From positions 2,187,001 through 2,251,000 of the forward strand of contig NZ_BLPI01000001.1 of the NCBI RefSeq assembly GCF_019649015.1: a stretch of DNA of 64,000 nt. The letters run 5' to 3'. Below the pieces are notes generated by a model that was not told the origin of the DNA, did not search any database, and saw only the letters and a list, made by a program, of their open reading frames with translations. Each line of letters starts with the position of its first letter. Position 1 is the first letter of the stretch. The stretch is from Agarivorans litoreus (lineage in GTDB: Bacteria; Pseudomonadota; Gammaproteobacteria; Enterobacterales; Celerinatantimonadaceae). Below are positions 1 to 64,000 of the stretch, one piece after another. A program made the position numbers and the translations under genes.

Positions 1-757
1 CTACTCCTAAATCTCCACGTGCAACCATTACTGCATCCGAGGCTTTAATTATGTCGATCATCGCTTCTTCGGTTGCTACAGTTTCGGCGCGTTCTACCTT
101 AGCAACCAATTTGGTGGCTAATCCTGCTTGTTGGGTAAGGCGACGAGCATAATGCATGTCTTCGCCACTATTAGGGAATGATACGGCTAGGTAGTCCACT
201 TCAATTTTGGCCGCGGTTAAAATGTCGGCTTTATCTTTATCGGTAAGGGCTGCTGCAGATAAGCCACCGCCAAGTTTGTTTATGCCTTTGTTGTTAGATA
301 AAACGCCACCTATGGTGACTTCGGTAGTTACTTGGCTGTCTTTTACCGCCGTTACTTTAAGTTGAATACGGCCATCATCGAGCAATAAGATATCACCTGG
401 TTCAACATCCTTAGGCAAGTGTTTGTAATCTAGGCCTACTTGTTTTTCATCGCCTAAACCTTTGTCTAGCTCACTATCTAAAATAAAGCTGTCGCCTACA
501 TTTAGGTTTACTTTGCCATCTTTAAAGGTGGAAACACGAATTTTGGGACCTTGTAAGTCGCCTAGTATCGCAATGTGTAGTTTGTGTTTGCTGGCTAACT
601 CTCTCACTTTGGCAGCGCGTGCCAAATGATCTTCTGCGGTTCCATGAGAGAAGTTAAGGCGCACCATATTTGCACCACTTAATATCAGTTGTTCCAGTAC
701 ATCGTCTCGGTCGGTGGCGGGGCCTAAAGTTGTGACTATTTTAGTACGTCTTAACAT
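1..757 (-). CDS. pykA: pyruvate kinase (PykA type), partial
   Basis: Pyruvate kinase converts phosphoenolpyruvate and ADP to pyruvate and ATP, the last step of glycolysis, in the cytoplasm. Only about the first 252 residues are visible; the C-terminal half lies beyond the left edge. The N-terminus reads [15 protein letters not shown], followed by NFSHG, the [12 protein letters not shown] block and, at the edge, MVARGDLGV of the active-site barrel. Residue by residue it follows E. coli PykA (type II, AMP-activated) much better than PykF; for example [15 protein letters not shown] is shared. The start is the ATG read leftward from 757. The gene is divergent from nadE, with about 145 bases between them. 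Confidence 0.95.
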
Positions 758-903
758 GTTGCTAATCCTTAAAAATTGATGAGATGTTTGCTTGAATTCG
801 CTGATGCTGATTTAAGTATATGTAAACCAGCTTGTCCCTTGGTTTTTTTTTGTCTCTCAAGTACATTGCGCATTAGGGATATTATTTGCTGTGGGGTGAC
901 AGA

Positions 904-1734
904 ATGAAACAGGCAATCTTGGCAGAAATGAAGGTTTTGCCAGAAATTGATCCAGAGTTTGAAGTTAAACGTCGAATCGACTTTATAAAAGCGCGTTTAA
1001 AACAAGCGGGTTTAAAAACACTAGTACTTGGTATTAGTGGCGGTGTTGATTCAACAACCACTGGTCGCTTAGCGCAGTTGGCCGTTGAACAGCTTAACAA
1101 TGAGAATGATAGTCAAGACTACCGCTTTATTGCTATGCGTTTACCTTTTGGTGAGCAAAAAGATGAAGCCGACGCACAACTAGCTTTAGGGTTTATTAAA
1201 CCCTCACATATTGTTACCACTAATATCAAAGCAGGTACCGAAGGCTTGCATACTAGTGCTAGTGAAAGTTTAGTGGCTGCTGGTTTAGATTTACCAGCCC
1301 AAGCTGCAGTGGATTTTGCCAAAGGCAATGTTAAGGCTCGTATGCGCATGATTGCCCAGTATGAGATTGCTGGGTTAAGTGGTGGCCTAGTTATTGGAAC
1401 CGATCACTCAGCTGAAAATTTAACGGGTTTTTACACCAAGCATGGTGATGGTGCCTGTGATTTAGTGCCTATCTTTGGTTTAAACAAACGCCAAGTTCGC
1501 CAGGTTGCAGATTATTTAGGCGCACCAGAAAAGCTGATTGGTAAAGCGCCAACGGCCGATCTTGAAGAAGACCGTCCGCAATTACCCGATGAAGTGGCCT
1601 TAGGTGTTACTTATGACCAAATTGATGACTTCTTAGAAGGTAAGAAAGTAGCCGATGAAGTCGAGCAAAAACTTATTGGCATTTACCAACGTACTCAACA
1701 TAAACGTCAGGCCATTCCTACCATTTACGACTAA
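904..1734 (+). CDS. nadE: ammonia-dependent NAD+ synthetase
   Basis: It makes NAD+ from nicotinate adenine dinucleotide, ATP and ammonia, the final step of NAD biosynthesis. The 276-residue protein is a single N-type ATP pyrophosphatase domain without the glutaminase domain of longer homologues, so it should use free ammonia like E. coli NadE. The P-loop SGGVDS is at residues 45-50, followed by [12 protein letters not shown] and the [15 protein letters not shown] loop typical of the family. I chose the ATG at 904 because GGGGTGAC lies just before it; a TTG at 886 in the same frame would add six residues with no better ribosome-binding site. A hairpin at 1755-1780 follows. Confidence 0.95.
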
Positions 1735-1754
1735 GCCTGTAACAGCAACAAATT

Positions 1755-1780
1755 AAGCCGAAGTAATTAGGCTTCGGCTT
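1755..1780 (+). terminator. hairpin after nadE
   Basis: Arms AAGCCGAAG (1755-1763) and CTTCGGCTT (1772-1780) pair perfectly over nine bases with an eight-base loop. The following TGTTTG is a poor U-tract, so it is a probable but not strong terminator of nadE. Confidence 0.55.
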
Positions 1781-1853
1781 TGTTTGATCTGCATCTTGTA
1801 TTGCTGAGTCTACATGTTGTCTAATTGCAGCCGAATTTTTAGAGGAACTCGCT

Positions 1854-2474
1854 TTGGGCAACGCCATCATATTTAGTCTTGATCTATTTGGTACCGCAAT
1901 ATTTGCCATTTCTGGGGTATTGATAGCCAGTCGTCGCCGAATGGATTTGTTTGGTGCCTTGGTGCTTGCCTGTGTTACCGCCATTGGTGGCGGTACTATC
2001 CGCGATATGGCTTTAGGTGCTAGCCCAGTATTCTGGGTAGAGAACGGTTTGTATTTGTGGGTAATTCTTGCAGCTAGTTTAGGCTCGGTATTATTGCTTA
2101 ATAACTTTCCTACACCTCCTCGCTGGTTACTGCCGGTAGCTGATGCTATAGGAATGGCGGTATTTATGGCGATTGGTGCTAACAAAGCCTATCAATATGG
2201 GGCGCCAATGATTGTAGCCGTTACCATGGGAGTGATTACCGCCTGTGGTGGAGGCATGATCCGTGATGTATTGGCTAATCAAGTTCCTTTAGTACTGCAA
2301 CGTGAGGTGTATGCCACTGCTTGTATTGTTGGTGGACTGGTTTGGGTGGCTGCTTTATACCTACAGTTTTCGGATACTATTGCTACAAGTGCTTGTATTT
2401 TGACCGCTTTGCTTATTCGTTTAGTGGCCATTCGCTACCATTTATCACTACCTAAGCTTGCCAAAAATCGTTAG
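1854..2474 (+). CDS. TRIC/UPF0126-family membrane channel (YicG-like)
   Basis: A 206-residue inner-membrane protein made of two repeated UPF0126 halves. Each half carries the family signature: GGGTIRD near residue 42 and GGGMIRD near residue 130. Each is surrounded by three hydrophobic helices, giving the usual six- to seven-helix topology. Bacterial members are homologues of trimeric intracellular cation (TRIC) channels; the physiological substrate of the YicG branch is not settled (some members have been linked to glycine). The start is a TTG at 1854 preceded by AGAGGA seven bases upstream; no in-frame ATG fits better. It stands alone between nadE and the csrB-like array. Confidence 0.85.
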   Translation: MGNAIIFSLDLFGTAIFAISGVLIASRRRMDLFGALVLACVTAIGGGTIRDMALGASPVFWVENGLYLWVILAASLGSVLLLNNFPTPPRWLLPVADAIGMAVFMAIGANKAYQYGAPMIVAVTMGVITACGGGMIRDVLANQVPLVLQREVYATACIVGGLVWVAALYLQFSDTIATSACILTALLIRLVAIRYHLSLPKLAKNR

Positions 2475-2498
2475 TTTGCGATAAATTCCGATAGAGGG

Positions 2499-2516
2499 TG
2501 TGAGATATCTCTTACA
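2499..2516. promoter_or_regulatory. GacA/UvrY-type inverted repeat upstream of csrB-like RNA 1
   Basis: TGTGAG, six bases, CTTACA. This is one mismatch from the TGTAAG-N6-CTTACA box bound by phosphorylated GacA/UvrY in front of csrB/rsmZ-type RNAs. Its centre lies about 165 bases upstream of the presumed RNA start; far-upstream placement is known for E. coli csrB. The role is inferred from family knowledge. Confidence 0.65.
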
Positions 2517-2673
2517 AGCTTGTGCGTTAAAAGCAGTTTTGCTTACAGTTGTTAAAATTAAATTTTCTTTTAAATTAATGGTTTAGTGTTTTTGTAAGAG
2601 TTTGTAAGTAAAAAAATGAAAGTTTTTTGCTTACGCTGCTTTTTCTCAAACTTAGATTCCGTATAGTTGTTTG

Positions 2674-2958
2674 TGCACGGAGGCACTGACGTTTATCAGG
2701 ATGAGAAACGTAGCAGGAGCTAAAAAGGAACAGCTACAGGAAGTAGCAAGGGACACCTCCTAGGAAGGAGACGTGCAACTGGTATGGATGACCGGTTATG
2801 CCATAGAAGGCTAAAGGACAGCTCAAAGGATTTGAGAAAAGGATAACTACAGGACGTAGTAACACAGTCAAAAAGGATTGCAGGGAGCAACTACCCGTTC
2901 ACGGATTTGAGCGATATGACTACCAGGGGCGACACGAAAGTGTCGCCCCGAACTTTTT
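2674..2958 (+). ncRNA. csrB: CsrB/CsrC-type CsrA-sequestering RNA, copy 1
   Basis: A non-coding RNA of about 285 bases that should bind and titrate the translational regulator CsrA. By hand count it carries about 16 GGA triplets, many inside short hairpins (AGGA, CAGGA, GGGA), the hallmark of CsrB. A TATAGT -10 box is at 2662-2667, with no clear -35 box, as expected for activator-dependent transcription. It ends in a ten-base-pair terminator, GGGGCGACAC (2926-2935) and GTGTCGCCCC (2940-2949) with a GAAA loop, then a T-rich tract. The 3' part (GCCATAGAAGGCTAAAGGA and what follows) is shared with the other two copies. The 5' end is inferred from the -10 box. Confidence 0.85.
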
Positions 2959-3138
2959 CTAAACCCAGCCAAGTGCTGGGTTTTTTATTGTCTGAACTTT
3001 GTCATCGATTTTAGATGAATAGTTAAGCTTAAAAGTATTTTGGTAGGTTTTTATGCTTTTAAGGTGTTTATGTTTAGACTTATTGAGAATTTTAGCGTGC
3101 AGAGTTTAGATGCTTGTTTGGCGATCGACCAAAGGCTG

Positions 3139-3156
3139 TGTGAGAGATCGACCATT
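3139..3156. promoter_or_regulatory. GacA/UvrY-like half box upstream of csrB-like RNA 2
   Basis: The half-site TGTGAG (3139-3144) sits in the 13-base string TGTGTGAGAGATC, which occurs identically upstream of copy 3. The second half is degenerate. The site is about 140 bases before the presumed -10 box. Direct copies of GATCGACC at 3123-3130 and 3146-3153 flank it. Confidence 0.45.
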
Positions 3157-3290
3157 CAAATAAGCCGATAAGTCTCTTTGTTTATGAGCGTGAAAAGTAT
3201 TTTTTATTTATTATTCAGTGGCTTATTGTTTTTTACCTCTTAAGTAATAGTTTTGTTTAGATGTTTTTGTTTCTGGCCTACTGGGCTTTG

Positions 3291-3677
3291 GTTGGAATGA
3301 GCGTAAAGTATCAACCATCAGGACGAACCAAGATTCAGGAAGAATTAGGCAGGACGCCGAGGTATTTAGGACGCAGCGCTCAGGATGAGCAGGCTTATCA
3401 AGGTAGATGAGTTTGGATGTCAGCATAGGATTGCTAGAAAGCAAAATACCAAATAGCTTCAGGACGAAGTATAGGGATACCTCCAGGACGGAGAGAGCAA
3501 GTGTTTAGGATGAACGCTTATGCCATAGAAGGCTAAAGGACAGCCCAAAGGAACTGGGAAGAGGAAACGCTAAGGACTAGTGTGAAACAGTCAAAAAGGA
3601 TTGCAGGGAGCAATTAACGTTCATGGAATAGAGCGATATGACTACTAAGAGGGCGACACGTATGTGTCGCCCTTTTT
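3291..3677 (+). ncRNA. csrB: CsrB-type CsrA-sequestering RNA, copy 2
   Basis: A GGA-rich non-coding RNA of about 387 bases, close in size to E. coli CsrB. By hand count it has about 21 GGA triplets, most as CAGGA, TAGGA or AAGGA at regular spacing and many in hairpin loops (for example CTCCAGGACGGAG, 3481-3493). A weak TACTGG -10-like box is at 3279-3284. The terminator has stem GGGCGACAC (3651-3659), loop GTAT and GTGTCGCCC (3664-3672), then TTTTT. No conserved protein is encoded; the overlapping leftward 73-codon frame is low-complexity. Copies 2 and 3 are nearly parallel along their whole length. The 5' end is approximate. Confidence 0.85.
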
Positions 3678-3803
3678 CTTTGCCTGCTATTTATTGTTAG
3701 GGTTTATTACCTATCGGCAGAGCTTTTAATGGATAACCTGTAATTGGTTGGGTTTTTATATTATTAATCTCGATCTGGTAGTTTCTTTATCTGCTATTGC
3801 CTG

Positions 3804-3821
3804 TGTGAGAGATCCGCCCGA
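3804..3821. promoter_or_regulatory. GacA/UvrY-like half box upstream of csrB-like RNA 3
   Basis: TGTGAG at 3804-3809, inside the same TGTGTGAGAGATC string seen before copy 2, again about 140 bases ahead of the presumed -10 box. The right half is not conserved, so binding by GacA/UvrY is inferred from position and half-site only. Confidence 0.45.
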
Positions 3822-3954
3822 GCTGTAGCGGGTAATTTCACTTGTTTAATAAGCCTTAATTAAACTAAGTTTATATATTTCAATGTCTTATGTTTTTCAT
3901 CATGGTTTTTTGTGGCTAGAACCAAAATTATTCTATCTTGGCTACTGGGATTAA

Positions 3955-4343
3955 GGGCTCATCGGCGTAAAGTATCAACCATCAGGACGAGCCAAGGCTT
4001 AGGAAGAGTCAGGGCAAGATGCCAAGGTATTAGGAAGCATTGCTTAGGAAGAGCAGGTTTATCAAGGTAGATAAACTTTAGGATGTCAGCACAGGAGTGC
4101 TAGAAAGCAAAATACCTCAAACTTTCAGGATGAAGTTAAAGGATACCTCCAGGACGGAGAGAGCAAGTGTTTAGGATGAACATTTATGCCATAGAAGGCT
4201 AAAGGATAGCTCAAAGGAACTGGGAAGAGGAAACGCTAAGGATTAGTGTGCAACAGTCAAAAGGATTGCAAGGAGCAATTACTGTTCACGGAAAAGAGCA
4301 ATATGACTACTTAAAAAGGCGACACATTTGTGTCGCCTTTTTT
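3955..4343 (+). ncRNA. csrB: CsrB-type CsrA-sequestering RNA, copy 3
   Basis: The third GGA-rich RNA of the array, about 389 bases, with about 19 GGA triplets by hand count. It shares long blocks with copy 2: GTAAAGTATCAACCATCAGG at the 5' end, CTCCAGGACGGAGAGAGCAA in the middle and AAAGGAACTGGGAAGAGG near the 3' end. A TACTGG -10-like box is at 3943-3948. The terminator is GGCGACAC (4318-4325), loop ATTT, GTGTCGCC (4330-4337), then six T. A preceding A-run lets the hairpin also serve the leftward MATE gene that ends at 4357. The 5' end is approximate. Confidence 0.85.
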
Positions 4344-4356
4344 CACGTTTGTGAAA

Positions 4357-5718
4357 CTAAGATTGTGAATGTTGCCACCAGCTGTTTTTGCTCATTAACC
4401 ATATCAATATGATTAAGCTCGCTAAGCCCGCTAAGGTGTGAGCAATAATAATCGCTAAAAATATTACTTTGCTGCTTCCCCACATTGTTCCAATGTAAAT
4501 AGCTGGCAACATAAAACCAAACAACCTAATTAAGTTTATTGCCATTGCGAGCAGCGGCTTCGCTAAGGCATTTAAGGTTTGGGCTAGCAATAAGGGGACA
4601 GCCATCATGCCGTAGCAAAAAGGTACCAACTGTAAGTAATATTGGCTAAGTTCAGCCACTTCAGCATCGTGATTAAAGCTATAACTCATTAAAGGGGCCA
4701 AGGCGTACATTGCGATAGCGAGCAATAGTTGCCAAACCACCGCTAGCCTAATGGCATGATGAACGATTTGTTGGGCACGTTGTGCTTTACCCGCTCCCAC
4801 GTTTTGTCCAACTAACATCGGAATCACCGAGTTAATCGCCATTACCCCAATTAATAATAGGGCTTCTACCCGAGTAGCAAAGCCATAGGCTGCTACGGTT
4901 GCAGTGCCGGCACTGGCCAAAATTACCAAGGTTATGGTGGTGGCAATGGGAGTAAGTAGCTGAGAAAACACTGCCGGAATGGCTATGCTAAGTAGCTTTT
5001 TCCAAGAGGTGATAAGCTGTTGAATGGTGCAAAATTCAAAACGTAATAGTTTTAATTTAAAACTAAGCAAATAAACAGCAACACTAAAGGTGAGTGCCCA
5101 AGCTACTGCAGTGGCTAAAGCGGCACCCTGCACACCCATAGCTGGCACAGGCCCCCAACCAAAAATAAAAATAGGATCTAATACCCCATTTACGATACCT
5201 GCAACCAGCATCACAAGACTGGGGGTTTTGCTGTCGCCACTGGCCCTTATGGCGCTATTGCCTATCATGGGAATTACTAATAGCGGTACCGAGAGATACC
5301 AAATTTGCATGTATTGCTCAATATAGGGCATTACTGGTAATTCAGCGCCTAAGCGGCTGAAAAGAGGATAAATGCTGAAATAACCTAATCCGGCTACAGA
5401 CATAATTAGCAGTAGGCTAAACAGTAAGCTATGGCTAGTGAGTTGCGCGGCCTGCTGGTGTTGGCGAGCCCCCAAAAGCCGTCCTACATGGGATGACAGG
5501 CCAATGCCTAAGCCCATTGCTACACTGGTAATGGCAAAGGTGATGGGAAAAGTAAAAGATACACCGGCCAACGCATCGGTGCCTAGCATTGCAACAAAAA
5601 AGGTATCAACGAGGTTAAAAAAGATGATCGCAAAAATACCAACCAATGTTGGACTGGCTTTATTGATAATAAGCGGTGTGATGGGAGCATCAAGTAGATA
5701 CTGGCGTTGTTGTTCCAT
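4357..5718 (-). CDS. MATE-family multidrug/sodium antiporter
   Basis: A 453-residue inner-membrane transporter with twelve predicted hydrophobic helices arranged as two MatE repeats. The first starts at IINKASPTLVGIFAIIFFNL and the second begins around residue 235 with SIAIPAVFSQLLTPIATTI. MATE proteins export cationic drugs or organic compounds using Na+ or H+ gradients. The sequence fits the general MATE/DinF-NorM superfamily, and I cannot assign the subfamily or substrate. The length is normal. It is convergent with csrB-like RNA 3, whose A/T-flanked terminator could work in both directions. The upstream region to 5889 is short and shared with the rightward acyltransferase. Confidence 0.85.
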   Translation of the reverse strand: MEQQRQYLLDAPITPLIINKASPTLVGIFAIIFFNLVDTFFVAMLGTDALAGVSFTFPITFAITSVAMGLGIGLSSHVGRLLGARQHQQAAQLTSHSLLFSLLLIMSVAGLGYFSIYPLFSRLGAELPVMPYIEQYMQIWYLSVPLLVIPMIGNSAIRASGDSKTPSLVMLVAGIVNGVLDPIFIFGWGPVPAMGVQGAALATAVAWALTFSVAVYLLSFKLKLLRFEFCTIQQLITSWKKLLSIAIPAVFSQLLTPIATTITLVILASAGTATVAAYGFATRVEALLLIGVMAINSVIPMLVGQNVGAGKAQRAQQIVHHAIRLAVVWQLLLAIAMYALAPLMSYSFNHDAEVAELSQYYLQLVPFCYGMMAVPLLLAQTLNALAKPLLAMAINLIRLFGFMLPAIYIGTMWGSSKVIFLAIIIAHTLAGLASLIILIWLMSKNSWWQHSQS

Positions 5719-5888
5719 TAACTTGCAGCTGGGAAATCGAGGCTTCAGTATACGTGGCTCAAAGGCTAAGCGAAAGATTATGGAGTTAGCTTTAAAAACT
5801 GATGATGGTTGTTTAAATTTTAATCGTTATTGTTGTTTTTAAGAGCAGAAAACGGTAAATTGCGGCTTCCTTAATAGCGAGAGAAGTT

Positions 5889-7010
5889 ATGTCTCAGTTT
5901 GACAGTATTCGCCCTTATCAAGATTCTGAAGTAAAAAGTACGCTACAACGTCTCATTAACGATCCCGAATTTATTACTACTTTAATTAAGTTTCGCTATC
6001 CAAAGGCGCGTGGTGCCTTTCTTACGTTAACTTCTTTTACCTTGCGCCAGGTGCTTAAATTTAAAGTAAGAAATGTAAAAAGTGTTTACGATTTTCAAGT
6101 GATGGTAGAGCGCTATATGGCGCACATGATTAAAACAACTACCTCGCAACTAAGCTCTAGCGGATTAGAGGATTTAGATTTATCTAAACCACATTTGTTT
6201 ATCTCAAATCACCGCGATATTGCGCTAGACCCAGCGTTTGTGAACTACTTGCTGCATATAAATGGCCAAGATACAGTGCAAATTGCCATTGGTGACAACT
6301 TATTAAGTAAGCCTTGGGTGTCTGACTTAATGCGTCTTAACCGCAGTTTTATTGTTAAGCGTTCTGCCACAGCTAAGCGTGAAAAACTGGCCAATTTAAA
6401 AGAGTTATCTGCGTATATTCAACATACTTTGGCGAGCACGGGTGACCACATCTGGATTGCTCAACGTGAAGGGCGAGCTAAAGATGGTTTAGATCTTACA
6501 AATTCTGCGCTTATTTCCATGCTGGCCTTAAATAAACCTAAGCAGCAAGCATTTGCAGATTACATTAAAGAATTGAACATCGTCCCCGTGTCTATTTCTT
6601 ACGAATTTGACCCTTGTGATGTGGCTAAAGCCAACGAATTGGTATCGCAAAATCAACACGGCGAATACCAAAAAGAAGAGCATGAAGACATTTACAGCAT
6701 ATCTCGCGGCATTGTGGGTCAAAAAGGTCACGTTCACGTGCATTTTGCTGAGCCATTAAGTGGAGAATATGCCAATGCAAAAGATGTTGCTGAAGCTTTA
6801 GATAAAGCGATTATTGGTAATTACCAGCTTATGCCTACCAACTGGATCGCCCTTGGTGATGCTATCCCAGAAGAAATTTCGGCTAACGAATTAGCCGAAG
6901 CAAAGCGCTATTTTGAAGCGAAGACTCGCGATATTAGTGCAGAGGTCCGATCTCAGCTGTTCGAAATGTACGCAAATCCTATCCGCGCTAGACAGCAACT
7001 ATCTGAATAA
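5889..7010 (+). CDS. PlsC-type acyltransferase domain protein
   Basis: A 373-residue protein with a glycerol-phosphate acyltransferase fold, probably acting on lysophosphatidate or a related acyl acceptor at the membrane. The catalytic block is ISNHRDIALD at residues 105-114. The second motif is EGRAKDG at 194-200, in place of the usual EGTR. Between them, RLNRSFIVKRSA is the family's acceptor-site region. The catalytic His and Asp are five residues apart (H-x5-D) rather than the classical four, a variant I associate with a separate cytosolic subgroup. No clear membrane helix is seen. The ATG follows GAGAGAAGTT. The substrate is unproven. Confidence 0.75.
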   Translation: MSQFDSIRPYQDSEVKSTLQRLINDPEFITTLIKFRYPKARGAFLTLTSFTLRQVLKFKVRNVKSVYDFQVMVERYMAHMIKTTTSQLSSSGLEDLDLSKPHLFISNHRDIALDPAFVNYLLHINGQDTVQIAIGDNLLSKPWVSDLMRLNRSFIVKRSATAKREKLANLKELSAYIQHTLASTGDHIWIAQREGRAKDGLDLTNSALISMLALNKPKQQAFADYIKELNIVPVSISYEFDPCDVAKANELVSQNQHGEYQKEEHEDIYSISRGIVGQKGHVHVHFAEPLSGEYANAKDVAEALDKAIIGNYQLMPTNWIALGDAIPEEISANELAEAKRYFEAKTRDISAEVRSQLFEMYANPIRARQQLSE

Positions 7011-7053
7011 TAAGCGTAATAAATTTTTCATATCGCTTTGGCATTATAGGTGC

Positions 7054-7087
7054 ATACCCCTAATTAGGTATCAAAATTTAGGGGTAT
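7054..7087 (+). promoter_or_regulatory. inverted repeat covering the ribosome-binding site of the 60-residue ORF
   Basis: The perfect ten-base arms ATACCCCTAA (7054-7063) and TTAGGGGTAT (7078-7087) are separated by 14 bases. The right arm contains AGGGG (7080-7084), the only Shine-Dalgarno-like stretch before the ATG at 7091. A -10-like CATTAT lies at 7042-7047, so the hairpin would form at the very 5' end of the transcript. It could be an RNA switch, a protein-binding operator, or both. Confidence 0.5.
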
Positions 7088-7090
7088 GAT

Positions 7091-7273
7091 ATGTTCCGTA
7101 CAAAAACCAGCCAAACTATTGCTAATGTATTGTCTGATCAAGAAAAACTAGAGCAGTTATTATCATTAATGTTGCCTGACGAAGTCTCCGAACTTGACCA
7201 ACTTGGTGCGCAGCATTGCCGTAGAAAGCGTCAAGCTAGTGGGCGTTCCCACTCAATTTCGGCTAAATTTTAG
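7091..7273 (+). CDS. small hypothetical protein (60 aa)
   Basis: I do not recognise this protein. It is hydrophilic, with an acidic helical middle (DQEKLEQLLSLMLPDEVSELDQL) turning abruptly into a basic C-terminal tail (CRRKRQASGRSHSISAKF). There is no signal peptide or membrane helix. The ATG at 7091 is preceded by AGGGG at six bases, but that site lies in the right arm of a perfect inverted repeat (7054-7087), suggesting controlled translation. It sits between the PlsC-like gene and glgX, with its own possible promoter. The basic tail would fit nucleic-acid contact, but that is a guess. Confidence 0.6.
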   Translation: MFRTKTSQTIANVLSDQEKLEQLLSLMLPDEVSELDQLGAQHCRRKRQASGRSHSISAKF

Positions 7274-7389
7274 TCATTATTTGTTAATAAACTTACTGTG
7301 TAATCGACTGTTACTGATAAACTATAACGAAAGAGCCAATTAATAGGCTTTTCAACTCAGTTCATAGCAAAAATAAGACAGCACAGTAT

Positions 7390-9474
7390 ATGGCCACAAA
7401 AACTCAAGCGGGTGTTTCATTTCCACTCGGCGCCACTTATCAAGGTAAGGGTGTTAACTTTAGTATTTTCTCTAAAAATGCCACGGGAGTTACCCTTCTA
7501 TTATTTAAAGAAGTTAACTCTCGTAAGCCTTTTGCCGAGTTCCCTTTAGATCCAAATACCAACAAAACCGACCATTACTGGCATATTTTTGTTGAAGACC
7601 TAGACGTAGGAACGCTCTACGGCTTTCAAGTCGATGGTCCTTGGCAACCAGAGCGCGGTTTGCGTTTTGACCCAAGTAAGGTATTGCTCGATCCTTACGC
7701 CAGAATTACCCACTTCCCAGATAACTATTTGCGTCAGGTCGCGTCACGCCACGGTCATGTAAATACCAGTCAATGTATTAAAGGTGCAGTGGTAGATTTA
7801 CGTGGTTTTGATTGGCAAGGCACTCACCCAATTAAACGCTCACTGCAAGATACTGTTATTTACGAGCTACACGTAGCGGGTTTTACCAAACACCCATCGT
7901 CTGGTGTAGCAGAGCATAAGCGAGGCACTTATGCTGGGGTAATTGAAAAAATTCCTTACCTAAAAGAACTGGGTATAACTGCCGTGGAATTAATGCCAGT
8001 ACAGCAGTTCGATTTGCAAGATGCTCCTCTAGGTAAGCAAAACTACTGGGGTTACAGCCCAATTAACTTCTTCTCCCCACATACCGCTTACAGCTCCGAC
8101 AAAAGTGTCTGTGGCGCTTTTAACGAATTTAGAACCATGGTGCGTGAGCTGCATAAAGCCGGCATTGAGGTGATATTGGATGTGGTGTTTAACCATACAG
8201 CCGAAGGCGGCCACGACGGCCCAACACTTAGCATGAAGGGCTTGCAAAACGATACCTACTACATGCTAGAAAACGAAAAGCGTTGGTACAGTAACTACTC
8301 GGGTTGCGGCAATACTTGTAATGCTAACCACTCGGTAATGCGCCGTATGATCCGTGACGCACTGCGTTTTTGGGTAAACGAAATGCACGTAGATGGCTTC
8401 CGCTTTGATTTAGCCTCGGTACTAGCGCGTGACTCTGAAGGGCATGTAATGAAAGAGCCACCATTGCTATGGTCGATTGACTCAGACCCTTCATTGGCTG
8501 GCACTAAAATTATTGCTGAAGCTTGGGACGCAGCGGGCCTTTACCAAGTCGGTGAATTTGTTGGTGATCGCTGGAACGAGTGGAATGGTAAATTCCGAGA
8601 TGATGTACGTTCGTTCTTCCGTGGTGATTCAGGTGTTACTGGCAAATTTGCGTCGCGCTTATTGGGCAGCCCAGACATTTATTATAAAGAAAACCATTCG
8701 CCTCAGCGTTCTATTAATTTAGTGACTGCGCACGATGGTTTCACCTTAAACGATTTAGTCAGCTATAACGATAAGCACAACCTCGAAAATGGTGAAAACA
8801 ACCGTGATGGTGATAACCACAACATCAGTTATAACCACGGTGTAGAGGGGCCAACCCTAAACCCAAAAATCAACGACTTGCGTGAACAACAAATGAAGAA
8901 CTTCTTTGCTACTTTGTTGCTCTCTTTGGGTACGCCAATGATTACCATGGGTGATGAAGTAAAACGCACTCAAAACGGTAATAACAACGCCTATTGTCAA
9001 GATAACGAGTTGTCGTGGTTTGACTGGACATTAGTGGACAAAAACCAAAATTTATTGCGCTTTGTGCAAGAGCTTATCAAGTTGCGTCGTTATGACGATG
9101 TATTAGAAGAGAAAATTCACTTGAGCTTGTCGGATGTGATTCATGATGCCAATATCGAATGGCATGGTGTGCATCAAGGTCAGCCAGATTGGTCTGAACA
9201 TAGTCACTCTATTGCGGTTACTTTATTAGATCCATACTCAAAAGACCGCTTATACATGGTGTTTAACTCCTACTGGGAAGAGCTAGAGTTTGAAGTGCCA
9301 TGCATTGAAGGGCATTGGTTTAAGCTTGTTAATACCGCAGCCAAACCGCCAGAAGATGTTTATGACTTTAAAACAGCGCCTATGTTAGAAACAGGCTCAG
9401 TTAAAGTGGCTGCACGTTCGGTAATGGTATTTGTGGCGAACCCACAAATTGAAAAACGTAGTGAGAGAGTTTAA
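7390..9474 (+). CDS. glgX: glycogen debranching enzyme (isoamylase type)
   Basis: It hydrolyses alpha-1,6 branches of glycogen limit dextrins in the cytoplasm. The 694-residue protein has an N-terminal CBM48/isoamylase domain (about residues 10-150) and a GH13 barrel. Barrel motifs in order are DVVFNH, DGFRFDLASVLARD (nucleophile Asp), KIIAEAWD (acid Glu) and NLVTAHDGFTLNDLVSYNDK (third acid), ending in a beta-sandwich domain. The length matches GlgX/TreX enzymes. No other glg gene is adjacent, which is unusual for a glg cluster. The ribosome-binding site before the ATG at 7390 is weak. In relatives glycogen genes are CsrA targets, relevant to the csrB array 3 kb away. Confidence 0.92.
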   Translation: MATKTQAGVSFPLGATYQGKGVNFSIFSKNATGVTLLLFKEVNSRKPFAEFPLDPNTNKTDHYWHIFVEDLDVGTLYGFQVDGPWQPERGLRFDPSKVLLDPYARITHFPDNYLRQVASRHGHVNTSQCIKGAVVDLRGFDWQGTHPIKRSLQDTVIYELHVAGFTKHPSSGVAEHKRGTYAGVIEKIPYLKELGITAVELMPVQQFDLQDAPLGKQNYWGYSPINFFSPHTAYSSDKSVCGAFNEFRTMVRELHKAGIEVILDVVFNHTAEGGHDGPTLSMKGLQNDTYYMLENEKRWYSNYSGCGNTCNANHSVMRRMIRDALRFWVNEMHVDGFRFDLASVLARDSEGHVMKEPPLLWSIDSDPSLAGTKIIAEAWDAAGLYQVGEFVGDRWNEWNGKFRDDVRSFFRGDSGVTGKFASRLLGSPDIYYKENHSPQRSINLVTAHDGFTLNDLVSYNDKHNLENGENNRDGDNHNISYNHGVEGPTLNPKINDLREQQMKNFFATLLLSLGTPMITMGDEVKRTQNGNNNAYCQDNELSWFDWTLVDKNQNLLRFVQELIKLRRYDDVLEEKIHLSLSDVIHDANIEWHGVHQGQPDWSEHSHSIAVTLLDPYSKDRLYMVFNSYWEELEFEVPCIEGHWFKLVNTAAKPPEDVYDFKTAPMLETGSVKVAARSVMVFVANPQIEKRSERV

Positions 9475-9608
9475 CTCGCTGCGTTACTAGTTTGTGCAGG
9501 ACAATAAAACTTTGCCCATGAAGAATGGGTAGTGTGTGAATAGCTAAGCACGCTACCCAACATTAATACCAATAATAGTACTCTTACACCCATCGAAAAA
9601 AACGCCAT
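9471..9608 (-). CDS. candidate small membrane or secreted peptide (45 aa)
   Basis: A leftward 45-codon ORF starting with ATG at 9608, preceded by AGAGGG at seven bases. The product has one hydrophobic segment (VRVLLLVLMLGSVLS, about residues 8-22) behind a short N-terminus, then a polar tail with one cysteine. It could be a single-pass membrane peptide or a short exported peptide. The stop overlaps the last codons of glgX by four bases, tail to tail. I recognise no family. The good ribosome-binding site and hydrophobic core support it; its size and lack of homologues in my memory leave doubt. Confidence 0.4.
   Translation of the reverse strand: MAFFSMGVRVLLLVLMLGSVLSYSHTTHSSWAKFYCPAQTSNAAS
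9527..9558 (+). terminator. hairpin downstream of glgX
   Basis: GGGTAGTGTG (9527-9536) pairs with CACGCTACCC (9549-9558), ten pairs including one G-T. An overlapping alternative pairing, CCCAT (9515-9519) with ATGGG (9525-9529), would exclude it. There is no clear T-run, so the hairpin is certain on paper but termination is not. Confidence 0.4.
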
Positions 9609-9862
9609 TGTGTTGCCCTCTTTGCCTCCGTCCGTGTGACTTGTTTGCCATTATGATTTGCTAGTTTGAGGCTAGTATCTAACGAAAGTTTCATAATTTT
9701 AATAAGTTATGGACTTTTGTTTGATAAAAGTGAGCTAGGTTGGGTTTTTATGCTAAATGTCAAAAAACATGTTGCGTTCGTAATTAGTCAATTTAACCCG
9801 AGACACTAGAGCATACTCTTAGTTAATTGATCTTGTGGCTATTACAACAACTAAGTGAGCCA

Positions 9863-10024
9863 GTGTTGAATTCAGATAAACTTATCAAAAACATTCGCCG
9901 ACGAACCTTGGTCATTCGTAGCATGATTGCGTCAATTGTGTTGATGCTCTTTGTAGGTGTAGCCGTAGAGGCCGACCCATTGCAATCTGTTATTAGCCCG
10001 GTATCTAGTCGCGCTAATCTTTAG
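9863..10024 (+). CDS. candidate small single-pass membrane protein
   Basis: A short reading frame of about 53 residues from the GTG at 9863, or 52 from the TTG at 9866 next to AAGTGAG. An upstream TTG at 9827 would make it 65 residues but has no ribosome-binding site. The product has a basic stretch (IKNIRRRTLVIR) followed by one hydrophobic helix (SMIASIVLMLFVGVAVEA), the positive-inside pattern of a type II anchor. Its stop abuts the stop of polB. No family is recognised; it could be chance, but the topology signal is good. Confidence 0.4.
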   Translation: MLNSDKLIKNIRRRTLVIRSMIASIVLMLFVGVAVEADPLQSVISPVSSRANL

Positions 10025-12448
10025 TTAAAACAAACCTAATTGCGCCGAAGTTATTTGCTCAAAATCCAAGTCAATGAAGGGCAAAATAGCATCGGCAATT
10101 GGCTGTAGCTGTTTGTTTAAGTAATGTTGGTAATCAATTTGGCTAACTCGGTTAGTTAGCGGCTCAGGCCCATTTATGGTCATCCAATAGGCAATACTGC
10201 CTTTATTTTGATATTGCAGCGGTTTACCTAAGGCTTGGTTATGCTCGTCGGCGAGCCGTGCTGCTCGCACCTGTGGTGGCACATTCTTCACGTACTCGGC
10301 TAACTTGCGGCGTAAACGCTTACGGTAAATAAGTTGCTGGTCGTACTCGCCAGCCATTAGCTTATCCACGGTATCGAGAACAAACTGGCGTGGGTCTTGG
10401 TCGGAGAAAACCCGCTCCAATAAACCGGTTTGAAATATCTTTGCCATCTCTGTCCAATCAGAACGTACGGTTTCTAAGCCTTTTATGACTAATTGCTTAT
10501 CGTTGGTTAAACCTGCATAACGCTTTTTACTGCCAGTTTCAGAGCCGCGAATAGTTGGCATTAAAAAGCGAGAAAAATGAGTCTCAAACTCAATTTCTAG
10601 GTGACTATCTAACTGCATTTCTGAGGCTAGCTTGTGCTGCCAATATTGATTTATACCTTGCGCCAGTTGTTGGCCTATTTGTTTGGCTTGCTCTGCGGTT
10701 AAATCTTGATTTAGCCATACAAAGGTAGAGTCGGTATCACCATAAATCACTTCATGGCCTTGCTCGCTGATCCACTCTGCTGTTTCTTGCATTAGCTGGT
10801 GGCCGCGCATAGTGATTGAGCTGGCTAAGCGTGGATCGTGAAAGCGACAACCGGTAGAGCCCAATACTCCATAAAAGCTATTCATTAAAATTTTGATCGC
10901 CTGCGAGCGAGCGCTGTCGTGATCGGCCTTGGCTTGATCGCGCTGCAGCCAAAGCTGATTAATGATCTCGGGTAAAAAATGTTTATCGCGGCTAAATACT
11001 CCGCCTCTAAAGCCTTCAATGGCATTGTCGGGGCTCGCTAGCCCTTCAATTAAGCCCAGCGGATCAATTTTAAAGGTACGAATGATAGAGGGGTACAGGC
11101 TCTTAAAATCGAGTACTAGCACATTGTTATACAAGCCTGGTTTAGAGCTCATCACATAACCGCCGGGGCTATCGGCGATAAAGTCTCGGCTAAGATTTGG
11201 CGCTACATAGCCAGCTCGGTGCAATTTAGGCAAATACACATTGGTAAAGGCGGCCACCGAACCACCACTTCTATCCAGCATTAGGCCAGTAAGTTGGCTG
11301 CGCAAACATAGGTATTCAAGGATTTGCGTATGCTGGAAGATGTCTAACACCAACTTACAGTCTTCGAGGTTGTAGGCGGCAAGCTGGGGCTTGTTATGGG
11401 CAAAATTATGGTTAATTTCAGCCATACGATCATGTACTTCGTCTACCAACTTGCCGCGCTTAAGCAGTTGTTGGGCAACGTTTTCCAAGCTAAAACTATC
11501 GAAGTGATAAGTGGCTGATTTTAGTGCGTCTATGCCGTCCACTACTACGCGCCCAGGAATGCTAATAAAACCTGTTTGCTCGTTATCGCTACGCTCGCGC
11601 CAACGCGCTACGCCTTGTTGGCGGCCTAAGGCCAGTTTTATCCCATGCAAAGCGGCGCGTTTAACCAGCAACCTAAAATCAAAATTGATGACATTCCAAC
11701 CAATTATGATGTCCGGGTCGAGTTTTTCTATTACTAGCTCAAGCTGTTTTAGTAAGGCGTACTCATTAGCCAGCCAGGTAATTGGCGTATCTGCGGCTTG
11801 TTCACTGCCAATCATAAGCACTTGCTGAAAGTACTCACCGTATAATCCAATCGAGTAAAGTTGGCCTTTTTCACTGCATTCTATGTCTAGCGATAGCACC
11901 GACAGCTTAGGTGTATATTGGGCCGTTTTTATTTTGGCTTGTTGCCAAGCGGGGTAACGAGGATTGCTACCTTGGGTGCCCGCAAAAGCCATACTGCCAT
12001 AACAAAAACGTTCGGTAAGAAAGCGTTCATGTAGTTTTATGTCGTGCTCAAAGCAGCTTAATCCGGCTTGCTGTAAGCTTTGTGCGGCGCGGTAATGCGC
12101 ATCGATACTGGCAAAGTACAAGGCGGTAATCGGCTGATGCTGGAAGGTGTTTAACGCTACGCTTTGGTGCTTAAGCAAGTGCTCGCTAACGGTTTCTAAC
12201 ACGGCATCTAGCTCGCTACTTAACACAAAAAATACTGGCTGCTGGTCACTGACCTCTAAACACACTGGGCCTTGGTCACTGGCTAACCAAAGCTGAATAT
12301 AAGCCCGACCTTGACGATCGTAACTATTGGCGGTGAGTAAAAAACCTTGTCCTTGCCGCTGCTGGCTTGGCACTGTAAGCCCTCGGTACTGCATTATGCT
12401 TGGCAACTTAGCACAAAGCCGAGTGGCATAGCTAATATCCACCAGCAT
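10025..12448 (-). CDS. polB: DNA polymerase II (family B)
   Basis: A family B DNA polymerase with 3'-5' proofreading, used for replication restart and bypass of damage. At 807 residues it is slightly longer than E. coli PolB (783). Exonuclease motif I is LDIECSEKGQLYSIGLYGE around residue 187. The polymerase motifs are DFKSLYPSIIRTF near 447 and YGDTDSTF near 569; both catalytic aspartates are present. KKRYAG follows in the thumb-side region. The N-terminus carries about 35 residues beyond E. coli PolB; the internal Met at residue 19 (MQYRGLTV) is an alternative start. I saw no LexA box upstream, so SOS control is not evident. Confidence 0.93.
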   Translation of the reverse strand: MLVDISYATRLCAKLPSIMQYRGLTVPSQQRQGQGFLLTANSYDRQGRAYIQLWLASDQGPVCLEVSDQQPVFFVLSSELDAVLETVSEHLLKHQSVALNTFQHQPITALYFASIDAHYRAAQSLQQAGLSCFEHDIKLHERFLTERFCYGSMAFAGTQGSNPRYPAWQQAKIKTAQYTPKLSVLSLDIECSEKGQLYSIGLYGEYFQQVLMIGSEQAADTPITWLANEYALLKQLELVIEKLDPDIIIGWNVINFDFRLLVKRAALHGIKLALGRQQGVARWRERSDNEQTGFISIPGRVVVDGIDALKSATYHFDSFSLENVAQQLLKRGKLVDEVHDRMAEINHNFAHNKPQLAAYNLEDCKLVLDIFQHTQILEYLCLRSQLTGLMLDRSGGSVAAFTNVYLPKLHRAGYVAPNLSRDFIADSPGGYVMSSKPGLYNNVLVLDFKSLYPSIIRTFKIDPLGLIEGLASPDNAIEGFRGGVFSRDKHFLPEIINQLWLQRDQAKADHDSARSQAIKILMNSFYGVLGSTGCRFHDPRLASSITMRGHQLMQETAEWISEQGHEVIYGDTDSTFVWLNQDLTAEQAKQIGQQLAQGINQYWQHKLASEMQLDSHLEIEFETHFSRFLMPTIRGSETGSKKRYAGLTNDKQLVIKGLETVRSDWTEMAKIFQTGLLERVFSDQDPRQFVLDTVDKLMAGEYDQQLIYRKRLRRKLAEYVKNVPPQVRAARLADEHNQALGKPLQYQNKGSIAYWMTINGPEPLTNRVSQIDYQHYLNKQLQPIADAILPFIDLDFEQITSAQLGLF

Positions 12449-12561
12449 CTTTATTTTGTTTAACTAAGCATTTGTGAATAGTGGTTTCTGCCAAGGTGCT
12501 AATAGACTGCCCAGCCATTTAGCTGCACAGTTAGCCTAAAGCCTTTTAGTAAGTGGTAAGC

Positions 12562-13176
12562 ATGACAAGTCAATTTGAGCGAATGATGGCGGGTTTAAGT
12601 TTTAACCGTTGGGATAAAGACCTTGGCGAGCGCCGTTTAGCCACTCGGCAAATTACTCATAAGTTTAATCAAACCACACCAGAGCAAAACCAACAGCGCG
12701 AAGCGCTAGTGCGTGAGCTGTTTGTGAAGGTGGGTAAAAACATCGAGGTTTGCCCACCACTCACTGTGGATTATGGCGACACGGTGTTTATCGGTGACGA
12801 TGTATTTATTAATACTAACTTCACCTTGGTGAACTCGGGCAAAATTACTATTGGTGATCGGGTGATGATTGCACCGAACGTAAGTTTGTTTTCGATTAAC
12901 CACGCCTTAGATCCTGAACTACGCAAAACCTACATTAATCAGCAAGGTGAGCGAGAAGTGATTGACTACCCAGCGCCCATCACTATTGGTAACGATGTTT
13001 GGATCGGTGGTCATGCAGTAGTTCTAGCGGGTGTAACGGTGGGCAATGGCTCGGTTATCGCCGCCGGTGCGGTAGTGACTAAAGATGTGCCAGCAGGCGT
13101 ATTAGTGGGCGGTAATCCGGCTAAGGTTATTCGTGAGATACAAGCGGGTGAGACAGTGTGCCAAGCAATAGGCTAA
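12562..13176 (+). CDS. maa: maltose O-acetyltransferase-like (hexapeptide repeat)
   Basis: A 204-residue acetyl-CoA-dependent O-acetyltransferase of the Maa/NodL/LacA group. It has the N-terminal Mac domain ([15 protein letters not shown]) followed by a left-handed beta-helix of hexapeptide repeats ([31 protein letters not shown]). NHALDP contains the catalytic histidine, and the protein ends [11 protein letters not shown]. The acceptor is probably a maltose-like or other sugar, but this family is broad. I use the ATG at 12562; an in-frame GTG at 12553 adds three residues. It is divergent from polB across about 110 bases. Confidence 0.85.
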
Positions 13177-13205
13177 TGTTGTGAAGGTGTGCAGTAAATG
13201 ACTTT

Positions 13206-13225
13206 CCCCTTTCAATTAAAAGGGG
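13206..13225. terminator. hairpin between maa and the 13.2-14.2 kb cassette
   Basis: CCCCTTT (13206-13212) pairs with AAAGGGG (13219-13225) around a six-base loop. It lies between two convergent genes, but neither side has a proper T-run, so it is only a candidate terminator. Confidence 0.35.
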
Positions 13226-13248
13226 AGGTGTTTAGCCATCATTATTAT

Positions 13249-13761
13249 TTATTCTTCGAGCCAAGTGCGTTCAAAAGCATCTATTGCATTAAATGGTTTA
13301 CGAAGCTCTTTTATGCTCAAAAGCGTGTGCTGTTGTTCTTTAGTTAGTTTGCTAAACGCAAGTTCAGTATATATTTCGCTTGATGGAAACATAAGCGTTT
13401 TGTATTTTTGTATTTTTTCAGAAATCGCTTGGTTAGGTTGAGAACGATTTATTGATTCTAAAGTGAGAAGTGATCTTAAAAACTCTGTAAATAAAGGTTG
13501 GCTGCAATTTCGGATAGCTTCTTGGTTAAGAAACCCTAGAGCTTCACCTGTTCTATCGGGGTATCCTTTTAAGGTTTCAATTGTCTTCTGACTAAGTGTG
13601 GTAGAAGCGGCTGCTTCTCTACATTGTGAGTAAATGTTTGTAAAACTCTGGAATTTTTCATCTAGAACTTGAGTTCCAAAATTAAGAATATCATCTGCGA
13701 AACTAGATGAAGTGTGAATTGAAAATATAAGAAAAGTAAGGGTATATAGTTTTTTAATCAT
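13249..13761 (-). CDS. hypothetical secreted protein (170 aa)
   Basis: I do not recognise this family. It begins with a signal peptide (MIKKLYTLTFLIFSIHTSSSF, cleavage likely after FA-D near residue 22), so it should be periplasmic or exported. The mature part is about 148 residues, mostly helical by composition, with only two cysteines (CREAAA, NCSQPL) that could form a disulfide. The ATG overlaps the stop of the upstream interrupted frame as ATGA, so the two were probably translationally coupled. Codons are more AT-rich than in the flanking maa and pgi genes, suggesting acquisition. Confidence 0.65.
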   Translation of the reverse strand: MIKKLYTLTFLIFSIHTSSSFADDILNFGTQVLDEKFQSFTNIYSQCREAAASTTLSQKTIETLKGYPDRTGEALGFLNQEAIRNCSQPLFTEFLRSLLTLESINRSQPNQAISEKIQKYKTLMFPSSEIYTELAFSKLTKEQQHTLLSIKELRKPFNAIDAFERTWLEE

Positions 13762-14171
13762 TGTGGCTTACATCCATAGTGAATAGCCTTCCAGAATTGA
13801 CGTTCTTTAGCAGAGATCCTACTCCTCATCATTTGCATGCCTGCGATGGTACTGATTTGGCCTTCAGCAAAACGTTCTAAGTGAGAAAAAGATTGAAAAA
13901 AGTATTCCCAGTTTGTTGAGTAAATACTATAACCATTTTAACTAACGCCATTGGACGCTGATTTAAATAAAAGGCTCTCATCAACTAAGCCAGCTGCGGT
14001 AGATTGCCCTTTTACTGCATTTCCTCCGAATATAAGCGCTAGTTGTCCAATAGCAATAACCAACCAGCCTACTTTCTTCGTTTTGGTTATATCATTGATA
14101 TCGTTAATAGCGCGTTGACTCTGTTCGTCAAATCTAAGGTCTACTAGCGTGGGGCAAATCTTTTGGCTCAT
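13758..14171 (-). pseudogene. small membrane protein gene interrupted by an in-frame TAA
   Basis: The frame starts at the ATG read from 14171 (AGAGG five bases before it). It runs 77 codons, including one hydrophobic segment (WLVIAIGQLALIFGG, about residues 35-49), to a TAA at 13938-13940. The same frame then continues open for 59 more codons with protein-like content (NWEYFFQSFSHLERFAEGQ, then RSRISAKERQFWKAIHYG). It ends in TGA, overlapping the ATG of the next gene. A single nonsense change in a gene of about 137 codons is the simplest reading. Alternatively the 77-residue protein is complete, or the stop is read through. No family is recognised. Confidence 0.55.
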
Positions 14172-14192
14172 GAAAGCCTCTTCTTTATAATG

Positions 14193-14206
14193 ATTGATTA
14201 ATCAAT
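14193..14206. promoter_or_regulatory. 14-base palindrome next to a -10-like box
   Basis: ATTGATTAATCAAT is a perfect palindrome. On the leftward strand it is followed within a few bases by TATAAA, a -10-like box, and then by the ATG at 14171. The position fits an operator controlling the two-gene cassette. The binding protein is unknown, and the AT-rich sequence could be chance. Confidence 0.35.
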
Positions 14207-14314
14207 TGTGTGGGCGTTTTAACCCTTTGTCAATGCTAAACTTTTAAGCGTTAGGGTGTTTTTTGAACGTAAGGTTTTGTTTCATAGCGATGCTGTGCTA
14301 GCTCGTATTGGAAA

Positions 14315-14343
14315 CAAAAAAGCTGGCCTAGGCCAGCTTTTTA
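14315..14343. terminator. bidirectional terminator downstream of pgi
   Basis: AAAAAGCTGGCC (14317-14328) and GGCCAGCTTTTT (14331-14342) form a near-perfect palindrome with A- and T-runs on both sides. It serves pgi, transcribed leftward; the fragment upstream of the cassette promoter would be insulated by it. Confidence 0.8.
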
Positions 14344-14372
14344 CATTTAACGCAAAGGGTAAGCGTTAAGGC

Positions 14373-16025
14373 TTAGCTCCAAGCTTTAAAAGTGTTAATT
14401 AAACCATTGGTTGAGCTGTCGTGGCTGCTCACTTCGCTGCCGTCTTTTAGCTCTGGTAAAATTTGGTTAGCTAGCTGCTTACCTAGTTCTACGCCCCATT
14501 GGTCGAAGCTGAAGATGTTCCAGATAATGCCTTGTACAAAGATTTTGTGCTCGTACATAGCAACCATAGCGCCTAGTGTGTAAGGCGTGATCTTCTTAAC
14601 CAAGATAGAGTTAGTTGGCTTGTTACCGGTGAATACTTTAAATGGTGCTAGCTCTGCTACTTCGGCGGCTGATTTACCGGCTGCTACTAGTTCTGCTTCT
14701 ACGGTTTCGCGTGACTTACCAAAAGCCAAGGCTTCGGTTTGGGCGAAGAAGTTAGACATTAACTTAGCGTGGTGATCCGATAATGGATTGTGGCTAGTGG
14801 CTGGTGCAATAAAGTCACATGGGATTAGCTTAGTGCCTTGGTGAATCAGCTGGTAGAAAGCGTGTTGGCCGTTGGTACCTGGTTCGCCCCAAATAATTGG
14901 GCCAGTTTGGTAATCAACTGGATTGCCGTTACGGTCTACATTTTTACCGTTAGACTCCATGTCACCTTGCTGGAAGTAAGCAGCAAAGCGGTGCATGTAT
15001 TGGTCGTAAGGTAGAATAGATACGCTTTCTGCACCAAAGAAGTTGTTGTACCAAATGCCTAACAAACCAAGAATAACCGGTAGGTTTTGCTCTAACTCTG
15101 CGCTAGCAAAGTGTTGGTCCATGGCGTGTGCGCCGTCTAGCAGTTCAATAAAGTTGTCGTAGCCAACCGTAAGGGCAATCGACAAACCAATCGCCGACCA
15201 AGAAGAGTAACGACCGCCTACCCAATCCCAAAACTCAAACATGTTGTCGGTATCAATACCAAACTCGGCAACAGATTTAGCGTTAGTAGATAGAGCAGCA
15301 AAGTGCTTAGCTACGTGAGCTTGGTCGCCAGCAGCAGCTAGGAACCAATCGCGCGCGCTGTGGGCGTTAGTCATGGTTTCTTGGGTAGTGAAAGTTTTAG
15401 ACGCTACTAAGAACAAGGTAGTTTCTGGATCTACTTGTTTTAGGGTTTCGGCAATATGCGTGCCGTCTACGTTTGATACGAAGTAGGTAGTAATGTTTTC
15501 TACTTTGTATGCGCCTAGTGCTTCAGTAATCATTACTGGGCCTAGGTCTGAACCGCCAATACCAATGTTTACAATGCTTTCAATAGCTTTGCCGGTGTAA
15601 CCTTTCCATTCGCCAGAATGTACTTTTTCACAGAAGCCTTTCATTTTTTCTAGCACGGCGTTTACTGCTGGCATTACGTCTTCGCCGTCTACCATTACTG
15701 GGGTATTGCTGCGATTACGTAGTGCGGTATGTAGTACCGAGCGGCCTTCTGTTTGGTTGATTTTCTCACCAGAGAACATAGCTTTAATTGCGCTATCTAG
15801 CTTGGTTTCTTTAGCTAGTGCAACTAACTGCTGCATGGTTTCTTCAGTGATTAAGTTTTTAGAGTAATCCAATAAGATTTGCTCGTTAAACTCTACCGAG
15901 AAGCGATTGAAACGGTCTGCGTCAGCGGCGAATAGCTCGCTAAGTTTAACCTCTTTTTGTGCTTCAAAATGCGCTTGTAACGCTTTCCAAGCCTGTGTAG
16001 TTGTTGGATTGATATTGTCCAGCAT
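14373..16025 (-). CDS. pgi: glucose-6-phosphate isomerase
   Basis: It interconverts glucose-6-phosphate and fructose-6-phosphate in glycolysis and gluconeogenesis. The 550 residues are the normal length for the bacterial/eukaryotic-type enzyme. The signatures are [15 protein letters not shown] (sugar-phosphate binding, near 155-170), [23 protein letters not shown] and the C-terminal [13 protein letters not shown]. The catalytic Glu is in [18 protein letters not shown] strong terminator follows. It feeds the glycogen and amino-sugar pathways represented here by glgX and glmS, though those are far away. Confidence 0.97.
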
Positions 16026-16313
16026 TGACCTTGTTCCTTAGATGCTTTACCTAGTTGACCGAGTTGCAAGTTTATTGACCAGTACTTGCGGGTAGCACTT
16101 TACCCTTTCTGGGAAAAAGGACGCAAGCAATCAGATCAATATTGTGCAAAAGCTTGCGACCTATTTTAGCTAAGTTTGATCAATTTGTATTAAAACCGCA
16201 CGTTGTATTGGGGTTTATCCATTTTTTATCAACGGGTTTTTCTGTTCTCGCTATTCAAGTTGTTGCTACAATGCCCACAAATTATTCGCCTCTCACCTGC
16301 AAGGGAGCTGTTT

Positions 16314-17459
16314 TTGCGCAATGTGCAGTTACAAGTAAACACCGACAATGCCCGTTATTTACTTAACAATGGGCGTTTAGTGGCGTTAATGACCGTTGCG
16401 TATAGCCTTATTTGGTGGTGTTTGTTTACGCCTAGCCTTTCTTCAAGCCTGCATTTGCTGTGGCTGTTTAGCATGTTGGCTTTATCGGCCGTGTTTTACT
16501 TTTTTGCACGTATTCAAAGCGAAGTGATTGACGATTTTGTCCCGGCGCCGCAACTAACGCGTTACTTTAGTTTGGCCACTAGCTCTGGGGTGCTTTGGGC
16601 GGTCGGTATTTTGCTGTTTATGCCGCTGCTACCTGCTTCCGAGCGCTTATTATTGGTGGTGCTGGTGGGGGCGTTGTTGTCGTTGGTGGTAGTGCCAAAT
16701 TTACTAAGTATTCGTAGCTTTAACGGCTTTAGCATCCCACTTTTATTGGCGTTGTTGGTTTCTATGGTGGGGGCTAGCCGAATCGAGTGGGTGGCTTGTT
16801 TGGTATTGCTGCTAAGCTGGGGGGTACTAAATATTGTGTTACGCCGCGCCGAAACTTTAGTTAAGGCTAATTTTTCTGAAGGTGCGTTAAATAGAGCTAA
16901 GGCTTTAGAATTGGCCGACAGCCATGCCTTGATGCGCCATCAAAGTGAGCGAGACGCACTCACTGGCTTGTATAACCGGGCTATATTTGAGCAAACACTG
17001 GCTTTACATTGGCGTTTAAGCAGCCGGGCAAATACTTCCTTAAGTTTATTGCTAATCGATGTTGATTTCTTCAAGCCTTATAACGATCATTACGGTCATG
17101 TTGCAGGCGATCAATGTTTAAGCAAAGTTGCTAATTTGTTTACCCAAGCCTTGCAGCGTGAAGATGACATTGTTGCCCGCTATGGCGGCGAAGAGTTTGT
17201 AATGGTATTGCCCAACACCGATACCAAAGGCGCATTGCAAGTTGCTGCAAGAGTTAGAACACTAATGGCCGAGGCTAAATTGCGCCACGAGTATTCGACC
17301 GCAGCCAGTTATGTGACCGTGAGCATTGGTATTTCTTGTTTAATTCCAGTGGCTCAGCAAAGCACCAAAGAGATCGTAGATAAAGCCGATAAGGCACTAT
17401 ATAGAGCCAAGCAGTTAGGTAGAAACCAAGCTGTAGTGGCCGCCCGTGGAGAAGTATAA
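16314..17459 (+). CDS. membrane diguanylate cyclase (GGEEF)
   Basis: It should make cyclic di-GMP from two GTP at the inner membrane. About 381 residues: six hydrophobic segments in the first 195 residues form an uncharacterised membrane sensor region. A short linker leads to a GGDEF domain starting at RDALTGLYNR. The active-site loop is YGGEEF with the first Gly at residue 291, and DVDFFKPYNDHYGH holds the metal and substrate site; both look intact. I chose TTG at 16314 because AAGGGAG sits six bases before it. A TTG at 16203 would add 37 residues. Its stop overlaps yihD by one base (TAATG). Confidence 0.88.
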   Translation: MRNVQLQVNTDNARYLLNNGRLVALMTVAYSLIWWCLFTPSLSSSLHLLWLFSMLALSAVFYFFARIQSEVIDDFVPAPQLTRYFSLATSSGVLWAVGILLFMPLLPASERLLLVVLVGALLSLVVVPNLLSIRSFNGFSIPLLLALLVSMVGASRIEWVACLVLLLSWGVLNIVLRRAETLVKANFSEGALNRAKALELADSHALMRHQSERDALTGLYNRAIFEQTLALHWRLSSRANTSLSLLLIDVDFFKPYNDHYGHVAGDQCLSKVANLFTQALQREDDIVARYGGEEFVMVLPNTDTKGALQVAARVRTLMAEAKLRHEYSTAASYVTVSIGISCLIPVAQQSTKEIVDKADKALYRAKQLGRNQAVVAARGEV

Positions 17460-17731
17460 TGAGTATGCAGTTGCATCGTATTGAAGAATTAATCGATTTA
17501 CTCACACCGGTTTGGAAACAACAACCGGAGCTTAACTTAGTAGAAATTATCACTCAAATAGCCGACCAAGCTGGGAACAATAAACCCTTGAGTGAACTGA
17601 CCGATGACGTGCTTATTTACCAACTTAAAATGCTTACAATTGGTAAAGACGAGATGATTCCTGGCATCGCAAAAGATTGCGAGGATGATTTTAAAACCGC
17701 CTTATTAAAAGCACGTGGCGTAAAAGTGTAA
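17459..17731 (+). CDS. yihD: YihD family protein (DUF1040)
   Basis: A 90-residue cytoplasmic protein of unknown function, clearly YihD. LTDDVLIYQLKM and EDDFKTALLKARGV match the E. coli protein almost exactly, and IEELIDLLTPVWKQQPELNL aligns with its N-terminus. In E. coli yihD lies directly before srkA and dsbA; here the same order holds with ccoG, a MAPEG gene, a CYTH gene and an acyl-CoA ligase gene inserted. The ATG overlaps the stop of the diguanylate cyclase by one base, so the two are probably translated together. Confidence 0.9.
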   Translation: MSMQLHRIEELIDLLTPVWKQQPELNLVEIITQIADQAGNNKPLSELTDDVLIYQLKMLTIGKDEMIPGIAKDCEDDFKTALLKARGVKV

Positions 17732-17822
17732 TGTCTTGAGTGGCAATTGCGTCTGCAATTGCCGTTTTTGCTTAAGCAAAGGCATTAGTCACATCAATGC
17801 CTCCCCTCATAAGGATTGAGTG

Positions 17823-19232
17823 ATGAGTGAACGTATTCCTGTTAAAGACCTTAGCCCCAAGCCTCGCGCGGCTAAAAAACGGGCGCCAGTAGATCGTTAC
17901 AACCCCAAAGAACAAATTTATGTGCGTGAGCAAAAAGGTGTATTTCAACGCTTGCGTAAGTACATGGGCTGGTTTTTTATTGCGGCTTTTGTGATTGTGC
18001 CTTTTATACCCTATGGCGATCGCCAAGCTATTTTGCTTGATATGGGCGCGCGACAGTATCACTTTTTTAGCTTAACCCTGTGGCCGCAAGATCTACTGTT
18101 ATTGGCTTGGTTCTTCATTATTGCTGCCTTTGCTTTGTTTTTTATTACCACCTTTTTAGGCCGCGTTTGGTGTGGTTACTTGTGTCCGCAAACGGTGTGG
18201 ACCTTCATTTTTATCTGGTTTGAAGAAAAGATTGAAGGCAGCGCCAATAAGCGCAAAAAGCTAGATAAATCGCCCTGGGACTTTAACAAGGTTTGGCGAA
18301 AAACAGCCAAACACACCGCATGGATTGCGGTGTCGGTATTTACCGCTTTGTCGTTTGCCGCTTACTTTGTGCCCGTTAAGCAGCTGTGGTGGGACTTTTT
18401 CACGCTAAATGCCAGTGCTGCGGTTAACTTCTCGGTGATTTTCTTTACCGTAGCAACTTATGCCAACGCTGGTTGGATGCGCACTATTGTATGTACTCAC
18501 ATGTGCCCCTATGCGCGTTTTCAGTCGGCGATGTTTGATAAAGACACCTTTATTGTCGGTTACGACGTTGAGCGAGGCGAAAGCCGCGGCCCACGTAAAC
18601 GCAATGCCGACCATAAGGCCTTAGGTTTAGGTGACTGTGTAGATTGTGATTTGTGTGTGCAGGTGTGCCCTGCAGGCATTGATATTCGCGAAGGCTTGCA
18701 ATACGAGTGTATTAATTGTGGTGCTTGTATTGATGCCTGTGATCAAACCATGGAGCGCATGAACTATCCAAAAGGTTTGATTCGCTACACCACCGAGCAT
18801 AACTTGGCGGGGCAAAAAACCGATGTACTGCGGCCTAAGCTGATTGGTTATGGGGTAGTGTTAAGCGCCATGCTGGTCGCTTTTGTGTTCACCTTACTTA
18901 ACGTTCAGCCAATGCAGTTAGATGTGCTGCGAGATCGCTCTTCTTTGTACAACGAAACCTCTGAAGGTTTGGTAGAAAATACCTACACCTTAAAGGTGAT
19001 TAACAAATCCTCTGAAGCGCGCGAGTTCCACTTAAGTGTGCGTGGTTTGGAAGAAGTAGAGTGGATAGGCCAGCAAATTGTCACAGTAAAAGGTGGCGAA
19101 GTGTTTAGTTTGCCTATTTCACTGGCGAGCGACCCTTACTTGTTGCCACGCTCGATCACCGATATTGAGTTTGTACTAGAAAGTGGCGATGACCAGTTTA
19201 TCCAGCCCAGCCGCTTTATTAGTGGCGGTTAA
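17823..19232 (+). CDS. ccoG: cytochrome c oxidase accessory protein CcoG
   Basis: An inner-membrane iron-sulfur protein (RdxA/FixG family) that helps deliver copper to cbb3-type cytochrome oxidase, probably by reducing Cu(II). About 469 residues: five hydrophobic segments, then two 4Fe-4S ferredoxin clusters (CVDCDLCVQVCPAG near 272 and CINCGACIDACD near 296). A C-terminal Ig-like periplasmic domain follows from about 345. CGYLCPQTVW near 120 is the N-terminal conserved Cys motif. The ATG at 17823 has AAGGA seven bases upstream. No ccoNOPQ or ccoHIS genes are near, so it is detached from the usual operon. Confidence 0.93.
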   Translation: MSERIPVKDLSPKPRAAKKRAPVDRYNPKEQIYVREQKGVFQRLRKYMGWFFIAAFVIVPFIPYGDRQAILLDMGARQYHFFSLTLWPQDLLLLAWFFIIAAFALFFITTFLGRVWCGYLCPQTVWTFIFIWFEEKIEGSANKRKKLDKSPWDFNKVWRKTAKHTAWIAVSVFTALSFAAYFVPVKQLWWDFFTLNASAAVNFSVIFFTVATYANAGWMRTIVCTHMCPYARFQSAMFDKDTFIVGYDVERGESRGPRKRNADHKALGLGDCVDCDLCVQVCPAGIDIREGLQYECINCGACIDACDQTMERMNYPKGLIRYTTEHNLAGQKTDVLRPKLIGYGVVLSAMLVAFVFTLLNVQPMQLDVLRDRSSLYNETSEGLVENTYTLKVINKSSEAREFHLSVRGLEEVEWIGQQIVTVKGGEVFSLPISLASDPYLLPRSITDIEFVLESGDDQFIQPSRFISGG

Positions 19233-19253
19233 CTGGGTGTTGGAGAATAAAGC

Positions 19254-19655
19254 TTGAAACTGGTACTGGCGTGTTTTGCGCTGCTATTAGTGCTGCCTTA
19301 TTTGCTGGCAGCACTCGGTTCGGCAGCGCGTAAGCGCCAGTTAGGCACTATAGATAATCAAGATCCCCGCCAACAATCCCAATTGTTAAACAGCCTTGGC
19401 CAACGTATCTATGCTTCTCAACAAAATGCTTGGGAAGCCTTGAGCTTGTTTACGGGCAGTTTGCTAATCGCCCACCTTGCAGGGCTTGATTTTAGCCGTA
19501 TTCAATATGCTGCTGTGTTATTTACTGCTACCCGCTTGTTGCACCCTTGGGTATACGTATTTGGCTTTGCTACCTTGCGTTCGTTGCTCATGCTGGTGGC
19601 TTGGTTAAGCTGTATTTATATTGTGGTTCAAGCCTTTTATCAGCTACCTGCTTAG
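19254..19655 (+). CDS. MAPEG family membrane protein
   Basis: A 133-residue inner-membrane protein with four hydrophobic helices, matching the MAPEG family (membrane-associated proteins in eicosanoid and glutathione metabolism). Family features are the conserved SQQNAWEALSLF region and the TATRLLHPWVYVFGFATLRS segment. Bacterial members are often glutathione S-transferase-like, but the substrate is unknown. The start is a TTG at 19254 with GGAG eight bases before it. It follows ccoG by 21 bases and may be co-transcribed. Confidence 0.8.
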   Translation: MKLVLACFALLLVLPYLLAALGSAARKRQLGTIDNQDPRQQSQLLNSLGQRIYASQQNAWEALSLFTGSLLIAHLAGLDFSRIQYAAVLFTATRLLHPWVYVFGFATLRSLLMLVAWLSCIYIVVQAFYQLPA

Positions 19656-19720
19656 CGCTGGCTAGGTAAGTTGTTTTACTGCTACACTGCGCCGATAACC
19701 TCTTGTAAAACTGCCGAGCC

Positions 19721-20692
19721 ATGAGCGCCTTTCTATTTGCCGATTTACACCCCGACACTATTCTTGATGCTATTGAATCTCAAGGTATTTTCCCTAGTAG
19801 TGGTTTGTTGGCTTTAAACTCTTACGAGAACCGGGTTTATCAATTTCAAGCCGAAGACGGGCTGCGTTATGTGGTGAAGTTTTATCGGCCAGAGCGTTGG
19901 AGCCAAGCTCAGATTCTCGAAGAACATCAATTTAGTTTATCGATGGCAGAAGTGGATGTGCCGATTGTGGCGCCGCTAGTGCGAGATGGTCGCAGTTTGT
20001 TTGATTATCAAGGTTGGTTGTTTACCATTTTCCCCAGTGTTGGGGGGCGCGGTTTTGAGGTAGATAACCTAGACCAAATTGAGCGTGTTGGCCAATACCT
20101 AGGGCGTATGCACCAAAAAGCGGGTGGCAAACTGTTTGAGCATCGTCTATCGATTAATACCGAAGAGATGCTCGACCAGCCTTTGGCGTTATTACGTGAT
20201 TGGCTACCCGAGGGCTTAGCATTGCCGTTTTTTACCGTAGCCGAGCAAGTAGCTGAAGCGGCAAAGGTAGCCTATAAACCTAAAACCATTATTCGTTTAC
20301 ACGGAGATTGCCACCCTAGCAACATATTGTGGCGTGATGGTCCGATGCTGGTGGATTTAGATGACGCGCGTAATGGCCCTGCTGTGCAAGACCTATGGAT
20401 GATGCTGGCCGGAGATGACAATGAGCGCCGCCTGCAATTAGAAGTTCTTTTAGAAGGTTATGAGGCCTTTTGTGAATTTGATAGCAGTGAGCTGGCCCTA
20501 ATTGAGCCGCTGCGTGCTATGCGAATGATTCACTACATGGGCTGGTTAGCAAGGCGCTGGCAAGATGCAGCCTTTCAACGCGCCTTCCCTTGGTTTAATT
20601 CGCAACGTTATTGGGAAGACCAAATACTTGCGCTTAAAGAACAGCTTTCAGCATTACAGCAAGCGCCATTGTCATTAACTCCCGGTTATTGA
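19721..20692 (+). CDS. srkA: stress response kinase A (YihE/RdoA)
   Basis: A cytoplasmic Ser/Thr protein kinase of the APH/choline-kinase fold that in E. coli protects against Cpx-linked and oxidative stress and programmed death. The 323 residues follow E. coli SrkA throughout: LHPDTILDAI, LNSYENRVYQFQ, VVKFYRPERWSQAQILEEHQ, FPSVGGRGFE. The catalytic HGDCHPSNILWRDGP and the metal-binding VDLDDARNGPAVQDLWMM both look intact. In E. coli it is co-transcribed with dsbA; here a CYTH gene and an acyl-CoA ligase separate them. The stop at 20692 lies eight bases before the CYTH start. Confidence 0.95.
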   Translation: MSAFLFADLHPDTILDAIESQGIFPSSGLLALNSYENRVYQFQAEDGLRYVVKFYRPERWSQAQILEEHQFSLSMAEVDVPIVAPLVRDGRSLFDYQGWLFTIFPSVGGRGFEVDNLDQIERVGQYLGRMHQKAGGKLFEHRLSINTEEMLDQPLALLRDWLPEGLALPFFTVAEQVAEAAKVAYKPKTIIRLHGDCHPSNILWRDGPMLVDLDDARNGPAVQDLWMMLAGDDNERRLQLEVLLEGYEAFCEFDSSELALIEPLRAMRMIHYMGWLARRWQDAAFQRAFPWFNSQRYWEDQILALKEQLSALQQAPLSLTPGY

Positions 20693-20700
20693 GGACAGTT

Positions 20701-21171
20701 ATGAGTGTAGAAATTGAACGCAAGTTTTTGGTTAACAGCGATGCATTTATTAAGCAAGCGAGCGAGCAAACCCGAATTGTACAAGCTTACTTAAACAGTG
20801 ATAAACAACGCACAGTGCGAGTGCGTGTTCGCGGTGAGCAAGGTTTTATTACCATTAAAGGCCAAAGTAATCTGTCGGGCTTAAGCCGCTATGAATGGGA
20901 GAAAGAAATTCCCTTGAGCGAAGCCGAGCAGCTATTAGCACTGTGTGAGCCTGGTGCCATTGATAAAGTTCGCTACTTAGTGCCTGTTGCACAACATGTA
21001 TTTGAAGTGGATGTGTTTGCTGGAGATAACCTCGGCTTAATTGTGGCCGAAGTAGAGCTGAGCAGCGAGCAAGAAAGCTTTGCAAAGCCCGACTGGCTGG
21101 GGCAAGAGGTCACAGGCCAAGCTAAATACTATAACTCTCAACTTAGCTTAAATCCTTTCAAAAACTGGTGA
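20701..21171 (+). CDS. CYTH domain protein (inorganic triphosphatase-like)
   Basis: A 156-residue protein that is one CYTH domain, the tunnel fold shared by triphosphatases and class IV adenylate cyclases. It starts with the hallmark VEIERKFLV, then TVRVRVRGEQGFITIKG and YEWEKEIP supply the acidic and basic residues lining the tunnel. DVFAGDNLGLIVAEVELSSE and GKAKYYN-like GQAKYYNSQ follow. The single-domain, compact form suggests hydrolysis of tripolyphosphate or a similar triphosphate rather than cAMP synthesis; this is inference. The ATG at 20701 has GAGGA nearby and follows srkA by eight bases, so they are probably one operon. Confidence 0.85.
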   Translation: MSVEIERKFLVNSDAFIKQASEQTRIVQAYLNSDKQRTVRVRVRGEQGFITIKGQSNLSGLSRYEWEKEIPLSEAEQLLALCEPGAIDKVRYLVPVAQHVFEVDVFAGDNLGLIVAEVELSSEQESFAKPDWLGQEVTGQAKYYNSQLSLNPFKNW

Positions 21172-21284
21172 TAAACAGAGTGTTTGTTCACATTACTTCG
21201 GCTTATTTTCGATTTGTACTGGCATCCTGCGCCTAGCCGTATAGGATTGATATAAAAGGTGAATAACTTGTAACGAGGTTGTGA

Positions 21285-22940
21285 ATGACAAACTTTGTCA
21301 CCCCGGTTGATGCATTAATGCATTGGCAAAAGCAGGATCCGCAGCGCGTTTACCTACGTCAGCCTATAGATGGCGTATATCATGAAAAAACTTGGGCAGT
21401 AGTGGCGCGCGAAGCCGGCCAAATTGCTCAAGGTATACTCTCTCAAGGCCTAGAGCCCGGCGATAAAGTGGCGATTTTAGCTAAAAATAGTGCCGAGTGG
21501 TTTATTGCCGATCTGGCAATCATGATGGCTGGCTGTGTAAGCATTCCTATTTATTCCACCGCGAGTGTGGACACCATTTCTTTTGTACTTCAGCACAGTG
21601 AAGCTAAGCTGTTGTTTGTGGGTAAGTTAGACGAATGGGGCAAGCAAGCCTCGGCCGTACCTATTGGCCTAAAAACCGTTGCGATGCCCTATCCCACCAT
21701 GCCTTGCCACTTTCAATGGAGTGATTGGTTAAAGGAAATGCCGGTGATTGAGAAAAATCATCTGTGGGATGCAAAAGACATTATGACGATTATCTATACC
21801 TCGGGCAGTACCGGTGACCCTAAAGGCGCCGAGATTAGCTTTGCGGCTTATCGTTATGCCTGTGAACAGTTGATTGATGTGTTGCAAGCTGGCAGTGAAG
21901 ACCGGGTTATGTCGTACTTACCCTTGGCGCATATTACTGAGCGAGTTTACATACAAGGCACCAGTATTTTTAGCGGCCAATTTAGTGTGTCGTTTGTGGA
22001 ATCCTTAGACACCTTCCCCGATAACTTGCGCAGCGTGCAGCCTACTTTGTTTATTTCGGTGCCTCGTTTGTGGGCGCGCTTCCAACAAGGGGTATTTGAA
22101 AAACTGCCGCCGAAAAAACTTAAACTGTTGTTGTCTATTCCCTTGGTGTCTAGCTTAATTAAGCTCAAAATTAAAAAGGCTTTGGGTTTAAACAAGGCAC
22201 GGATACTTGGCTGTGGCAGTGCTCCGGTAGCACCTTCATTATTGCGCTGGTATCAAAGCATTGGTTTAAATATCTCTGAAGCCTGGGGCATGACCGAGAA
22301 CTTAGCCTACGGCACCTTAAATGTACCCTTTCGAAGCGACAAAATTGGCACTATTGGAAAAGCGGGTCCTGGCGTAGAAATTAAAATCTCTGAGCAAGGT
22401 GAGATTCTTGCTAAGGGTGAAGGCATGATGCAGGGTTACTACAAACATGCTGATCTTACGGAGGAGTCAATTGTTGATGGCTGGCTGCATACCGGAGATA
22501 AGGGTGAAATAGATAATGATGGCTACGTTAAAATTATTGGCCGTTTAAAAGAAAGTTTTAAAACAGCGAAAGGAAAATATGTAGCCCCCGTTCCTATTGA
22601 ACAGAGCTTGGCTGAAAATTCGATGGTTGAGCAGGTATGTGTGGTGGGCAGCGCCCTCACGCAGCCTTGTGCGTTGGTGGTGTTAGCCGCTGAAATGAAG
22701 CAGCATTCGCAAGCACAAATTGAAGCCAGCTTAAATCGCACCCTTAAAAAGGTGAATGAGCAATTAGAAAGCCATGCCAAGTTGTCGCATGTGGTGGTGG
22801 TAAACGAGGAGTGGAACGTGGATAACGCCTTGCTTACTCCTACTTTAAAAATTAGACGTAACCAAATTGAACAACATTATTCGGTGTTAATTCATCAAGA
22901 TGTAGATGCTACTGTAATGTTTGAAATGGGATCTTGGTAA
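21285..22940 (+). CDS. AMP-dependent acyl-CoA ligase (long-chain type)
   Basis: A 551-residue adenylate-forming enzyme that should activate a carboxylic acid, probably a long-chain fatty acid, with ATP and CoA. The P-loop-like motif IYTSGSTGDPKGAEIS is near residue 170, SEAWGMTEN near 335, GWLHTGDKGEIDNDGYVKIIGR near 405 and the C-terminal lysine region at KGKYVAPVPIEQ. The layout, with VMSYLPLAHITER, resembles eukaryote-like long-chain acyl-CoA synthetases (FadD15/ACSL type) rather than E. coli FadD. It is monocistronic, with a terminator at 22976-23010. It sits between CYTH and dsbA, breaking the E. coli srkA-dsbA pair. Confidence 0.87.
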   Translation: MTNFVTPVDALMHWQKQDPQRVYLRQPIDGVYHEKTWAVVAREAGQIAQGILSQGLEPGDKVAILAKNSAEWFIADLAIMMAGCVSIPIYSTASVDTISFVLQHSEAKLLFVGKLDEWGKQASAVPIGLKTVAMPYPTMPCHFQWSDWLKEMPVIEKNHLWDAKDIMTIIYTSGSTGDPKGAEISFAAYRYACEQLIDVLQAGSEDRVMSYLPLAHITERVYIQGTSIFSGQFSVSFVESLDTFPDNLRSVQPTLFISVPRLWARFQQGVFEKLPPKKLKLLLSIPLVSSLIKLKIKKALGLNKARILGCGSAPVAPSLLRWYQSIGLNISEAWGMTENLAYGTLNVPFRSDKIGTIGKAGPGVEIKISEQGEILAKGEGMMQGYYKHADLTEESIVDGWLHTGDKGEIDNDGYVKIIGRLKESFKTAKGKYVAPVPIEQSLAENSMVEQVCVVGSALTQPCALVVLAAEMKQHSQAQIEASLNRTLKKVNEQLESHAKLSHVVVVNEEWNVDNALLTPTLKIRRNQIEQHYSVLIHQDVDATVMFEMGSW

Positions 22941-22975
22941 ACGTAAATTTGTGTCAACAACATAGTCAACGATTG

Positions 22976-23010
22976 ACCGAGCTGATGCTAATCATTATGC
23001 TCGGTTTTTT
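22976..23010 (+). terminator. terminator of the acyl-CoA ligase gene
   Basis: ACCGAGC (22976-22982) pairs with GCTCGGT (22999-23005), followed by a run of T. The loop is long (16 bases), but the stem and T-run are typical. Confidence 0.7.
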
Positions 23011-23040
23011 ATAAAGTTCACTGGAAGGAAATACCGAGTG

Positions 23041-23646
23041 ATGAAAAAACTACTGATTGGTTTAATGGCAATGCTTACTTTGCCAATGGCAATGGCTGCT
23101 GATTTTAAAGAAGGCACCCACTACGAAGTGATTAAGCAAACAGCTACAGCTAAACCAGAAGTTATCGAGTTTTTCTCGTACTACTGCCCACACTGTTTTA
23201 AGTTTGAACCAGTAGCAGAGAGTATTAAAAAATCCCTACCAGAAGGCGTTGCGTTCAAAAAGAACCACGTAAGTTTTATTGGCGGCCAAATGGGTGAAGA
23301 AATGGTTCGCGCTTTTGCTGCAGCAGAAATGCTAGAAGTAGAGCCTGCAATTAGCAGCGCTATCTTTGATTCTATCCATAACAAACGTCAAAACTTCACT
23401 AGCCGTGATGATCTGCGCAGTATTTTTGTTGCCAACGGTGTTGATGGTAAAAAATTTGATAGCGCAGCCAGCAGCTTTGTTGTGAATGGCATGGTGTCGC
23501 AAATGGAAAAGAACACCATGAACTATAAGATTCGCGGTGTGCCTGCTTTAGTGGTTAACGGTAAGTATCAAGTTAACACGGGTTCAGTAAAATCGATTGA
23601 AGAGCTAACAGAATTAGTTAATTATCTAGTTAATCTTAAGGGCTAA
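23041..23646 (+). CDS. dsbA: thiol:disulfide interchange protein DsbA
   Basis: A periplasmic oxidase that introduces disulfide bonds into exported proteins and is reoxidised by DsbB. The 201-residue precursor has a signal peptide (MKKLLIGLMAMLTLPMAMA, cleaved before ADFKEG). The thioredoxin-fold active site is CPHC in SYYCPHCFKFEP, about residue 50, and the cis-proline loop RGVPALVVNGKY is near 170. The ATG at 23041 is preferred to the GTG at 23038 because it begins the signal sequence. In E. coli dsbA is next to srkA; here it is 2.3 kb away. A strong terminator follows. Confidence 0.95.
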   Translation: MKKLLIGLMAMLTLPMAMAADFKEGTHYEVIKQTATAKPEVIEFFSYYCPHCFKFEPVAESIKKSLPEGVAFKKNHVSFIGGQMGEEMVRAFAAAEMLEVEPAISSAIFDSIHNKRQNFTSRDDLRSIFVANGVDGKKFDSAASSFVVNGMVSQMEKNTMNYKIRGVPALVVNGKYQVNTGSVKSIEELTELVNYLVNLKG

Positions 23647-23661
23647 TTTTAATACTGATAT

Positions 23662-23690
23662 AAAAGCAGCCTAATGGCTGCTTTTTATTT
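23662..23690. terminator. bidirectional terminator after dsbA
   Basis: AAAAGCAGCC (23662-23671) and GGCTGCTTTT (23676-23685) with a TAAT loop, ending in a T-run on the right and an A-run on the left. It separates dsbA from the leftward solute-binding protein gene. Confidence 0.85.
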
Positions 23691-24431
23691 TTATAAACCC
23701 AAATCTACTTGATACTGATGTTCGTAAGACGCCAATATCTTGCTTATTTTTCCGCTTTTTTGTAGTTGATTAAGGCTCGTTTGTAGTTTTTGTAAAGCGC
23801 CAATATCGCTGTCTTTGTTACACGCGATGGCGCGCAGTGAACTGTAAAAATCAAACCCCTGCTTTTGAATGCCTAAAGAATAATGGTAACGCACGTAAGC
23901 TGAAGACAAGATATCGCTGGCCCAAGCTTGAGTGCGTTGGCGTTGTAGTTTTTTAGCGCTGTTAAGGTTGGTTTTTGCAAGATCGACCTCAACACCTAGG
24001 CTTTCTAAATACTCACCAATGCCACTGCCCAAATAGCTGCCAACTTTGAGTTGTTTTAAGTCTGCGATACTCGTTAAAGGTGTAATGGCTTGTTGTCGTT
24101 GGTAAATCGCGTAACGGCTAATATACATGGGGCTTACCCAAGTGAAAGAGCTCTCTCTTGCTTGGGTACGCTCTATGGCAAAAACGCAGTGGTTAGGTGT
24201 TTCTTGAGCGATCAGGTAGGCGCGCTTTAGGGGCAGTAATTTTACACTTATATCAAGTTTACTGTGTTGTTTTAGTAGGTTGAAAATATCTATATTAATG
24301 CCGGTAAGATCTTCATCACCTTCGGTAAGATAAGGTGGGTCTATATAAGTATTAAACACCAGTTCGCTGTTATACGCCGGAAAGCTTAGCGTGAGTGCTA
24401 GCCCTATAGTTGTTACTTTTAAGGTTGCCAT
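23691..24431 (-). CDS. family 3 extracellular solute-binding protein
   Basis: A 246-residue periplasmic protein of the SBP_bac_3 fold (amino-acid-like ligands). It has a short signal-like N-terminus (VTTIGLALTLSFPAYNS) and the family layout: FNTYIDPPYLTEGDEDLTGINIDIFN at the start, a hinge, then LKVGSYLGSGIGEYLES and the C-terminal LQKSGKISKILASYEH. Its start overlaps the end of the upstream CUT1-type binding protein gene by 13 bases. No permease or ATPase gene is nearby, so it may feed a sensor or a distant transporter. The ligand is unknown. Confidence 0.75.
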   Translation of the reverse strand: MATLKVTTIGLALTLSFPAYNSELVFNTYIDPPYLTEGDEDLTGINIDIFNLLKQHSKLDISVKLLPLKRAYLIAQETPNHCVFAIERTQARESSFTWVSPMYISRYAIYQRQQAITPLTSIADLKQLKVGSYLGSGIGEYLESLGVEVDLAKTNLNSAKKLQRQRTQAWASDILSSAYVRYHYSLGIQKQGFDFYSSLRAIACNKDSDIGALQKLQTSLNQLQKSGKISKILASYEHQYQVDLGL

Positions 24432-26101
24432 TGTTTAATCAACTCTGAGTAACTTAGGGTTTTACCTGGCGGTTTTTCGTTTGCTAGCTTGGGTTTAGGA
24501 GAACCGGGATGAGCCAGCCATAGCTCAGCTTGCTGTGCTGAGATGAGCTTAGGACTGCAAGGGCCAGGGTTGTCTTGACCTATTTTAGCTAGCGCTAAAT
24601 CCATACTTTGCGCCAATTCTTTCATTATTTGAGGCACTGCTTCTCCGTGGTCGCTGGCGCGGCCAATGTATTGCCACCATAACGAAGATAAAGCTGGATA
24701 ATTAGGCACATTTAGCCCTGTGGGGGTCCATTCATTACGTGCATTGCTTTGGTAAAACTCTACTAAGCCACCGAGCTCGGCTGAGCGCTCACTAAAAGGT
24801 TTCGACATCACATCACTTTGGCGAATAGGGGTTAAACCCACCATGGTTTTACGCAGCGAAACCGTTTTGGCGACATTAAATTGAGCGTATAACCATGCCG
24901 CTTGTTGACGCTTTAAAGGGGTAGACTTTACCAGTGTCCAAGCCCCTACATCTTGGTAGCCCGACTTCATGCCGGGTTGCCAGTAAGCACCACGCGGTGA
25001 AGGGGCTACTCGCCATAAGGGTAAGCCATCTTTATCGGTAACGGCTAGGTCTGGTTGGCTTAAGTCAGCGGTAAAGGCGGTGTACCAAAAAATTTGTTGC
25101 GCTATGTGGCCTTTGGCTATTTCGGCTCCCGCCTGACTAAAGGTCATCTTTTGTGCTTCTGGAGGAGCATAACGCTTTAACCAATCTACATATTTTTGAA
25201 TGGCATAAATGGCAGCGGGAGAGTCGAGAGCGCCGCCACGCCTCATGCTTGCGCCCACTGGGCGACAACCATGGCGGCGTATGCCCCATTCATCTACTGG
25301 TACGCCATTGGGTAAACCTACATCACCCATGCCTGCCATAGAAAGCCAAGCATCAGATATTCGCCAGCCTAGAGAGGGGTCGCGTTTACCATAATCCATG
25401 TGGCCATATACTTTTTGCCCATCAATTTCTTTTACGTGCTCGGTAAAAAACTCGGCGATGTCTTCATAGGCCGACCAGTTCACTGGCACGGCTAAAGGGT
25501 AGCCATAAATGGTTTGAAATTGCTGCTGTAGCTCGGGGCGCTTAAACCAGTCTTGGCGGTACCAATAAAGGTTGGCGAATTGCTGGTCGGGGAGTTGCAA
25601 CAAATCGCCGTAAGGGCCAGTGGTAAAAGCTAAGCCAATAAAATCATCGATATCTAGGCTGGGTAAAGTGACGTCTTTTCCTTGGTGTTGCATAAACTGG
25701 CTTAAGTTGACGATGTTGCGAGAACGAAAGTGACCACCAATTAAATCACTGTCACTGACATAGATATCGTAATAGTTTATGCCCAAGTCCATTTGGCTTT
25801 GTAGCTTTTTTACTACGTCGTCTTCGCCGCTGATCTCGTGGATAACCTTGATACCAGTGAGTTGGTAAAACAAGGGGGCAATAACGGTGGCTTCGTACCA
25901 GTGAGTATTTATGCGCTCTGAAATAGCGCGAATAGTGATGCCTTGATAGGGTTGAGCCGCTTGTTTAAACCAGCGCAGCTCTTCGATTTGTTGCTGTTGG
26001 CTTAGGCTAGACGGCTGGAATTCTTCTAGCCAAGGGCTAAAATCCTCTGCCCAGCAGCTGCCTACTAGCCAATAAAGCATCCAAAGCGATCGCCGCAACA
26101 C
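24419..26101 (-). CDS. CUT1-type (family 1) extracellular solute-binding protein
   Basis: A 560-residue exported binding protein resembling sugar ABC-transporter receptors of the CUT1 class. The N-terminal signal MLRRSLWMLYWLVGSCWA may be cleaved after CWA or lipidated at the Cys (VGSC). The SBP_bac_1 body starts at GITIRAISERINTHWYEA and continues through DLGINYYDIYVSDSDL, VPVNWSAYEDIAEFF and MTFSQAGAEIAKG. At 560 residues it is about 100 longer than typical sugar receptors. The next gene overlaps it by 13 bases and encodes a second binding protein of another family. No membrane components lie nearby. Confidence 0.75.
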   Translation of the reverse strand: MLRRSLWMLYWLVGSCWAEDFSPWLEEFQPSSLSQQQQIEELRWFKQAAQPYQGITIRAISERINTHWYEATVIAPLFYQLTGIKVIHEISGEDDVVKKLQSQMDLGINYYDIYVSDSDLIGGHFRSRNIVNLSQFMQHQGKDVTLPSLDIDDFIGLAFTTGPYGDLLQLPDQQFANLYWYRQDWFKRPELQQQFQTIYGYPLAVPVNWSAYEDIAEFFTEHVKEIDGQKVYGHMDYGKRDPSLGWRISDAWLSMAGMGDVGLPNGVPVDEWGIRRHGCRPVGASMRRGGALDSPAAIYAIQKYVDWLKRYAPPEAQKMTFSQAGAEIAKGHIAQQIFWYTAFTADLSQPDLAVTDKDGLPLWRVAPSPRGAYWQPGMKSGYQDVGAWTLVKSTPLKRQQAAWLYAQFNVAKTVSLRKTMVGLTPIRQSDVMSKPFSERSAELGGLVEFYQSNARNEWTPTGLNVPNYPALSSLWWQYIGRASDHGEAVPQIMKELAQSMDLALAKIGQDNPGPCSPKLISAQQAELWLAHPGSPKPKLANEKPPGKTLSYSELIKQWQP

Positions 26102-26184
26102 ATCTCTCCATTGTTTTTACTCCTATAAAAATAGCAGCAAAATTAGGCTATCAGTATATGGCCATTGGATAATGGTGAACTAAG

Positions 26185-27081
26185 TTAGTCTTTTAGAACA
26201 GTTTGTAGATATTGATCTTTATTTTGCCAGGTGCCATCAAGCCATAACTTAAAATGTCGCTTAAATTGTTTGTCTTGCAAATAGTCACCGCGCAGCTCTT
26301 GGTTGATGGTAATGGTATCGACTTTTACCACTACCTTATCGAGTTTACCTGACAATAAGGCCTTAAAAGGCGGAAGTGTTTCGGTGGTGCCGGGATAGGC
26401 TAAGGTTACATCAATAATCTGGTCAAATTGTTCACCTAAGGCTGAAAGGGTATAAGCAATGCCTAGTGCTTTAGGTGGCAATAAGTGCTGATAATTAGAA
26501 TGAGACTTTCGCTGCTTTTGTTTGGTGAAGCGGGTACCTTCAACGAAGTTAATTACTGTGGTGGGGGTGTTTTTAAATTTCTCACAAGAGCGTTTAGTGG
26601 ACTCTAAATCTTTACCGCGCTTTTCTGGATGTTTGAGCAAGTACTGACGTGAGTATCGGCGCATAAATGGCATGTCTAATGCCCAACAAGCAAGCCCGAC
26701 AAAAGGCACATACAATAGCTGTTGTTTGAGAAAAAACTTAGGCATAGGGATGCGAGAACCAAATAACATACACAGCAATACAATATCGGCCCAACTTTGA
26801 TGATTACAAATCATCAAATACCAGCTTTTCTTACTTAGTTTACTATTATCTTCAATCACAAACGCAGTGTTGTTCACTAGTTTGAAAATGGCGCGATTTA
26901 CCTCGCTCCAGCACCACATTAAAAAATTAGTTATGCGGCTAACTTGAGGATAAAGCTGTTTTGGTACGAGTAGCTTAAATACACCACAAATGGTTACTAA
27001 AGTGCCGATAAAGGCGGTGTTAATAATGGCTAAACTTGCAGAAATAACCATCAGTATCGGGGCAGGCAAAAAACGTAACAT
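26185..27081 (-). CDS. yihG: acyltransferase YihG
   Basis: An inner-membrane lysophospholipid acyltransferase of the PlsC superfamily, clearly the YihG branch. LICNHQSWADI (H-x4-D catalytic motif, about residue 92), KYFLKQQ-like KFFLKQQLLYVPFVGLACWALD, DMPFMRRYSRQYLLKHPEKRG and VNFVEGTRFT match the E. coli protein closely. Two hydrophobic N-terminal segments anchor it. The length (298) is close to E. coli YihG (310). In E. coli yihG lies shortly after dsbA; here the two binding-protein genes occupy the gap. It is monocistronic and divergent from the HIT gene. Confidence 0.9.
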   Translation of the reverse strand: MLRFLPAPILMVISASLAIINTAFIGTLVTICGVFKLLVPKQLYPQVSRITNFLMWCWSEVNRAIFKLVNNTAFVIEDNSKLSKKSWYLMICNHQSWADIVLLCMLFGSRIPMPKFFLKQQLLYVPFVGLACWALDMPFMRRYSRQYLLKHPEKRGKDLESTKRSCEKFKNTPTTVINFVEGTRFTKQKQRKSHSNYQHLLPPKALGIAYTLSALGEQFDQIIDVTLAYPGTTETLPPFKALLSGKLDKVVVKVDTITINQELRGDYLQDKQFKRHFKLWLDGTWQNKDQYLQTVLKD

Positions 27082-27249
27082 AGTGGTCGATATAGCTCTT
27101 TAAACAGCCAAGGGCTGGTAGTTATTGAGATTTAAATCAGCTTAAATTATGGTTGGCGCCATTCTAGCATTTTTTTTGATAAGCGAAACGCTGACCACTG
27201 TATAGTGTCTGTCAATTAGTTGCTGTTTAAGGTAGCGAGGGAGAATATA

Positions 27250-27684
27250 ATGAGTGAATTTGCTTTACATCCTCAATTAGAAAAGGATGGCATTTGGCTG
27301 GGTGATTTTGAGTTGTCACGGGTTCTGTTGATTAACGACAGCCAATTTCCTTGGTTGGTATTGGTGCCAATGCAAAATGGTATTAGCGATATATATCAGT
27401 TAGATAGTTGCCAGCAAGCGCAGTTTTGGCGAGAATCTAAACGCTTAAGTGAAGCGGTAATGGCGCTTTATAAAGGTGATAAGCTAAACCTCGCTGCTAT
27501 TGGTAACATGGTGCCGCAGCTGCATGTTCATCATATTGTGCGCTTCCACAATGATGTTTTGTGGCCACAGCCGATTTGGGGCAAGCTTTCTGCCAAGCCT
27601 TATAGTGAGCAACAAAAACAACAACAAATAGCCCAGTTACAACAGGCTTTGCAGCCACATTTTCAAGTTGTTGCTGAGTATTAA
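27250..27684 (+). CDS. HIT family protein
   Basis: A 144-residue nucleotide-binding protein of the histidine triad superfamily. The triad is in QLHVHHIVRF near residue 90, in the form H-V-H-H rather than the canonical H-x-H-x-H-xx; the pattern still gives three histidines. FPWLVLVPMQN near residue 35 is the second conserved block. Members hydrolyse or transfer nucleotidyl groups; the substrate here is unknown. The ATG at 27250 has GAGGGAG before it. The next small gene follows after 38 bases, and they may be one unit. Confidence 0.85.
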   Translation: MSEFALHPQLEKDGIWLGDFELSRVLLINDSQFPWLVLVPMQNGISDIYQLDSCQQAQFWRESKRLSEAVMALYKGDKLNLAAIGNMVPQLHVHHIVRFHNDVLWPQPIWGKLSAKPYSEQQKQQQIAQLQQALQPHFQVVAEY

Positions 27685-27722
27685 AACGGCAATCTGGTCG
27701 CAAATTTATAGTAGGGAAAACT

Positions 27723-27980
27723 ATGGACGGTTTTTGGAAGTGGTTATTTATCATCGTGATGGTGATGCTAACCGTAAGGTGTGAAACTAACAGCTCACTC
27801 TACGAGGCCGAAGAAAACGGTATTCGATTTGAAGCGCCGCGTTTTTTGGTTACGCCAATTATTTGGTTTGATAAGCAAGTGGGTGAGTCGCCTGAATGGG
27901 GTTACAACTCTCCGTTTGCCGATGATTATGAGTTTAAGTTTGCTAAAGCCAGAGAAGAAGAGGCTATTCCCGAGGAATAG
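27723..27980 (+). CDS. small membrane-anchored protein (85 aa)
   Basis: I do not recognise this family. It begins with one hydrophobic segment (WKWLFIIVMVMLTVRC, residues 5-20) acting as an anchor or uncleaved signal. A polar, acid-rich tail with several aromatic residues follows (TPIIWFDKQVGESPEWG). The C-terminus is highly acidic (AREEEAIPEE). The last codons and the stop are part of a 13-base-pair hairpin (27958-27986). It follows the HIT gene closely and may be co-transcribed with it. Confidence 0.7.
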   Translation: MDGFWKWLFIIVMVMLTVRCETNSSLYEAEENGIRFEAPRFLVTPIIWFDKQVGESPEWGYNSPFADDYEFKFAKAREEEAIPEE

Positions 27981-27986
27981 CCTCTT
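27958..27986. terminator. hairpin overlapping the stop codon of the 85-residue ORF
   Basis: AAGAGGCTATTCC (27958-27970) pairs perfectly with GGAATAGCCTCTT (27974-27986) around a three-base loop. The TAG stop at 27978-27980 is inside the right arm. It lies between convergent genes and probably stops transcription from both sides, though no long T-run follows. Confidence 0.65.
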
Positions 27987-27995
27987 AAACTGGTT

Positions 27996-29615
27996 TTAGT
28001 TGAAGCGGAGGTTTTTGAGGTGAATACTCAAGGCCTCTGCTACGCCAGATAAGTGGCTATGTACTTGTTTTCCTTGCTCCGCCGCGCCAGCGTTGGCTTC
28101 GCTGCCATCACGTAGAGTGAGCACATTTTGGTTAATCTCATCACTGGCTAAGCGCTGCTGCTCGGTGGCCACTGCTGTTTGCTGGTTGCGCTGTTCTAGG
28201 TTGCCCACCATTTTTTCAATTTTTTCAATTTGCTGAATATTTTGTTGAGCTTGCTCAGCCTGCTGTGCCAAACCTTCAGTAGTGGTAACAATTTCGGTTT
28301 CTACAGTGAGCGATACTTGCTGCAATTGCGCAATGGTTTGCATGATCTCTTCAGTAGACTGCTGAGTACGTGAAGCCAAGTTACGCACTTCGTCTGCGAC
28401 TACTGCAAAGCCGCGGCCTTGCTCACCGGCTCGGGCTGCCTCAATGGCTGCGTTTAAGGCCAGTAAGTTGGTTTGCTCAGAAATTGCGTTAATCACATCA
28501 ATCACCGAGCCAATGTTTTGGCTGCAATCTCGTAGTTCTGCAACCGCAGGTTTAGCCGAAGCCATTTGCTCTGACAGTGCGCTTAAGCTTTTAACGGTGT
28601 TTAGCTGTTGCTTTAAGCTAGTACCTGCTAGTTCTAGGGCTTGCTTAGAGGCTTCGGCCGTCTCTGCACTGTTGTTGGCTACCTCTTCTACCGTACAGTT
28701 CATCTCGGTCATTGCTGAGGCTATTTGGTCTATTTCTGAAAACTGTCTTTGGGTATTACTGTGAGTGGTATGGGTAGCCGATGCTAGTTCTTTGTTAGCC
28801 TCTAGTAGACTATCACTCGAATACCTTACATCTTGCAGTAAGCCTTGAGTTTGCTGGCGCAGGCTTTCAAGCTGCTGGCCAATATTAGAGAACTCATTGC
28901 GTCCTCTTACCATAATTGTTTGTTGGTAGTTACCTTTGGCTAGGCCTTTAATGGCACTATCTAGCTCTTGCATTTGACCGGCCAAGCTGCGGCTAACTAA
29001 CCACGCCACTATACCAAACAAGCCAAAGGCGAATGCTAAACGTAGCAAGGTGTAGAAATAGATACTGTTAAGCTGGGTGTCTATTTGGTCGATATAAACG
29101 CCAGTTCCAATTATCCAATTCCAACCCTTAACTTGTTTAACGTAAGACAACTTAGCGTGCATTACTTGGGTTTGAGGGTGTAAAAAGTGGTATTGCACTG
29201 CGCCCTCGCCCTGTTGCTTAATGGTATTAAGCATGGCTTGCCAATGGGCTAAGCCTTTAGCGTCGCGCACTTGACTCATGTCTTTACCGATGCTGGTGGG
29301 GCGAATGGGGTGCATAAGTAGCTTAAGATCTAAATCGTTCACCCAAAAGTACTCGTTACCTTGATAGCGTAGCTCGGCTAGCGCCGCTAAGGCTAGTTTT
29401 TGGGCATGCTCTCGCCCTAGCTGTTGTTCTTGCTGTTGGTAGTGGTTTACCAAGCTGGTGGCAAGATCTAAGTTGCTAGCTAACTGGGTTTGGTAACCTT
29501 GATATAAGGTCGCTTTAATTTGTTGGGTGTTGTTCCACGCTTGGATGGAAATTACTATTAATACTAGCAGTGAACTTAATAGGAAGAGCTGCGGAGTTCT
29601 GATTTGCTTGAACAT
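27996..29615 (-). CDS. methyl-accepting chemotaxis protein with Cache sensor
   Basis: A 539-residue inner-membrane chemoreceptor. An N-terminal helix (about 8-27) is followed by a periplasmic single Cache domain (about 40-190; [21 protein letters not shown] and [14 protein letters not shown] are typical). A second helix (about 192-212), a HAMP linker and a signalling domain follow, with the highly conserved tip ([20 protein letters not shown], then VADEVRNLA). It should signal to CheA/CheW. The C-terminus lacks a CheR-binding pentapeptide. Single Cache receptors sense small organic acids or amines; the ligand here is unknown. It is monocistronic, facing the 85-residue gene. Confidence 0.93.
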
Positions 29616-29737
29616 AGTTTTACTTCTGTTATGGAGTAAAACTATGTTCAGTTAATATTGAGGTTTTGGGCTTAATTTAGATCAATATTGCTGGTGGAAA
29701 AAACTCAAAATTAAAGCAATTACTCTAATTTTATCAT

Positions 29738-30451
29738 TTATTCCTGATCTAGTTTATCCCAGGCTTCTTTGTTCATTTGCATTTTGGCCCACCACTCATC
29801 GTCAGCTACGATTTGCCCTTCTTCATCAATGTGGGGAATAGGCAAACCTTTGCGCCTGCAGGCTTTAGCAAAAATAGGGTGACCACCTTCAAACATGATG
29901 CGATTTTGCTCGGTTTTATCAACCATGCTGGGGGCTTGGTACATGCCTGCAATCTCTCGTTGGCGTTGTGCTTCATACAAAATTAACGCACTGGCCACTG
30001 AAACATTCAGTGATTGCACCATGCCCACCATGGGAATAATAATGTCTTGGTCGGCGAGAGAAAGCGCTTTATCTGAAATCCCATACTTCTCTTGCCCCAT
30101 TAAGATGGCGGTAGGTTTGGTATAGTCTATTTCACGAAAATCCACTGCGCTATCAGACAGGTTAGTGGCTAGAATTTGCATCCCATTGTTGCGTAATGCT
30201 GCTACAGCATCTTCAATGTTTTCGTGGTTATGTACTTTTACCCAATTTTGGCTGCCTGTAGCGGTGCCGCGGCGGATTTCATCTTGGTAGTTTTCCCACA
30301 CCGCATGTACGTGGTCTACGCCCACAGCATCACAGGTTCGCACAATGGCAGATAAGTTATGCGGTTTGTGCACGTTCTCCATGCACACGGTAAGATCGGT
30401 TTGGCGAGCATCTAACATTGCGCGAATGCGTTGATAGCGTTCAGGAGTCAT
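29738..30451 (-). CDS. trmH: tRNA (guanosine(18)-2'-O)-methyltransferase
   Basis: A SPOUT-class enzyme that methylates the 2'-O of G18 in the tRNA D-loop using S-adenosylmethionine. The 237 residues align with E. coli TrmH: TVCMENVHKPHNLSAI, MQILATNLSDSAVDFREIDY, ILMGQEKYGIS and the knot motif MVGMVQSLNVSVASALILYE. The C-terminal extension (KRKGLPIPHIDEEGQI) is also shared. It is the last gene of the gmk-rpoZ-spoT-trmH cluster, 12 bases after spoT, matching the E. coli order. In E. coli recG follows; here the chemoreceptor gene comes next and recG is absent. Confidence 0.95.
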   Translation of the reverse strand: MTPERYQRIRAMLDARQTDLTVCMENVHKPHNLSAIVRTCDAVGVDHVHAVWENYQDEIRRGTATGSQNWVKVHNHENIEDAVAALRNNGMQILATNLSDSAVDFREIDYTKPTAILMGQEKYGISDKALSLADQDIIIPMVGMVQSLNVSVASALILYEAQRQREIAGMYQAPSMVDKTEQNRIMFEGGHPIFAKACRRKGLPIPHIDEEGQIVADDEWWAKMQMNKEAWDKLDQE

Positions 30452-30463
30452 GGTTTTCTCGTA

Positions 30464-32575
30464 TTAATTTCTTAAGCGTACTACCCGCAATACCTCAGGC
30501 ATTACGCGAATTTTACGCATGATATCGGCAAGGTGAATACGGCTATGCGTGGTTACCAATAGGTCTATGGTGTATACCCGACCTTCTTTTTCTTCGGTAA
30601 CGATATTCACGATGTTAGCGCCGGTGGAAGCGACCACATTGGTTAAGCTGGCTAAAATACCCTGATGGTTAACCATGTCGATACGCATTTCTGTTTTGTA
30701 CTCGGCTGCTTCGGCGGCATCTTTAGACCAGTCAACGTTAATGTAACGATCGGGCTCTTTTTGGTAACCGCTAATGTTTTTACAGGCTTCTAAGTGCACA
30801 ACCAAGCCTTTACCCTGGCTAATGTGGGCCACTACTGGGTCTCCAGGAATGGGGCGACAACAGTTGGCATAGGTAAGCAACAAGCCTTCGGCGCCTTGAA
30901 TGGCAATATTTCCATTGCCTTCTTGGTTGCTTAGCTCATCGGTGTTGCCTAATAAACGGCGTGCAACCACAATGCTCATGGCATTGCCTAAGCCAATTTC
31001 GGCCAGTAAATCGCTAAGTGATTCGGCCTTTAAGTCCTTTAGCACTTGTCCTAAAGATTCTGGTTTAATGTCATCCAGTTTCACACTGCCTAACGCATGG
31101 TTAAGTAATCGGCGACCTAAGTTTACAGATTCTTCACGGCGCTGGTTTTTAAGTAATTGACGAATTTTACCGCGTGCTTTACCAGTTACCACAAAGTTTA
31201 ACCAAGCTGCGTTAGGTCGAGCACCTGGCGCGGTAATAATTTCGACGGTTTTACCATTGCTAAGGGCTTTACTTAGTGGGAAAGGATGGCGATTTACTCG
31301 CGCGCCAACACAGGCATGACCTACATCGGTATGCACGGCATAAGCAAAGTCCACTGGCGTAGCTCCAGCGGGTAGCTCAATGATTTTGCCCTCTGGGGTA
31401 AACACATAAATTTCGTCGGGGAACAGATCTGTTTTTACGTTTTCGATAAATTCGAAAGAAGAGCCAGCACTTTGTTGTAGCTCTAACAAACTTTGCATCC
31501 AACGCTGGGCGCGAATTTGTGCGGTGGTGCCAGGGCTTTCGCCTGCTTGTTTATAAGACCAGTGTGCAGCAACACCTTTATCGGCCATTTGATCCATGTG
31601 TTCGGTTCTAATTTGAACTTCCACAGGAACGCCGTGTGGGCCAACTAACGAAGTATGTAAGCTCTGGTATCCGTTTGCTTTAGGAATGGCTACATAGTCT
31701 TTAAATCGGCCAGGGCGTGGCTTGTACAAGCTGTGACTTAAGCCTAATACGCGGTAACAGGTATCAAGGCTGTCTACGATGATGCGAAAGGCATAAATAT
31801 CCATAACTTCATGAAATTGTAGCTCTTTATTCACCATCTTTTTGTAGATGCTATAGAGATTTTTTTCACGACCGCTTACCGAAGCTTGGATACCTGCGTC
31901 TTCTATGCGGCCTTGCAGCTCTTGATGAATACCATTAATTAATTCTTTGCGATTGCCGCGAGCATTTTTTACTGATTCTTTTAATACTCGATAACGCATT
32001 GGATATAGCGCTTCAAAACCCAGCTCTTCCAATTCATTTTTAATGCTGTGAATACCCAAGCGGTTGGCAATCGGTGCATAAATCTCTAGGGTTTCACGGG
32101 CAATGCGGCGGCGTTTATCTGGGCGTAACGAACCTAGCGTGCGCATATTGTGGGTGCGGTCGGCTAGTTTAATGAGGATAACGCGGATGTCTTGCACCAT
32201 CGCCATCATCATTTTGCGAAAATTTTCTACCTGCGCTTCTTTTTTATCGCGAAACTTAATTTTATCTAGCTTACTCACACCTTCAACCAAGTCGGCGATT
32301 TCGGTGCCAAACTGTTCTTGAAGTTGTTCGTAAGTGACCGGCGTATCTTCAATGGTATCGTGTAATACAGCGGCTACCAGAGTTTGATTATCTAGCTTTA
32401 GCTCGGCAAGAATGCGAGCAACAGCCAGTGGGTGAGTAATATATGGCTCACCACTAGAGCGGAATTGTCCTTCATGGGCATCTTTACCCAAAATATAAGC
32501 ATCACGTAATAGGTTTACGTGTTCTTCACTTAGATAACTTGAGGCGACTTCACGCAGGCTTTCGAATAAATACAA
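30464..32575 (-). CDS. spoT: bifunctional (p)ppGpp synthetase/hydrolase SpoT
   Basis: It makes and degrades the stringent-response alarmone (p)ppGpp in response to nutrient stress. The 703 residues match E. coli SpoT (702). An intact HD hydrolase domain includes HPLAVARILAEL and AVLHDTIEDTPVTYEQL. A synthetase domain (RFKDYVAIPKANGYQSLHTS) and a TGS domain (DEIYVFTPEGKIIELPAGAT) follow. The C-terminus has a zinc-finger-like region (ANCCRPIPGDPV) and a terminal ACT domain (EMRIDMVNHQGILASLTNVV). The intact HD motif separates it from RelA. It lies between rpoZ (109 bases upstream) and trmH. Confidence 0.97.
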   Translation of the reverse strand: MYLFESLREVASSYLSEEHVNLLRDAYILGKDAHEGQFRSSGEPYITHPLAVARILAELKLDNQTLVAAVLHDTIEDTPVTYEQLQEQFGTEIADLVEGVSKLDKIKFRDKKEAQVENFRKMMMAMVQDIRVILIKLADRTHNMRTLGSLRPDKRRRIARETLEIYAPIANRLGIHSIKNELEELGFEALYPMRYRVLKESVKNARGNRKELINGIHQELQGRIEDAGIQASVSGREKNLYSIYKKMVNKELQFHEVMDIYAFRIIVDSLDTCYRVLGLSHSLYKPRPGRFKDYVAIPKANGYQSLHTSLVGPHGVPVEVQIRTEHMDQMADKGVAAHWSYKQAGESPGTTAQIRAQRWMQSLLELQQSAGSSFEFIENVKTDLFPDEIYVFTPEGKIIELPAGATPVDFAYAVHTDVGHACVGARVNRHPFPLSKALSNGKTVEIITAPGARPNAAWLNFVVTGKARGKIRQLLKNQRREESVNLGRRLLNHALGSVKLDDIKPESLGQVLKDLKAESLSDLLAEIGLGNAMSIVVARRLLGNTDELSNQEGNGNIAIQGAEGLLLTYANCCRPIPGDPVVAHISQGKGLVVHLEACKNISGYQKEPDRYINVDWSKDAAEAAEYKTEMRIDMVNHQGILASLTNVVASTGANIVNIVTEEKEGRVYTIDLLVTTHSRIHLADIMRKIRVMPEVLRVVRLRN

Positions 32576-32684
32576 ACATTACCTCATCAGCGGAGGGCGC
32601 AGAACTAGATATGATTGAATAGAATTATGGGAGTTTTACCGTGCAGAGTAAACCCAGCACGGTAATTTTATAGACGGGGACGAA

Positions 32685-32960
32685 TTAGATGCGCTTATCG
32701 GCGATAGCGGCAACGGCTGCCAGTTCGGCTGCCTCACGTTCCTGACGTTCTTGACGGTCTTGAGCATCCATTGTTTCGGTGGTGATCAAGCCTTCTTCAA
32801 TTTCACGCAAAGCGATAACGGTTGGTTTATCGTTATCTTCTTCAACTAGAGGGTCTTTGCCTTCTACTGCGATCTGACGCGCGCGACGTGCGGCGATAAG
32901 GACAAGATCAAAGCGGTTGCCGACTTGTTCTACTGCATCTTCTACTGTTACTCGTGCCAT
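32685..32960 (-). CDS. rpoZ: RNA polymerase omega subunit
   Basis: The smallest RNA polymerase subunit (91 residues). It assists assembly through the beta' subunit and takes part in ppGpp binding in E. coli. The N-terminal block [20 protein letters not shown] and [20 protein letters not shown] are the family signature, and the C-terminal tail is variable. It lies between gmk and spoT exactly as in E. coli, an arrangement that links RNA polymerase to alarmone metabolism. The gaps to its neighbours are 73 and 109 bases, enough for internal promoters. Confidence 0.97.
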
Positions 32961-33033
32961 GCACAGCTCCGTTGACTAAAAATGACGCAAGATCCTAGCC
33001 GATCTTATGAAGATTTACTAGGACTTAGCGAGA

Positions 33034-33660
33034 TTATTTCGATAAAAGTTCATCTAACAAGTCGCGATGTTTCGCAGCTTGCTGACGGGTTTGTAATCTT
33101 TGTCCAGTAATAATAGCAGTAAGCTCGCTTAAGGCTTCGTCAAAATTACTGTTAATGATTAGATAATCGTACTCATTGTAATGAGACATTTCACTTTCTG
33201 CTTCGTCCATGCGTTTCTTAATAACGTCGGGGCTATCTTGGCCGCGCATGTGCAAACGGTTTTCTAATTCTTCGCGACTTGGCGGTAAAATAAATACCGA
33301 TACCGCTTCTGGCATCATTTGTTTTACTTGGCGAGCGCCTTGCCAATCAATATCCAAAAATACATCAATGCCGTCAGCAAGAGTTTTTTCGATGGTGTAG
33401 CGAGAGGTGCCGTAAAAGTTGCCAAATACTTCGGCGTATTCAAAAAAGGCTTGTTCGCTAATGAGTTTTTTAAAGTCATCATGGCTAACAAAGTGATAGT
33501 GGTTACCATCAATTTCACCGGGGCGCGCTGCACGAGTGGTATGAGAAACCGATACTTGAGCAGGATATGCACGATGGCGTGAAAGATACGCATTAATCAT
33601 GCTTGATTTGCCGGCGCCGCTGGGCGCTGAGACGATGTATAAAGTACCGGTAATTGCCAT
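33034..33660 (-). CDS. gmk: guanylate kinase
   Basis: It phosphorylates GMP to GDP, an essential step in guanine nucleotide supply. The 208-residue protein has the P-loop [10 protein letters not shown] (residues 10-19), the GMP-binding region [20 protein letters not shown] and [15 protein letters not shown], which includes Walker B. The length is standard (E. coli 207). It is the first gene of the gmk-rpoZ-spoT-trmH cluster and divergent from ppk2 over about 250 bases. Confidence 0.97.
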
Positions 33661-33914
33661 ATTGAATTCTAAGCGAATGGATAAAGGCGCCTAAGGTTAC
33701 CATTTTGTGGCTTTTTTTAAAGAGTCTGCGCTTGGAATTTACCTCTGTAGTTTAGTTAAGCTTGTTGTTTTTGCTCAACTTTGCAATTCAAGTCTGCAGT
33801 TTCATGGCAACAATCGTTTTTATTGCTACATTTAACTTATTGTATTGATTCGTTTTTGTTTTTATTTAACACCTTGCTTAGGCGTGGTTATCAACATTAA
33901 AGGTGAGTTAGTGT

Positions 33915-34694
33915 ATGGCGGGTAAAATTGATAAAAAGACTTATGAAAAACGCTTAGAGGAATTGCAAACAGAGCTAGTTAAACTGCAGCAGTGGGTGGT
34001 AGCAAAAGGCCTTAAAGTGGTGGTGATATTTGAGGGGCGTGACGCTGCCGGTAAAGGCGGGGTGATAAAACGGATGGCCGAAAAGCTAAACCCACGGGTA
34101 TGCCGCATTGCCGCGCTGCCAGCGCCCAATGAGCGAGAAAAAACTCAGTGGTACTTTCAGCGGTATGTGGCGCACTTGCCCGCCGCTGGAGAAATAGTTC
34201 TGTTTGATCGCTCTTGGTACAACCGAGCTGGTGTGGAAAAAGTGATGGGCTTTTGCAGTGATGAACAGCATCAGGATTTTTTACGCGCCTGCCCTGAGTT
34301 TGAAAAAATGCTGATCCGTTCTGGTACTATTTTGATTAAATACTGGTTTTCGGTGTCTGACGAAGAGCAGGAAAAGCGCTTTTTAGAGCGCATCAATAAC
34401 CCTCTCAAACGCTGGAAGTTTAGCCCAATGGATTTAGAGTCACGTTCGCGTTGGGTGGCTTATTCGCAAGCTAAAGATGAAATGTTTGCTTACACCGATA
34501 CTAAGCATTCGCCTTGGTGGGTGGTGAATTCCGACAACAAAAAAGCGGCGCGACTTAATTGCATTAGTCATTTTTTGACGCAAATTGACTATCAAGATAT
34601 AGAGCATGAAAAAATTATTTTGCCAGACATTGATAAGAAAGATTATGTGCGGGTGCCGATTAACGAACAAAGCTTTGTGCCAGAGCATTATTAA
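33915..34694 (+). CDS. ppk2: polyphosphate kinase 2 (class I-like)
   Basis: It transfers phosphate between polyphosphate and nucleotides, usually making GTP or ATP from GDP or ADP. The 259 residues form one PPK2 domain. Walker A is [11 protein letters not shown] near residues 41-51, the lid region starts [20 protein letters not shown], and Walker B is [17 protein letters not shown]. One domain and the presence of both motifs suggest a class I enzyme acting on nucleoside diphosphates. It stands alone, divergent from gmk; a link to nucleotide and alarmone balance is tempting but unproven. Confidence 0.92.
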
Positions 34695-34762
34695 CCAACT
34701 CCAAATGGTTGTTTTATGGGTACAATAGCAGGCTACTTTTTTGCTTATTAAGGTTGAGTATA

Positions 34763-35419
34763 GTGGCTAGTTGGCAAAACCTGTTTGCTGAACAGCAGCA
34801 GCTGGATTATTACCCTCGTTTAATCAATAAGGTGGCTGAACAACGCGCTGCTAAGGTGATTTACCCTCCAGACGCTGAGGTATTTAGCGCCTTCGACAGT
34901 TGCCCGATAGATCAGCTTAAAGTGGTGATTCTTGGTCAAGATCCTTACCACGGTGAAGGCCAAGCCCATGGTTTAAGTTTTAGTGTGCCAGAAGGGGTTA
35001 AAATTCCACCATCGCTGCGCAATATCTACAAAGAATTAGCCACAGATATCGACGGCTTTGTTATTCCTGAGCATGGTAATTTAAGTGCTTGGGCCAAGCA
35101 AGGCGTGTTGCTACTGAATACGGTGCTTACCGTTGAGCAAGCAAAAGCTCATTCACACGCAAAATATGGCTGGGAAACCTTTACCGAGGCTGTAATTAGT
35201 TACATAAGCCTGCATTGTGATGGCGTGGTGTTCTTGTTGTGGGGCGCCCATGCGCAAAAGAAAGGCCAAGTGATTGATGCTAACAAACACCATTTGTTAT
35301 GTTCGGTACACCCCTCGCCCTTGTCTGCCCACCGCGGCTTTTTAGGCTGTGGCCATTTTTCTAAAACTAACCAGCTGCTAGAGCAGCAAGGAAAAGCCGC
35401 TATTGATTGGCAGCTTTAA
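34763..35419 (+). CDS. ung: uracil-DNA glycosylase
   Basis: It removes uracil from DNA at the start of base-excision repair. The 218 residues have the catalytic water-activating motif [18 protein letters not shown] (about residues 60-77), LLLNTVLTV, and the DNA-intercalating loop [11 protein letters not shown] (near 185). The GTG at 34763 gives the same start as E. coli Ung (M-A-x). An upstream in-frame start at 34709 would add 18 non-conserved residues. The stop overlaps the end of the leftward diguanylate cyclase gene by four bases. Confidence 0.95.
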
Positions 35420-36717
35420 CTGGCGAGTTGAGTGCAGTTTCGTCCTTTGTCTTTAGCCAGATAAAGTGCGCTGTCGGCGCGATTGAAGGCTTGATTAAAG
35501 GCTTCGTCTTTGTTTACCCGGGTTAAACCAATACTCATACTCAGTTTGACATGTTGTTGTTTACCTTGATGCGATAGCAAAAAGTCTTGCTGTTCAATTA
35601 ATTTACGTAAACGCTCGGCAAAGTTAAAGGCGTCTATCTCATGCTGTTGTTGCGACAACAATACAAACTCTTCACCACCCCAGCGAGCAAATAAGTCTTG
35701 GCTGCGAGTCACTGCGCTTAACTGGCGTGAGAAAAAACGCAATACGTCGTCACCATTGTTATGACCATAGCGGTCGTTAATCAGTTTGAAGTGGTCAATA
35801 TCAAAAACGAATAAGTAGTAGTTATTGTTGCTTATTGGGTTCTCTTCTAGAGCGTCTAATAAACCTCGACGGTTAAGTACGCCGGTAAGTTGGTCGTTAC
35901 TGGCGGTGTGTTTTAGCTCGTCTACATCTTGCTCAAGGGTCTGAATAGACTGGGTTAAATTCTTTTTCTGATGCAGCACATAGCGAATCAACTCGGCAGT
36001 AAAATAAACAAGCCATACGGTAATGATAGTGGCATATAAGCTTTCGTTGCTGATCCACTTCCCTTCAGCTTCAACCTTATTTACGGTGATGGTGTATTCG
36101 CCATCGGACGAGGTGGAAGGAATATCAAAGGATATTTCTTTAACTTTAGAGAAGTCTAAAGTGAAGTCATCACGTGATTGGTAATAACGATTTAGCCACC
36201 ACGCCGGAATAGAGAATTGGTTAAATTGAGCTTTCGCTTCGTGCTCCGCCAGTTCTTGTTTCTCAAAGTAGGTGAACATAAATTTTGCATCAGACAGATC
36301 GTGGCCGTTGGTTGCTTCGGTGCTGCGCATAAAGAAGCGTAGTTCGCTAGCTGGTCCTTCGAAATCTGCGTCCACCACCAATTGTTTATAGTCACTTAAA
36401 TCGATGTTTTCTAAGGAAGCGTATTTGTCTGAGGTACTCGCGTCAGTTGGCTTGTGGAACTTGATGCTTATTCCGCAATACTTTGCCGGCAAATGGCTGC
36501 TTTCTAGGTTACAAACAAACTTTTGGTTGCTGGTTAGCCAATATGCACTAGAGTTGCCGCCTTGTCCTTTATCGGAGTACAAATCCACTAGCATGTTTCC
36601 ACTGGGGTAGATCTGAAGGCGCTTGGCAGGTATCCATTGGGCAGCCACAAGCACTAGCACGGTAAGGGCTAAAAGAAAATTGCGCAGCCAAGTCCAAGAA
36701 GATGAATATCGTTCCAT
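35416..36717 (-). CDS. diguanylate cyclase with periplasmic sensor domain
   Basis: A 433-residue inner-membrane enzyme that should make cyclic di-GMP. One helix near residues 13-28 and another near 215-235 ([20 protein letters not shown]) flank a periplasmic beta-rich domain of about 180 residues. A short coiled coil ([15 protein letters not shown]) leads to the GGDEF domain from [13 protein letters not shown]. The active loop is WGGEEF near residue 345, and [14 protein letters not shown] is intact. The overall plan and several sensor residues ([28 protein letters not shown]) resemble the protein at 60830-62110. It ends tail to tail with ung, overlapping by four bases. Confidence 0.9.
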
Positions 36718-36902
36718 TTATACCTGTGAAAGGTGAGTAAATACTTTTGTTTCTTGCTAAAAATATAGCCTGCTTGGAGACAAATAAATGTGAGCTATTT
36801 GGGCATCTTTACTTTTGTCTTATGTTTTTTTGCTAATTTTAGGCAGGAGCTTTGGTTGATTTGCTGTTCGGTGTATAACAAGCAAAAACTCAAGAGGTAG
36901 CA

Positions 36903-37190
36903 ATGGCAAAAGCACAGGCGCGAGCTCAACACATTATTGTTAGTTCAGAAAAAAAAGCCTTGGAAATACTAGAAAAGTTAAACAAAGGCTCTAGCTTTGA
37001 GGCGATGGCGTTACGTTTTTCGTCATGCCCTTCTGCTAAGCAAGGTGGCGATTTAGGCGAGTTTGCTAAAGGTGATATGGTGAAAAGCTTTGATAAAGCG
37101 GTGTTCTCTGGCCCCTTAAATGAAGTAATAGGGCCAGTTAAAACACAGTTTGGTTTTCACTTAATTAAAGTGAATGAGCGCTGGAGCTAA
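36903..37190 (+). CDS. ppiC: parvulin-type peptidyl-prolyl isomerase PpiC
   Basis: It catalyses cis-trans isomerisation of peptidyl-proline bonds. The 95 residues are a single parvulin domain without signal peptide: AQHIIVSSEKKALEIL at the start, LRFSSCPSAKQGGDLGEFAKGDMV in the middle and GPVKTQFGFHLIKVNER at the end. These closely follow cytoplasmic E. coli PpiC (93 residues). The ATG at 36903 has an AAGAGGT-like site just before it. It is monocistronic and convergent with the lipoprotein gene. Confidence 0.95.
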   Translation: MAKAQARAQHIIVSSEKKALEILEKLNKGSSFEAMALRFSSCPSAKQGGDLGEFAKGDMVKSFDKAVFSGPLNEVIGPVKTQFGFHLIKVNERWS

Positions 37191-37220
37191 AATCTTGCAA
37201 CAGCCCTATCAGCGCTTACT

Positions 37221-37712
37221 TTATAGTGCCTGAACACTTGAGCTTATTTGCTGGCCAAGATCTTCTAACTTAAATGTGCCCTTCTCGCTAAGGTTTACCG
37301 CCGGCCACAAGCTTCCAATGTCCAGTTTTACATCTACCTGATAATCTAACTCAGGGCTTTTTAAGGCAACAAACGAGCTTAACAGGCGGAAGGTAGCAAT
37401 TAAGTTGGCTTGGGCAGGCAAGGTAAAGTTGGCCTCGCCATAACCGGGCACTTCGGGTAAATCGCTGGTGGCACCAGTGACGATTTCATGGCCGTTTAGT
37501 GACAAGGTATATACTGCCCCAGCTAAGCTGAGTGTTTGTTTATTGGGGTTAACCACCCGTAAATTAATATCGAAGCTTGGTGTCATGCTGTCACCTGCGG
37601 TAGGCACTACCGATACCAAGTTTACTTTAGGCGGGTCGTTAGGAACCATGCTGCTACAGGCGATAAGCCATAAGCTGGCAGATAGAATAAGAGTTTTTAG
37701 TGCAAGCTGCAT
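37221..37712 (-). CDS. LEA14-like (water stress/hypersensitive domain) lipoprotein
   Basis: A 163-residue probable lipoprotein. The signal MQLALKTLILSASLWLIAC ends in a good lipobox (LIAC), so it is anchored to the membrane by Cys19. The mature part has the LEA type 2 immunoglobulin-like fold seen in desiccation-linked proteins: FDINLRVVNPNKQTLSLAGAVY and the ANFTLPAQA strand. A role in stress tolerance is known for plant relatives only. It is convergent with ppiC and followed upstream by the MITE-like element at 37783-37920. Confidence 0.8.
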   Translation of the reverse strand: MQLALKTLILSASLWLIACSSMVPNDPPKVNLVSVVPTAGDSMTPSFDINLRVVNPNKQTLSLAGAVYTLSLNGHEIVTGATSDLPEVPGYGEANFTLPAQANLIATFRLLSSFVALKSPELDYQVDVKLDIGSLWPAVNLSEKGTFKLEDLGQQISSSVQAL

Positions 37713-37782
37713 GATAAGAAACCTAAAGGAAGAGAATTAAACTACCGCTAGTTAAGCACAATCTGTTTGGCTTTGCATTGTT

Positions 37783-37920
37783 ATACCAATCGTACTAACT
37801 AACTGCTCATTCTATCGGGTTAAAATGCTCGGTAACTGGCTTAGAATTTTTGATTGTAGAATAAGTACTTATCGAAAAATTCTGCCTTATTTCTGATCTC
37901 TTTCTTAGTGTGATTGGTAT
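37783..37920. mobile_element. MITE-like element with terminal inverted repeats
   Basis: A 138-base AT-rich stretch without coding capacity. It is bounded by the 16-base terminal repeats ATACCAATCGTACTAA (37783-37798) and TTAGTGTGATTGGTAT (37905-37920), which pair at 14 of 16 positions. A second, nested inverted repeat (AGAATTTTTGAT and ATCGAAAAATTCT around ATAAGTACTTAT) lies inside, so the whole element can fold as one long hairpin. Short elements with ATACCAAT-type ends are common in marine gammaproteobacteria. No transposase is present. Confidence 0.6.
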
Positions 37921-37968
37921 TAGACAAATCAACAAGCCAGCAGATCGCTGGCTTGTGAAGGCAATATT

Positions 37969-38439
37969 CTAAGTATTGCTTGGTTCTACCGCTTCCACCC
38001 AAAAGGTGCCTACTTCAGCGCGAATCACCTCTACTTCGCTACCAGCAGCAATGGTTTGCTCACTTTTTAAGGTCCAGCTAATGCCAGAGTGCTTATAGCT
38101 GCTTAAACCACGTTTATCGATGTCTTGTTCGCAAAAAAAACGGTGCCCATCAAAGTCGCTGCTTACTTGTTTGTTATCAGCACTATTTTGTAGCTTACGC
38201 ATCGGCTTCCACAATACACCGGCCAGTAAGCTGCTCATAACGGCGTTGGCTAATAGAATACTATTCCAGGTTTCTGGTAGTACATTTAACCAAACCAATG
38301 AGCCAGTAATGACTAAGGACAAGCCAATAAAAAACAAGATGAAGGTGGCAAAACCGATGATCACCACTTCAATGGCAAGCAAGATGATGCCGAAGGCAAT
38401 CATTAACTGAGGTATGTGGTTAGCAAACAGTTCTGCCAT
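37969..38439 (-). CDS. ybbJ: NfeD family membrane protein (YbbJ-like)
   Basis: A 156-residue inner-membrane protein. Three hydrophobic segments (about 10-30, 31-50 and 55-75) precede a C-terminal OB-fold NfeD domain (SSYKHSGISWTLKSEQTIAA, then GSEVEVIRAEVGTFWVEA). NfeD proteins nearly always pair with an SPFH/stomatin protein. Here the stomatin-like gene lies four bases upstream in the same direction, so the pair is one operon like E. coli qmcA-ybbJ. The likely role is membrane microdomain organisation or quality control. Confidence 0.9.
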   Translation of the reverse strand: MAELFANHIPQLMIAFGIILLAIEVVIIGFATFILFFIGLSLVITGSLVWLNVLPETWNSILLANAVMSSLLAGVLWKPMRKLQNSADNKQVSSDFDGHRFFCEQDIDKRGLSSYKHSGISWTLKSEQTIAAGSEVEVIRAEVGTFWVEAVEPSNT

Positions 38440-38443
38440 AGGA

Positions 38444-39379
38444 CTAGCCTCTATTTAGGGTATTTAAAATGGTGGTGGCTTGAGCAACTAAAGAGCCTGC
38501 TTCAGTGCTGCTGTCGGGTAACAATACTACACTCGATTCTTTAGCAATGGCGTGTTTAGCTTCAATCGCTTTAGTCGCAAGGTCTAGCTGAACCGCTTTT
38601 TGACCTTCTGGGGTTGCGGCCGATTGGCCCACGGTCATTAAGGCTTTGGCTTGCGCATCGGCAACCGCAATAATCGCTTCTGCTTCACCTTCTGCACTTA
38701 GTACTTGCTCACGCTTTTCTGCCTCTGCTTGTAATACTCGCGCTTGTTTTTCACCTTCAGCAATGTTGATTGCGGCAGCTTTTTCACCCTCAGACTCTAG
38801 GATTTTAGCGCGACGTTCACGCTCGGCGCGCATTTGTGATTCCATCGAATCCATAATTGAAGCCGGCGGTGTAATATCTTTAATTTCGTAACGCAGCACT
38901 GCAACGCCCCAAGAGGCTGAGGCTTCGTTAATTTGAGTAACAATTTTGGCGTTAAGTGCATCACGCTCTTCGAAGGTTTTATCTAGCTCAATTTTACCAA
39001 TTTCAGAACGCATAGTGGTTTGCGCTAATTGAGTTACCGCAAATACATAATCTTCTACGCCGTAAGTGGCTTTGTATGGGTCAAGTACTCGAAAGTACAA
39101 CACGCCATCTACCGACAAAGAAATGTTGTCTTTGGTAATAGCCGCTTGGCTGGGTACGTCATAGGCTTGTTCTTTTAAAGAACGGCGTGCAGATACTTGG
39201 TCAATCATAGGTATTAGGAAATTCAAGCCGGCTTCTTTGGTCGATTGGTATTTACCAAAGCGCTCAATAACCCATGCCTCATTTTGCGGAACAAATTTAA
39301 TCGAAGATTTAAGTACAAATAACGCAAAAATTAACAGCGCAACTTGCACGGTGAGAAGATAATCAAAAATCATGGGCAT
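38444..39379 (-). CDS. qmcA: SPFH/stomatin-like protein (QmcA)
   Basis: A 311-residue membrane-anchored SPFH (band 7) protein that forms oligomers with its NfeD partner. One N-terminal anchor helix (YLLTVQVALLIFALFVL) is followed by the SPFH domain (VPQNEAWVIERFGKYQ, DNISLSVDGVLYFRV, DPYKATYGVEDY). A long alanine/glutamate-rich coiled coil (AAAINIAEGEKQARVLQAEA) and an oligomerising tail complete it. I start at the ATG read from 39379 because AAGGAA lies six bases before it. An upstream ATG at 39511 would add 44 residues without a ribosome-binding site or family match. Confidence 0.92.
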   Translation of the reverse strand: MPMIFDYLLTVQVALLIFALFVLKSSIKFVPQNEAWVIERFGKYQSTKEAGLNFLIPMIDQVSARRSLKEQAYDVPSQAAITKDNISLSVDGVLYFRVLDPYKATYGVEDYVFAVTQLAQTTMRSEIGKIELDKTFEERDALNAKIVTQINEASASWGVAVLRYEIKDITPPASIMDSMESQMRAERERRAKILESEGEKAAAINIAEGEKQARVLQAEAEKREQVLSAEGEAEAIIAVADAQAKALMTVGQSAATPEGQKAVQLDLATKAIEAKHAIAKESSVVLLPDSSTEAGSLVAQATTILNTLNRG

Positions 39380-39958
39380 AATACTTTCCTTAACAGTAAA
39401 ATTAATCAAATCGCGAATAGTCGCTAAGCTAAAAGCCGAGTTTGCCAATGTTAAGTCGTTGCTTAACCGCTTATTATTTATTCGCAAGAAAAGCATAAAT
39501 CTTGCTGACAATACAGTAGTTTTGCTTTATTTAGTGAAACCGCTTGTAAAGCCTGAGTGATTTATCTGAATTGGTTTATTAACAGCGGTAAATTACGCTT
39601 TAGAGCTAGCTGGTAACGATTGTGGGCGCGTTTATGTGTAGGTGAGTAGAGCTACTCAAGAGCCCTGTGCCTTTTTACCCAATTATAGTTGATCTCAATT
39701 TATTCAAATTCATTGGATGATATTTGCTTTGGTTGTGAGCTTTCGTATTGGGCCGCTATAAATTTCCATACGAGGAAGATGCCTTCAAAACAAGTATTAG
39801 CGAAACTATCTCAAGGGAACCTCGCTAGACTTAAGTTAACAAACTATTTTATATGTAGTGTTCGATCCTACATAAACGATTGTTCAACGATAAAAATATT
39901 ATCGATACTAAATCCATCAAAACCGAGTTGATTCTTAATTTAACTAAGGAGGTAATTT
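39380..39958. other. intergenic region between qmcA and the M20 peptidase gene
   Basis: About 580 bases that should hold both divergent promoters. The sequence is AT-rich toward the right. I see one short inverted repeat (ACGATAAAAATATTATCGAT, 39890s), the AAGGAGG ribosome-binding site of the peptidase gene, and no convincing gene. An 80-codon frame at 39689-39931 is open but looks like chance. Confidence 0.5.
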
Positions 39959-41482
39959 ATGACACAGCAAACTAAGCTTTTTACTGGCATCGCCTCAATA
40001 TTTGCTCTTTCAGCAAGTCTTTCTGTTTGGGCTACCGAAGAGCAGGATTTTAGCTCAATGCAAATGCAAGGCGTTGAGCAAGTGGAAGTGAAGGTCGATA
40101 TAGATGGGGCTGCGCAGCGACTTTCTCAGGCTGTGCAATTTGCTACTATTTCGAATCAAGACCGCAGTGATTTTGATGAAGCCGCATTCAATAACTATCA
40201 TGACTTCTTAGTTAAATCTTATCCTTTAGTTCATAAAACACTTAAGCGTGAGTTAGTGGGTGACCCTCGCCCATTCAGCTTAATTTACACATGGGAAGGC
40301 AAAGATCCATCATTGCCACCAGCCATTTTTATGGCTCATCAGGATGTAGTACCGATTGCCGAGGAATCTCGTGATCAATGGGAAGTGGAGCCTTTCTCTG
40401 GTGAAATCAAAGATGGTTATATTTGGGGGCGTGGATCTCTGGATGACAAAAACCAGATTCATGCGATTTTAGAAGCCGCTGAAATGAAGATTAAAGAAGG
40501 TTTTCAACCTGAGCGCACTATCTTATTTGTGTTTGGTCACGATGAAGAAGTAGGTGGTCCCGAAGGGGCTAAGCATGCTGCGGATATCGTTGAGCAGCGT
40601 TATGACAAGGTTGCCTTTGTCATTGACGAATCGGCGCCTCTTACTCCGGGAATCTTCCCTGGCATTCGTGAAAATACAGCCTTGATCGGTATTGCGCAAA
40701 AGGGTTTTGTTAGTCTTGAAATTGCAATTCATGGTGTGGGTGGTCACTCATCACAACCTGCTGGTGAGTCGAACATTGTGGCTCTGGCTAAAGCGGTTGA
40801 AAAAGTCGAGGCGGCACAATTTCCATACAAAATTCATGATGCAGTTCGCTATCAGTACCGCTTTATGGGACCAGAGTTACCTGAAGACCAGCAGCCAATG
40901 TATAAAGCTGTGGCTTATGGTGACAACGATTCGATCAGCGACCTAGAGCAGAAATTCATCGACGTTATGTCACAAAATCAAGTGACTCGAGCCATGTTGC
41001 ATACTACAACGGCGGTGACCATGTTTAATGCTGGTATTAAAGATAACGTTTTACCACCAGCGGCAACAGCAGTAGTTAATTTTCGCCCAATGCCTGGAGA
41101 TTCGCCAGAGGTGATCATCGAGCATGTGAAAAAAGCCATCAATGATGATCGTATTACCGTTCGCGACATTTCGGCTTCTACACCTGCAACAAACGTTGCT
41201 GATCCAAATGGTGAGGGTTATAAAATGCTGGAGAAGACTATCCGTCAAATCTGGGGGAATGATCTGATTGTCTCGCCATTTTTTGTAATTGGAGGCTCTG
41301 ACTCTAAGCACTTCCAAGCGCGTGATTTTGCACCGGATGTGTATACCATTACAGCTCTACAACTGGAAAATGTAAAAGAGTTTGAAGGTTTCCATGGTGT
41401 GAATGAGCGAATCCTCGTTGATGAGTATGCTCGTTCAATTGGTTTTTTCTATAAGTTGATGGATAACTTAGAAACCCTTTAA
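39959..41482 (+). CDS. secreted M20 family metallopeptidase (PM20D1-like)
   Basis: A 507-residue exported zinc hydrolase. The signal peptide (FTGIASIFALSASLSVWA, cleaved before TEEQ) places it in the periplasm or outside. Zinc ligands are the His of FMAHQDVVPI (about 126), the Asp in RGSLDDKN, the Glu pair in FGHDEEVGGPEG, and later GGSDSKHF. A dimerisation domain sits between (GFVSLEIAIHGVGGHSSQPA). The arrangement fits the carboxypeptidase S/PM20D1 branch, which acts on N-acyl amino acids or peptides. A perfect AAGGAGG lies before the ATG. The DUF3299 gene follows after 110 bases, perhaps in one transcript. Confidence 0.9.
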   Translation: MTQQTKLFTGIASIFALSASLSVWATEEQDFSSMQMQGVEQVEVKVDIDGAAQRLSQAVQFATISNQDRSDFDEAAFNNYHDFLVKSYPLVHKTLKRELVGDPRPFSLIYTWEGKDPSLPPAIFMAHQDVVPIAEESRDQWEVEPFSGEIKDGYIWGRGSLDDKNQIHAILEAAEMKIKEGFQPERTILFVFGHDEEVGGPEGAKHAADIVEQRYDKVAFVIDESAPLTPGIFPGIRENTALIGIAQKGFVSLEIAIHGVGGHSSQPAGESNIVALAKAVEKVEAAQFPYKIHDAVRYQYRFMGPELPEDQQPMYKAVAYGDNDSISDLEQKFIDVMSQNQVTRAMLHTTTAVTMFNAGIKDNVLPPAATAVVNFRPMPGDSPEVIIEHVKKAINDDRITVRDISASTPATNVADPNGEGYKMLEKTIRQIWGNDLIVSPFFVIGGSDSKHFQARDFAPDVYTITALQLENVKEFEGFHGVNERILVDEYARSIGFFYKLMDNLETL

Positions 41483-41592
41483 TCAGTCAGTTATATCAAA
41501 TGGTGCCAGTGACGGGTATTCGTTACTGGCAATTATCCGTTATTGCCGCGAACGGGTGATGGTCAAACCGGTATATATCTCGGGAAATAGAA

Positions 41593-42201
41593 ATGAAACG
41601 CTTATTGCTAATGTTGGTGCTGGTAGCTCCTTTTGTTAATGCAACAGAGACCCTATCATGGAACGATCTTCGTCCCCAAAACGTGCAGCAACAAAATCTA
41701 TCCTCAAGTGATGAAGCACTAATCACAGAGATCTACGCCTATGAAGTTGCGCAGCAGAGCCGCAACCTCAGTCCGATGGAACACGATGGTTACATCAAGC
41801 GAATTGAATTCGCAGAGAAACGTGGCTTGAATGTTAGACAAGCGTTGGATGAGTTGGTAAGCGGTAAGCGGTACGCTAATGCGATTATTCCAGACCTTGA
41901 AGTAAAGGATATGAAACTTGCTGGTTTTTTGGTTCCACTTGAAATACAAGGCATGGTTGGAACCCAGTTTATTCTGGTTCCTACTGGTGGTGCTTGTATT
42001 CATACGCCACCCCCTCCAGTGAATCAAACTATTTTGGTCAATTTTCCTGAGGGCTTTAAAATGCGAAGCCTTTATACTCCGGTCTGGGTTAAGGGGGATA
42101 TTAAAGCAGAAGTTGTTTCTGCATCAGTAACATTGTCTGATGGAAATCAGGCGATTGAAACTGGATATGTAATTGAAGCATCTGACATTGTGGATTTTTG
42201 A
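41593..42201 (+). CDS. DUF3299 periplasmic protein
   Basis: A 202-residue exported protein of unknown function. The signal peptide MKRLLLMLVLVAPFVNA is followed by a mature domain with the DUF3299 signature: KLAGFLVPLE, then VPTGGACIHTPPPPVNQTIL and YTPVWVKGDIKAE. DUF3299 proteins often sit near ABC-transporter or metal-handling genes; here the neighbour is a secreted M20 peptidase 110 bases upstream. The conserved Cys-His in GACIHTPPPP could bind a metal, which is inference. It is convergent with the LysR gene. Confidence 0.82.
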   Translation: MKRLLLMLVLVAPFVNATETLSWNDLRPQNVQQQNLSSSDEALITEIYAYEVAQQSRNLSPMEHDGYIKRIEFAEKRGLNVRQALDELVSGKRYANAIIPDLEVKDMKLAGFLVPLEIQGMVGTQFILVPTGGACIHTPPPPVNQTILVNFPEGFKMRSLYTPVWVKGDIKAEVVSASVTLSDGNQAIETGYVIEASDIVDF

Positions 42202-42250
42202 GCCTCAGCCTATTTACCGCACTATTTACCATCGGCTTAAGCGCTCTGAG

Positions 42251-43183
42251 TTAGCACTTTAAATAGCGACTTAAGGCTTGATCCCAATAAGGGTTTAAAC
42301 CAAAACGCTGGGCTAAAAAATCTATCATTACTCGGCTGCGGTGTGGCAAGTAGCGGGTATTGGGATAAACCGCCCAAGCGTGCAATGCGGGTAATTTATA
42401 CTCGGGCAGCACTATCTCTAGCTGTCCTTTTGCGATGGCTTGCCAAGCAATAAAACTCGGTGTGTGGGCAATGCCGTGCCCGGCAATGGCTAAGTCTTGC
42501 AAAAAATCACCATTGTTGGCGCTAATATGCGGTTGATAAGCCACTTGGTGAACTTGCCCTTTATTATCACTTAATTGCCAACTGGCAGCGCCGCGTAAGC
42601 TGTAATGCAGTACTTGGTGTTGGCTAAGTTGTTCTGGCTTGGTGGGACGGCCATGTTTGGCAAGGTAGGCCGGAGAGGCCACTAAGGCAAAATTGATAGG
42701 GGTAATTTTTTTTGCCTTAAGGCTGGAGTCTTTCAGCTCGGCAATGCGCAGCGCTAAATCGATGCCTTCTGCCACTAAATCATGTTGGCTGTCGGCCAAG
42801 CTTACCTTAAGTTTAAGTTGTGGGTGCAGTTGCATAAATGCATCAAAAGCGCTGCTTAAGTGCGCTTGGCCAAAGGATAAGGGCACCGCAATATGTAAGC
42901 TGCCAGTTAAGGTTTGTTCTTGGCAGCTAGCGTCTTGGTTTAGCTGATCAACCTCGTCAATAATGCCTAGACTTCGTTGATAAAACTGTTGGCCAGCGTC
43001 GCTTAAACTTAGGCGACGCGTGGTCCGTTGCATTAGGTTGCTGCCTAGGCGCTTTTCCAAGGCACTTAAACGCCGACTCACCACCGATTTAGCGACTCCT
43101 AACTGTTCAGCCGCACGGCTAATGCTGCCTGCCTCGACCACCCGCACAAAAATCTGCATTTCTTCGAGCTGTCCTATCGCCAT
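42251..43183 (-). CDS. LysR-family transcriptional regulator (CrgA/DmlR-like group)
   Basis: A 310-residue regulator. Its N-terminal winged helix-turn-helix (MQIFVRVVEAGSISRAAEQL, then GVAKSVVSRRLSALEKRLG) binds DNA. The C-terminal substrate-binding domain (LTGSLHIAVPLSFGQAHL onward) should sense a small ligand. It is divergent from the doxX-pirin-ghr operon, the classical LysR arrangement, so it most likely controls that operon. An inverted repeat at 43204-43226 between them is a candidate operator. It is not a close match to E. coli YhaJ, which controls the analogous genes there. Confidence 0.88.
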   Translation of the reverse strand: MAIGQLEEMQIFVRVVEAGSISRAAEQLGVAKSVVSRRLSALEKRLGSNLMQRTTRRLSLSDAGQQFYQRSLGIIDEVDQLNQDASCQEQTLTGSLHIAVPLSFGQAHLSSAFDAFMQLHPQLKLKVSLADSQHDLVAEGIDLALRIAELKDSSLKAKKITPINFALVASPAYLAKHGRPTKPEQLSQHQVLHYSLRGAASWQLSDNKGQVHQVAYQPHISANNGDFLQDLAIAGHGIAHTPSFIAWQAIAKGQLEIVLPEYKLPALHAWAVYPNTRYLPHRSRVMIDFLAQRFGLNPYWDQALSRYLKC

Positions 43184-43203
43184 ATTCCATGTTCGCTAGT
43201 GAT

Positions 43204-43226
43204 TATTGTTGCCATTATAGGAACAA
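43204..43226. promoter_or_regulatory. candidate LysR operator between divergent genes
   Basis: ATTGTTGCC and GGAACAAT form an imperfect inverted repeat around ATTATA, which could itself be a -10 box. It lies about 20 bases upstream of the LysR start and 96 bases upstream of doxX. Binding is inferred from position and symmetry. Confidence 0.4.
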
Positions 43227-43321
43227 TTATTTGCTAAGCGCACGGTTTATCGTTCTTCATAACAACATTAATCTGTTGTTAAGCAAATGGCCTTGAGCCA
43301 AATAAACAGACGGAGAACACA

Positions 43322-43708
43322 ATGATGAATTTACTACAACAACTCAGCCAGCCTACTGCACGAGTATTTTTAGCGCTGATTTTTATTCTTTCTGGCTACG
43401 GGAAAATTGCAGCTTACGCCGGAACTCAAGGTTATATGGAAGCCATGGGAGTACCGGGCGCGTTGTTACCTTTGGTTATTGCCTTGGAGCTGCTAGGGGG
43501 CTTGGCAATATTACTAGGCTGGAAAACTCGCCCAGTGGCGTTTTTGCTAGCAGGCTTTAGTTTGCTGTCGGGTTTGTTGTTTCACTTTAACCCTGGCGAT
43601 CAAATGCAAATGATTATGCTGATGAAAAACATTGCCATAGCTGGTGGGTTCTTATTATTGGTGGCCCATGGTGGCGGCGCATATTCGCTAGATAAACGCA
43701 GTGCATAG
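43322..43708 (+). CDS. DoxX family membrane protein (YqjF-like)
   Basis: A 128-residue inner-membrane protein with four hydrophobic helices and the DoxX signature RVFLALIFILSGYGKI at the first. LELLGGLAILLGWKTR is typical of the YqjF branch. In E. coli yqjF lies beside yqjG (glutathionyl-hydroquinone reductase) and near a pirin gene, and responds to aromatic nitro compounds. Here the same three functions follow each other directly. GGAG lies six bases before the start, and the pirin gene begins eight bases after the stop. Confidence 0.88.
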   Translation: MMNLLQQLSQPTARVFLALIFILSGYGKIAAYAGTQGYMEAMGVPGALLPLVIALELLGGLAILLGWKTRPVAFLLAGFSLLSGLLFHFNPGDQMQMIMLMKNIAIAGGFLLLVAHGGGAYSLDKRSA

Positions 43709-43716
43709 GAACAAAT

Positions 43717-44556
43717 ATGACTAGCTTAAAACAGTTACAACAAGTGGTGGCCGGTCAGGCCACCAGCGATGGAGCAGGCGTAAAGCTCACCAGGATGCTG
43801 GGCAATAGTCAGCTGCGTCATCTAGACCCATTCTTGATGTTAGATTGCTTTGAGTCTGACAAACCCGATGATTATTTAGCGGGTTTTCCAGAGCATCCAC
43901 ATCGTGGTTTTCAAACGGTTACTTATATTCTTAATGGTCGGATGCGCCATAAAGACAATGCTGGCCACGAAAGCGTAATTGAAGCGGGTGGCGTGCAATG
44001 GATGAATGCTGGGCGCGGAGTGATTCACTCAGAAATGCCCGAGCAACAAGATGGCTTACTTAAAGGTTTTCAACTGTGGGTGAACTTAGCCGCAGAGCAC
44101 AAAATGTCGGCGCCAGATTATCAAGAGCTGAGCGCCGAGCAAATACCACTGAGCCAAGATGAGCAAGGCAACGTAATAAGAGTAGTTGCCGGAGAGCTGC
44201 CTAACGGAACCGTTGGCGCGGTGCAAACTAGCCACACTGCAGCTAGCTTTTTAGATATTAGTTTGGTGGCAGGGGCAAAGGTTAATCTAGATTTACCTTC
44301 TCATCATCACGGTTTTGTTTACGTGATTGAGGGGGAAGTAACGGTTGCCGATAACCCGCAGACTATTGCCGCTTATCACTTGGGCGTGCTTAGCGAAGGC
44401 GAACAACTGTTGCTACAAAGCCAGCATGCTAGCCGCGTGCTAGTTGTAACGGGCGAGCCCCTTAACGAGCCAATAGCTTGGGGTGGTCCCTTTGTTATGA
44501 ATACTCGAGAGCAAGTATTACAAGCATTTGACGATTTTCAGAATAATAAATTTTAG
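43717..44556 (+). CDS. pirin family protein
   Basis: A 279-residue double cupin protein. The N-terminal cupin carries the metal ligands in FPEHPHRGFQTVTYIL (two His), with further ligands in HSEMPEQQDG. The C-terminal cupin includes LPSHHHGFVYVIEGEV. Bacterial pirins such as YhhW and YhaK include quercetin dioxygenases; others are redox sensors. The true substrate is unknown. It is the middle gene of the doxX-pirin-ghr operon, with AGGA before its ATG, and its stop is ten bases before the GTG of the next gene. Confidence 0.92.
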   Translation: MTSLKQLQQVVAGQATSDGAGVKLTRMLGNSQLRHLDPFLMLDCFESDKPDDYLAGFPEHPHRGFQTVTYILNGRMRHKDNAGHESVIEAGGVQWMNAGRGVIHSEMPEQQDGLLKGFQLWVNLAAEHKMSAPDYQELSAEQIPLSQDEQGNVIRVVAGELPNGTVGAVQTSHTAASFLDISLVAGAKVNLDLPSHHHGFVYVIEGEVTVADNPQTIAAYHLGVLSEGEQLLLQSQHASRVLVVTGEPLNEPIAWGGPFVMNTREQVLQAFDDFQNNKF

Positions 44557-44566
44557 GAGCGCGACC

Positions 44567-45538
44567 GTGGGATTATTAGTTGATGGAAAATGGCAAGACA
44601 AGTGGTACGACACTAAACAAACTAAAGGCCGGTTTGTGCGTAGCGAATCGCAGTTTCGTAATTGGGTAACTGCCGACGGTAGCGCCGGGCCAAGTGGTAA
44701 AGCCGGGTTTAAAGCCGAAGCTGGTCGCTACCATCTTTATGTGTCTCATGCTTGTCCTTGGGCTAATCGCACCATGATATTTCGCAAGCTTAAGGGCTTG
44801 GAGGATATGATTGATTATTCGGTAGTGCATTGGCTTATGGGGGAAAATGGTTGGACATTCGCGCCTGGTGAAGGCGTAGTAAGTGACCCCATCAATAGCG
44901 CTGAATTTTTACATCAAGTGTATACCGCAGCTGATGCTAACTACTCTGGTCGAGTGACGGTGCCAATTTTATGGGACAAGCAACAGCAAACCATTGTATC
45001 TAACGAGTCTGCCGACATCATTCGTATGTTCAACTCAGCCTTTGATGATCTTGGGGCCAAGCAAGGTGACTACTACCCAGAAGCGCTACGCGAAGAGATT
45101 GATGCTCTTAATCAGCGTGTTTACGACACCGTTAACAATGGCGTGTATAAAGCGGGCTTTGCAACTAGCCAAGAAGCCTACCAAGAAGCCGTATTCCCCT
45201 TGTTTGAGAGCTTAGATTTTTTAGAGCACATTTTGTCAAACAATCGTTATTTATTGGGTGATCAACTCACCGAGGCTGATTGGCGTTTATTCACCACCTT
45301 GATTCGTTTTGATGCGGTGTATGTCGGGCATTTTAAATGCAACTTAAAGCGAATAGTTGATTACCCAAATATCGATGGCTACATGCGCGAGCTTTATCAA
45401 ATCGATGGCGTGGCAGAAACCATCAATTTTGACCATATTAAGCGTCATTACTACGAGAGCCACGGCACCATCAATCCTACTGGTATCGTGCCTGTTGGGC
45501 CAGTTCTACAGTTAGACAAACCTCATAATCGTGGCTAA
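44567..45538 (+). CDS. yqjG: glutathionyl-hydroquinone reductase (YqjG type)
   Basis: A Xi-class glutathione transferase that reduces glutathionyl-hydroquinones, recycling quinone adducts. The 323 residues contain the catalytic CPWANR in SHACPWANRTMIFRKLKGLE (about residue 60), the GHR-specific VVHWLMGENGWTF, and the C-terminal helical domain (NNRYLLGDQLTEADWRLFTT, YVGHFKCNLKRI, DYPNIDGYMRELYQ). The GTG at 44567 has AGGAG seven bases upstream. Earlier in-frame starts overlap the pirin gene and lack a site. It closes the doxX-pirin-ghr operon and is followed by a hairpin at 45558-45588. Confidence 0.92.
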   Translation: MGLLVDGKWQDKWYDTKQTKGRFVRSESQFRNWVTADGSAGPSGKAGFKAEAGRYHLYVSHACPWANRTMIFRKLKGLEDMIDYSVVHWLMGENGWTFAPGEGVVSDPINSAEFLHQVYTAADANYSGRVTVPILWDKQQQTIVSNESADIIRMFNSAFDDLGAKQGDYYPEALREEIDALNQRVYDTVNNGVYKAGFATSQEAYQEAVFPLFESLDFLEHILSNNRYLLGDQLTEADWRLFTTLIRFDAVYVGHFKCNLKRIVDYPNIDGYMRELYQIDGVAETINFDHIKRHYYESHGTINPTGIVPVGPVLQLDKPHNRG

Positions 45539-45557
45539 GTTGATCAAGATCTAGTGA

Positions 45558-45588
45558 ATAGTCAGTGCCTTAAATAGGCATTGACTAT
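45558..45588 (+). terminator. hairpin after the glutathionyl-hydroquinone reductase gene
   Basis: ATAGTCAGTGCC (45558-45569) pairs with GGCATTGACTAT (45577-45588), twelve pairs with one G-T, loop TTAAATA. It is a good stem, but no T-run follows. Confidence 0.55.
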
Positions 45589-45609
45589 ACTTAGCCTAAG
45601 CGTTTAAAA

Positions 45610-46614
45610 ATGAGCCGGTTAGTGAATGTTTTAGGTCGATTAATTTGTGGGGTTTTATTGCTGCTAGTGCCCTTTGGGTTGCTCGCGAAGCAAAAGATTT
45701 TGGTGATAGAAAGCTATCACCAAGGATACGCATGGGATCAAAGTTACATAGAAGGCTTAGAGTCAGTACTTGGCGAACACTACCAACTCTTGTATTTCCA
45801 AATGGACACCAAACGGATCCCTCGTTCACGCCATCGAAGTCGCGGTGAACTGGCTTGGCAGCGCTACCTAGATGTAAAACCCGATCTAGTTATTTTAGGT
45901 GACGATAATGCGCTCAGATATTTAGGTCAGCGATTTGCTAAAACCTTGGTGCCAGTGGTGTATTTGGGCATCAATAACAATCCACGTCGTTATCATGTAC
46001 ACCAACGAGATAATATTACCGGTGTTTTGGAGCGCCCTTTAATCAAGCGCTCTATTTCTAGCATTAAGCCATTGTTTCCAAATGGGCTTAATCGCATGCT
46101 CATTTTATTTGACGACGGCATCACTGCTAAAACGGTACTGCAAGAGATATTTGGTGGTGATACGCAATTGCGAGTGTCTGGAGTTGATCTAGAGTTGCGA
46201 TTAATTAGCCGTTGGGACACATGGAAGCAAGCGGTTAATACAGCAAAAGATGAAGGCTTTGATGCAATAGCCTTTGGCCTTTATCACACCTTGAGAGACG
46301 ACCGAAACAAATATGTTGATGCAAGTGAAGTATTACAGTGGTCGTCGCAGCATACACCGCTGCCTCCTTTCAGCTTTTGGGATTTTGCCGTAGGCAAAAA
46401 CAAAACTATCGGCGGCTTAGTATTATTTGGTTACGAGCAAGGGCGCATTGCCGGCGAAATGGCACATACCATCTTAACTACTGATGTTATTCCTCAAAGT
46501 TTAGGCCCTAAAACCGCAGAAAAAGGTCGGTATTTGTTTAGCCGTAGCCAATTAGAACGTCATCACTTGACCCTACCGCGAAAAATGGCCAACAAAGCCA
46601 ACTTTGTTGAGTAA
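45610..46614 (+). CDS. ABC-type substrate-binding protein (PF04392-like)
   Basis: A 334-residue exported protein of the periplasmic binding type. The signal peptide (LICGVLLLLVPFGLLAKQ) is followed by a two-lobe layout with LVIESYHQGYAWDQSYIEGL, DLVILGDDNALRYL, VPVVYLGINNN, the hinge and FSFWDFAVGKNKTIGG. This resembles the ABC_sub_bind/TrpX-like family. No permease or ATPase gene is adjacent, so it may deliver a ligand to a sensor or to a remote transporter. It begins 71 bases after the GHR gene and appears monocistronic. The ligand is unknown. Confidence 0.72.
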   Translation: MSRLVNVLGRLICGVLLLLVPFGLLAKQKILVIESYHQGYAWDQSYIEGLESVLGEHYQLLYFQMDTKRIPRSRHRSRGELAWQRYLDVKPDLVILGDDNALRYLGQRFAKTLVPVVYLGINNNPRRYHVHQRDNITGVLERPLIKRSISSIKPLFPNGLNRMLILFDDGITAKTVLQEIFGGDTQLRVSGVDLELRLISRWDTWKQAVNTAKDEGFDAIAFGLYHTLRDDRNKYVDASEVLQWSSQHTPLPPFSFWDFAVGKNKTIGGLVLFGYEQGRIAGEMAHTILTTDVIPQSLGPKTAEKGRYLFSRSQLERHHLTLPRKMANKANFVE

Positions 46615-46847
46615 AATTTTTATTAAAGGTTGTTTAATTCGTTTAAGTAGTAAATTGTGTTATTGGTTTGTTTTGGTTGCGTTAAGGCCTTTTAAAAACT
46701 ATGTTTATTTTTAGTTTGCTGTTGTGGTAAGCATTTTAGTGAATACCAAACATTCTTGTGAGTGAACGTAAACACCTTGTCTTTACTACCGCTTGCTTGA
46801 TGAATATTCAGCAAACCCCAACATAAATAATAAAAAGGGACTTAATA

Positions 46848-49565
46848 ATGAAACAGCTCACCACTCTAGCTGTCATTTTTTCAGCTGGTTTACTTAATGC
46901 TTGTGGCGGTTCTAGTGATTCAGAAACGCCAGACCCAGCCCCCACCCCTACAGTCACCACGGCATTTTCTGTTAGCGTGGACGCGCCACCTAGCTTAATT
47001 ACCGCTAGAACTGGTGGGTTTAGTTTATTTTCAAAGGCTTATGCCGATAGTGTTGATAATTTAGAAAAAGATAATTTTGCAGTAGCCATTATCGATGCCG
47101 ATGGCAACGTAATTGAAATTGTTGAATTGGCCGATGACCAGTGGTCGCGAGAGCCAGACGGCACCTATGTGATCACCTTACCGGGTGGCGAACGTTTAGA
47201 TTGTGTGGTACTGATTGACCTTGATGGAACACCGGCTCTGCAGCTTAATCAGCCACTACCTAGCGATAACTTGTTTGCGCCAACTACCTCAGAGGAATTC
47301 CAAGTCGACTTAAGCTCAACCGCTGCTTATCGTGCAGTGGTTGAACAAATTGCCGCTGCCAGCACCTCTGGTAGCGATTGGGGAGAGTTTGCTTCTGCCG
47401 TTCCTGCTGGTGATGAACTAGCCAGCAATGTAGAGATGGCACAACAATTAGTGGCCAGTGTCATTGAAGAAGTGAGAGACGAAATCAATCAGGCAATTAT
47501 TGATTCGGGCAATGATTTTACTCTGGAGGACATTTTAGAAGATCCGTCAATTTTAGAGCTTGTTGATACAGTTGTTGATCGCATTGAAACCGAAATTGAT
47601 GCAGTAGATACCAATGTAGCCGAAGTTCTTCAACAAGGTGTGTGGTGGGTATATGCCGACAAATATGATGACTACTTAGAGTTTGAGGCGGGTAAAGTTA
47701 GTTTTGATGGAGTGACAACTTCTGAGCAAATTTACCAATGGGATGTAAACGGCGGAGCAGCGTTAGATTTAAGTAGCCCTGAAGAGAGTTATTCAGCCTC
47801 TATTGGTAATGTAGACACCAGCCAATATGAAGTCGATCGCTGGGTGCTAGGTAGTGAAGGCTGGTTAGAGGATGTTGACATGCCTTTATTCCGTAGCGCC
47901 ACAGAAACCACCGCTGTTATAACTAATGCGGGTTTACAATCTGATAGCGGCTTAGACCGACAAGTAACCTTAAAACAAGTTGATTTAGCAGGTAGCCCTA
48001 TTCGAGCTTTTGCTTCTACCGAAGATGCTAGCGAGTTGTTGCCGTTAATCCCAAGTAATGCAGTGTTTAGTGATGGAGCTATTGCTTACTTAGGTTCAGA
48101 GACGCTTGTTGCCGACCGATACCGCATCTTCAATTGGGAGTGTGAACAAGAAGGTGAATTTTGTAACCGTATATACCGCAATATGGGAGGAGGCGCTGAA
48201 GAAAACGCCCCCACCGCCTTGTCGGCGTTATTTTCTGCTGAGCCAGCAGAAGCTAATGATTACAGTATGCAAGGGATTTGGATGACACCAACCCAATGGC
48301 CAGGAAATACTAGCGTATTGGCTGAATTTGTCGAAGATGATAGCAATACCGTTAATTTCTACAAAATTTATCACAATGATCAAACTACAGAAAAGTTAGC
48401 CTTTAGCACCACTTGGGCTTTACAAACCGTAAATGGACAAGAGTTGGTCAGAGTTAGTTTACCGGCAGCATTGGTTGCTTATGGTGCGGATATTGGGGAC
48501 TTGGAGATTTTCTATACCGTAGCTGATGGTTTAGTGCGTCGCGGTAATATAGAAATGGCAGGAATGCCTTCTTTCTATTTGTTTAATCAGCAAGCTATCC
48601 AAGACATGGGTGCTGTGCTTGCTCGCGATACCTGTGATGTAGAGATGCTTGAAGAAACCTGGACTGAACAACAGTTTATGGGCTTCTTCACTACCTGTAA
48701 TTACATTTCTGCGCAACTTGCCTTTCCTGATTTATACCAAGAGCGTATTGTTCGGGTTAGAGGAAGCGATGGAACCACACGAGCCTATGAGTTTAATCAA
48801 GATGGAAGTGTAAATTTCTACAAGGCTGGATTGCTAAGTGGTGAACTGAGCTACAACCTTACCGATCAAGATTTCATTAAGTTGAGTTACAGCGAAAATG
48901 ATTACGATTTGTTAGTGTTTGTAGAAGCCTTTGATGAAGTAAATGAGGTAGCGATGGCGGTGTTCTCAAATGAAGCGGACCTAGGCACCGAAGCATGGTA
49001 TTACAAAGGCAAAGTGGTAGAGCGCAATGCAGGGGTTGAATATTGTGCAACAGGTGACTCTGACTGGGACGATGAAAATAGTGTTCCGGTTGAGGGGACA
49101 GAAAAGCTTATCGCTGATTACGATAATGCCATTGCAGAGTGTATTGAAACGATTGGTGGTCGTAGTGCCAAATTTAGTGCAGATTCCTTAATGGGCAATG
49201 CGCTAGTGGCTAGCGATGATGATGAAGAGTCTTACTATATCTTCGGCGATACCGAGAGTAGTACCGCAGGTTGGTATAACGGTGAGTTTCGCGAGTTAGT
49301 TGAAGAGTTTAGCATACCAATGGAGTGGCAGGTTAATGAGAGTGGTGAGCTAAATCTGCGCCTGAACGCTGAAGCTTTATTTGGCTTAACCTTAGAGGAA
49401 AGCACTACCATTATTGCAACGGATGGGGTAGAAATGGCGCTTAAGATCTTTGCACAACAAAGTACTTGGCCAGAAGACTTCCCCTATATGAGTGAAGATG
49501 AAGGTGAAGTGTGGACCGATATACGGACACTTATTAGTGGCAGCGACGTACCTGCTTTACCATAG
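46848..49565 (+). CDS. large acidic lipoprotein of unknown function (905 aa)
   Basis: I do not recognise this family. The N-terminus is a lipoprotein signal (MKQLTTLAVIFSAGLLNAC, lipobox LNAC, Cys19), followed by a short Ser/Pro/Thr linker (GGSSDSETPDPAPTPTV). The rest is acidic, rich in D, E and aromatics, and contains two similar segments (NTVNFYKIYHN near 505 and GSVNFYKAGLLSG near 655) that suggest internal repeats. At least seven cysteines occur after the lipid site (for example WECEQEGEFC). It probably faces the outside or periplasm as an adhesin, binding or structural protein; this is inference. AAGGGA precedes the ATG, and a terminator follows. Confidence 0.75.
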   Translation: MKQLTTLAVIFSAGLLNACGGSSDSETPDPAPTPTVTTAFSVSVDAPPSLITARTGGFSLFSKAYADSVDNLEKDNFAVAIIDADGNVIEIVELADDQWSREPDGTYVITLPGGERLDCVVLIDLDGTPALQLNQPLPSDNLFAPTTSEEFQVDLSSTAAYRAVVEQIAAASTSGSDWGEFASAVPAGDELASNVEMAQQLVASVIEEVRDEINQAIIDSGNDFTLEDILEDPSILELVDTVVDRIETEIDAVDTNVAEVLQQGVWWVYADKYDDYLEFEAGKVSFDGVTTSEQIYQWDVNGGAALDLSSPEESYSASIGNVDTSQYEVDRWVLGSEGWLEDVDMPLFRSATETTAVITNAGLQSDSGLDRQVTLKQVDLAGSPIRAFASTEDASELLPLIPSNAVFSDGAIAYLGSETLVADRYRIFNWECEQEGEFCNRIYRNMGGGAEENAPTALSALFSAEPAEANDYSMQGIWMTPTQWPGNTSVLAEFVEDDSNTVNFYKIYHNDQTTEKLAFSTTWALQTVNGQELVRVSLPAALVAYGADIGDLEIFYTVADGLVRRGNIEMAGMPSFYLFNQQAIQDMGAVLARDTCDVEMLEETWTEQQFMGFFTTCNYISAQLAFPDLYQERIVRVRGSDGTTRAYEFNQDGSVNFYKAGLLSGELSYNLTDQDFIKLSYSENDYDLLVFVEAFDEVNEVAMAVFSNEADLGTEAWYYKGKVVERNAGVEYCATGDSDWDDENSVPVEGTEKLIADYDNAIAECIETIGGRSAKFSADSLMGNALVASDDDEESYYIFGDTESSTAGWYNGEFRELVEEFSIPMEWQVNESGELNLRLNAEALFGLTLEESTTIIATDGVEMALKIFAQQSTWPEDFPYMSEDEGEVWTDIRTLISGSDVPALP

Positions 49566-49584
49566 GTTGACGCTAGTTAATAAC

Positions 49585-49606
49585 AAACGGCCTTTATGGC
49601 CGTTTT
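49585..49606 (+). terminator. terminator of the 905-residue lipoprotein gene
   Basis: AAACGGCC (49585-49592) pairs with GGCCGTTT (49598-49605), loop TTTAT, followed by TTTT. A classical rho-independent terminator. Confidence 0.85.
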
Positions 49607-49957
49607 TTATTGCCTTAAAAAAAGGCAGCTTAGAGAGGTTTTGACTACGCTCAATAGATAAGCTGAGCTGGGGATAACAAACCGGTTTCTAGCGGCTACT
49701 TTTACTTATTTCGGTGTTGAAGCTACTTGAAATAGGCTAGCTATTGGCGCGCTGCTTCGCCTTGAACTAAGAAAGACTATCTCGCCAAAAACATTAAGCT
49801 AGATTAAGTACTGAGTTGCGGCGTTATCGTCACTTCCTTATCCTGATTTCAGGTTAAATAAGCGGCTGGGGCGCTATCTACTTGCCGCTGGATAGCGTAG
49901 AATCCTGCTGGTTTTTCAGCCTGTTGGCTGTAGGTTTACTTTATTTGGGATCTATCC
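49607..49957. other. intergenic region before the DUF1456 gene
   Basis: About 350 bases downstream of a terminator. I see no open frame of note, no clear repeat and no recognisable RNA. It presumably carries the promoter of the DUF1456 gene near its right end (GGGA before the ATG at 49958). Confidence 0.4.
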
Positions 49958-50455
49958 ATGACTAATAACGATATTCTTCGTCGTCTTCGCTACTGTTTTA
50001 ATTTTAATGATAACAAGATGATTGCTATTTTTGCGCAAGCTGAGTTAACAGTGAGCCGCGCAGAAGTGAGTGATTGGTTGAAAAAAGATGATGACGCCGC
50101 TTATCGCAATCTTAACGATAGAACCTTAGCAATTTTTCTTAACGGCTTAATCAACGAAAAACGCGGTAAACGTGAAGGCCCGCAACCCGAGCCAGAAAAG
50201 CGCCTAAACAATAATCTTATTTTGATGAAGCTAAAGATTGCTTTAAACCTCAAAGCAGAAGATATGCTAGAGGTACTAGGGCTAACCGGTTTTCAGCTAA
50301 GCAAACATGAATTAAGTGCTTTTTTCCGCAAACCCGATCATAAGCATTACCGCCTGTGTAAAGATCAAATCATGCGTAACTTCTTGCATGGCATGCAGCT
50401 TAAATACCGCGCTAATCCAGACGAAGCCCCTGATTTTGAGTGGGACGAAGAGTAG
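49958..50455 (+). CDS. yehS: DUF1456 family protein (YehS-like)
   Basis: A 165-residue cytoplasmic protein made of two similar helical DUF1456 units. The first is NDILRRLRYCFNFNDNKMIA, and DRTLAIFLNGLINEKRGKRE closes it. The second starts at NNNLILMKLKIALNLKAEDM and ends CKDQIMRNFLHGM. It follows E. coli YehS closely, including the linker PEPEKRLNNN. The function is unknown. A strong bidirectional terminator separates it from the next, convergent small gene. Confidence 0.92.
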   Translation: MTNNDILRRLRYCFNFNDNKMIAIFAQAELTVSRAEVSDWLKKDDDAAYRNLNDRTLAIFLNGLINEKRGKREGPQPEPEKRLNNNLILMKLKIALNLKAEDMLEVLGLTGFQLSKHELSAFFRKPDHKHYRLCKDQIMRNFLHGMQLKYRANPDEAPDFEWDEE

Positions 50456-50468
50456 TCTTTAGATAAAT

Positions 50469-50497
50469 AAAAAAGCCGAGCTAAGCTCGGCTTTTTT
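50469..50497. terminator. bidirectional terminator between yehS and the 64-residue gene
   Basis: AAAAAAGCCGAGC (50469-50481) and GCTCGGCTTTTTT (50485-50497) with a TAA loop. A- and T-runs lie on both sides, and it sits between convergent genes. Confidence 0.9.
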
Positions 50498-50513
50498 ATA
50501 AGTAAATATTGGC

Positions 50514-50708
50514 TTAGTAGTAAGTATCGCTTTCGCTATGAAACTGTTCATCATCGGGAAAAAGGTCGTTGTAAGCCCGGGTGTGAAGATTACCGGTATG
50601 TTTATCGCGTACCAGCGCCACGTTGTTTCTTTCATCTAAGGTGTCTACTAGGGCTTCACCGTTGTCGTAAATACAACGCATGCCTACTTTGAAAATATGC
50701 TTGCTCAT
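50514..50708 (-). CDS. small hypothetical protein (64 aa)
   Basis: I do not recognise this protein. It is soluble and mixed in charge, with an N-terminal stretch (FKVGMRCIYDNGEALVDTLD) that looks like a small beta-barrel or SH3/KOW-like fold. An acidic C-terminus follows (LFPDDEQFHSESDTYY). AAGGAG lies nine bases before the ATG, which supports it being real. It is monocistronic, between the yehS terminator and the MFS gene's terminator. Confidence 0.7.
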   Translation of the reverse strand: MSKHIFKVGMRCIYDNGEALVDTLDERNNVALVRDKHTGNLHTRAYNDLFPDDEQFHSESDTYY

Positions 50709-50792
50709 GATGCTGACTCCTTGTTCAAAGGTTCAGCTTATATAACGTTGCAATTAGACGTTTCGATCGACCTATTAGTCATGTTTCCCAAT

Positions 50793-50823
50793 AAAAAAGG
50801 GTGAGCCTTAGCTCACCCTTTTT
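50793..50823. terminator. terminator of the MFS transporter gene
   Basis: AAGGGTGAGC (50797-50806) and GCTCACCCTT (50811-50820) with a CTTA loop and an A-run on the left, which is the T-run for leftward transcription. It also insulates the 64-residue gene's upstream side. Confidence 0.85.
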
Positions 50824-50839
50824 GGCATAGACCGTTTGT

Positions 50840-52198
50840 TTATGCGGTTTGTGCTTGGTTTAGCTCGGCGTCTTGGTTGGCTAATTGTGGGTCGTCTCGG
50901 TCGGTTACGGTTAAGGTAACCAATGCCGCTACTACCATCGATGCTCCACCTAGTACCAAGGCCATCATTGAGTCGCCACCAAAGAATTCGCGGGTGAAGT
51001 AACCTAAGATACCGGCCGCCAAAATTTGTGGAATAACAATGAAGAAGTTAAATACGCCCATAAAAAAGCCCATTTTTTTGCTAGGTAAAGAACCCGCTAA
51101 AATGGCGTAAGGCATACATAAAATACTCGCCCAAGCAAAACCAATACCTACCATGTTAAGCATTAACATTTTTGGATCGTTAATAAAGTACATGCCGGCT
51201 AAGCTTACGCCGCCCAAGGTTAAACAAAAGGCATGCACTACTTTACGGCTGCTGCGGGCAGCTAACCAAGGTAGCGCAAAGGCAGCCAAGGCACTAACAC
51301 CGTTATACATGGCAAAACATAAGCCTACCCAGTCTGCACCTTGGTTATAGAGAGCTGAGGAGGTGTCTGTGGCGCCGTAAACGCTGCTAGTTACCGCCGA
51401 GGTGGTGTAGATCCACATGGCAAACAGAGCAAACCATGAGAAGAACTGCACAACGGCTAATTGGCGCATAGTTGTAGGCATTTTCTTCACATCTGCCCAA
51501 ACTTCAGCAAGACCTTCGCGCGTTTCTTGATCTTGTTCTGGCTCTGCGCCTTCAAAGCGCTCCATTTCTTCAGGGCTGTATTCTTTGGTTTTGAGAACGG
51601 TCCATAAAACAGCACCAAAAAACACCACTGCACCAGCATAAAATGAGATTTTAACTGACGGCGGAATAACCCCTTCTGGGGCGGTGTTGGCAATGCCGAA
51701 CCAGTTAGCCAGTACATACGGCATGGCAGAAGCAATTACTGAACCCACACCAATGAAAAAGGTTTGCACCGCAAAGCCTTGGGTACGCTGTTCTGAAGGG
51801 AGGTTATCAGCAACTAAAGCGCGAAACGGTTCCATTGAAACGTTAATCGAGGCATCTAGTATCCACAACATGCCTGCTGCCATCCAAAGATAAGGCGAGT
51901 TAGGCATAATGATTAATGCGAGAGAAGACATGATCGCGCCAGCTAAAAAGTAGGGGCGACGACGACCTAAACCATTCCATGTTCTATCACTCATGTAACC
52001 GATAATCGGTTGAATAAGTAATCCTGTTACTGGCGCAGCTAGCCACAAAATTGGGATTTGATCGATGCTAGCGCCCAAGGTTTCAAAGATTCGACTTACG
52101 TTGGCATTTTGTAAACCAAAGCCAAACTGAATACCTAGGAAACCGAAACTCATGTTCCAGATTTGCCAAAAGTGTAATTTAGGTTTGTTAGTGTTCAT
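50840..52198 (-). CDS. MFS sugar transporter (SLC45/GPH-like)
   Basis: A 452-residue inner-membrane transporter with twelve predicted helices. FWQIWNMSFGFLGIQFGFGL and ANVSRIFETLGA at the start, and QPIIGYMSDRTWNGLGRRRP between helices 2 and 3, are typical of the SLC45-like sugar:proton symporters (maltose, sucrose or related oligosaccharides). A cytoplasmic acidic loop (EEMERFEGAEPEQDQETREG) separates the two halves. The promoter region carries a palindrome ATCTGGT-N3-ACCAGAT 29 bases before the start and a CRP-like site, so expression is probably under catabolite and inducer control. No glycoside hydrolase is adjacent. Confidence 0.88.
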   Translation of the reverse strand: MNTNKPKLHFWQIWNMSFGFLGIQFGFGLQNANVSRIFETLGASIDQIPILWLAAPVTGLLIQPIIGYMSDRTWNGLGRRRPYFLAGAIMSSLALIIMPNSPYLWMAAGMLWILDASINVSMEPFRALVADNLPSEQRTQGFAVQTFFIGVGSVIASAMPYVLANWFGIANTAPEGVIPPSVKISFYAGAVVFFGAVLWTVLKTKEYSPEEMERFEGAEPEQDQETREGLAEVWADVKKMPTTMRQLAVVQFFSWFALFAMWIYTTSAVTSSVYGATDTSSALYNQGADWVGLCFAMYNGVSALAAFALPWLAARSSRKVVHAFCLTLGGVSLAGMYFINDPKMLMLNMVGIGFAWASILCMPYAILAGSLPSKKMGFFMGVFNFFIVIPQILAAGILGYFTREFFGGDSMMALVLGGASMVVAALVTLTVTDRDDPQLANQDAELNQAQTA

Positions 52199-52226
52199 GA
52201 ACTTACCTGAAGGTGATAAAGGTGTT

Positions 52227-52243
52227 ATCTGGTCTAACCAGAT
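52227..52243. promoter_or_regulatory. palindromic operator (FadR/GntR-type TGGT-N3-ACCA)
   Basis: ATCTGGT CTA ACCAGAT is a perfect 7-base inverted repeat around three bases, 29 bases upstream of the MFS start. The TGGT-N3-ACCA core resembles sites of FadR-subfamily GntR regulators that control sugar-acid genes. The cognate regulator is not in this window. Confidence 0.5.
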
Positions 52244-52299
52244 GAATTTGAAACTGCCGAGATTGTGAACACAAAAGGTGATTTAATCCACAAAAATTA

Positions 52300-52315
52300 A
52301 GTGATCTGCATCACG
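52300..52315. promoter_or_regulatory. CRP-like binding site
   Basis: AGTGATCTGCATCACG contains a perfect GTGA-N6-TCAC core, the CRP consensus. It lies about 100 bases before the MFS start and 240 bases before the DUF2804 start, so it most likely serves the transporter. Confidence 0.55.
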
Positions 52316-52556
52316 TTAATGGTTGAAAGTGTTTTCAAAATCACATTTTTAGGTGTTTTTAGCTAATTTTTATTGGTTTTTCGAATTGATGTTCTGGATT
52401 TGGGCTTCTGCTTAGAGGCTTATCACGGCATTTGCTCGGTATCAGCTGTTTTCTTGCAAGCTGGCTCACAAAGCAATCACTCCTTTTTAGAATATTTACT
52501 CAAACTCTGCTTAGCTAATAAATGTTAATAAAATGTAACCGTTAAAGGTTTGGTAA

Positions 52557-53474
52557 ATGCAAAACTCCCAACAACTTATTTCAGCTCCTAATAGCTTAAT
52601 CGCAGCGAATGGAGAACTAAGCTTTGGTCACTTTAATGGCCCGGTTAGCCAGTTGGGTTTGGCAAACTTTGTATATACCAATGTGATGGACAAACCTGCG
52701 TCGCTTTGGGCAAAGCATTTTCATTACAAGCAATTTCAGTTTGTGAGCATTAACTGTGATGACTACATTTTAGGCTTTGCCTTGGCAGATATTCGCTACC
52801 TAGGCAGTGGCTTTTGTTACGTGTTTCATATCCCTAGCCAAACCTTGCAAGAGCACACCTGGCTTAAGCCTTGTGGCATGGGGTATGGCACCCAGCCAAG
52901 CCCGGTAAATAGTTTGGCTTATCTAAAAGGCAAACATTCACTGCAGATTCAGATAGTGGAGGGACAATGGCACATCAGCGCCAACACACCGTTTTTAGCA
53001 GCCGAGTTAACGTTAACTTCAGTTAACCAACAACAATGCATGGCCATGTGCGGCCCTACCGGCTACTCCGGCTGGACGTATACCCAAAAGCACAATGCCT
53101 TGCCTGTTAATGGTTATTTGTTGGTAAATGGTAAAGCACAGAATGTGGCGACAGCCTTAGGCGCTTATGATTTCTCGGCGGGCTATATGCGCAGAGAAAC
53201 TTCTTGGCGCTGGGCAAGCTTCTCTACTCGTTTAAATCAGACCTGCATTGGCTTAAACCTCGCCGCAGGGGTAAACGAAACCGGCTGTAACGAAAATGCC
53301 TTATGGATTGATGGAGAGAAGCACTTGCTTGGCCCGGTGCATTTTAGCTTTAAACGCAGCCTCGCAACTGAAACTAGCAAGTTGCATCAGCCTTGGCACA
53401 TTTACTCAGCCGACGGTCGAGTAAATCTTAGGTTTACTCCCTTAAATTGCCGCCAAGAGCGTTTAAACCTGTGA
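52557..53474 (+). CDS. DUF2804 family protein
   Basis: A 305-residue soluble protein of unknown function in the DUF2804 family. The family signature appears as YDFSAGYMRRETSWRWASFS, with GLNLAAGVNETGCNENALW and GPVHFSF after it. The N-terminal half is rich in beta-strand-like segments. It has no signal peptide. The gene is divergent from the sugar MFS transporter and sits before the DeoR-glmS pair, which may be coincidence. No ribosome-binding site better than TAAAGG at some distance was seen before the ATG. Confidence 0.82.
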   Translation: MQNSQQLISAPNSLIAANGELSFGHFNGPVSQLGLANFVYTNVMDKPASLWAKHFHYKQFQFVSINCDDYILGFALADIRYLGSGFCYVFHIPSQTLQEHTWLKPCGMGYGTQPSPVNSLAYLKGKHSLQIQIVEGQWHISANTPFLAAELTLTSVNQQQCMAMCGPTGYSGWTYTQKHNALPVNGYLLVNGKAQNVATALGAYDFSAGYMRRETSWRWASFSTRLNQTCIGLNLAAGVNETGCNENALWIDGEKHLLGPVHFSFKRSLATETSKLHQPWHIYSADGRVNLRFTPLNCRQERLNL

Positions 53475-53555
53475 ATAATTTTTTAACAACTCGGCTTGAT
53501 CTTAAGTTTCGCTTAACTATAATAAGTTTCGATTCGAAACTTAGCTAAAGAGATT

Positions 53556-54320
53556 ATGATCAAACGAAACACTCAGCAGCGCCGTCGCCTTATCTTAGAT
53601 CGCCTTGCCGACCTCGGTGAAGTGAAGGTTGATGAACTTGCTCACGCTTTTGAAACCTCAGAAGTTACGATTCGAAAGGATTTAGCTAGTCTAGAAGCTA
53701 ACGGCTTGTTACTAAGACGTTATGGCGGTGCAGTGCCTATTCCTAAAGAATTGATAAACGAACCGCACGACGAGCAAGTATCCAAGCAAAAACAGGCGAT
53801 TGCCCAGTCTGCTGCAGGCTTAATTCGTGATCATAATCGAATAATTATCGACAGTGGCAGCACAACCGCTGCGCTACTGCCAGAGCTTTCAGAGAAAGAA
53901 GGTTTGGTGGTAATGACGAATTCTTTAAGCATTGCTGGCGCCTTACGAGAGTTAGAAAACGAGCCGACACTTTTGATGACCGGTGGCACTTGGGATACTC
54001 ACTCAGAAGCGTTTCAAGGCCAAGTGGCCGAGCAAGTATTACGTGCTTACGACTTCGACCAATTGTTTATTGGCGCAGATGGCATCGATGTAGCGCGAGG
54101 ATCGACTACCTTTAATGAATTAGTTGGTTTAAGCCAAGTAATGGCCGAGGTTGCCCGAGAAGTCGTGGTACTGGCCGAGTCCAATAAAATTGGCAGAAAA
54201 ATTCATAACCTAGAGTTGGCATGGTCGAAGATCTCAACTTTAGTCACAGACAATCAGCTAGAGCCTAGCGTGGCCGAGCAAATCCGTGCTCACGGCGTTA
54301 ATGTGGTAATAGCCCAATAA
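53556..54320 (+). CDS. DeoR-family transcriptional regulator
   Basis: A 254-residue regulator. The N-terminal DeoR winged helix-turn-helix ([20 protein letters not shown], then [22 protein letters not shown]) binds DNA. The DeoRC sugar-phosphate sensing domain follows ([47 protein letters not shown]). The gene lies 22 bases upstream of glmS in the same direction, so it probably senses an amino-sugar phosphate and controls glmS in its own operon. The AgaR/GlpR group is the nearest described match; I cannot assign an exact orthologue. Confidence 0.9.
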
Positions 54321-54342
54321 CTTTATCGACAAGGAAATAACT

Positions 54343-56175
54343 ATGTGTGGAATTGTAGGAGCGGTAGCTCAGCGTGATGTAGCAGATATTTTGGTTGAGG
54401 GATTGCGCCGCCTAGAATACCGTGGTTACGACTCATCGGGTGTAGCAACCATCACTGCCGATGGCGAATTAAGTCGCGTGCGCCGTTTAGGTAAAGTACA
54501 AGAATTAGCCGATGCCTTAGAAAGCAACCCTGTACTTGGCGGCACCGGTATTGCGCATACACGTTGGGCCACCCACGGCGAGCCTAGTGAGCGTAATGCT
54601 CACCCACATGTTTCATGTGAAACCATCGCGGTTGTGCACAATGGCATCATCGAAAACCACGCCGAGCTTCGTGAGCAGCTTATTGCCAAAGGTTACACCT
54701 TTGCCTCAGATACCGACACCGAAGTGATTGTTCACTTGGTTGAACACAAGATTAAACATCACCAAAGTTTGGTAGAAGCGGTGCAATCGGCAGTGGCCGA
54801 GTTAGAAGGTGCCTACGGCATGGTGATCGCCGATAAACGCGATCCAAGCCGTTTAGTGGTAGCACGCTCAGGCAGCCCACTGGTTATTGGTTACGGTGTG
54901 GGTGAAAACTTCATAGCTTCTGACCAACTAGCATTACTACCGGTAACTCGCCGTTTTGCCTTCTTAGAAGAAGGTGACGTAGCCGAAGTTACACGCCAAG
55001 GCGTAAACATTTTTGATGAGAATGGCGAACCAGTAGAGCGCGAAATTAGTGAGTCTACAGCATCACACGATGCTGGTGATAAAGGCCAATATCGCCACTA
55101 CATGTTAAAAGAAACTTACGAGCAACCCATTGCAATTCAACGTACTTTAGAAGGGCGCTTGCAAGCAGGCAAAGTGCTAGACAGTGCTTTTGGCCCTAAA
55201 GCCGCTGAGATACTACCTACCATTGAGCATGTGCAAATTATTGCTTGTGGTACTTCTTATAACTCAGGCATGGTAGCGCGCTACTGGTTTGAAGAATTGG
55301 CCGGTATTCCATGTAACGTAGAGATTGCCTCAGAGTTTCGTTACCGCAGGTCATTTACGCCTAAAAACAGCTTGCTGGTTACCCTTTCGCAAAGTGGTGA
55401 AACTGCCGATACGCTGGCAGCATTGCGCTTAGCTAAAGAACAAGGTTACACCTCAAGCTTAACCATTTGTAACGTTGAAGGGTCATCTTTAGTTCGTGAA
55501 TCAGACATGGCTTACTTGATGAAAGCGGGCACCGAAATTGGCGTAGCTTCAACCAAAGCTTTCACGGTTCAGCTTGCTGGTTTATTGATGCTGGTAGCGG
55601 CGATTGGTCGTAATAAAGATGTATCAGCAGACTTGGAGGCGCGCATTGTGGGTGCACTACAATCGCTACCTGCCAAAATTGAACAAGCCTTAACACTAGA
55701 CAGCGCTATTGAAGAGCTAGCCGAAGATTTTGCCGACAAGCACCACAGCTTATTTCTTGGTCGCGGTACCCAATACCCAATTGCCATGGAAGGTGCGCTT
55801 AAGCTAAAAGAGATTTCTTATATTCACGCCGAAGCGTACGCAGCGGGCGAATTAAAGCACGGCCCACTAGCCTTAATTGATGCAGAAATGCCAATCATTG
55901 TGGTAGCGCCTAACAACGAATTGTTAGAAAAGCTTAAGTCTAATGTTGAAGAAGTTCGTGCTCGTGGCGGTATTTTGTATGTATTCGCTGACAAAGACGC
56001 TAAGTTTGAAAGCGACGAAACCATGCGCGTGATTAATGTTCCACATGTAGACGAGTTAATAGCGCCTATCGTGTACACCTTACCAATGCAGTTGTTGTCC
56101 TACCACGTAGCCCTGATTAAAGGCACCGACGTAGACCAACCTAGAAACTTAGCTAAATCGGTAACGGTTGAGTAA
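54343..56175 (+). CDS. glmS: glucosamine-6-phosphate synthase (glutamine-hydrolysing)
   Basis: It makes glucosamine-6-phosphate from fructose-6-phosphate and glutamine, the first step to UDP-GlcNAc for the cell wall and LPS. The 610 residues have the class II glutaminase domain with catalytic Cys2 ([20 protein letters not shown]), RYDSSG-like [10 protein letters not shown] and [14 protein letters not shown]. Two SIS isomerase domains follow ([38 protein letters not shown]), and the protein ends in [13 protein letters not shown]. It follows the DeoR gene by 22 bases and ends in a strong terminator. No ribozyme-type leader is present. Confidence 0.97.
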
Positions 56176-56196
56176 GCCTATTCAAACTTAGTATTT

Positions 56197-56234
56197 AAAA
56201 AGCCCCGCTATGCCTATGCTAGCGGGGCTTTTTT
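56197..56234 (+). terminator. terminator of glmS
   Basis: AAAAAGCCCCGCTA (56197-56210) pairs with TAGCGGGGCTTTTT (56220-56233), followed by more T. A very strong rho-independent terminator that runs into the YcaQ remnant on the opposite strand. Confidence 0.9.
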
Positions 56235-56507
56235 GGATGCTTGCTGGTAGTTTATGCGTAAGAACATCTTACATTCCAAGGCTTGTTTTACCGGTTTACT
56301 CGCCCAATCAGCAGTCTTCTTTCCCTGATGGTCAAAGTCTTTGGCCATTAACGGGCCTTCATCGGCAATTCGTTTTAACACCGTATCTATTAAGGCATAG
56401 TTTTTTAATAGCAATGCTTTGTTGGCCATTGGCAAAAGCCTGTTTATGCAGCAAGCTAAAGCGGTAATCTCGCATCGGCAAATACGCTGCACTGCCAAAT
56501 TAAACAA
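56214..56507 (-). pseudogene. remnant of a YcaQ-like (DUF1006, winged-helix) gene
   Basis: A leftward frame whose middle matches the winged-helix core of YcaQ-family DNA interstrand-crosslink glycosylases. IDTVLKRIADEGPLMAKDFD and KPVKQALE correspond to the conserved [ED]GP-M-[AT]-RDFE and WKP[AS]K-ALE blocks. The usual GGWW-W tryptophans are partly lost and the sequence stops after about 30 more residues, inside the glmS terminator. No proper start codon exists (only TTG). It is read here as a decayed fragment of a gene normally about 400 residues long. Confidence 0.5.
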
Positions 56508-56693
56508 TATTGCCCAATAGACTATTTAAAGAACTTGGTGTTACTTATTTGTATGTTATTTAACCATTTTGGGGGTGGTTTTGCTGAAGGAAAAAGTAGT
56601 CAGCCGCTGAGCGTGCTTAGTTGAAAAGGAGGTTCGCGGTACTTCAACCCATATAATTTGGGCCTCCGCGTGGTGTTGAGGGGCTATTTATGC

Positions 56694-57239
56694 CTAATTT
56701 CTAGAGGGGAAGATGCCATTTACACAGATAATGTAGTTAACGGCTAAGTAAGGCTGCATGTTGTTAACAGCTGAGTTGCTCCCTTTGTTTTGTTGACTAA
56801 TCTCAATGGCACTTGCTTCCATTTCGGCATTGGCTACGCTGTTGGAATAGGAAATTGAGGATGCACTCGCATCGTTAGCCCAAACGGCGCCAACGGGAGT
56901 TTGCACATTACCTGAGCCATTCAAGCATTTAGCTTTGGCGGTAACTTGGTGATTATGGCTAGGCATTTGATGTTCGTTTAGAATGTTGCTTTCGCTACCA
57001 CCATGTTGGCCTAAAGGATACTGAGACAAGCTCTGCCCTTGGCCAGCACTAACCGGTGCGCGCCCTCTTAAGTCGGGCAAAGCAAAGCTGGTTCTTCCAT
57101 CACCGCCATAAATTGTGCCGATAATTGCAAACAGAGATTGATTGCTTGCAATCGATAAAAGTTGACCGTGACAAAATTGCCAATCTCGTGGGGCGAAGTT
57201 TCCTGCAAAAATAATCATTTGGCCTATGTAACCTTCCAT
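56694..57239 (-). CDS. phage tail collar domain protein (microcystin-dependent type)
   Basis: A 181-residue protein of the tail-collar family often annotated as microcystin-dependent protein. The domain is GQMIIFAGNFAPRDWQFCHG, QLLSIASNQSLFAIIGTIYG and DGRTSFALPDLRGRAPV. The conserved SHNH tail motif is in EHQMPSHNHQV, and MQPYLAVNYIICVNGIFPSR ends it. The three-gene clusters common for this family (MdpA/MdpB) are not seen; it is alone, with no other phage gene nearby. The role is unknown, perhaps a fibre or surface spike. It sits beside a PEP-CTERM protein gene. Confidence 0.85.
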   Translation of the reverse strand: MEGYIGQMIIFAGNFAPRDWQFCHGQLLSIASNQSLFAIIGTIYGGDGRTSFALPDLRGRAPVSAGQGQSLSQYPLGQHGGSESNILNEHQMPSHNHQVTAKAKCLNGSGNVQTPVGAVWANDASASSISYSNSVANAEMEASAIEISQQNKGSNSAVNNMQPYLAVNYIICVNGIFPSRN

Positions 57240-57337
57240 ATTAATGTTTCCTTAATTTGTGTTTAGCTGCCTACTCACTAGGCGCAGGTGGAGCGAGGCA
57301 ATATCTACCTCTTGGCTTGTTTTTATTGGGTTTATGC

Positions 57338-58036
57338 TTACGCTTGGCGGTATCGTTTCAGACCCAACAGTGCGGCAACAAACAATAGTATGCTGCTAGG
57401 CTCTGGAACTGGGTTTGGTGGTTGACTGCTATCTTCGGTATTAATGACTAAGTTTGAATAAATTAAGCCGTAGCGATTGTTGTCTGATTCGGTGACTTCT
57501 GCAGTGAGTGCATTGGTTGATAAGCCAGTACCGCCAATATCTAAATCGGCAGTAAACAAGCCATCACTGAGATCGGCAAAAAAGCTCGCGTCTAAATCAA
57601 AGCTATAAACGTTATATTGCAAGTCGAGTGAGCCACCACCTGCCTCAAAGCGAGTATCAAGTTCAGAAGTTAAGTCATTACCATCTAGGGAGAAAGCGTC
57701 AAGCTGGCTGCCGGAAGATGCTGAATCAACATCCCAAATACCAAAGCTAAAGGTAGCGCTAACGATAGTGTCGGCAATTGCCGCGTAATTAAACGACCAG
57801 CTGGTACTCGTTGGGTTAGTGAGTATCTCGTGCCCGATAATGGCGTTGAAGGGGGCTGCTTGGCCACTTTGTGTGGGGAAGATGCTGGTAGCATAGGCGT
57901 ATATGCCTTCATCTACCAAGCCCGAGCTGCCGTTACCAAGGGTAATATCAATCACGCCTGCATTAGCTATTGGGCTAAGCAAAGACAGCGATACAACCGA
58001 GCGTGTAATGAATGTGTTAATTAAGCAGGGTTTCAT
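57338..58036 (-). CDS. PEP-CTERM sorting-signal protein
   Basis: A 232-residue exported protein. An N-terminal signal peptide (LINTFITRSVVSLSLLSPIANAG) precedes a beta-rich secreted domain with aspartate-, serine- and glycine-rich segments. The C-terminal PEP-CTERM motif VPEPSS is followed by a hydrophobic helix (ILLFVAALLGL) and a basic end (KRYRQA). Such proteins are processed by exosortase (EpsH) and shown on the surface in biofilm-forming bacteria; no exosortase is in this window. I start at the ATG read from 58036, with AAGGA eight bases before it, not the longer frame from 58105. Confidence 0.85.
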   Translation of the reverse strand: MKPCLINTFITRSVVSLSLLSPIANAGVIDITLGNGSSGLVDEGIYAYATSIFPTQSGQAAPFNAIIGHEILTNPTSTSWSFNYAAIADTIVSATFSFGIWDVDSASSGSQLDAFSLDGNDLTSELDTRFEAGGGSLDLQYNVYSFDLDASFFADLSDGLFTADLDIGGTGLSTNALTAEVTESDNNRYGLIYSNLVINTEDSSQPPNPVPEPSSILLFVAALLGLKRYRQA

Positions 58037-58287
58037 TTTAACAATCCTTATTAATGCCACCATTATTGGCAACATTGTCAAATTGCATAAAATGTTCCAT
58101 GTCATTAAGTCTTTGTTGTATAAAAACTAACCATTTTAAGATTGTTTGAGTTGTAAATTTTACTGACAAAGTTATTTGCTATTCAAAGAGGAGGGAATAT
58201 TTCCGGTTTAAGCAGTAAACTTAGTTAAATAGTCGGTTTTACTGTGCTATTGCCTTATCGAAAAATGCTTGCAGCAAGGAATGCTAA

Positions 58288-59127
58288 ATGATTGACCAAG
58301 AACTCGCCCAACTTGAATCGGTATACCAAACCATTGTCGACTTTTTAGTGAGATACAGCTTCCAACTAGTAGGGGCAATTATTATTGTGCTACTGGGTTT
58401 ATGGTTTGCTGGCAAAGTGTCTAAAGGGTTGTTTCGTACTCTAGAGCGTAAAGGTTTAGATATTACCCTCGCCAACTTTATCGCCAATGTGGTTAAGGTG
58501 TTGTTTATTGCCATTACGGTGATTATTGCCTTAGGTAAGTTGGGAATAAGTATTACCCCCTTTGTAGCTGCTTTGGGTGCTATTTCTCTCGGTGCCGGCT
58601 TGGCGATTCAAGGTACTTTATCCAATTACGGCGCGGGCTTAGCAATTATTCTCACCCGCCCTTTTGTACTTAAAAACACCATTACCGTAAAGGGCTACAC
58701 CGGCATTGTAGAAGAAATTAATTTAGCCACCACGGTGCTAATTAATGAAGATAACGAGCGGGTGACCATTCCTAATCGCCATATTGTCGGCGAAATACTT
58801 AAAAATACCGAACAAAACAGCTTAGTTGAAGGCGAGGTAGCGGTCGCTTATGGCAGTAATCCAGAACAAGTGATTAGCTTAATAGAAGAGACCTTGGCGG
58901 CCATTGCCGAGGTTCAGCAGGCGCCTGCCACCAAGGTGGGGATAGAAGCCTTCGCCGACAGTGGTATTAATATTAGTTATCGCTTTTGGGTGCCAACACC
59001 GTTATTTCATCAAACTAAGTTTGCCGCCAATTTAGCGGTGTTTAATGCCTTGCAACAAGCGGGTGTGCAAATACCTTTTCCACAGCGCGAAGTACGTATG
59101 CTATCGGAGCAACCAGCTACTAAGTGA
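58288..59127 (+). CDS. mscS: small-conductance mechanosensitive channel MscS
   Basis: An inner-membrane channel that opens under membrane tension to protect against osmotic downshock. The 279 residues have three N-terminal helices (VRYSFQLVGAIIIVLLGLWF, the helix near 60-80, and the pore helix GAISLGAGLAIQGTLSNYGAG with its Gly/Ala pattern). The beta domain follows (NEDNERVTIPNRHIVGEILK) and the C-terminal alpha/beta region. The length matches E. coli MscS (286). A possible AAGGAATGCTAA ribosome-binding site precedes the ATG at 58288. The gene stands alone. Confidence 0.95.
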   Translation: MIDQELAQLESVYQTIVDFLVRYSFQLVGAIIIVLLGLWFAGKVSKGLFRTLERKGLDITLANFIANVVKVLFIAITVIIALGKLGISITPFVAALGAISLGAGLAIQGTLSNYGAGLAIILTRPFVLKNTITVKGYTGIVEEINLATTVLINEDNERVTIPNRHIVGEILKNTEQNSLVEGEVAVAYGSNPEQVISLIEETLAAIAEVQQAPATKVGIEAFADSGINISYRFWVPTPLFHQTKFAANLAVFNALQQAGVQIPFPQREVRMLSEQPATK

Positions 59128-59264
59128 TCTAGTGCAAAGTAAAAAATACAGTCACTTACAAGAATGTTTAATAACTTTTTTCTCATTAGCGCCCAGTGTT
59201 TCTATGATTAATTTTTGACAAGATGTTGACCATGCAATCGGCATCAAAAAATCAGGGATGATCA

Positions 59265-60818
59265 ATGAACATGCGTGAAGTGATATGGATGTTAAGTAAA
59301 AGTAAGCTCTGGGCGTTGTTGATTGGGGGGCTAGCGAGTGCCTCAATGAGCGCCACCCCACAGTTACACTGGCAATCAAATAGCCAGGACTATTGGCAAC
59401 TGTCTCGTTATCAAGATTTGCAATTTCAGCTGAGTTATCTGCCCTACTTTTCTAGAGTGAAAATGCAAACCGGGCCGTTAATTCGCAATGGAAGTAACGG
59501 CGGATTGTTGAATATTGACCAAGCCCTTCCAGCAAATTTAAACATCAATTATCAGGTGTGTGGTGAACAAGTTGAAGCCGACAGTATTCGACAAGCTGTT
59601 GTGTGTACCGTAAATGACGGTGGGCGTGGCAATGTTAACCCAGAGCGAGTAGGTACCTCTACTCAAGGCAGAGACCTGTTGGCTATTCGCATGGGCAACC
59701 CTAATGGTACTCGAGTAATGGTGATTACTCAGCAACATGGCAACGAGCCGGCGGGCACCGAAGCAGCCCTGAGCATTGTTCGTTGGTTAAGCAGCGGTTT
59801 TGGCCGCAAAACTAAAAGCATTTTAGCTACGCTAGATCTCTTAGTGTTATTGCGGGCCAACCCTGATGGCGGTGAACCAGACCCAGAACATTGCAGTTTA
59901 AACCCTATTCCAGGAATGGTGATCGATAATGACTGCGCGCTAATCCGCCAAAATGTTGATCCCATGGCAGGTGGCGCCTTTGCCGAAAATTCAGAAGCAG
60001 ACTTTGTCGGCATTGTCGGTCGAGGTTACGATTTAAACCGCTATCATCATGTGACTTTAGATAAACCCATTCGCCCATTAGAAAGCCAAGCCATGGTTGC
60101 TGCAGCCTTAGCCTTTCAGCCTGAAGTTGTTCTCGATTTACACGGCGACTTACAAAAAACCGACTGCCAATTAGATTTCACCTCCATCAAGCCAGCCCAA
60201 GTATTGGGGCAATTACCCACCGTTAACTGCTTACATGGCCAAACCGCCCATAACTTTCGATTGTTAAGCCCCTTTGCCAATGCTCTGCCTGGCTCACCGC
60301 AACAATTTTTAGCGCAAAGCTTGGCGGTGAAAGTGATGAAAAAAGTCGACCGGGTATTTGTAGGTTCAACCGGGCGCTTTTCTCAGGTGCAACTTGGCGC
60401 CGGAAATATTAGCAGCGGCGCGACAGCAAATTATCGACATATTGGAGCGGCGGCTGGTGGTTGGGAGACAGTAAATTTTGTACAAGATTTACGTGCTGAC
60501 GTTACAGCTGTGCATCTTGGTCAGCCGCAAATTGGCGTTAACCCAGGCCTACCGGACCCAAGCTTTCTGAGCAAACAAATCTGGATAAACCGAGTGGCCT
60601 TATTTGAAGCGCTCGCCACTTTAGCTAACTACAGCGACAATGCGCCAAGTGACAGTAGTGGGTTTTGTGACTACCCCTTAGCTCAAGGCTTACAAGCTAG
60701 CTTACCGGTAGAATATTGGGGGCCACAAGCCACCAATGGCGCTGTGTTAATACCCATAGAGCCCAGCATTGGCGTACCTTTATACATTAGCGGCAACTGC
60801 CCAGATAATCCTTTGTAA
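59265..60818 (+). CDS. exported M14 family zinc carboxypeptidase-like protein
   Basis: A 517-residue exported zinc peptidase-fold protein. The signal region (KLWALLIGGLASASMSA) is followed by an M14 domain. First zinc motif H-x-x-E is in TQQHGNEPAG (about residue 160), and the second His is in VVLDLHGDLQ (about 290). RANPDGGEPDPEHC lies between, as in the succinylglutamate desuccinylase/M14 lineage. A C-terminal domain of about 140 residues is uncharacterised. The substrate could be a peptide, muropeptide or amino-acid derivative. The stop is 11 bases from the stop of the convergent diguanylate cyclase gene. Confidence 0.82.
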   Translation: MNMREVIWMLSKSKLWALLIGGLASASMSATPQLHWQSNSQDYWQLSRYQDLQFQLSYLPYFSRVKMQTGPLIRNGSNGGLLNIDQALPANLNINYQVCGEQVEADSIRQAVVCTVNDGGRGNVNPERVGTSTQGRDLLAIRMGNPNGTRVMVITQQHGNEPAGTEAALSIVRWLSSGFGRKTKSILATLDLLVLLRANPDGGEPDPEHCSLNPIPGMVIDNDCALIRQNVDPMAGGAFAENSEADFVGIVGRGYDLNRYHHVTLDKPIRPLESQAMVAAALAFQPEVVLDLHGDLQKTDCQLDFTSIKPAQVLGQLPTVNCLHGQTAHNFRLLSPFANALPGSPQQFLAQSLAVKVMKKVDRVFVGSTGRFSQVQLGAGNISSGATANYRHIGAAAGGWETVNFVQDLRADVTAVHLGQPQIGVNPGLPDPSFLSKQIWINRVALFEALATLANYSDNAPSDSSGFCDYPLAQGLQASLPVEYWGPQATNGAVLIPIEPSIGVPLYISGNCPDNPL

Positions 60819-60829
60819 ACGTTTAGCGA

Positions 60830-62110
60830 TTAGTTGGCCGCAACTACCTTATTGCGGCCGCCTTCTTTGGCTTGATACAGCGCTTCGTCGGCACGTTTTA
60901 TCCATTGCTCTAAGAAGCCTGAGTTGATTTCGGCTACGCCAAAAGAGCTGGTGATACGTGTTTCTTCACTTAGTATGGTGTTTTCGATACTTTGGCGAAG
61001 GTGTTCTGCCAGGGCGCAAGCGCCTTTCAAGCGAGTGTGGGCGCATACCACCAAAAATTCTTCACCGCCCCAGCGGGCTAGGTAATCGCCCTCTCTAATT
61101 TGTTGGCGCACCAAGTTTGCTAGATTAACCAGTACTTTGTCGCCTTCGTCATGGCCATATTGGTCATTGATTTTTTTGAAGTGGTCTATGTCGAATAAAA
61201 CGATACTGGCCGGCATGCCAATTTCAGCGTATTCGATAATGATGTCGCCAAAAATGCTGCTCAAACCGGCGCGATTAAAGCAGCTGGTAAGTGGGTCGGT
61301 TTTGGCCATAAATTCGTAGTTATCGCGCTCAATGCTCAGGTAGCTGTTGATTTTATTTAGCTCTAGCGCGTGTTTATTTGATTGCTGGTGCTGCTCTTTT
61401 ACCCCACGGGTCACACTGTAAAAAGCGTACGTGATACTTAGCAACCAAATGCCCAATAAGGCTAAATATAAATCTTTGGCTTGCAACCATTTGCCAGAAA
61501 ACTGGACTGAATGAAGCGATAACTCGATATTTTTATCCTGAGTATTGTCACCAGTGAGCAAGCTAATATGCGTGATTTCAGCGTCTTGCGATTGGTGCTG
61601 GCTATCTCGTTGGACAAATTGCCACCAAGAGGGCTGATATAAGCTATCTACATCAATACTGTAACTGGCGCGCCCTTGCTTGGGCAAAATGCTTTGTTGG
61701 TGCAGGTGTAAATGTTTTGCATTGTGTTGAGTAAATACTTGTAGCCAAATGGAATCTGGGGCAGTGCTTTGAAAAGATAGATTTAGTTGGATGTTGTCAA
61801 AGTTGGCCAGGCTTATGCCCGCTTGATTATTTTCCACTAACTTTAACTGCAAAGCACAGGCATCGGGTTGCTGGCTATTGGAGATATTGCAAAATAGCGT
61901 GGCTTTGTTTTGTTGGCGCAATAACAAGCCTTTGCCTACACGACCATCGGCGAGCTGAGTAGAAAGAGAGATGGGCGATTCTTCGTTTAGTGAGTAATTA
62001 AGGTGTCGCTCCATGCCAAGGTACTGCCAAAGCACCAACCCTAAAGAGATCAGAAATAGTACCGGGTAATAAATGTCGCGTTGTTGCTGATTCATAGTGT
62101 GCTTTAGCAT
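60830..62110 (-). CDS. diguanylate cyclase with periplasmic sensor domain
   Basis: A 426-residue inner-membrane enzyme making cyclic di-GMP. One anchor helix near 14-28 and a second near 220-237 (LYLALLGIWLLSITYAFYSV) enclose a beta-rich periplasmic domain. A coiled-coil-like linker leads to GGDEF from KTDPLTSCFNRAGL; the active loop is WGGEEF near 345 and DIDHFKKINDQYGHDEGDKV is intact. Sensor features (TLFCNISN, PSWWQFVQ, FSGKWLQAKDLYL) parallel those of the enzyme at 35416-36717, so the two look like paralogues. No PDE (EAL/HD-GYP) gene is in the window. Confidence 0.9.
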   Translation of the reverse strand: MLKHTMNQQQRDIYYPVLFLISLGLVLWQYLGMERHLNYSLNEESPISLSTQLADGRVGKGLLLRQQNKATLFCNISNSQQPDACALQLKLVENNQAGISLANFDNIQLNLSFQSTAPDSIWLQVFTQHNAKHLHLHQQSILPKQGRASYSIDVDSLYQPSWWQFVQRDSQHQSQDAEITHISLLTGDNTQDKNIELSLHSVQFSGKWLQAKDLYLALLGIWLLSITYAFYSVTRGVKEQHQQSNKHALELNKINSYLSIERDNYEFMAKTDPLTSCFNRAGLSSIFGDIIIEYAEIGMPASIVLFDIDHFKKINDQYGHDEGDKVLVNLANLVRQQIREGDYLARWGGEEFLVVCAHTRLKGACALAEHLRQSIENTILSEETRITSSFGVAEINSGFLEQWIKRADEALYQAKEGGRNKVVAAN

Positions 62111-62231
62111 GGATAGTACAAAAAATTACCATAGTATTATTCACTAAATCCATGCTTTATAAAGGGTTGTACAGCCCATTTATAAGAATCAGTCTATTGG
62201 CAAATTCGCGATACTGCACAAATTTAGAGTT

Positions 62232-62999
62232 TTAGCTCTCAACATTTATACAACGCGACGCCAAAATGGGATTGTTGTTTTGTTGAGTTTGCGCAATCAG
62301 CGTGGCTCTTTGGCATTCTTGAGCAGTAACCGGATGAAGCTTGTCCCAAGCTTGCATTAACTTGCGTTGACTACTGCTCATGGTAAATCGGCTATAAGTG
62401 GCATCCATGTATAAATAGCTGCGTGCTATTGGCCCTCGCGCGGATTCTGGCGGCTGTACTTTACGGTTCTCTATGCGCATATCGCAAGTTCCAAAGCTTG
62501 ATGTTTGAGTGCTTAGCATGGCGAAGTTGTAATTAGAGCGCGCCGCATTTACCGCGCCAATAGCCGGATACAGGTTGTACATGTCGGCTTGCATTAAGCG
62601 GTATTCGGCATTGGTTTTTTCTGCACAGCGCCTGCCCTTGTAGGCTTTGCCTTTTGAATTGACACATTTGGGGTGGCCTTCACGCCACTCAACAAAGTTG
62701 CGGCCAAAGTTCTCTGCTGGCACAACGTGCTCGGTCTCGTAACGCCTTAATCGGTTAAGATATTTGCCGGTAGCAAAACCAGAATTAAGCGTGACATTTT
62801 TATTCTCATCAAACTTAGCTTCGCAATACAGTGTTTTACGGGTACTTGGCTCCGCGTATACCTGTTGCAATAAAAGTCGCTTGGCGGTGGTAAATGATTC
62901 AATGCTTTGATTGCCATTAGCCAGCGCTAGACAAGGTAAGGAAAGGGCAAATAATAAGGCATAGCCAGCTAAGCTATGTAGGGCTGTTTTTAAGTACAT
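62232..62999 (-). CDS. endA: DNA-specific endonuclease I (EndA)
   Basis: A 255-residue periplasmic nuclease that degrades double-stranded DNA. The signal peptide (HSLAGYALLFALSLPCLALA) is cleaved before NGNQS. The endonuclease I core is RYETEHVVPAENFGRNFVEW, with the metal-binding His in EHVVPA; EYRLMQADMYNLYPAIGAVN and ARSNYNF follow. Several cysteines (CEAKF, KCVNS, RRCAEK, TCDMR) probably form disulfides, as in E. coli EndA, and would need DsbA. I start at the ATG read from 62999 (MYLKTAL); a start 12 codons upstream is possible but adds non-conserved residues. Confidence 0.93.
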   Translation of the reverse strand: MYLKTALHSLAGYALLFALSLPCLALANGNQSIESFTTAKRLLLQQVYAEPSTRKTLYCEAKFDENKNVTLNSGFATGKYLNRLRRYETEHVVPAENFGRNFVEWREGHPKCVNSKGKAYKGRRCAEKTNAEYRLMQADMYNLYPAIGAVNAARSNYNFAMLSTQTSSFGTCDMRIENRKVQPPESARGPIARSYLYMDATYSRFTMSSSQRKLMQAWDKLHPVTAQECQRATLIAQTQQNNNPILASRCINVES

Positions 63000-63186
63000 C
63001 TTAATCTTATAAATAACCGCAAAAAAACAGCCCAAAATTTAGCATGCGGCTAGAGTGTACAGCTAATTATCAATAACTTAGCGAAGAAGCGAGTATGAAT
63101 TGGAAATAGTTAAAGTGCTAGTTACCAAAACTACTCGCTGGAATAGTTTTGGTTAACTAGAGGCAGCTAGAATAGGCTCGATCTTT

Positions 63187-63546
63187 TTATTCAGCGTCTT
63201 TATCTAGCTCTTGTTCTGCGCTAGCGATGATATCGTCAAGATCTGAAGATTCTTCCACATCTGGCTTTTCTGGGCGATTGGCAGGTTTAGCCATAATCTC
63301 TAAGTAAAATGACGGCAATTGCTGTTGCTCAGCTTTGTCCATACAAGCGTTAATTTGCGAAACGTGGACCTCTTCTGCTTCTTCTTGAGTTGGTCCGTAC
63401 TTACAATCAAAGGCCCAAAAATCGGCTCCGGCAGGCAAGGTTTTGTTCTTCTCGCGGCGAATATATTTTTTAGCATCATACTTAGCGGCTTCAACAATGC
63501 GCGCCAATTTAAGCTTGGGGTGAGTAAGCGGATAAGTCTTTTTCAT
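63187..63546 (-). CDS. DUF6172 family protein
   Basis: A 119-residue cytoplasmic protein of unknown function. The N-terminus KKTYPLTHPKLKLARIVEAA and the core ADFWAFDCKYG followed by EEVHVSQINACMD match the DUF6172 pattern, a family of small proteins common in gammaproteobacteria. The C-terminus is acidic (SSDLDDIIASAEQELDKDAE). I start at the ATG read from 63546, with AGGATTATT before it. An upstream start at 63615 adds a Cys-rich, unlike stretch. It is monocistronic. Confidence 0.82.
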   Translation of the reverse strand: MKKTYPLTHPKLKLARIVEAAKYDAKKYIRREKNKTLPAGADFWAFDCKYGPTQEEAEEVHVSQINACMDKAEQQQLPSFYLEIMAKPANRPEKPDVEESSDLDDIIASAEQELDKDAE

Positions 63547-63615
63547 AATAATCCTAGAAAACTGCCGAAAGTAGCAAAGGGAGGCACACTGTAATGATTC
63601 TAGGCTATAGAGCAA

Positions 63616-64000
63616 GGTTTAATCGAGATTGTTTGCAAAAGCACAGTGGAAAAGAGTACCAAAGTGATGAAGCCTCTTTGAGTAAGAGGCTTTGAAGCAT
63701 GGATATGACAGTATTATTCGAATTTTTGGAACAGTTCATTGAGGAGTGTTCTAGACCTAAAAACTCAATAAGTGACCGAAAAGAAACCGTTGAAAAATGC
63801 CTGTTTGCCCAACACTTTTACTAAATCTTAGTGGTGCTTCTTGGTTATGAGTATGAAAAAACAGTGACGTTTTTACGCTGCTGTTAGGGCTAAAACATAG
63901 CAATTTTGAAAGGCTTTATCGAGCAAACTTTCAATACTCTCGTTTCCAATGGATACGATAATACCCATTTTTTGTCTTATTTCGCTATGATGGATATAAC
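63616..64000. other. right-hand end of the window, largely uninformative
   Basis: About 385 bases. A hairpin GCCTCTT (63672-63678) with AAGAGGC (63684-63690) could end a transcript. A 41-codon frame from 63699 is listed separately. From 63830 on I see only AT-rich sequence with no gene, repeat or known RNA. Confidence 0.35.
63699..63824 (+). CDS. possible small protein (41 aa)
   Basis: An open frame of 41 codons from ATG to TAA. The product is short, acidic at the start (VLFEFLEQFIEECS) and polar afterwards, with a second cysteine near the end. No family is recognised. The ribosome-binding site is weak (TTTGAAGC). It could be chance or the truncated start of a longer gene; I give it low weight. 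Confidence 0.2.
   Translation: MDMTVLFEFLEQFIEECSRPKNSISDRKETVEKCLFAQHFY

Follow-up and report, generated by a model that had tools for sequence, protein, structure and literature searches.

Three CsrB-type small RNA genes in direct tandem in Agarivorans litoreus, read as separate CsrA sponges

Why would a genome line up three GGA-rich units head to tail in one block without genes, and do they work as one regulatory RNA, as three, or not as regulatory RNAs at all? We consider this question for a stretch of 64,000 nucleotides of the Agarivorans litoreus genome (the window, hereafter), in which the block 2475-4356 extends from the stop of the ORF 1854-2474 (+) to the end of the ORF 4357-5718 (-). 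Its three units lie in direct tandem on the + strand (Table 1). Each of them has an upstream box, a -10 element and a terminator hairpin, and because of this the best reading, which we hold to be very probable, is that of three CsrB-type small RNA genes placed head to tail and transcribed independently of one another, whose products would be UvrY-activated CsrA sponges.

Table 1. Features of the csrB block, of its surroundings and of the loci compared with it
Feature	Locus	Position	Strand	Remarks
nadE	window	886-1734		upstream of the block
ORF	window	1854-2474	+	best NCBIfam match PRK10578, 222 bits, under its cut-off of 326
UvrY/GacA-type box, copy 1	window	2499..2516	+	full palindrome TGTGAGATATCTCTTACA, 1 mismatch to TGTGAGAGATCTCTTACA
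Likely -10 element, copy 1	window	2662..2667	+	TATAGT; missed by sigma-70 scan
csrB copy 1	window	2671..2960	+	~284 nt transcript, 16 GGA; RF00018 at 2653-2960, 86 bits, E 1.8e-21 (whole-window scan)
Intrinsic terminator, copy 1	window	2926..2949	+	hairpin GGGGCGACACGAAAGTGTCGCCCC; listed by simple terminator scan
Second terminator-like hairpin behind copy 1	window	2961..2983	+	simple terminator scan
UvrY/GacA-type half box, copy 2	window	3139..3149	+	TGTGAGAGATC; second palindrome half missing
Likely -10 element, copy 2	window	3304..3309	+	TAAAGT
csrB copy 2	window	3313..3684	+	~363 nt transcript, 20 GGA; RF00018 at 3359-3684, 81.7 bits, E 3.8e-20
Terminator hairpin, copy 2	window	3651..3672	+	GGGCGACACGTATGTGTCGCCC; absent from the simple scan's list
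UvrY/GacA-type half box, copy 3	window	3804..3814	+	TGTGAGAGATC
Likely -10 element, copy 3	window	3968..3973	+	TAAAGT
csrB copy 3	window	3977..4347	+	~365 nt transcript, 19 GGA; RF00018 at 4022-4347, 62.1 bits, E 1e-15
Terminator hairpin, copy 3	window	4318..4337	+	GGCGACACATTTGTGTCGCC; absent from the simple scan's list
MATE transporter gene	window	4357-5718	-	downstream edge of the block
ORF	window	5889-7010		downstream of the block; no NCBIfam match
glgX (glycogen debranching gene)	window	7390-9474		downstream of the block
ORFs between copies 2 and 3	L038 (G006)	4705-5646, 5675-6181	-	313 and 168 aa
CsrB-like RNA	L039 (G007)	~4460-5141 (reverse complement)		~680 nt
Uncalled GGA-dense blocks	L040; L042	6546-6998; 5815-6279 (reverse complement)
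Giant CsrB-like RNA	L045	3705-4462		10.8 modules, 55 GGA, ~760 nt
Giant CsrB-like RNA	L051	3722-4580		12.6 modules, 62 GGA, ~860 nt

A first-pass annotation of the same DNA had described three GGA-rich units of about 285, 387 and 389 bases, with about 16, 21 and 19 GGA triplets by hand count, nearly identical terminators and common 3' blocks, and had taken them for three distinct CsrB-type RNAs. The observation itself is confirmed, while the interpretation built on it is partly supported. The ORF bounds agree with a gene-free block, and a recount on the + strand returned the same 16 (2675-2955), 21 (3290-3680) and 19 triplets (3955-4345), and of 1000 dinucleotide shuffles made for each copy, 0, 0 and 2 had as many in copies 1, 2 and 3, respectively. 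One of the 21 triplets of copy 2 lies upstream of its likely start, which leaves 20 in the transcript. When 300-base segments were taken every 50 bases on both strands, all those with at least nine GGA fell in this block, where the highest count is 18, against 8 elsewhere. The length given for copy 1 holds, whereas those of copies 2 and 3 come out shorter once the transcripts are measured from the conserved -10 elements, the 5' ends being predicted. The three copies do share two 3' blocks, one of 69 nt at 83-84% identity and one of 53 nt at 64-89%, and copies 2 and 3 have 185 nt at 90% identity in common in their 3' part. Overall pairwise identity in the window amounts to 68% for copies 1 and 2, 63% for copies 1 and 3 and 85% for copies 2 and 3.

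The covariance-model search that had been suggested for the block matched all three copies with the CsrB/RsmB family (RF00018). Copies 1 and 2 pass its gathering score of 71 bits, and copy 3, scored in a 2-kb scan, stays under it at 62.1 bits; copy 3 is classed as CsrB because it is homologous to copy 2 (85% identity, and the tree described below), and not through the Rfam cut-off. In the whole 4.34-Mb genome, no Rfam CsrB match other than these three was found at E<=0.001. Matches of the block to MicX, STnc320, STnc40 and other Rfam families were far under their cut-offs and were rejected as chance.

The box upstream of copy 1 has a chance expectation of 0.01 per window, and we take it to be of the UvrY/GacA type. 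Its 18-base site also stands, without mismatch, 191 nt upstream of the annotated csrB of E. coli K-12. Searching the 64-kb window with the full-palindrome pattern and up to three mismatches found the box of copy 1 alone, so the half-box form of copies 2 and 3 was read from the relatives; TGTRAGAGATC, a pattern picked after the sites had been seen, has two matches in the window (3139 and 3804; chance expectation 0.01). Among the seven genomes of the genus, the distance from box to start is 170-175 nt in 23 units out of 23 (~173 nt here), the boxes having been chosen by hand among regular-expression matches. Both box halves are present in 7/7 units at position 1, and the first half only in the 16/16 others. 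The -10 element follows the same division, with TATAGT in all seven copy-1 units and, in the others, TAAAGT (15/16) or TATAGT (1/16). A sigma-70 scan placed a promoter at none of the three starts (1 site, against 6.0 in shuffles), and the three predicted promoters lack a clear -35, which would fit an activator-dependent promoter. At the 3' end, every copy has a hairpin of GGCGACAC type. All three units are non-coding, with a predicted promoter, a terminator hairpin and a UvrY/GacA box (a half box in copies 2 and 3), in keeping with three distinct CsrB/RsmB-type RNAs.

From these elements one can propose a course of events. Phosphorylated UvrY would bind the box that precedes each start by ~173 nt and activate a promoter with a recognisable -10 and no good -35; each RNA would end at its own hairpin, and its GGA motifs would bind CsrA dimers and remove CsrA from mRNAs. 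The genome encodes the partners, namely a single csrA gene and homologues of UvrY (72% identity), BarA (46%) and CsrD (29%, its frame of 630 aa being intact), as judged with E. coli K-12 proteins as queries. The CsrD homologue would be the candidate for the turnover of these RNAs, which in the CsrB/RsmB family depends on CsrD. Transcription of the three RNAs, their dependence on UvrY and their binding to CsrA are what we infer from sequence.

The alternative that survives best keeps the short RNAs and adds a longer one, read through over two or three units and acting as a larger sponge in some condition. It has precedents: PrrH arises by terminator read-through at prrF1-prrF2 of Pseudomonas aeruginosa (according to the accessible portion of a review), and Northern bands of 700, 600 and 450 nt are given for csrB2 of Shewanella (PMC3171408, cited from part of its text). 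At the same locus in Alginatibacterium sediminis (G007), one ~680-nt RNA with 47 GGA carries the conserved CsrB body twice, and the TTTTT run between the bodies is absent. In the present array, however, a strong hairpin and a box at constant spacing belong to every unit, two terminator-like hairpins follow copy 1, and the ~350 and ~300 nt between units are poorly conserved as judged from their box-to-promoter part, so that we consider read-through unlikely.

The predicted folds bear on whether the GGA triplets are displayed as in known sponges. They lie in hairpin loops in 7/16, 9/20 and 7/19 cases for copies 1, 2 and 3 (about four in ten), whereas the shuffles average 1.4-1.6 such triplets and peak at 5-6, so that 0/100 reached the observed number for each copy. 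The placement of GGA in hairpin loops expected by the first-pass annotation is thus found above shuffles by number; by the fraction of GGA in loops, 2, 2 and 8 of 100 shuffles match the observed values, and more than half of the triplets sit outside hairpin loops. All three predicted folds have the many GGA, many of them in hairpin loops, that characterize CsrB/RsmB, and their folding energies have z values of -4.7, -3.5 and -4.0. Consensus folds built from 11 copy-1-type and 16 copy-2/3-type sequences have double-sided changes at 15/78 and 9/80 consensus pairs, respectively. When compared with six relatives (the fifth copy of G003 serving as counterpart of copy 3), the GGA columns of copies 1 and 2 show 100% identity and those of copy 3 show 96.5-100%. 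For copies 1, 2 and 3, identity drops to 94, 80 and 72% in the non-GGA transcript columns, and to 59, 49 and 45% in the spacers from box to promoter. As the GGA columns are kept while the spacers diverge, all three copies look maintained.

This conservation also weighs on the possibility that copy 1 matters alone or together with copy 2, the remaining one or two copies being recent duplicates in decay. Copy 3 does have the lowest Rfam score and the lowest mean conservation among relatives (0.863, against 0.96 for copy 1), but its GGA columns hold at 96.5-100% in 6/6 relatives next to a spacer that falls to 45%, and its box, -10 and terminator are kept in 7/7 genomes (copies 3-5 of G003 all counted), which makes this reading very improbable. 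That the block is GGA-rich coding or unrelated sequence, with a merely compositional resemblance to CsrB, can be dismissed almost outright: it does hold short ORFs, of up to 73 aa, but none spans a csrB unit, and the covariance-model E-values of 1e-15 to 6e-23 (2-kb scan), the covariation and the position-specific conservation all stand against it.

Three separately transcribed sponges, the reading we prefer, need not be interchangeable. Judged by their sequences, they do not amount to three doses of the same RNA: copy 1 belongs to a lineage apart, shares 63-68% identity with the other two and has a different type of box. The array is kept across the genus Agarivorans, with three copies in five of the six other genomes of the genus (G001, G002, G004-G006) and five in G003, where all five units stand in tandem at the same locus with a box and a terminator on each; the number of half-box csrB genes is accordingly two in most of these genomes and four in G003. 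In an IQ-TREE phylogeny of 30 units, the copy-1 units of the genus cluster as one clade (support 91/89) that joins the Alginatibacterium and Aliagarivorans units (99/96), apart from copies 2 and 3, whose own grouping is weak (83/64). Copies 2-5 of G003 cluster together, again with weak support (86/88), and its copies 3 and 4 share 98.4% identity, their upstream regions being likewise alike. By the tree and these identities, copy 1 split off early as a paralogue, and the half-box part of the array was duplicated or converted more recently. A strict orthology of copies 2 and 3 by position throughout the genus was rejected, for position 2 needs 3 changes on the tree and the positions from 3 onward need 4. 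In G006, an insertion of ~2 kb between copies 2 and 3 carries two ORFs.

A difference in the response of copy 1 (full box) and copies 2/3 (half boxes) to UvrY can be weakly inferred; if it exists, the array would set how much sponge is made and also how the response is shaped. One may speculate that full and half boxes stand for different thresholds and array length for dose. The gene dosage and fine tuning of CsrA sequestration proposed by the first-pass annotation are in this respect plausible.

The surroundings of the array are conserved as well. nadE, the homologue of the ORF 1854-2474 and the MATE gene lie beside it in 9/11 family relatives. glgX is near csrB in 11/11 of them, including G008 and G010, in which nadE is not nearby; this proximity may reflect a tie to carbon storage or mere linkage.

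How the array compares with known systems can be seen first from E. coli csrB (RF00018), with which it shares the GGA hairpins, the elements GGACACCUCC-AGGA-GGAGA and GCAGGGAGCA, the terminator and the upstream UvrY box; it differs in having three copies side by side, in the half palindromic box of copies 2/3 and in a box position of -170 to -175, against -191 in E. coli. The closest likeness in arrangement is csrB1/csrB2 of Shewanella oneidensis, neighbours with a UvrY box on each, named as TGTAAGN6CTTACA, which are separately transcribed and depend on BarA/UvrY; the two Shewanella genes measure 420/421 bp and are separated by a transposase gene, as opposed to three copies here without a gene between, and five in one relative (PMC3171408, from the portion available). 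In Aliivibrio salmonicida and Vibrio tasmaniensis, csrB copies also arose by duplication, and redundancy and differential regulation are discussed; A. salmonicida has one adjacent pair, csrB2/csrB3, and V. tasmaniensis has csrB1-4 in different gene neighbourhoods, so that neither has an array of three or more in the accessible text (PMC6262261). Pseudomonas brassicacearum has tandem sponge RNAs as well, rsmX-1/rsmX-2, which are GacA-dependent and 75% identical, but these are two RNAs of 110 nt belonging to a shorter class (PMC7911923, in part). Pseudoalteromonas fuliginea matches the number of three Csr sponge RNAs with Pf1-Pf3 (25, 21 and 9 GGA), each of which, unlike here, is reported from a separate intergenic region, with distant locus tags for Pf2 and Pf3 (PMC11882849, in part).

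These cases contradict the view of the first-pass annotation that clustering as such is unusual, since tandem pairs are published in Shewanella, Aliivibrio and Pseudomonas and we find them in several families of the order (G020, G021, G022 and G025, for example). In a set of 60 genomes made of relatives and weighted toward the genus and the family, 32 have CsrB matches, and 9 of these 32 have at least three separate matches no more than ~1.1 kb apart, the places having been read by hand: G000-G005, G009 and G011 in the window's family (the last two being Aliagarivorans taiwanensis and marinus) and G030 in another one. G007 has three CsrB matches yet two RNAs. We therefore discarded the possibility that three clustered csrB genes are unique to this genome, and clustering appears less unusual than supposed, with pairs found order-wide and triplets mainly in the window's family. 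In a wider sample, at least 161 of 295 genomes have CsrB matches. A 2014 review, as far as its accessible part goes, tabulates Csr/Rsm siblings as 2-3 copies and 'distal'. A literature search that covered few subscription papers yielded no description of a direct tandem of at least three csrB genes and no paper dealing with both Agarivorans and CsrB. What is unusual is a csrB cluster that is conserved and gains copies in relatives; the type of RNA is well known.

G030 (L049) represents a second lineage with three tandem CsrB matches, the third of only 43 bits; this third copy has, by eye, its own UvrY-type box TGTGCGAGATCGCTTACA, and one further box lies upstream. In G008 and G010, a GGA-dense block with a terminator-like hairpin stands beside the Rfam CsrB match and is not called by Rfam. 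These two blocks (L040 and L042) are probably further diverged csrB copies, and because they go uncalled Rfam would undercount csrB; the array itself shows that real copies can fall under the cut-off.

Giant CsrB-like RNAs occur in Moritella-type genomes (G012, G058; Moritella sp. PE36, DT_65). In those of L045, L051, L058 and L061, a 51-nt module that carries three GGA is repeated in tandem inside the RNA, and exact matches to 26 bases of this module number 1 to 19 in 11/11 genomes of the Moritella genus, where contig ends truncate several of the arrays. PE36 has several module RNAs in tandem, of 2.9 to 9.8 modules, and each complete one has a box and a terminator to itself. These RNAs seem to carry a variable number of 51-nt modules that putatively bind CsrA. 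No paper covering both Moritella and CsrB was found in the literature search.

As for what such an array means for the cell, the reason for several CsrB copies is named outright as an open question in the Vibrio study (PMC6262261, in the part available). We offer, tentatively and with less than even confidence, that the array is an evolvable dosage device, in which a separately tuned copy 1 with a palindromic box accompanies a half-box csrB block that varies by unequal recombination, an idea that would extend to the ~680-nt RNA of Alginatibacterium, which may be a fusion of two tandem csrB copies, and to the Moritella modules. If this is true, the CsrA-sequestering capacity of the cell would be set by the length of the array. 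With close relatives that have three or five copies and with two kinds of box, dosage and differential input can be separated at a single locus.
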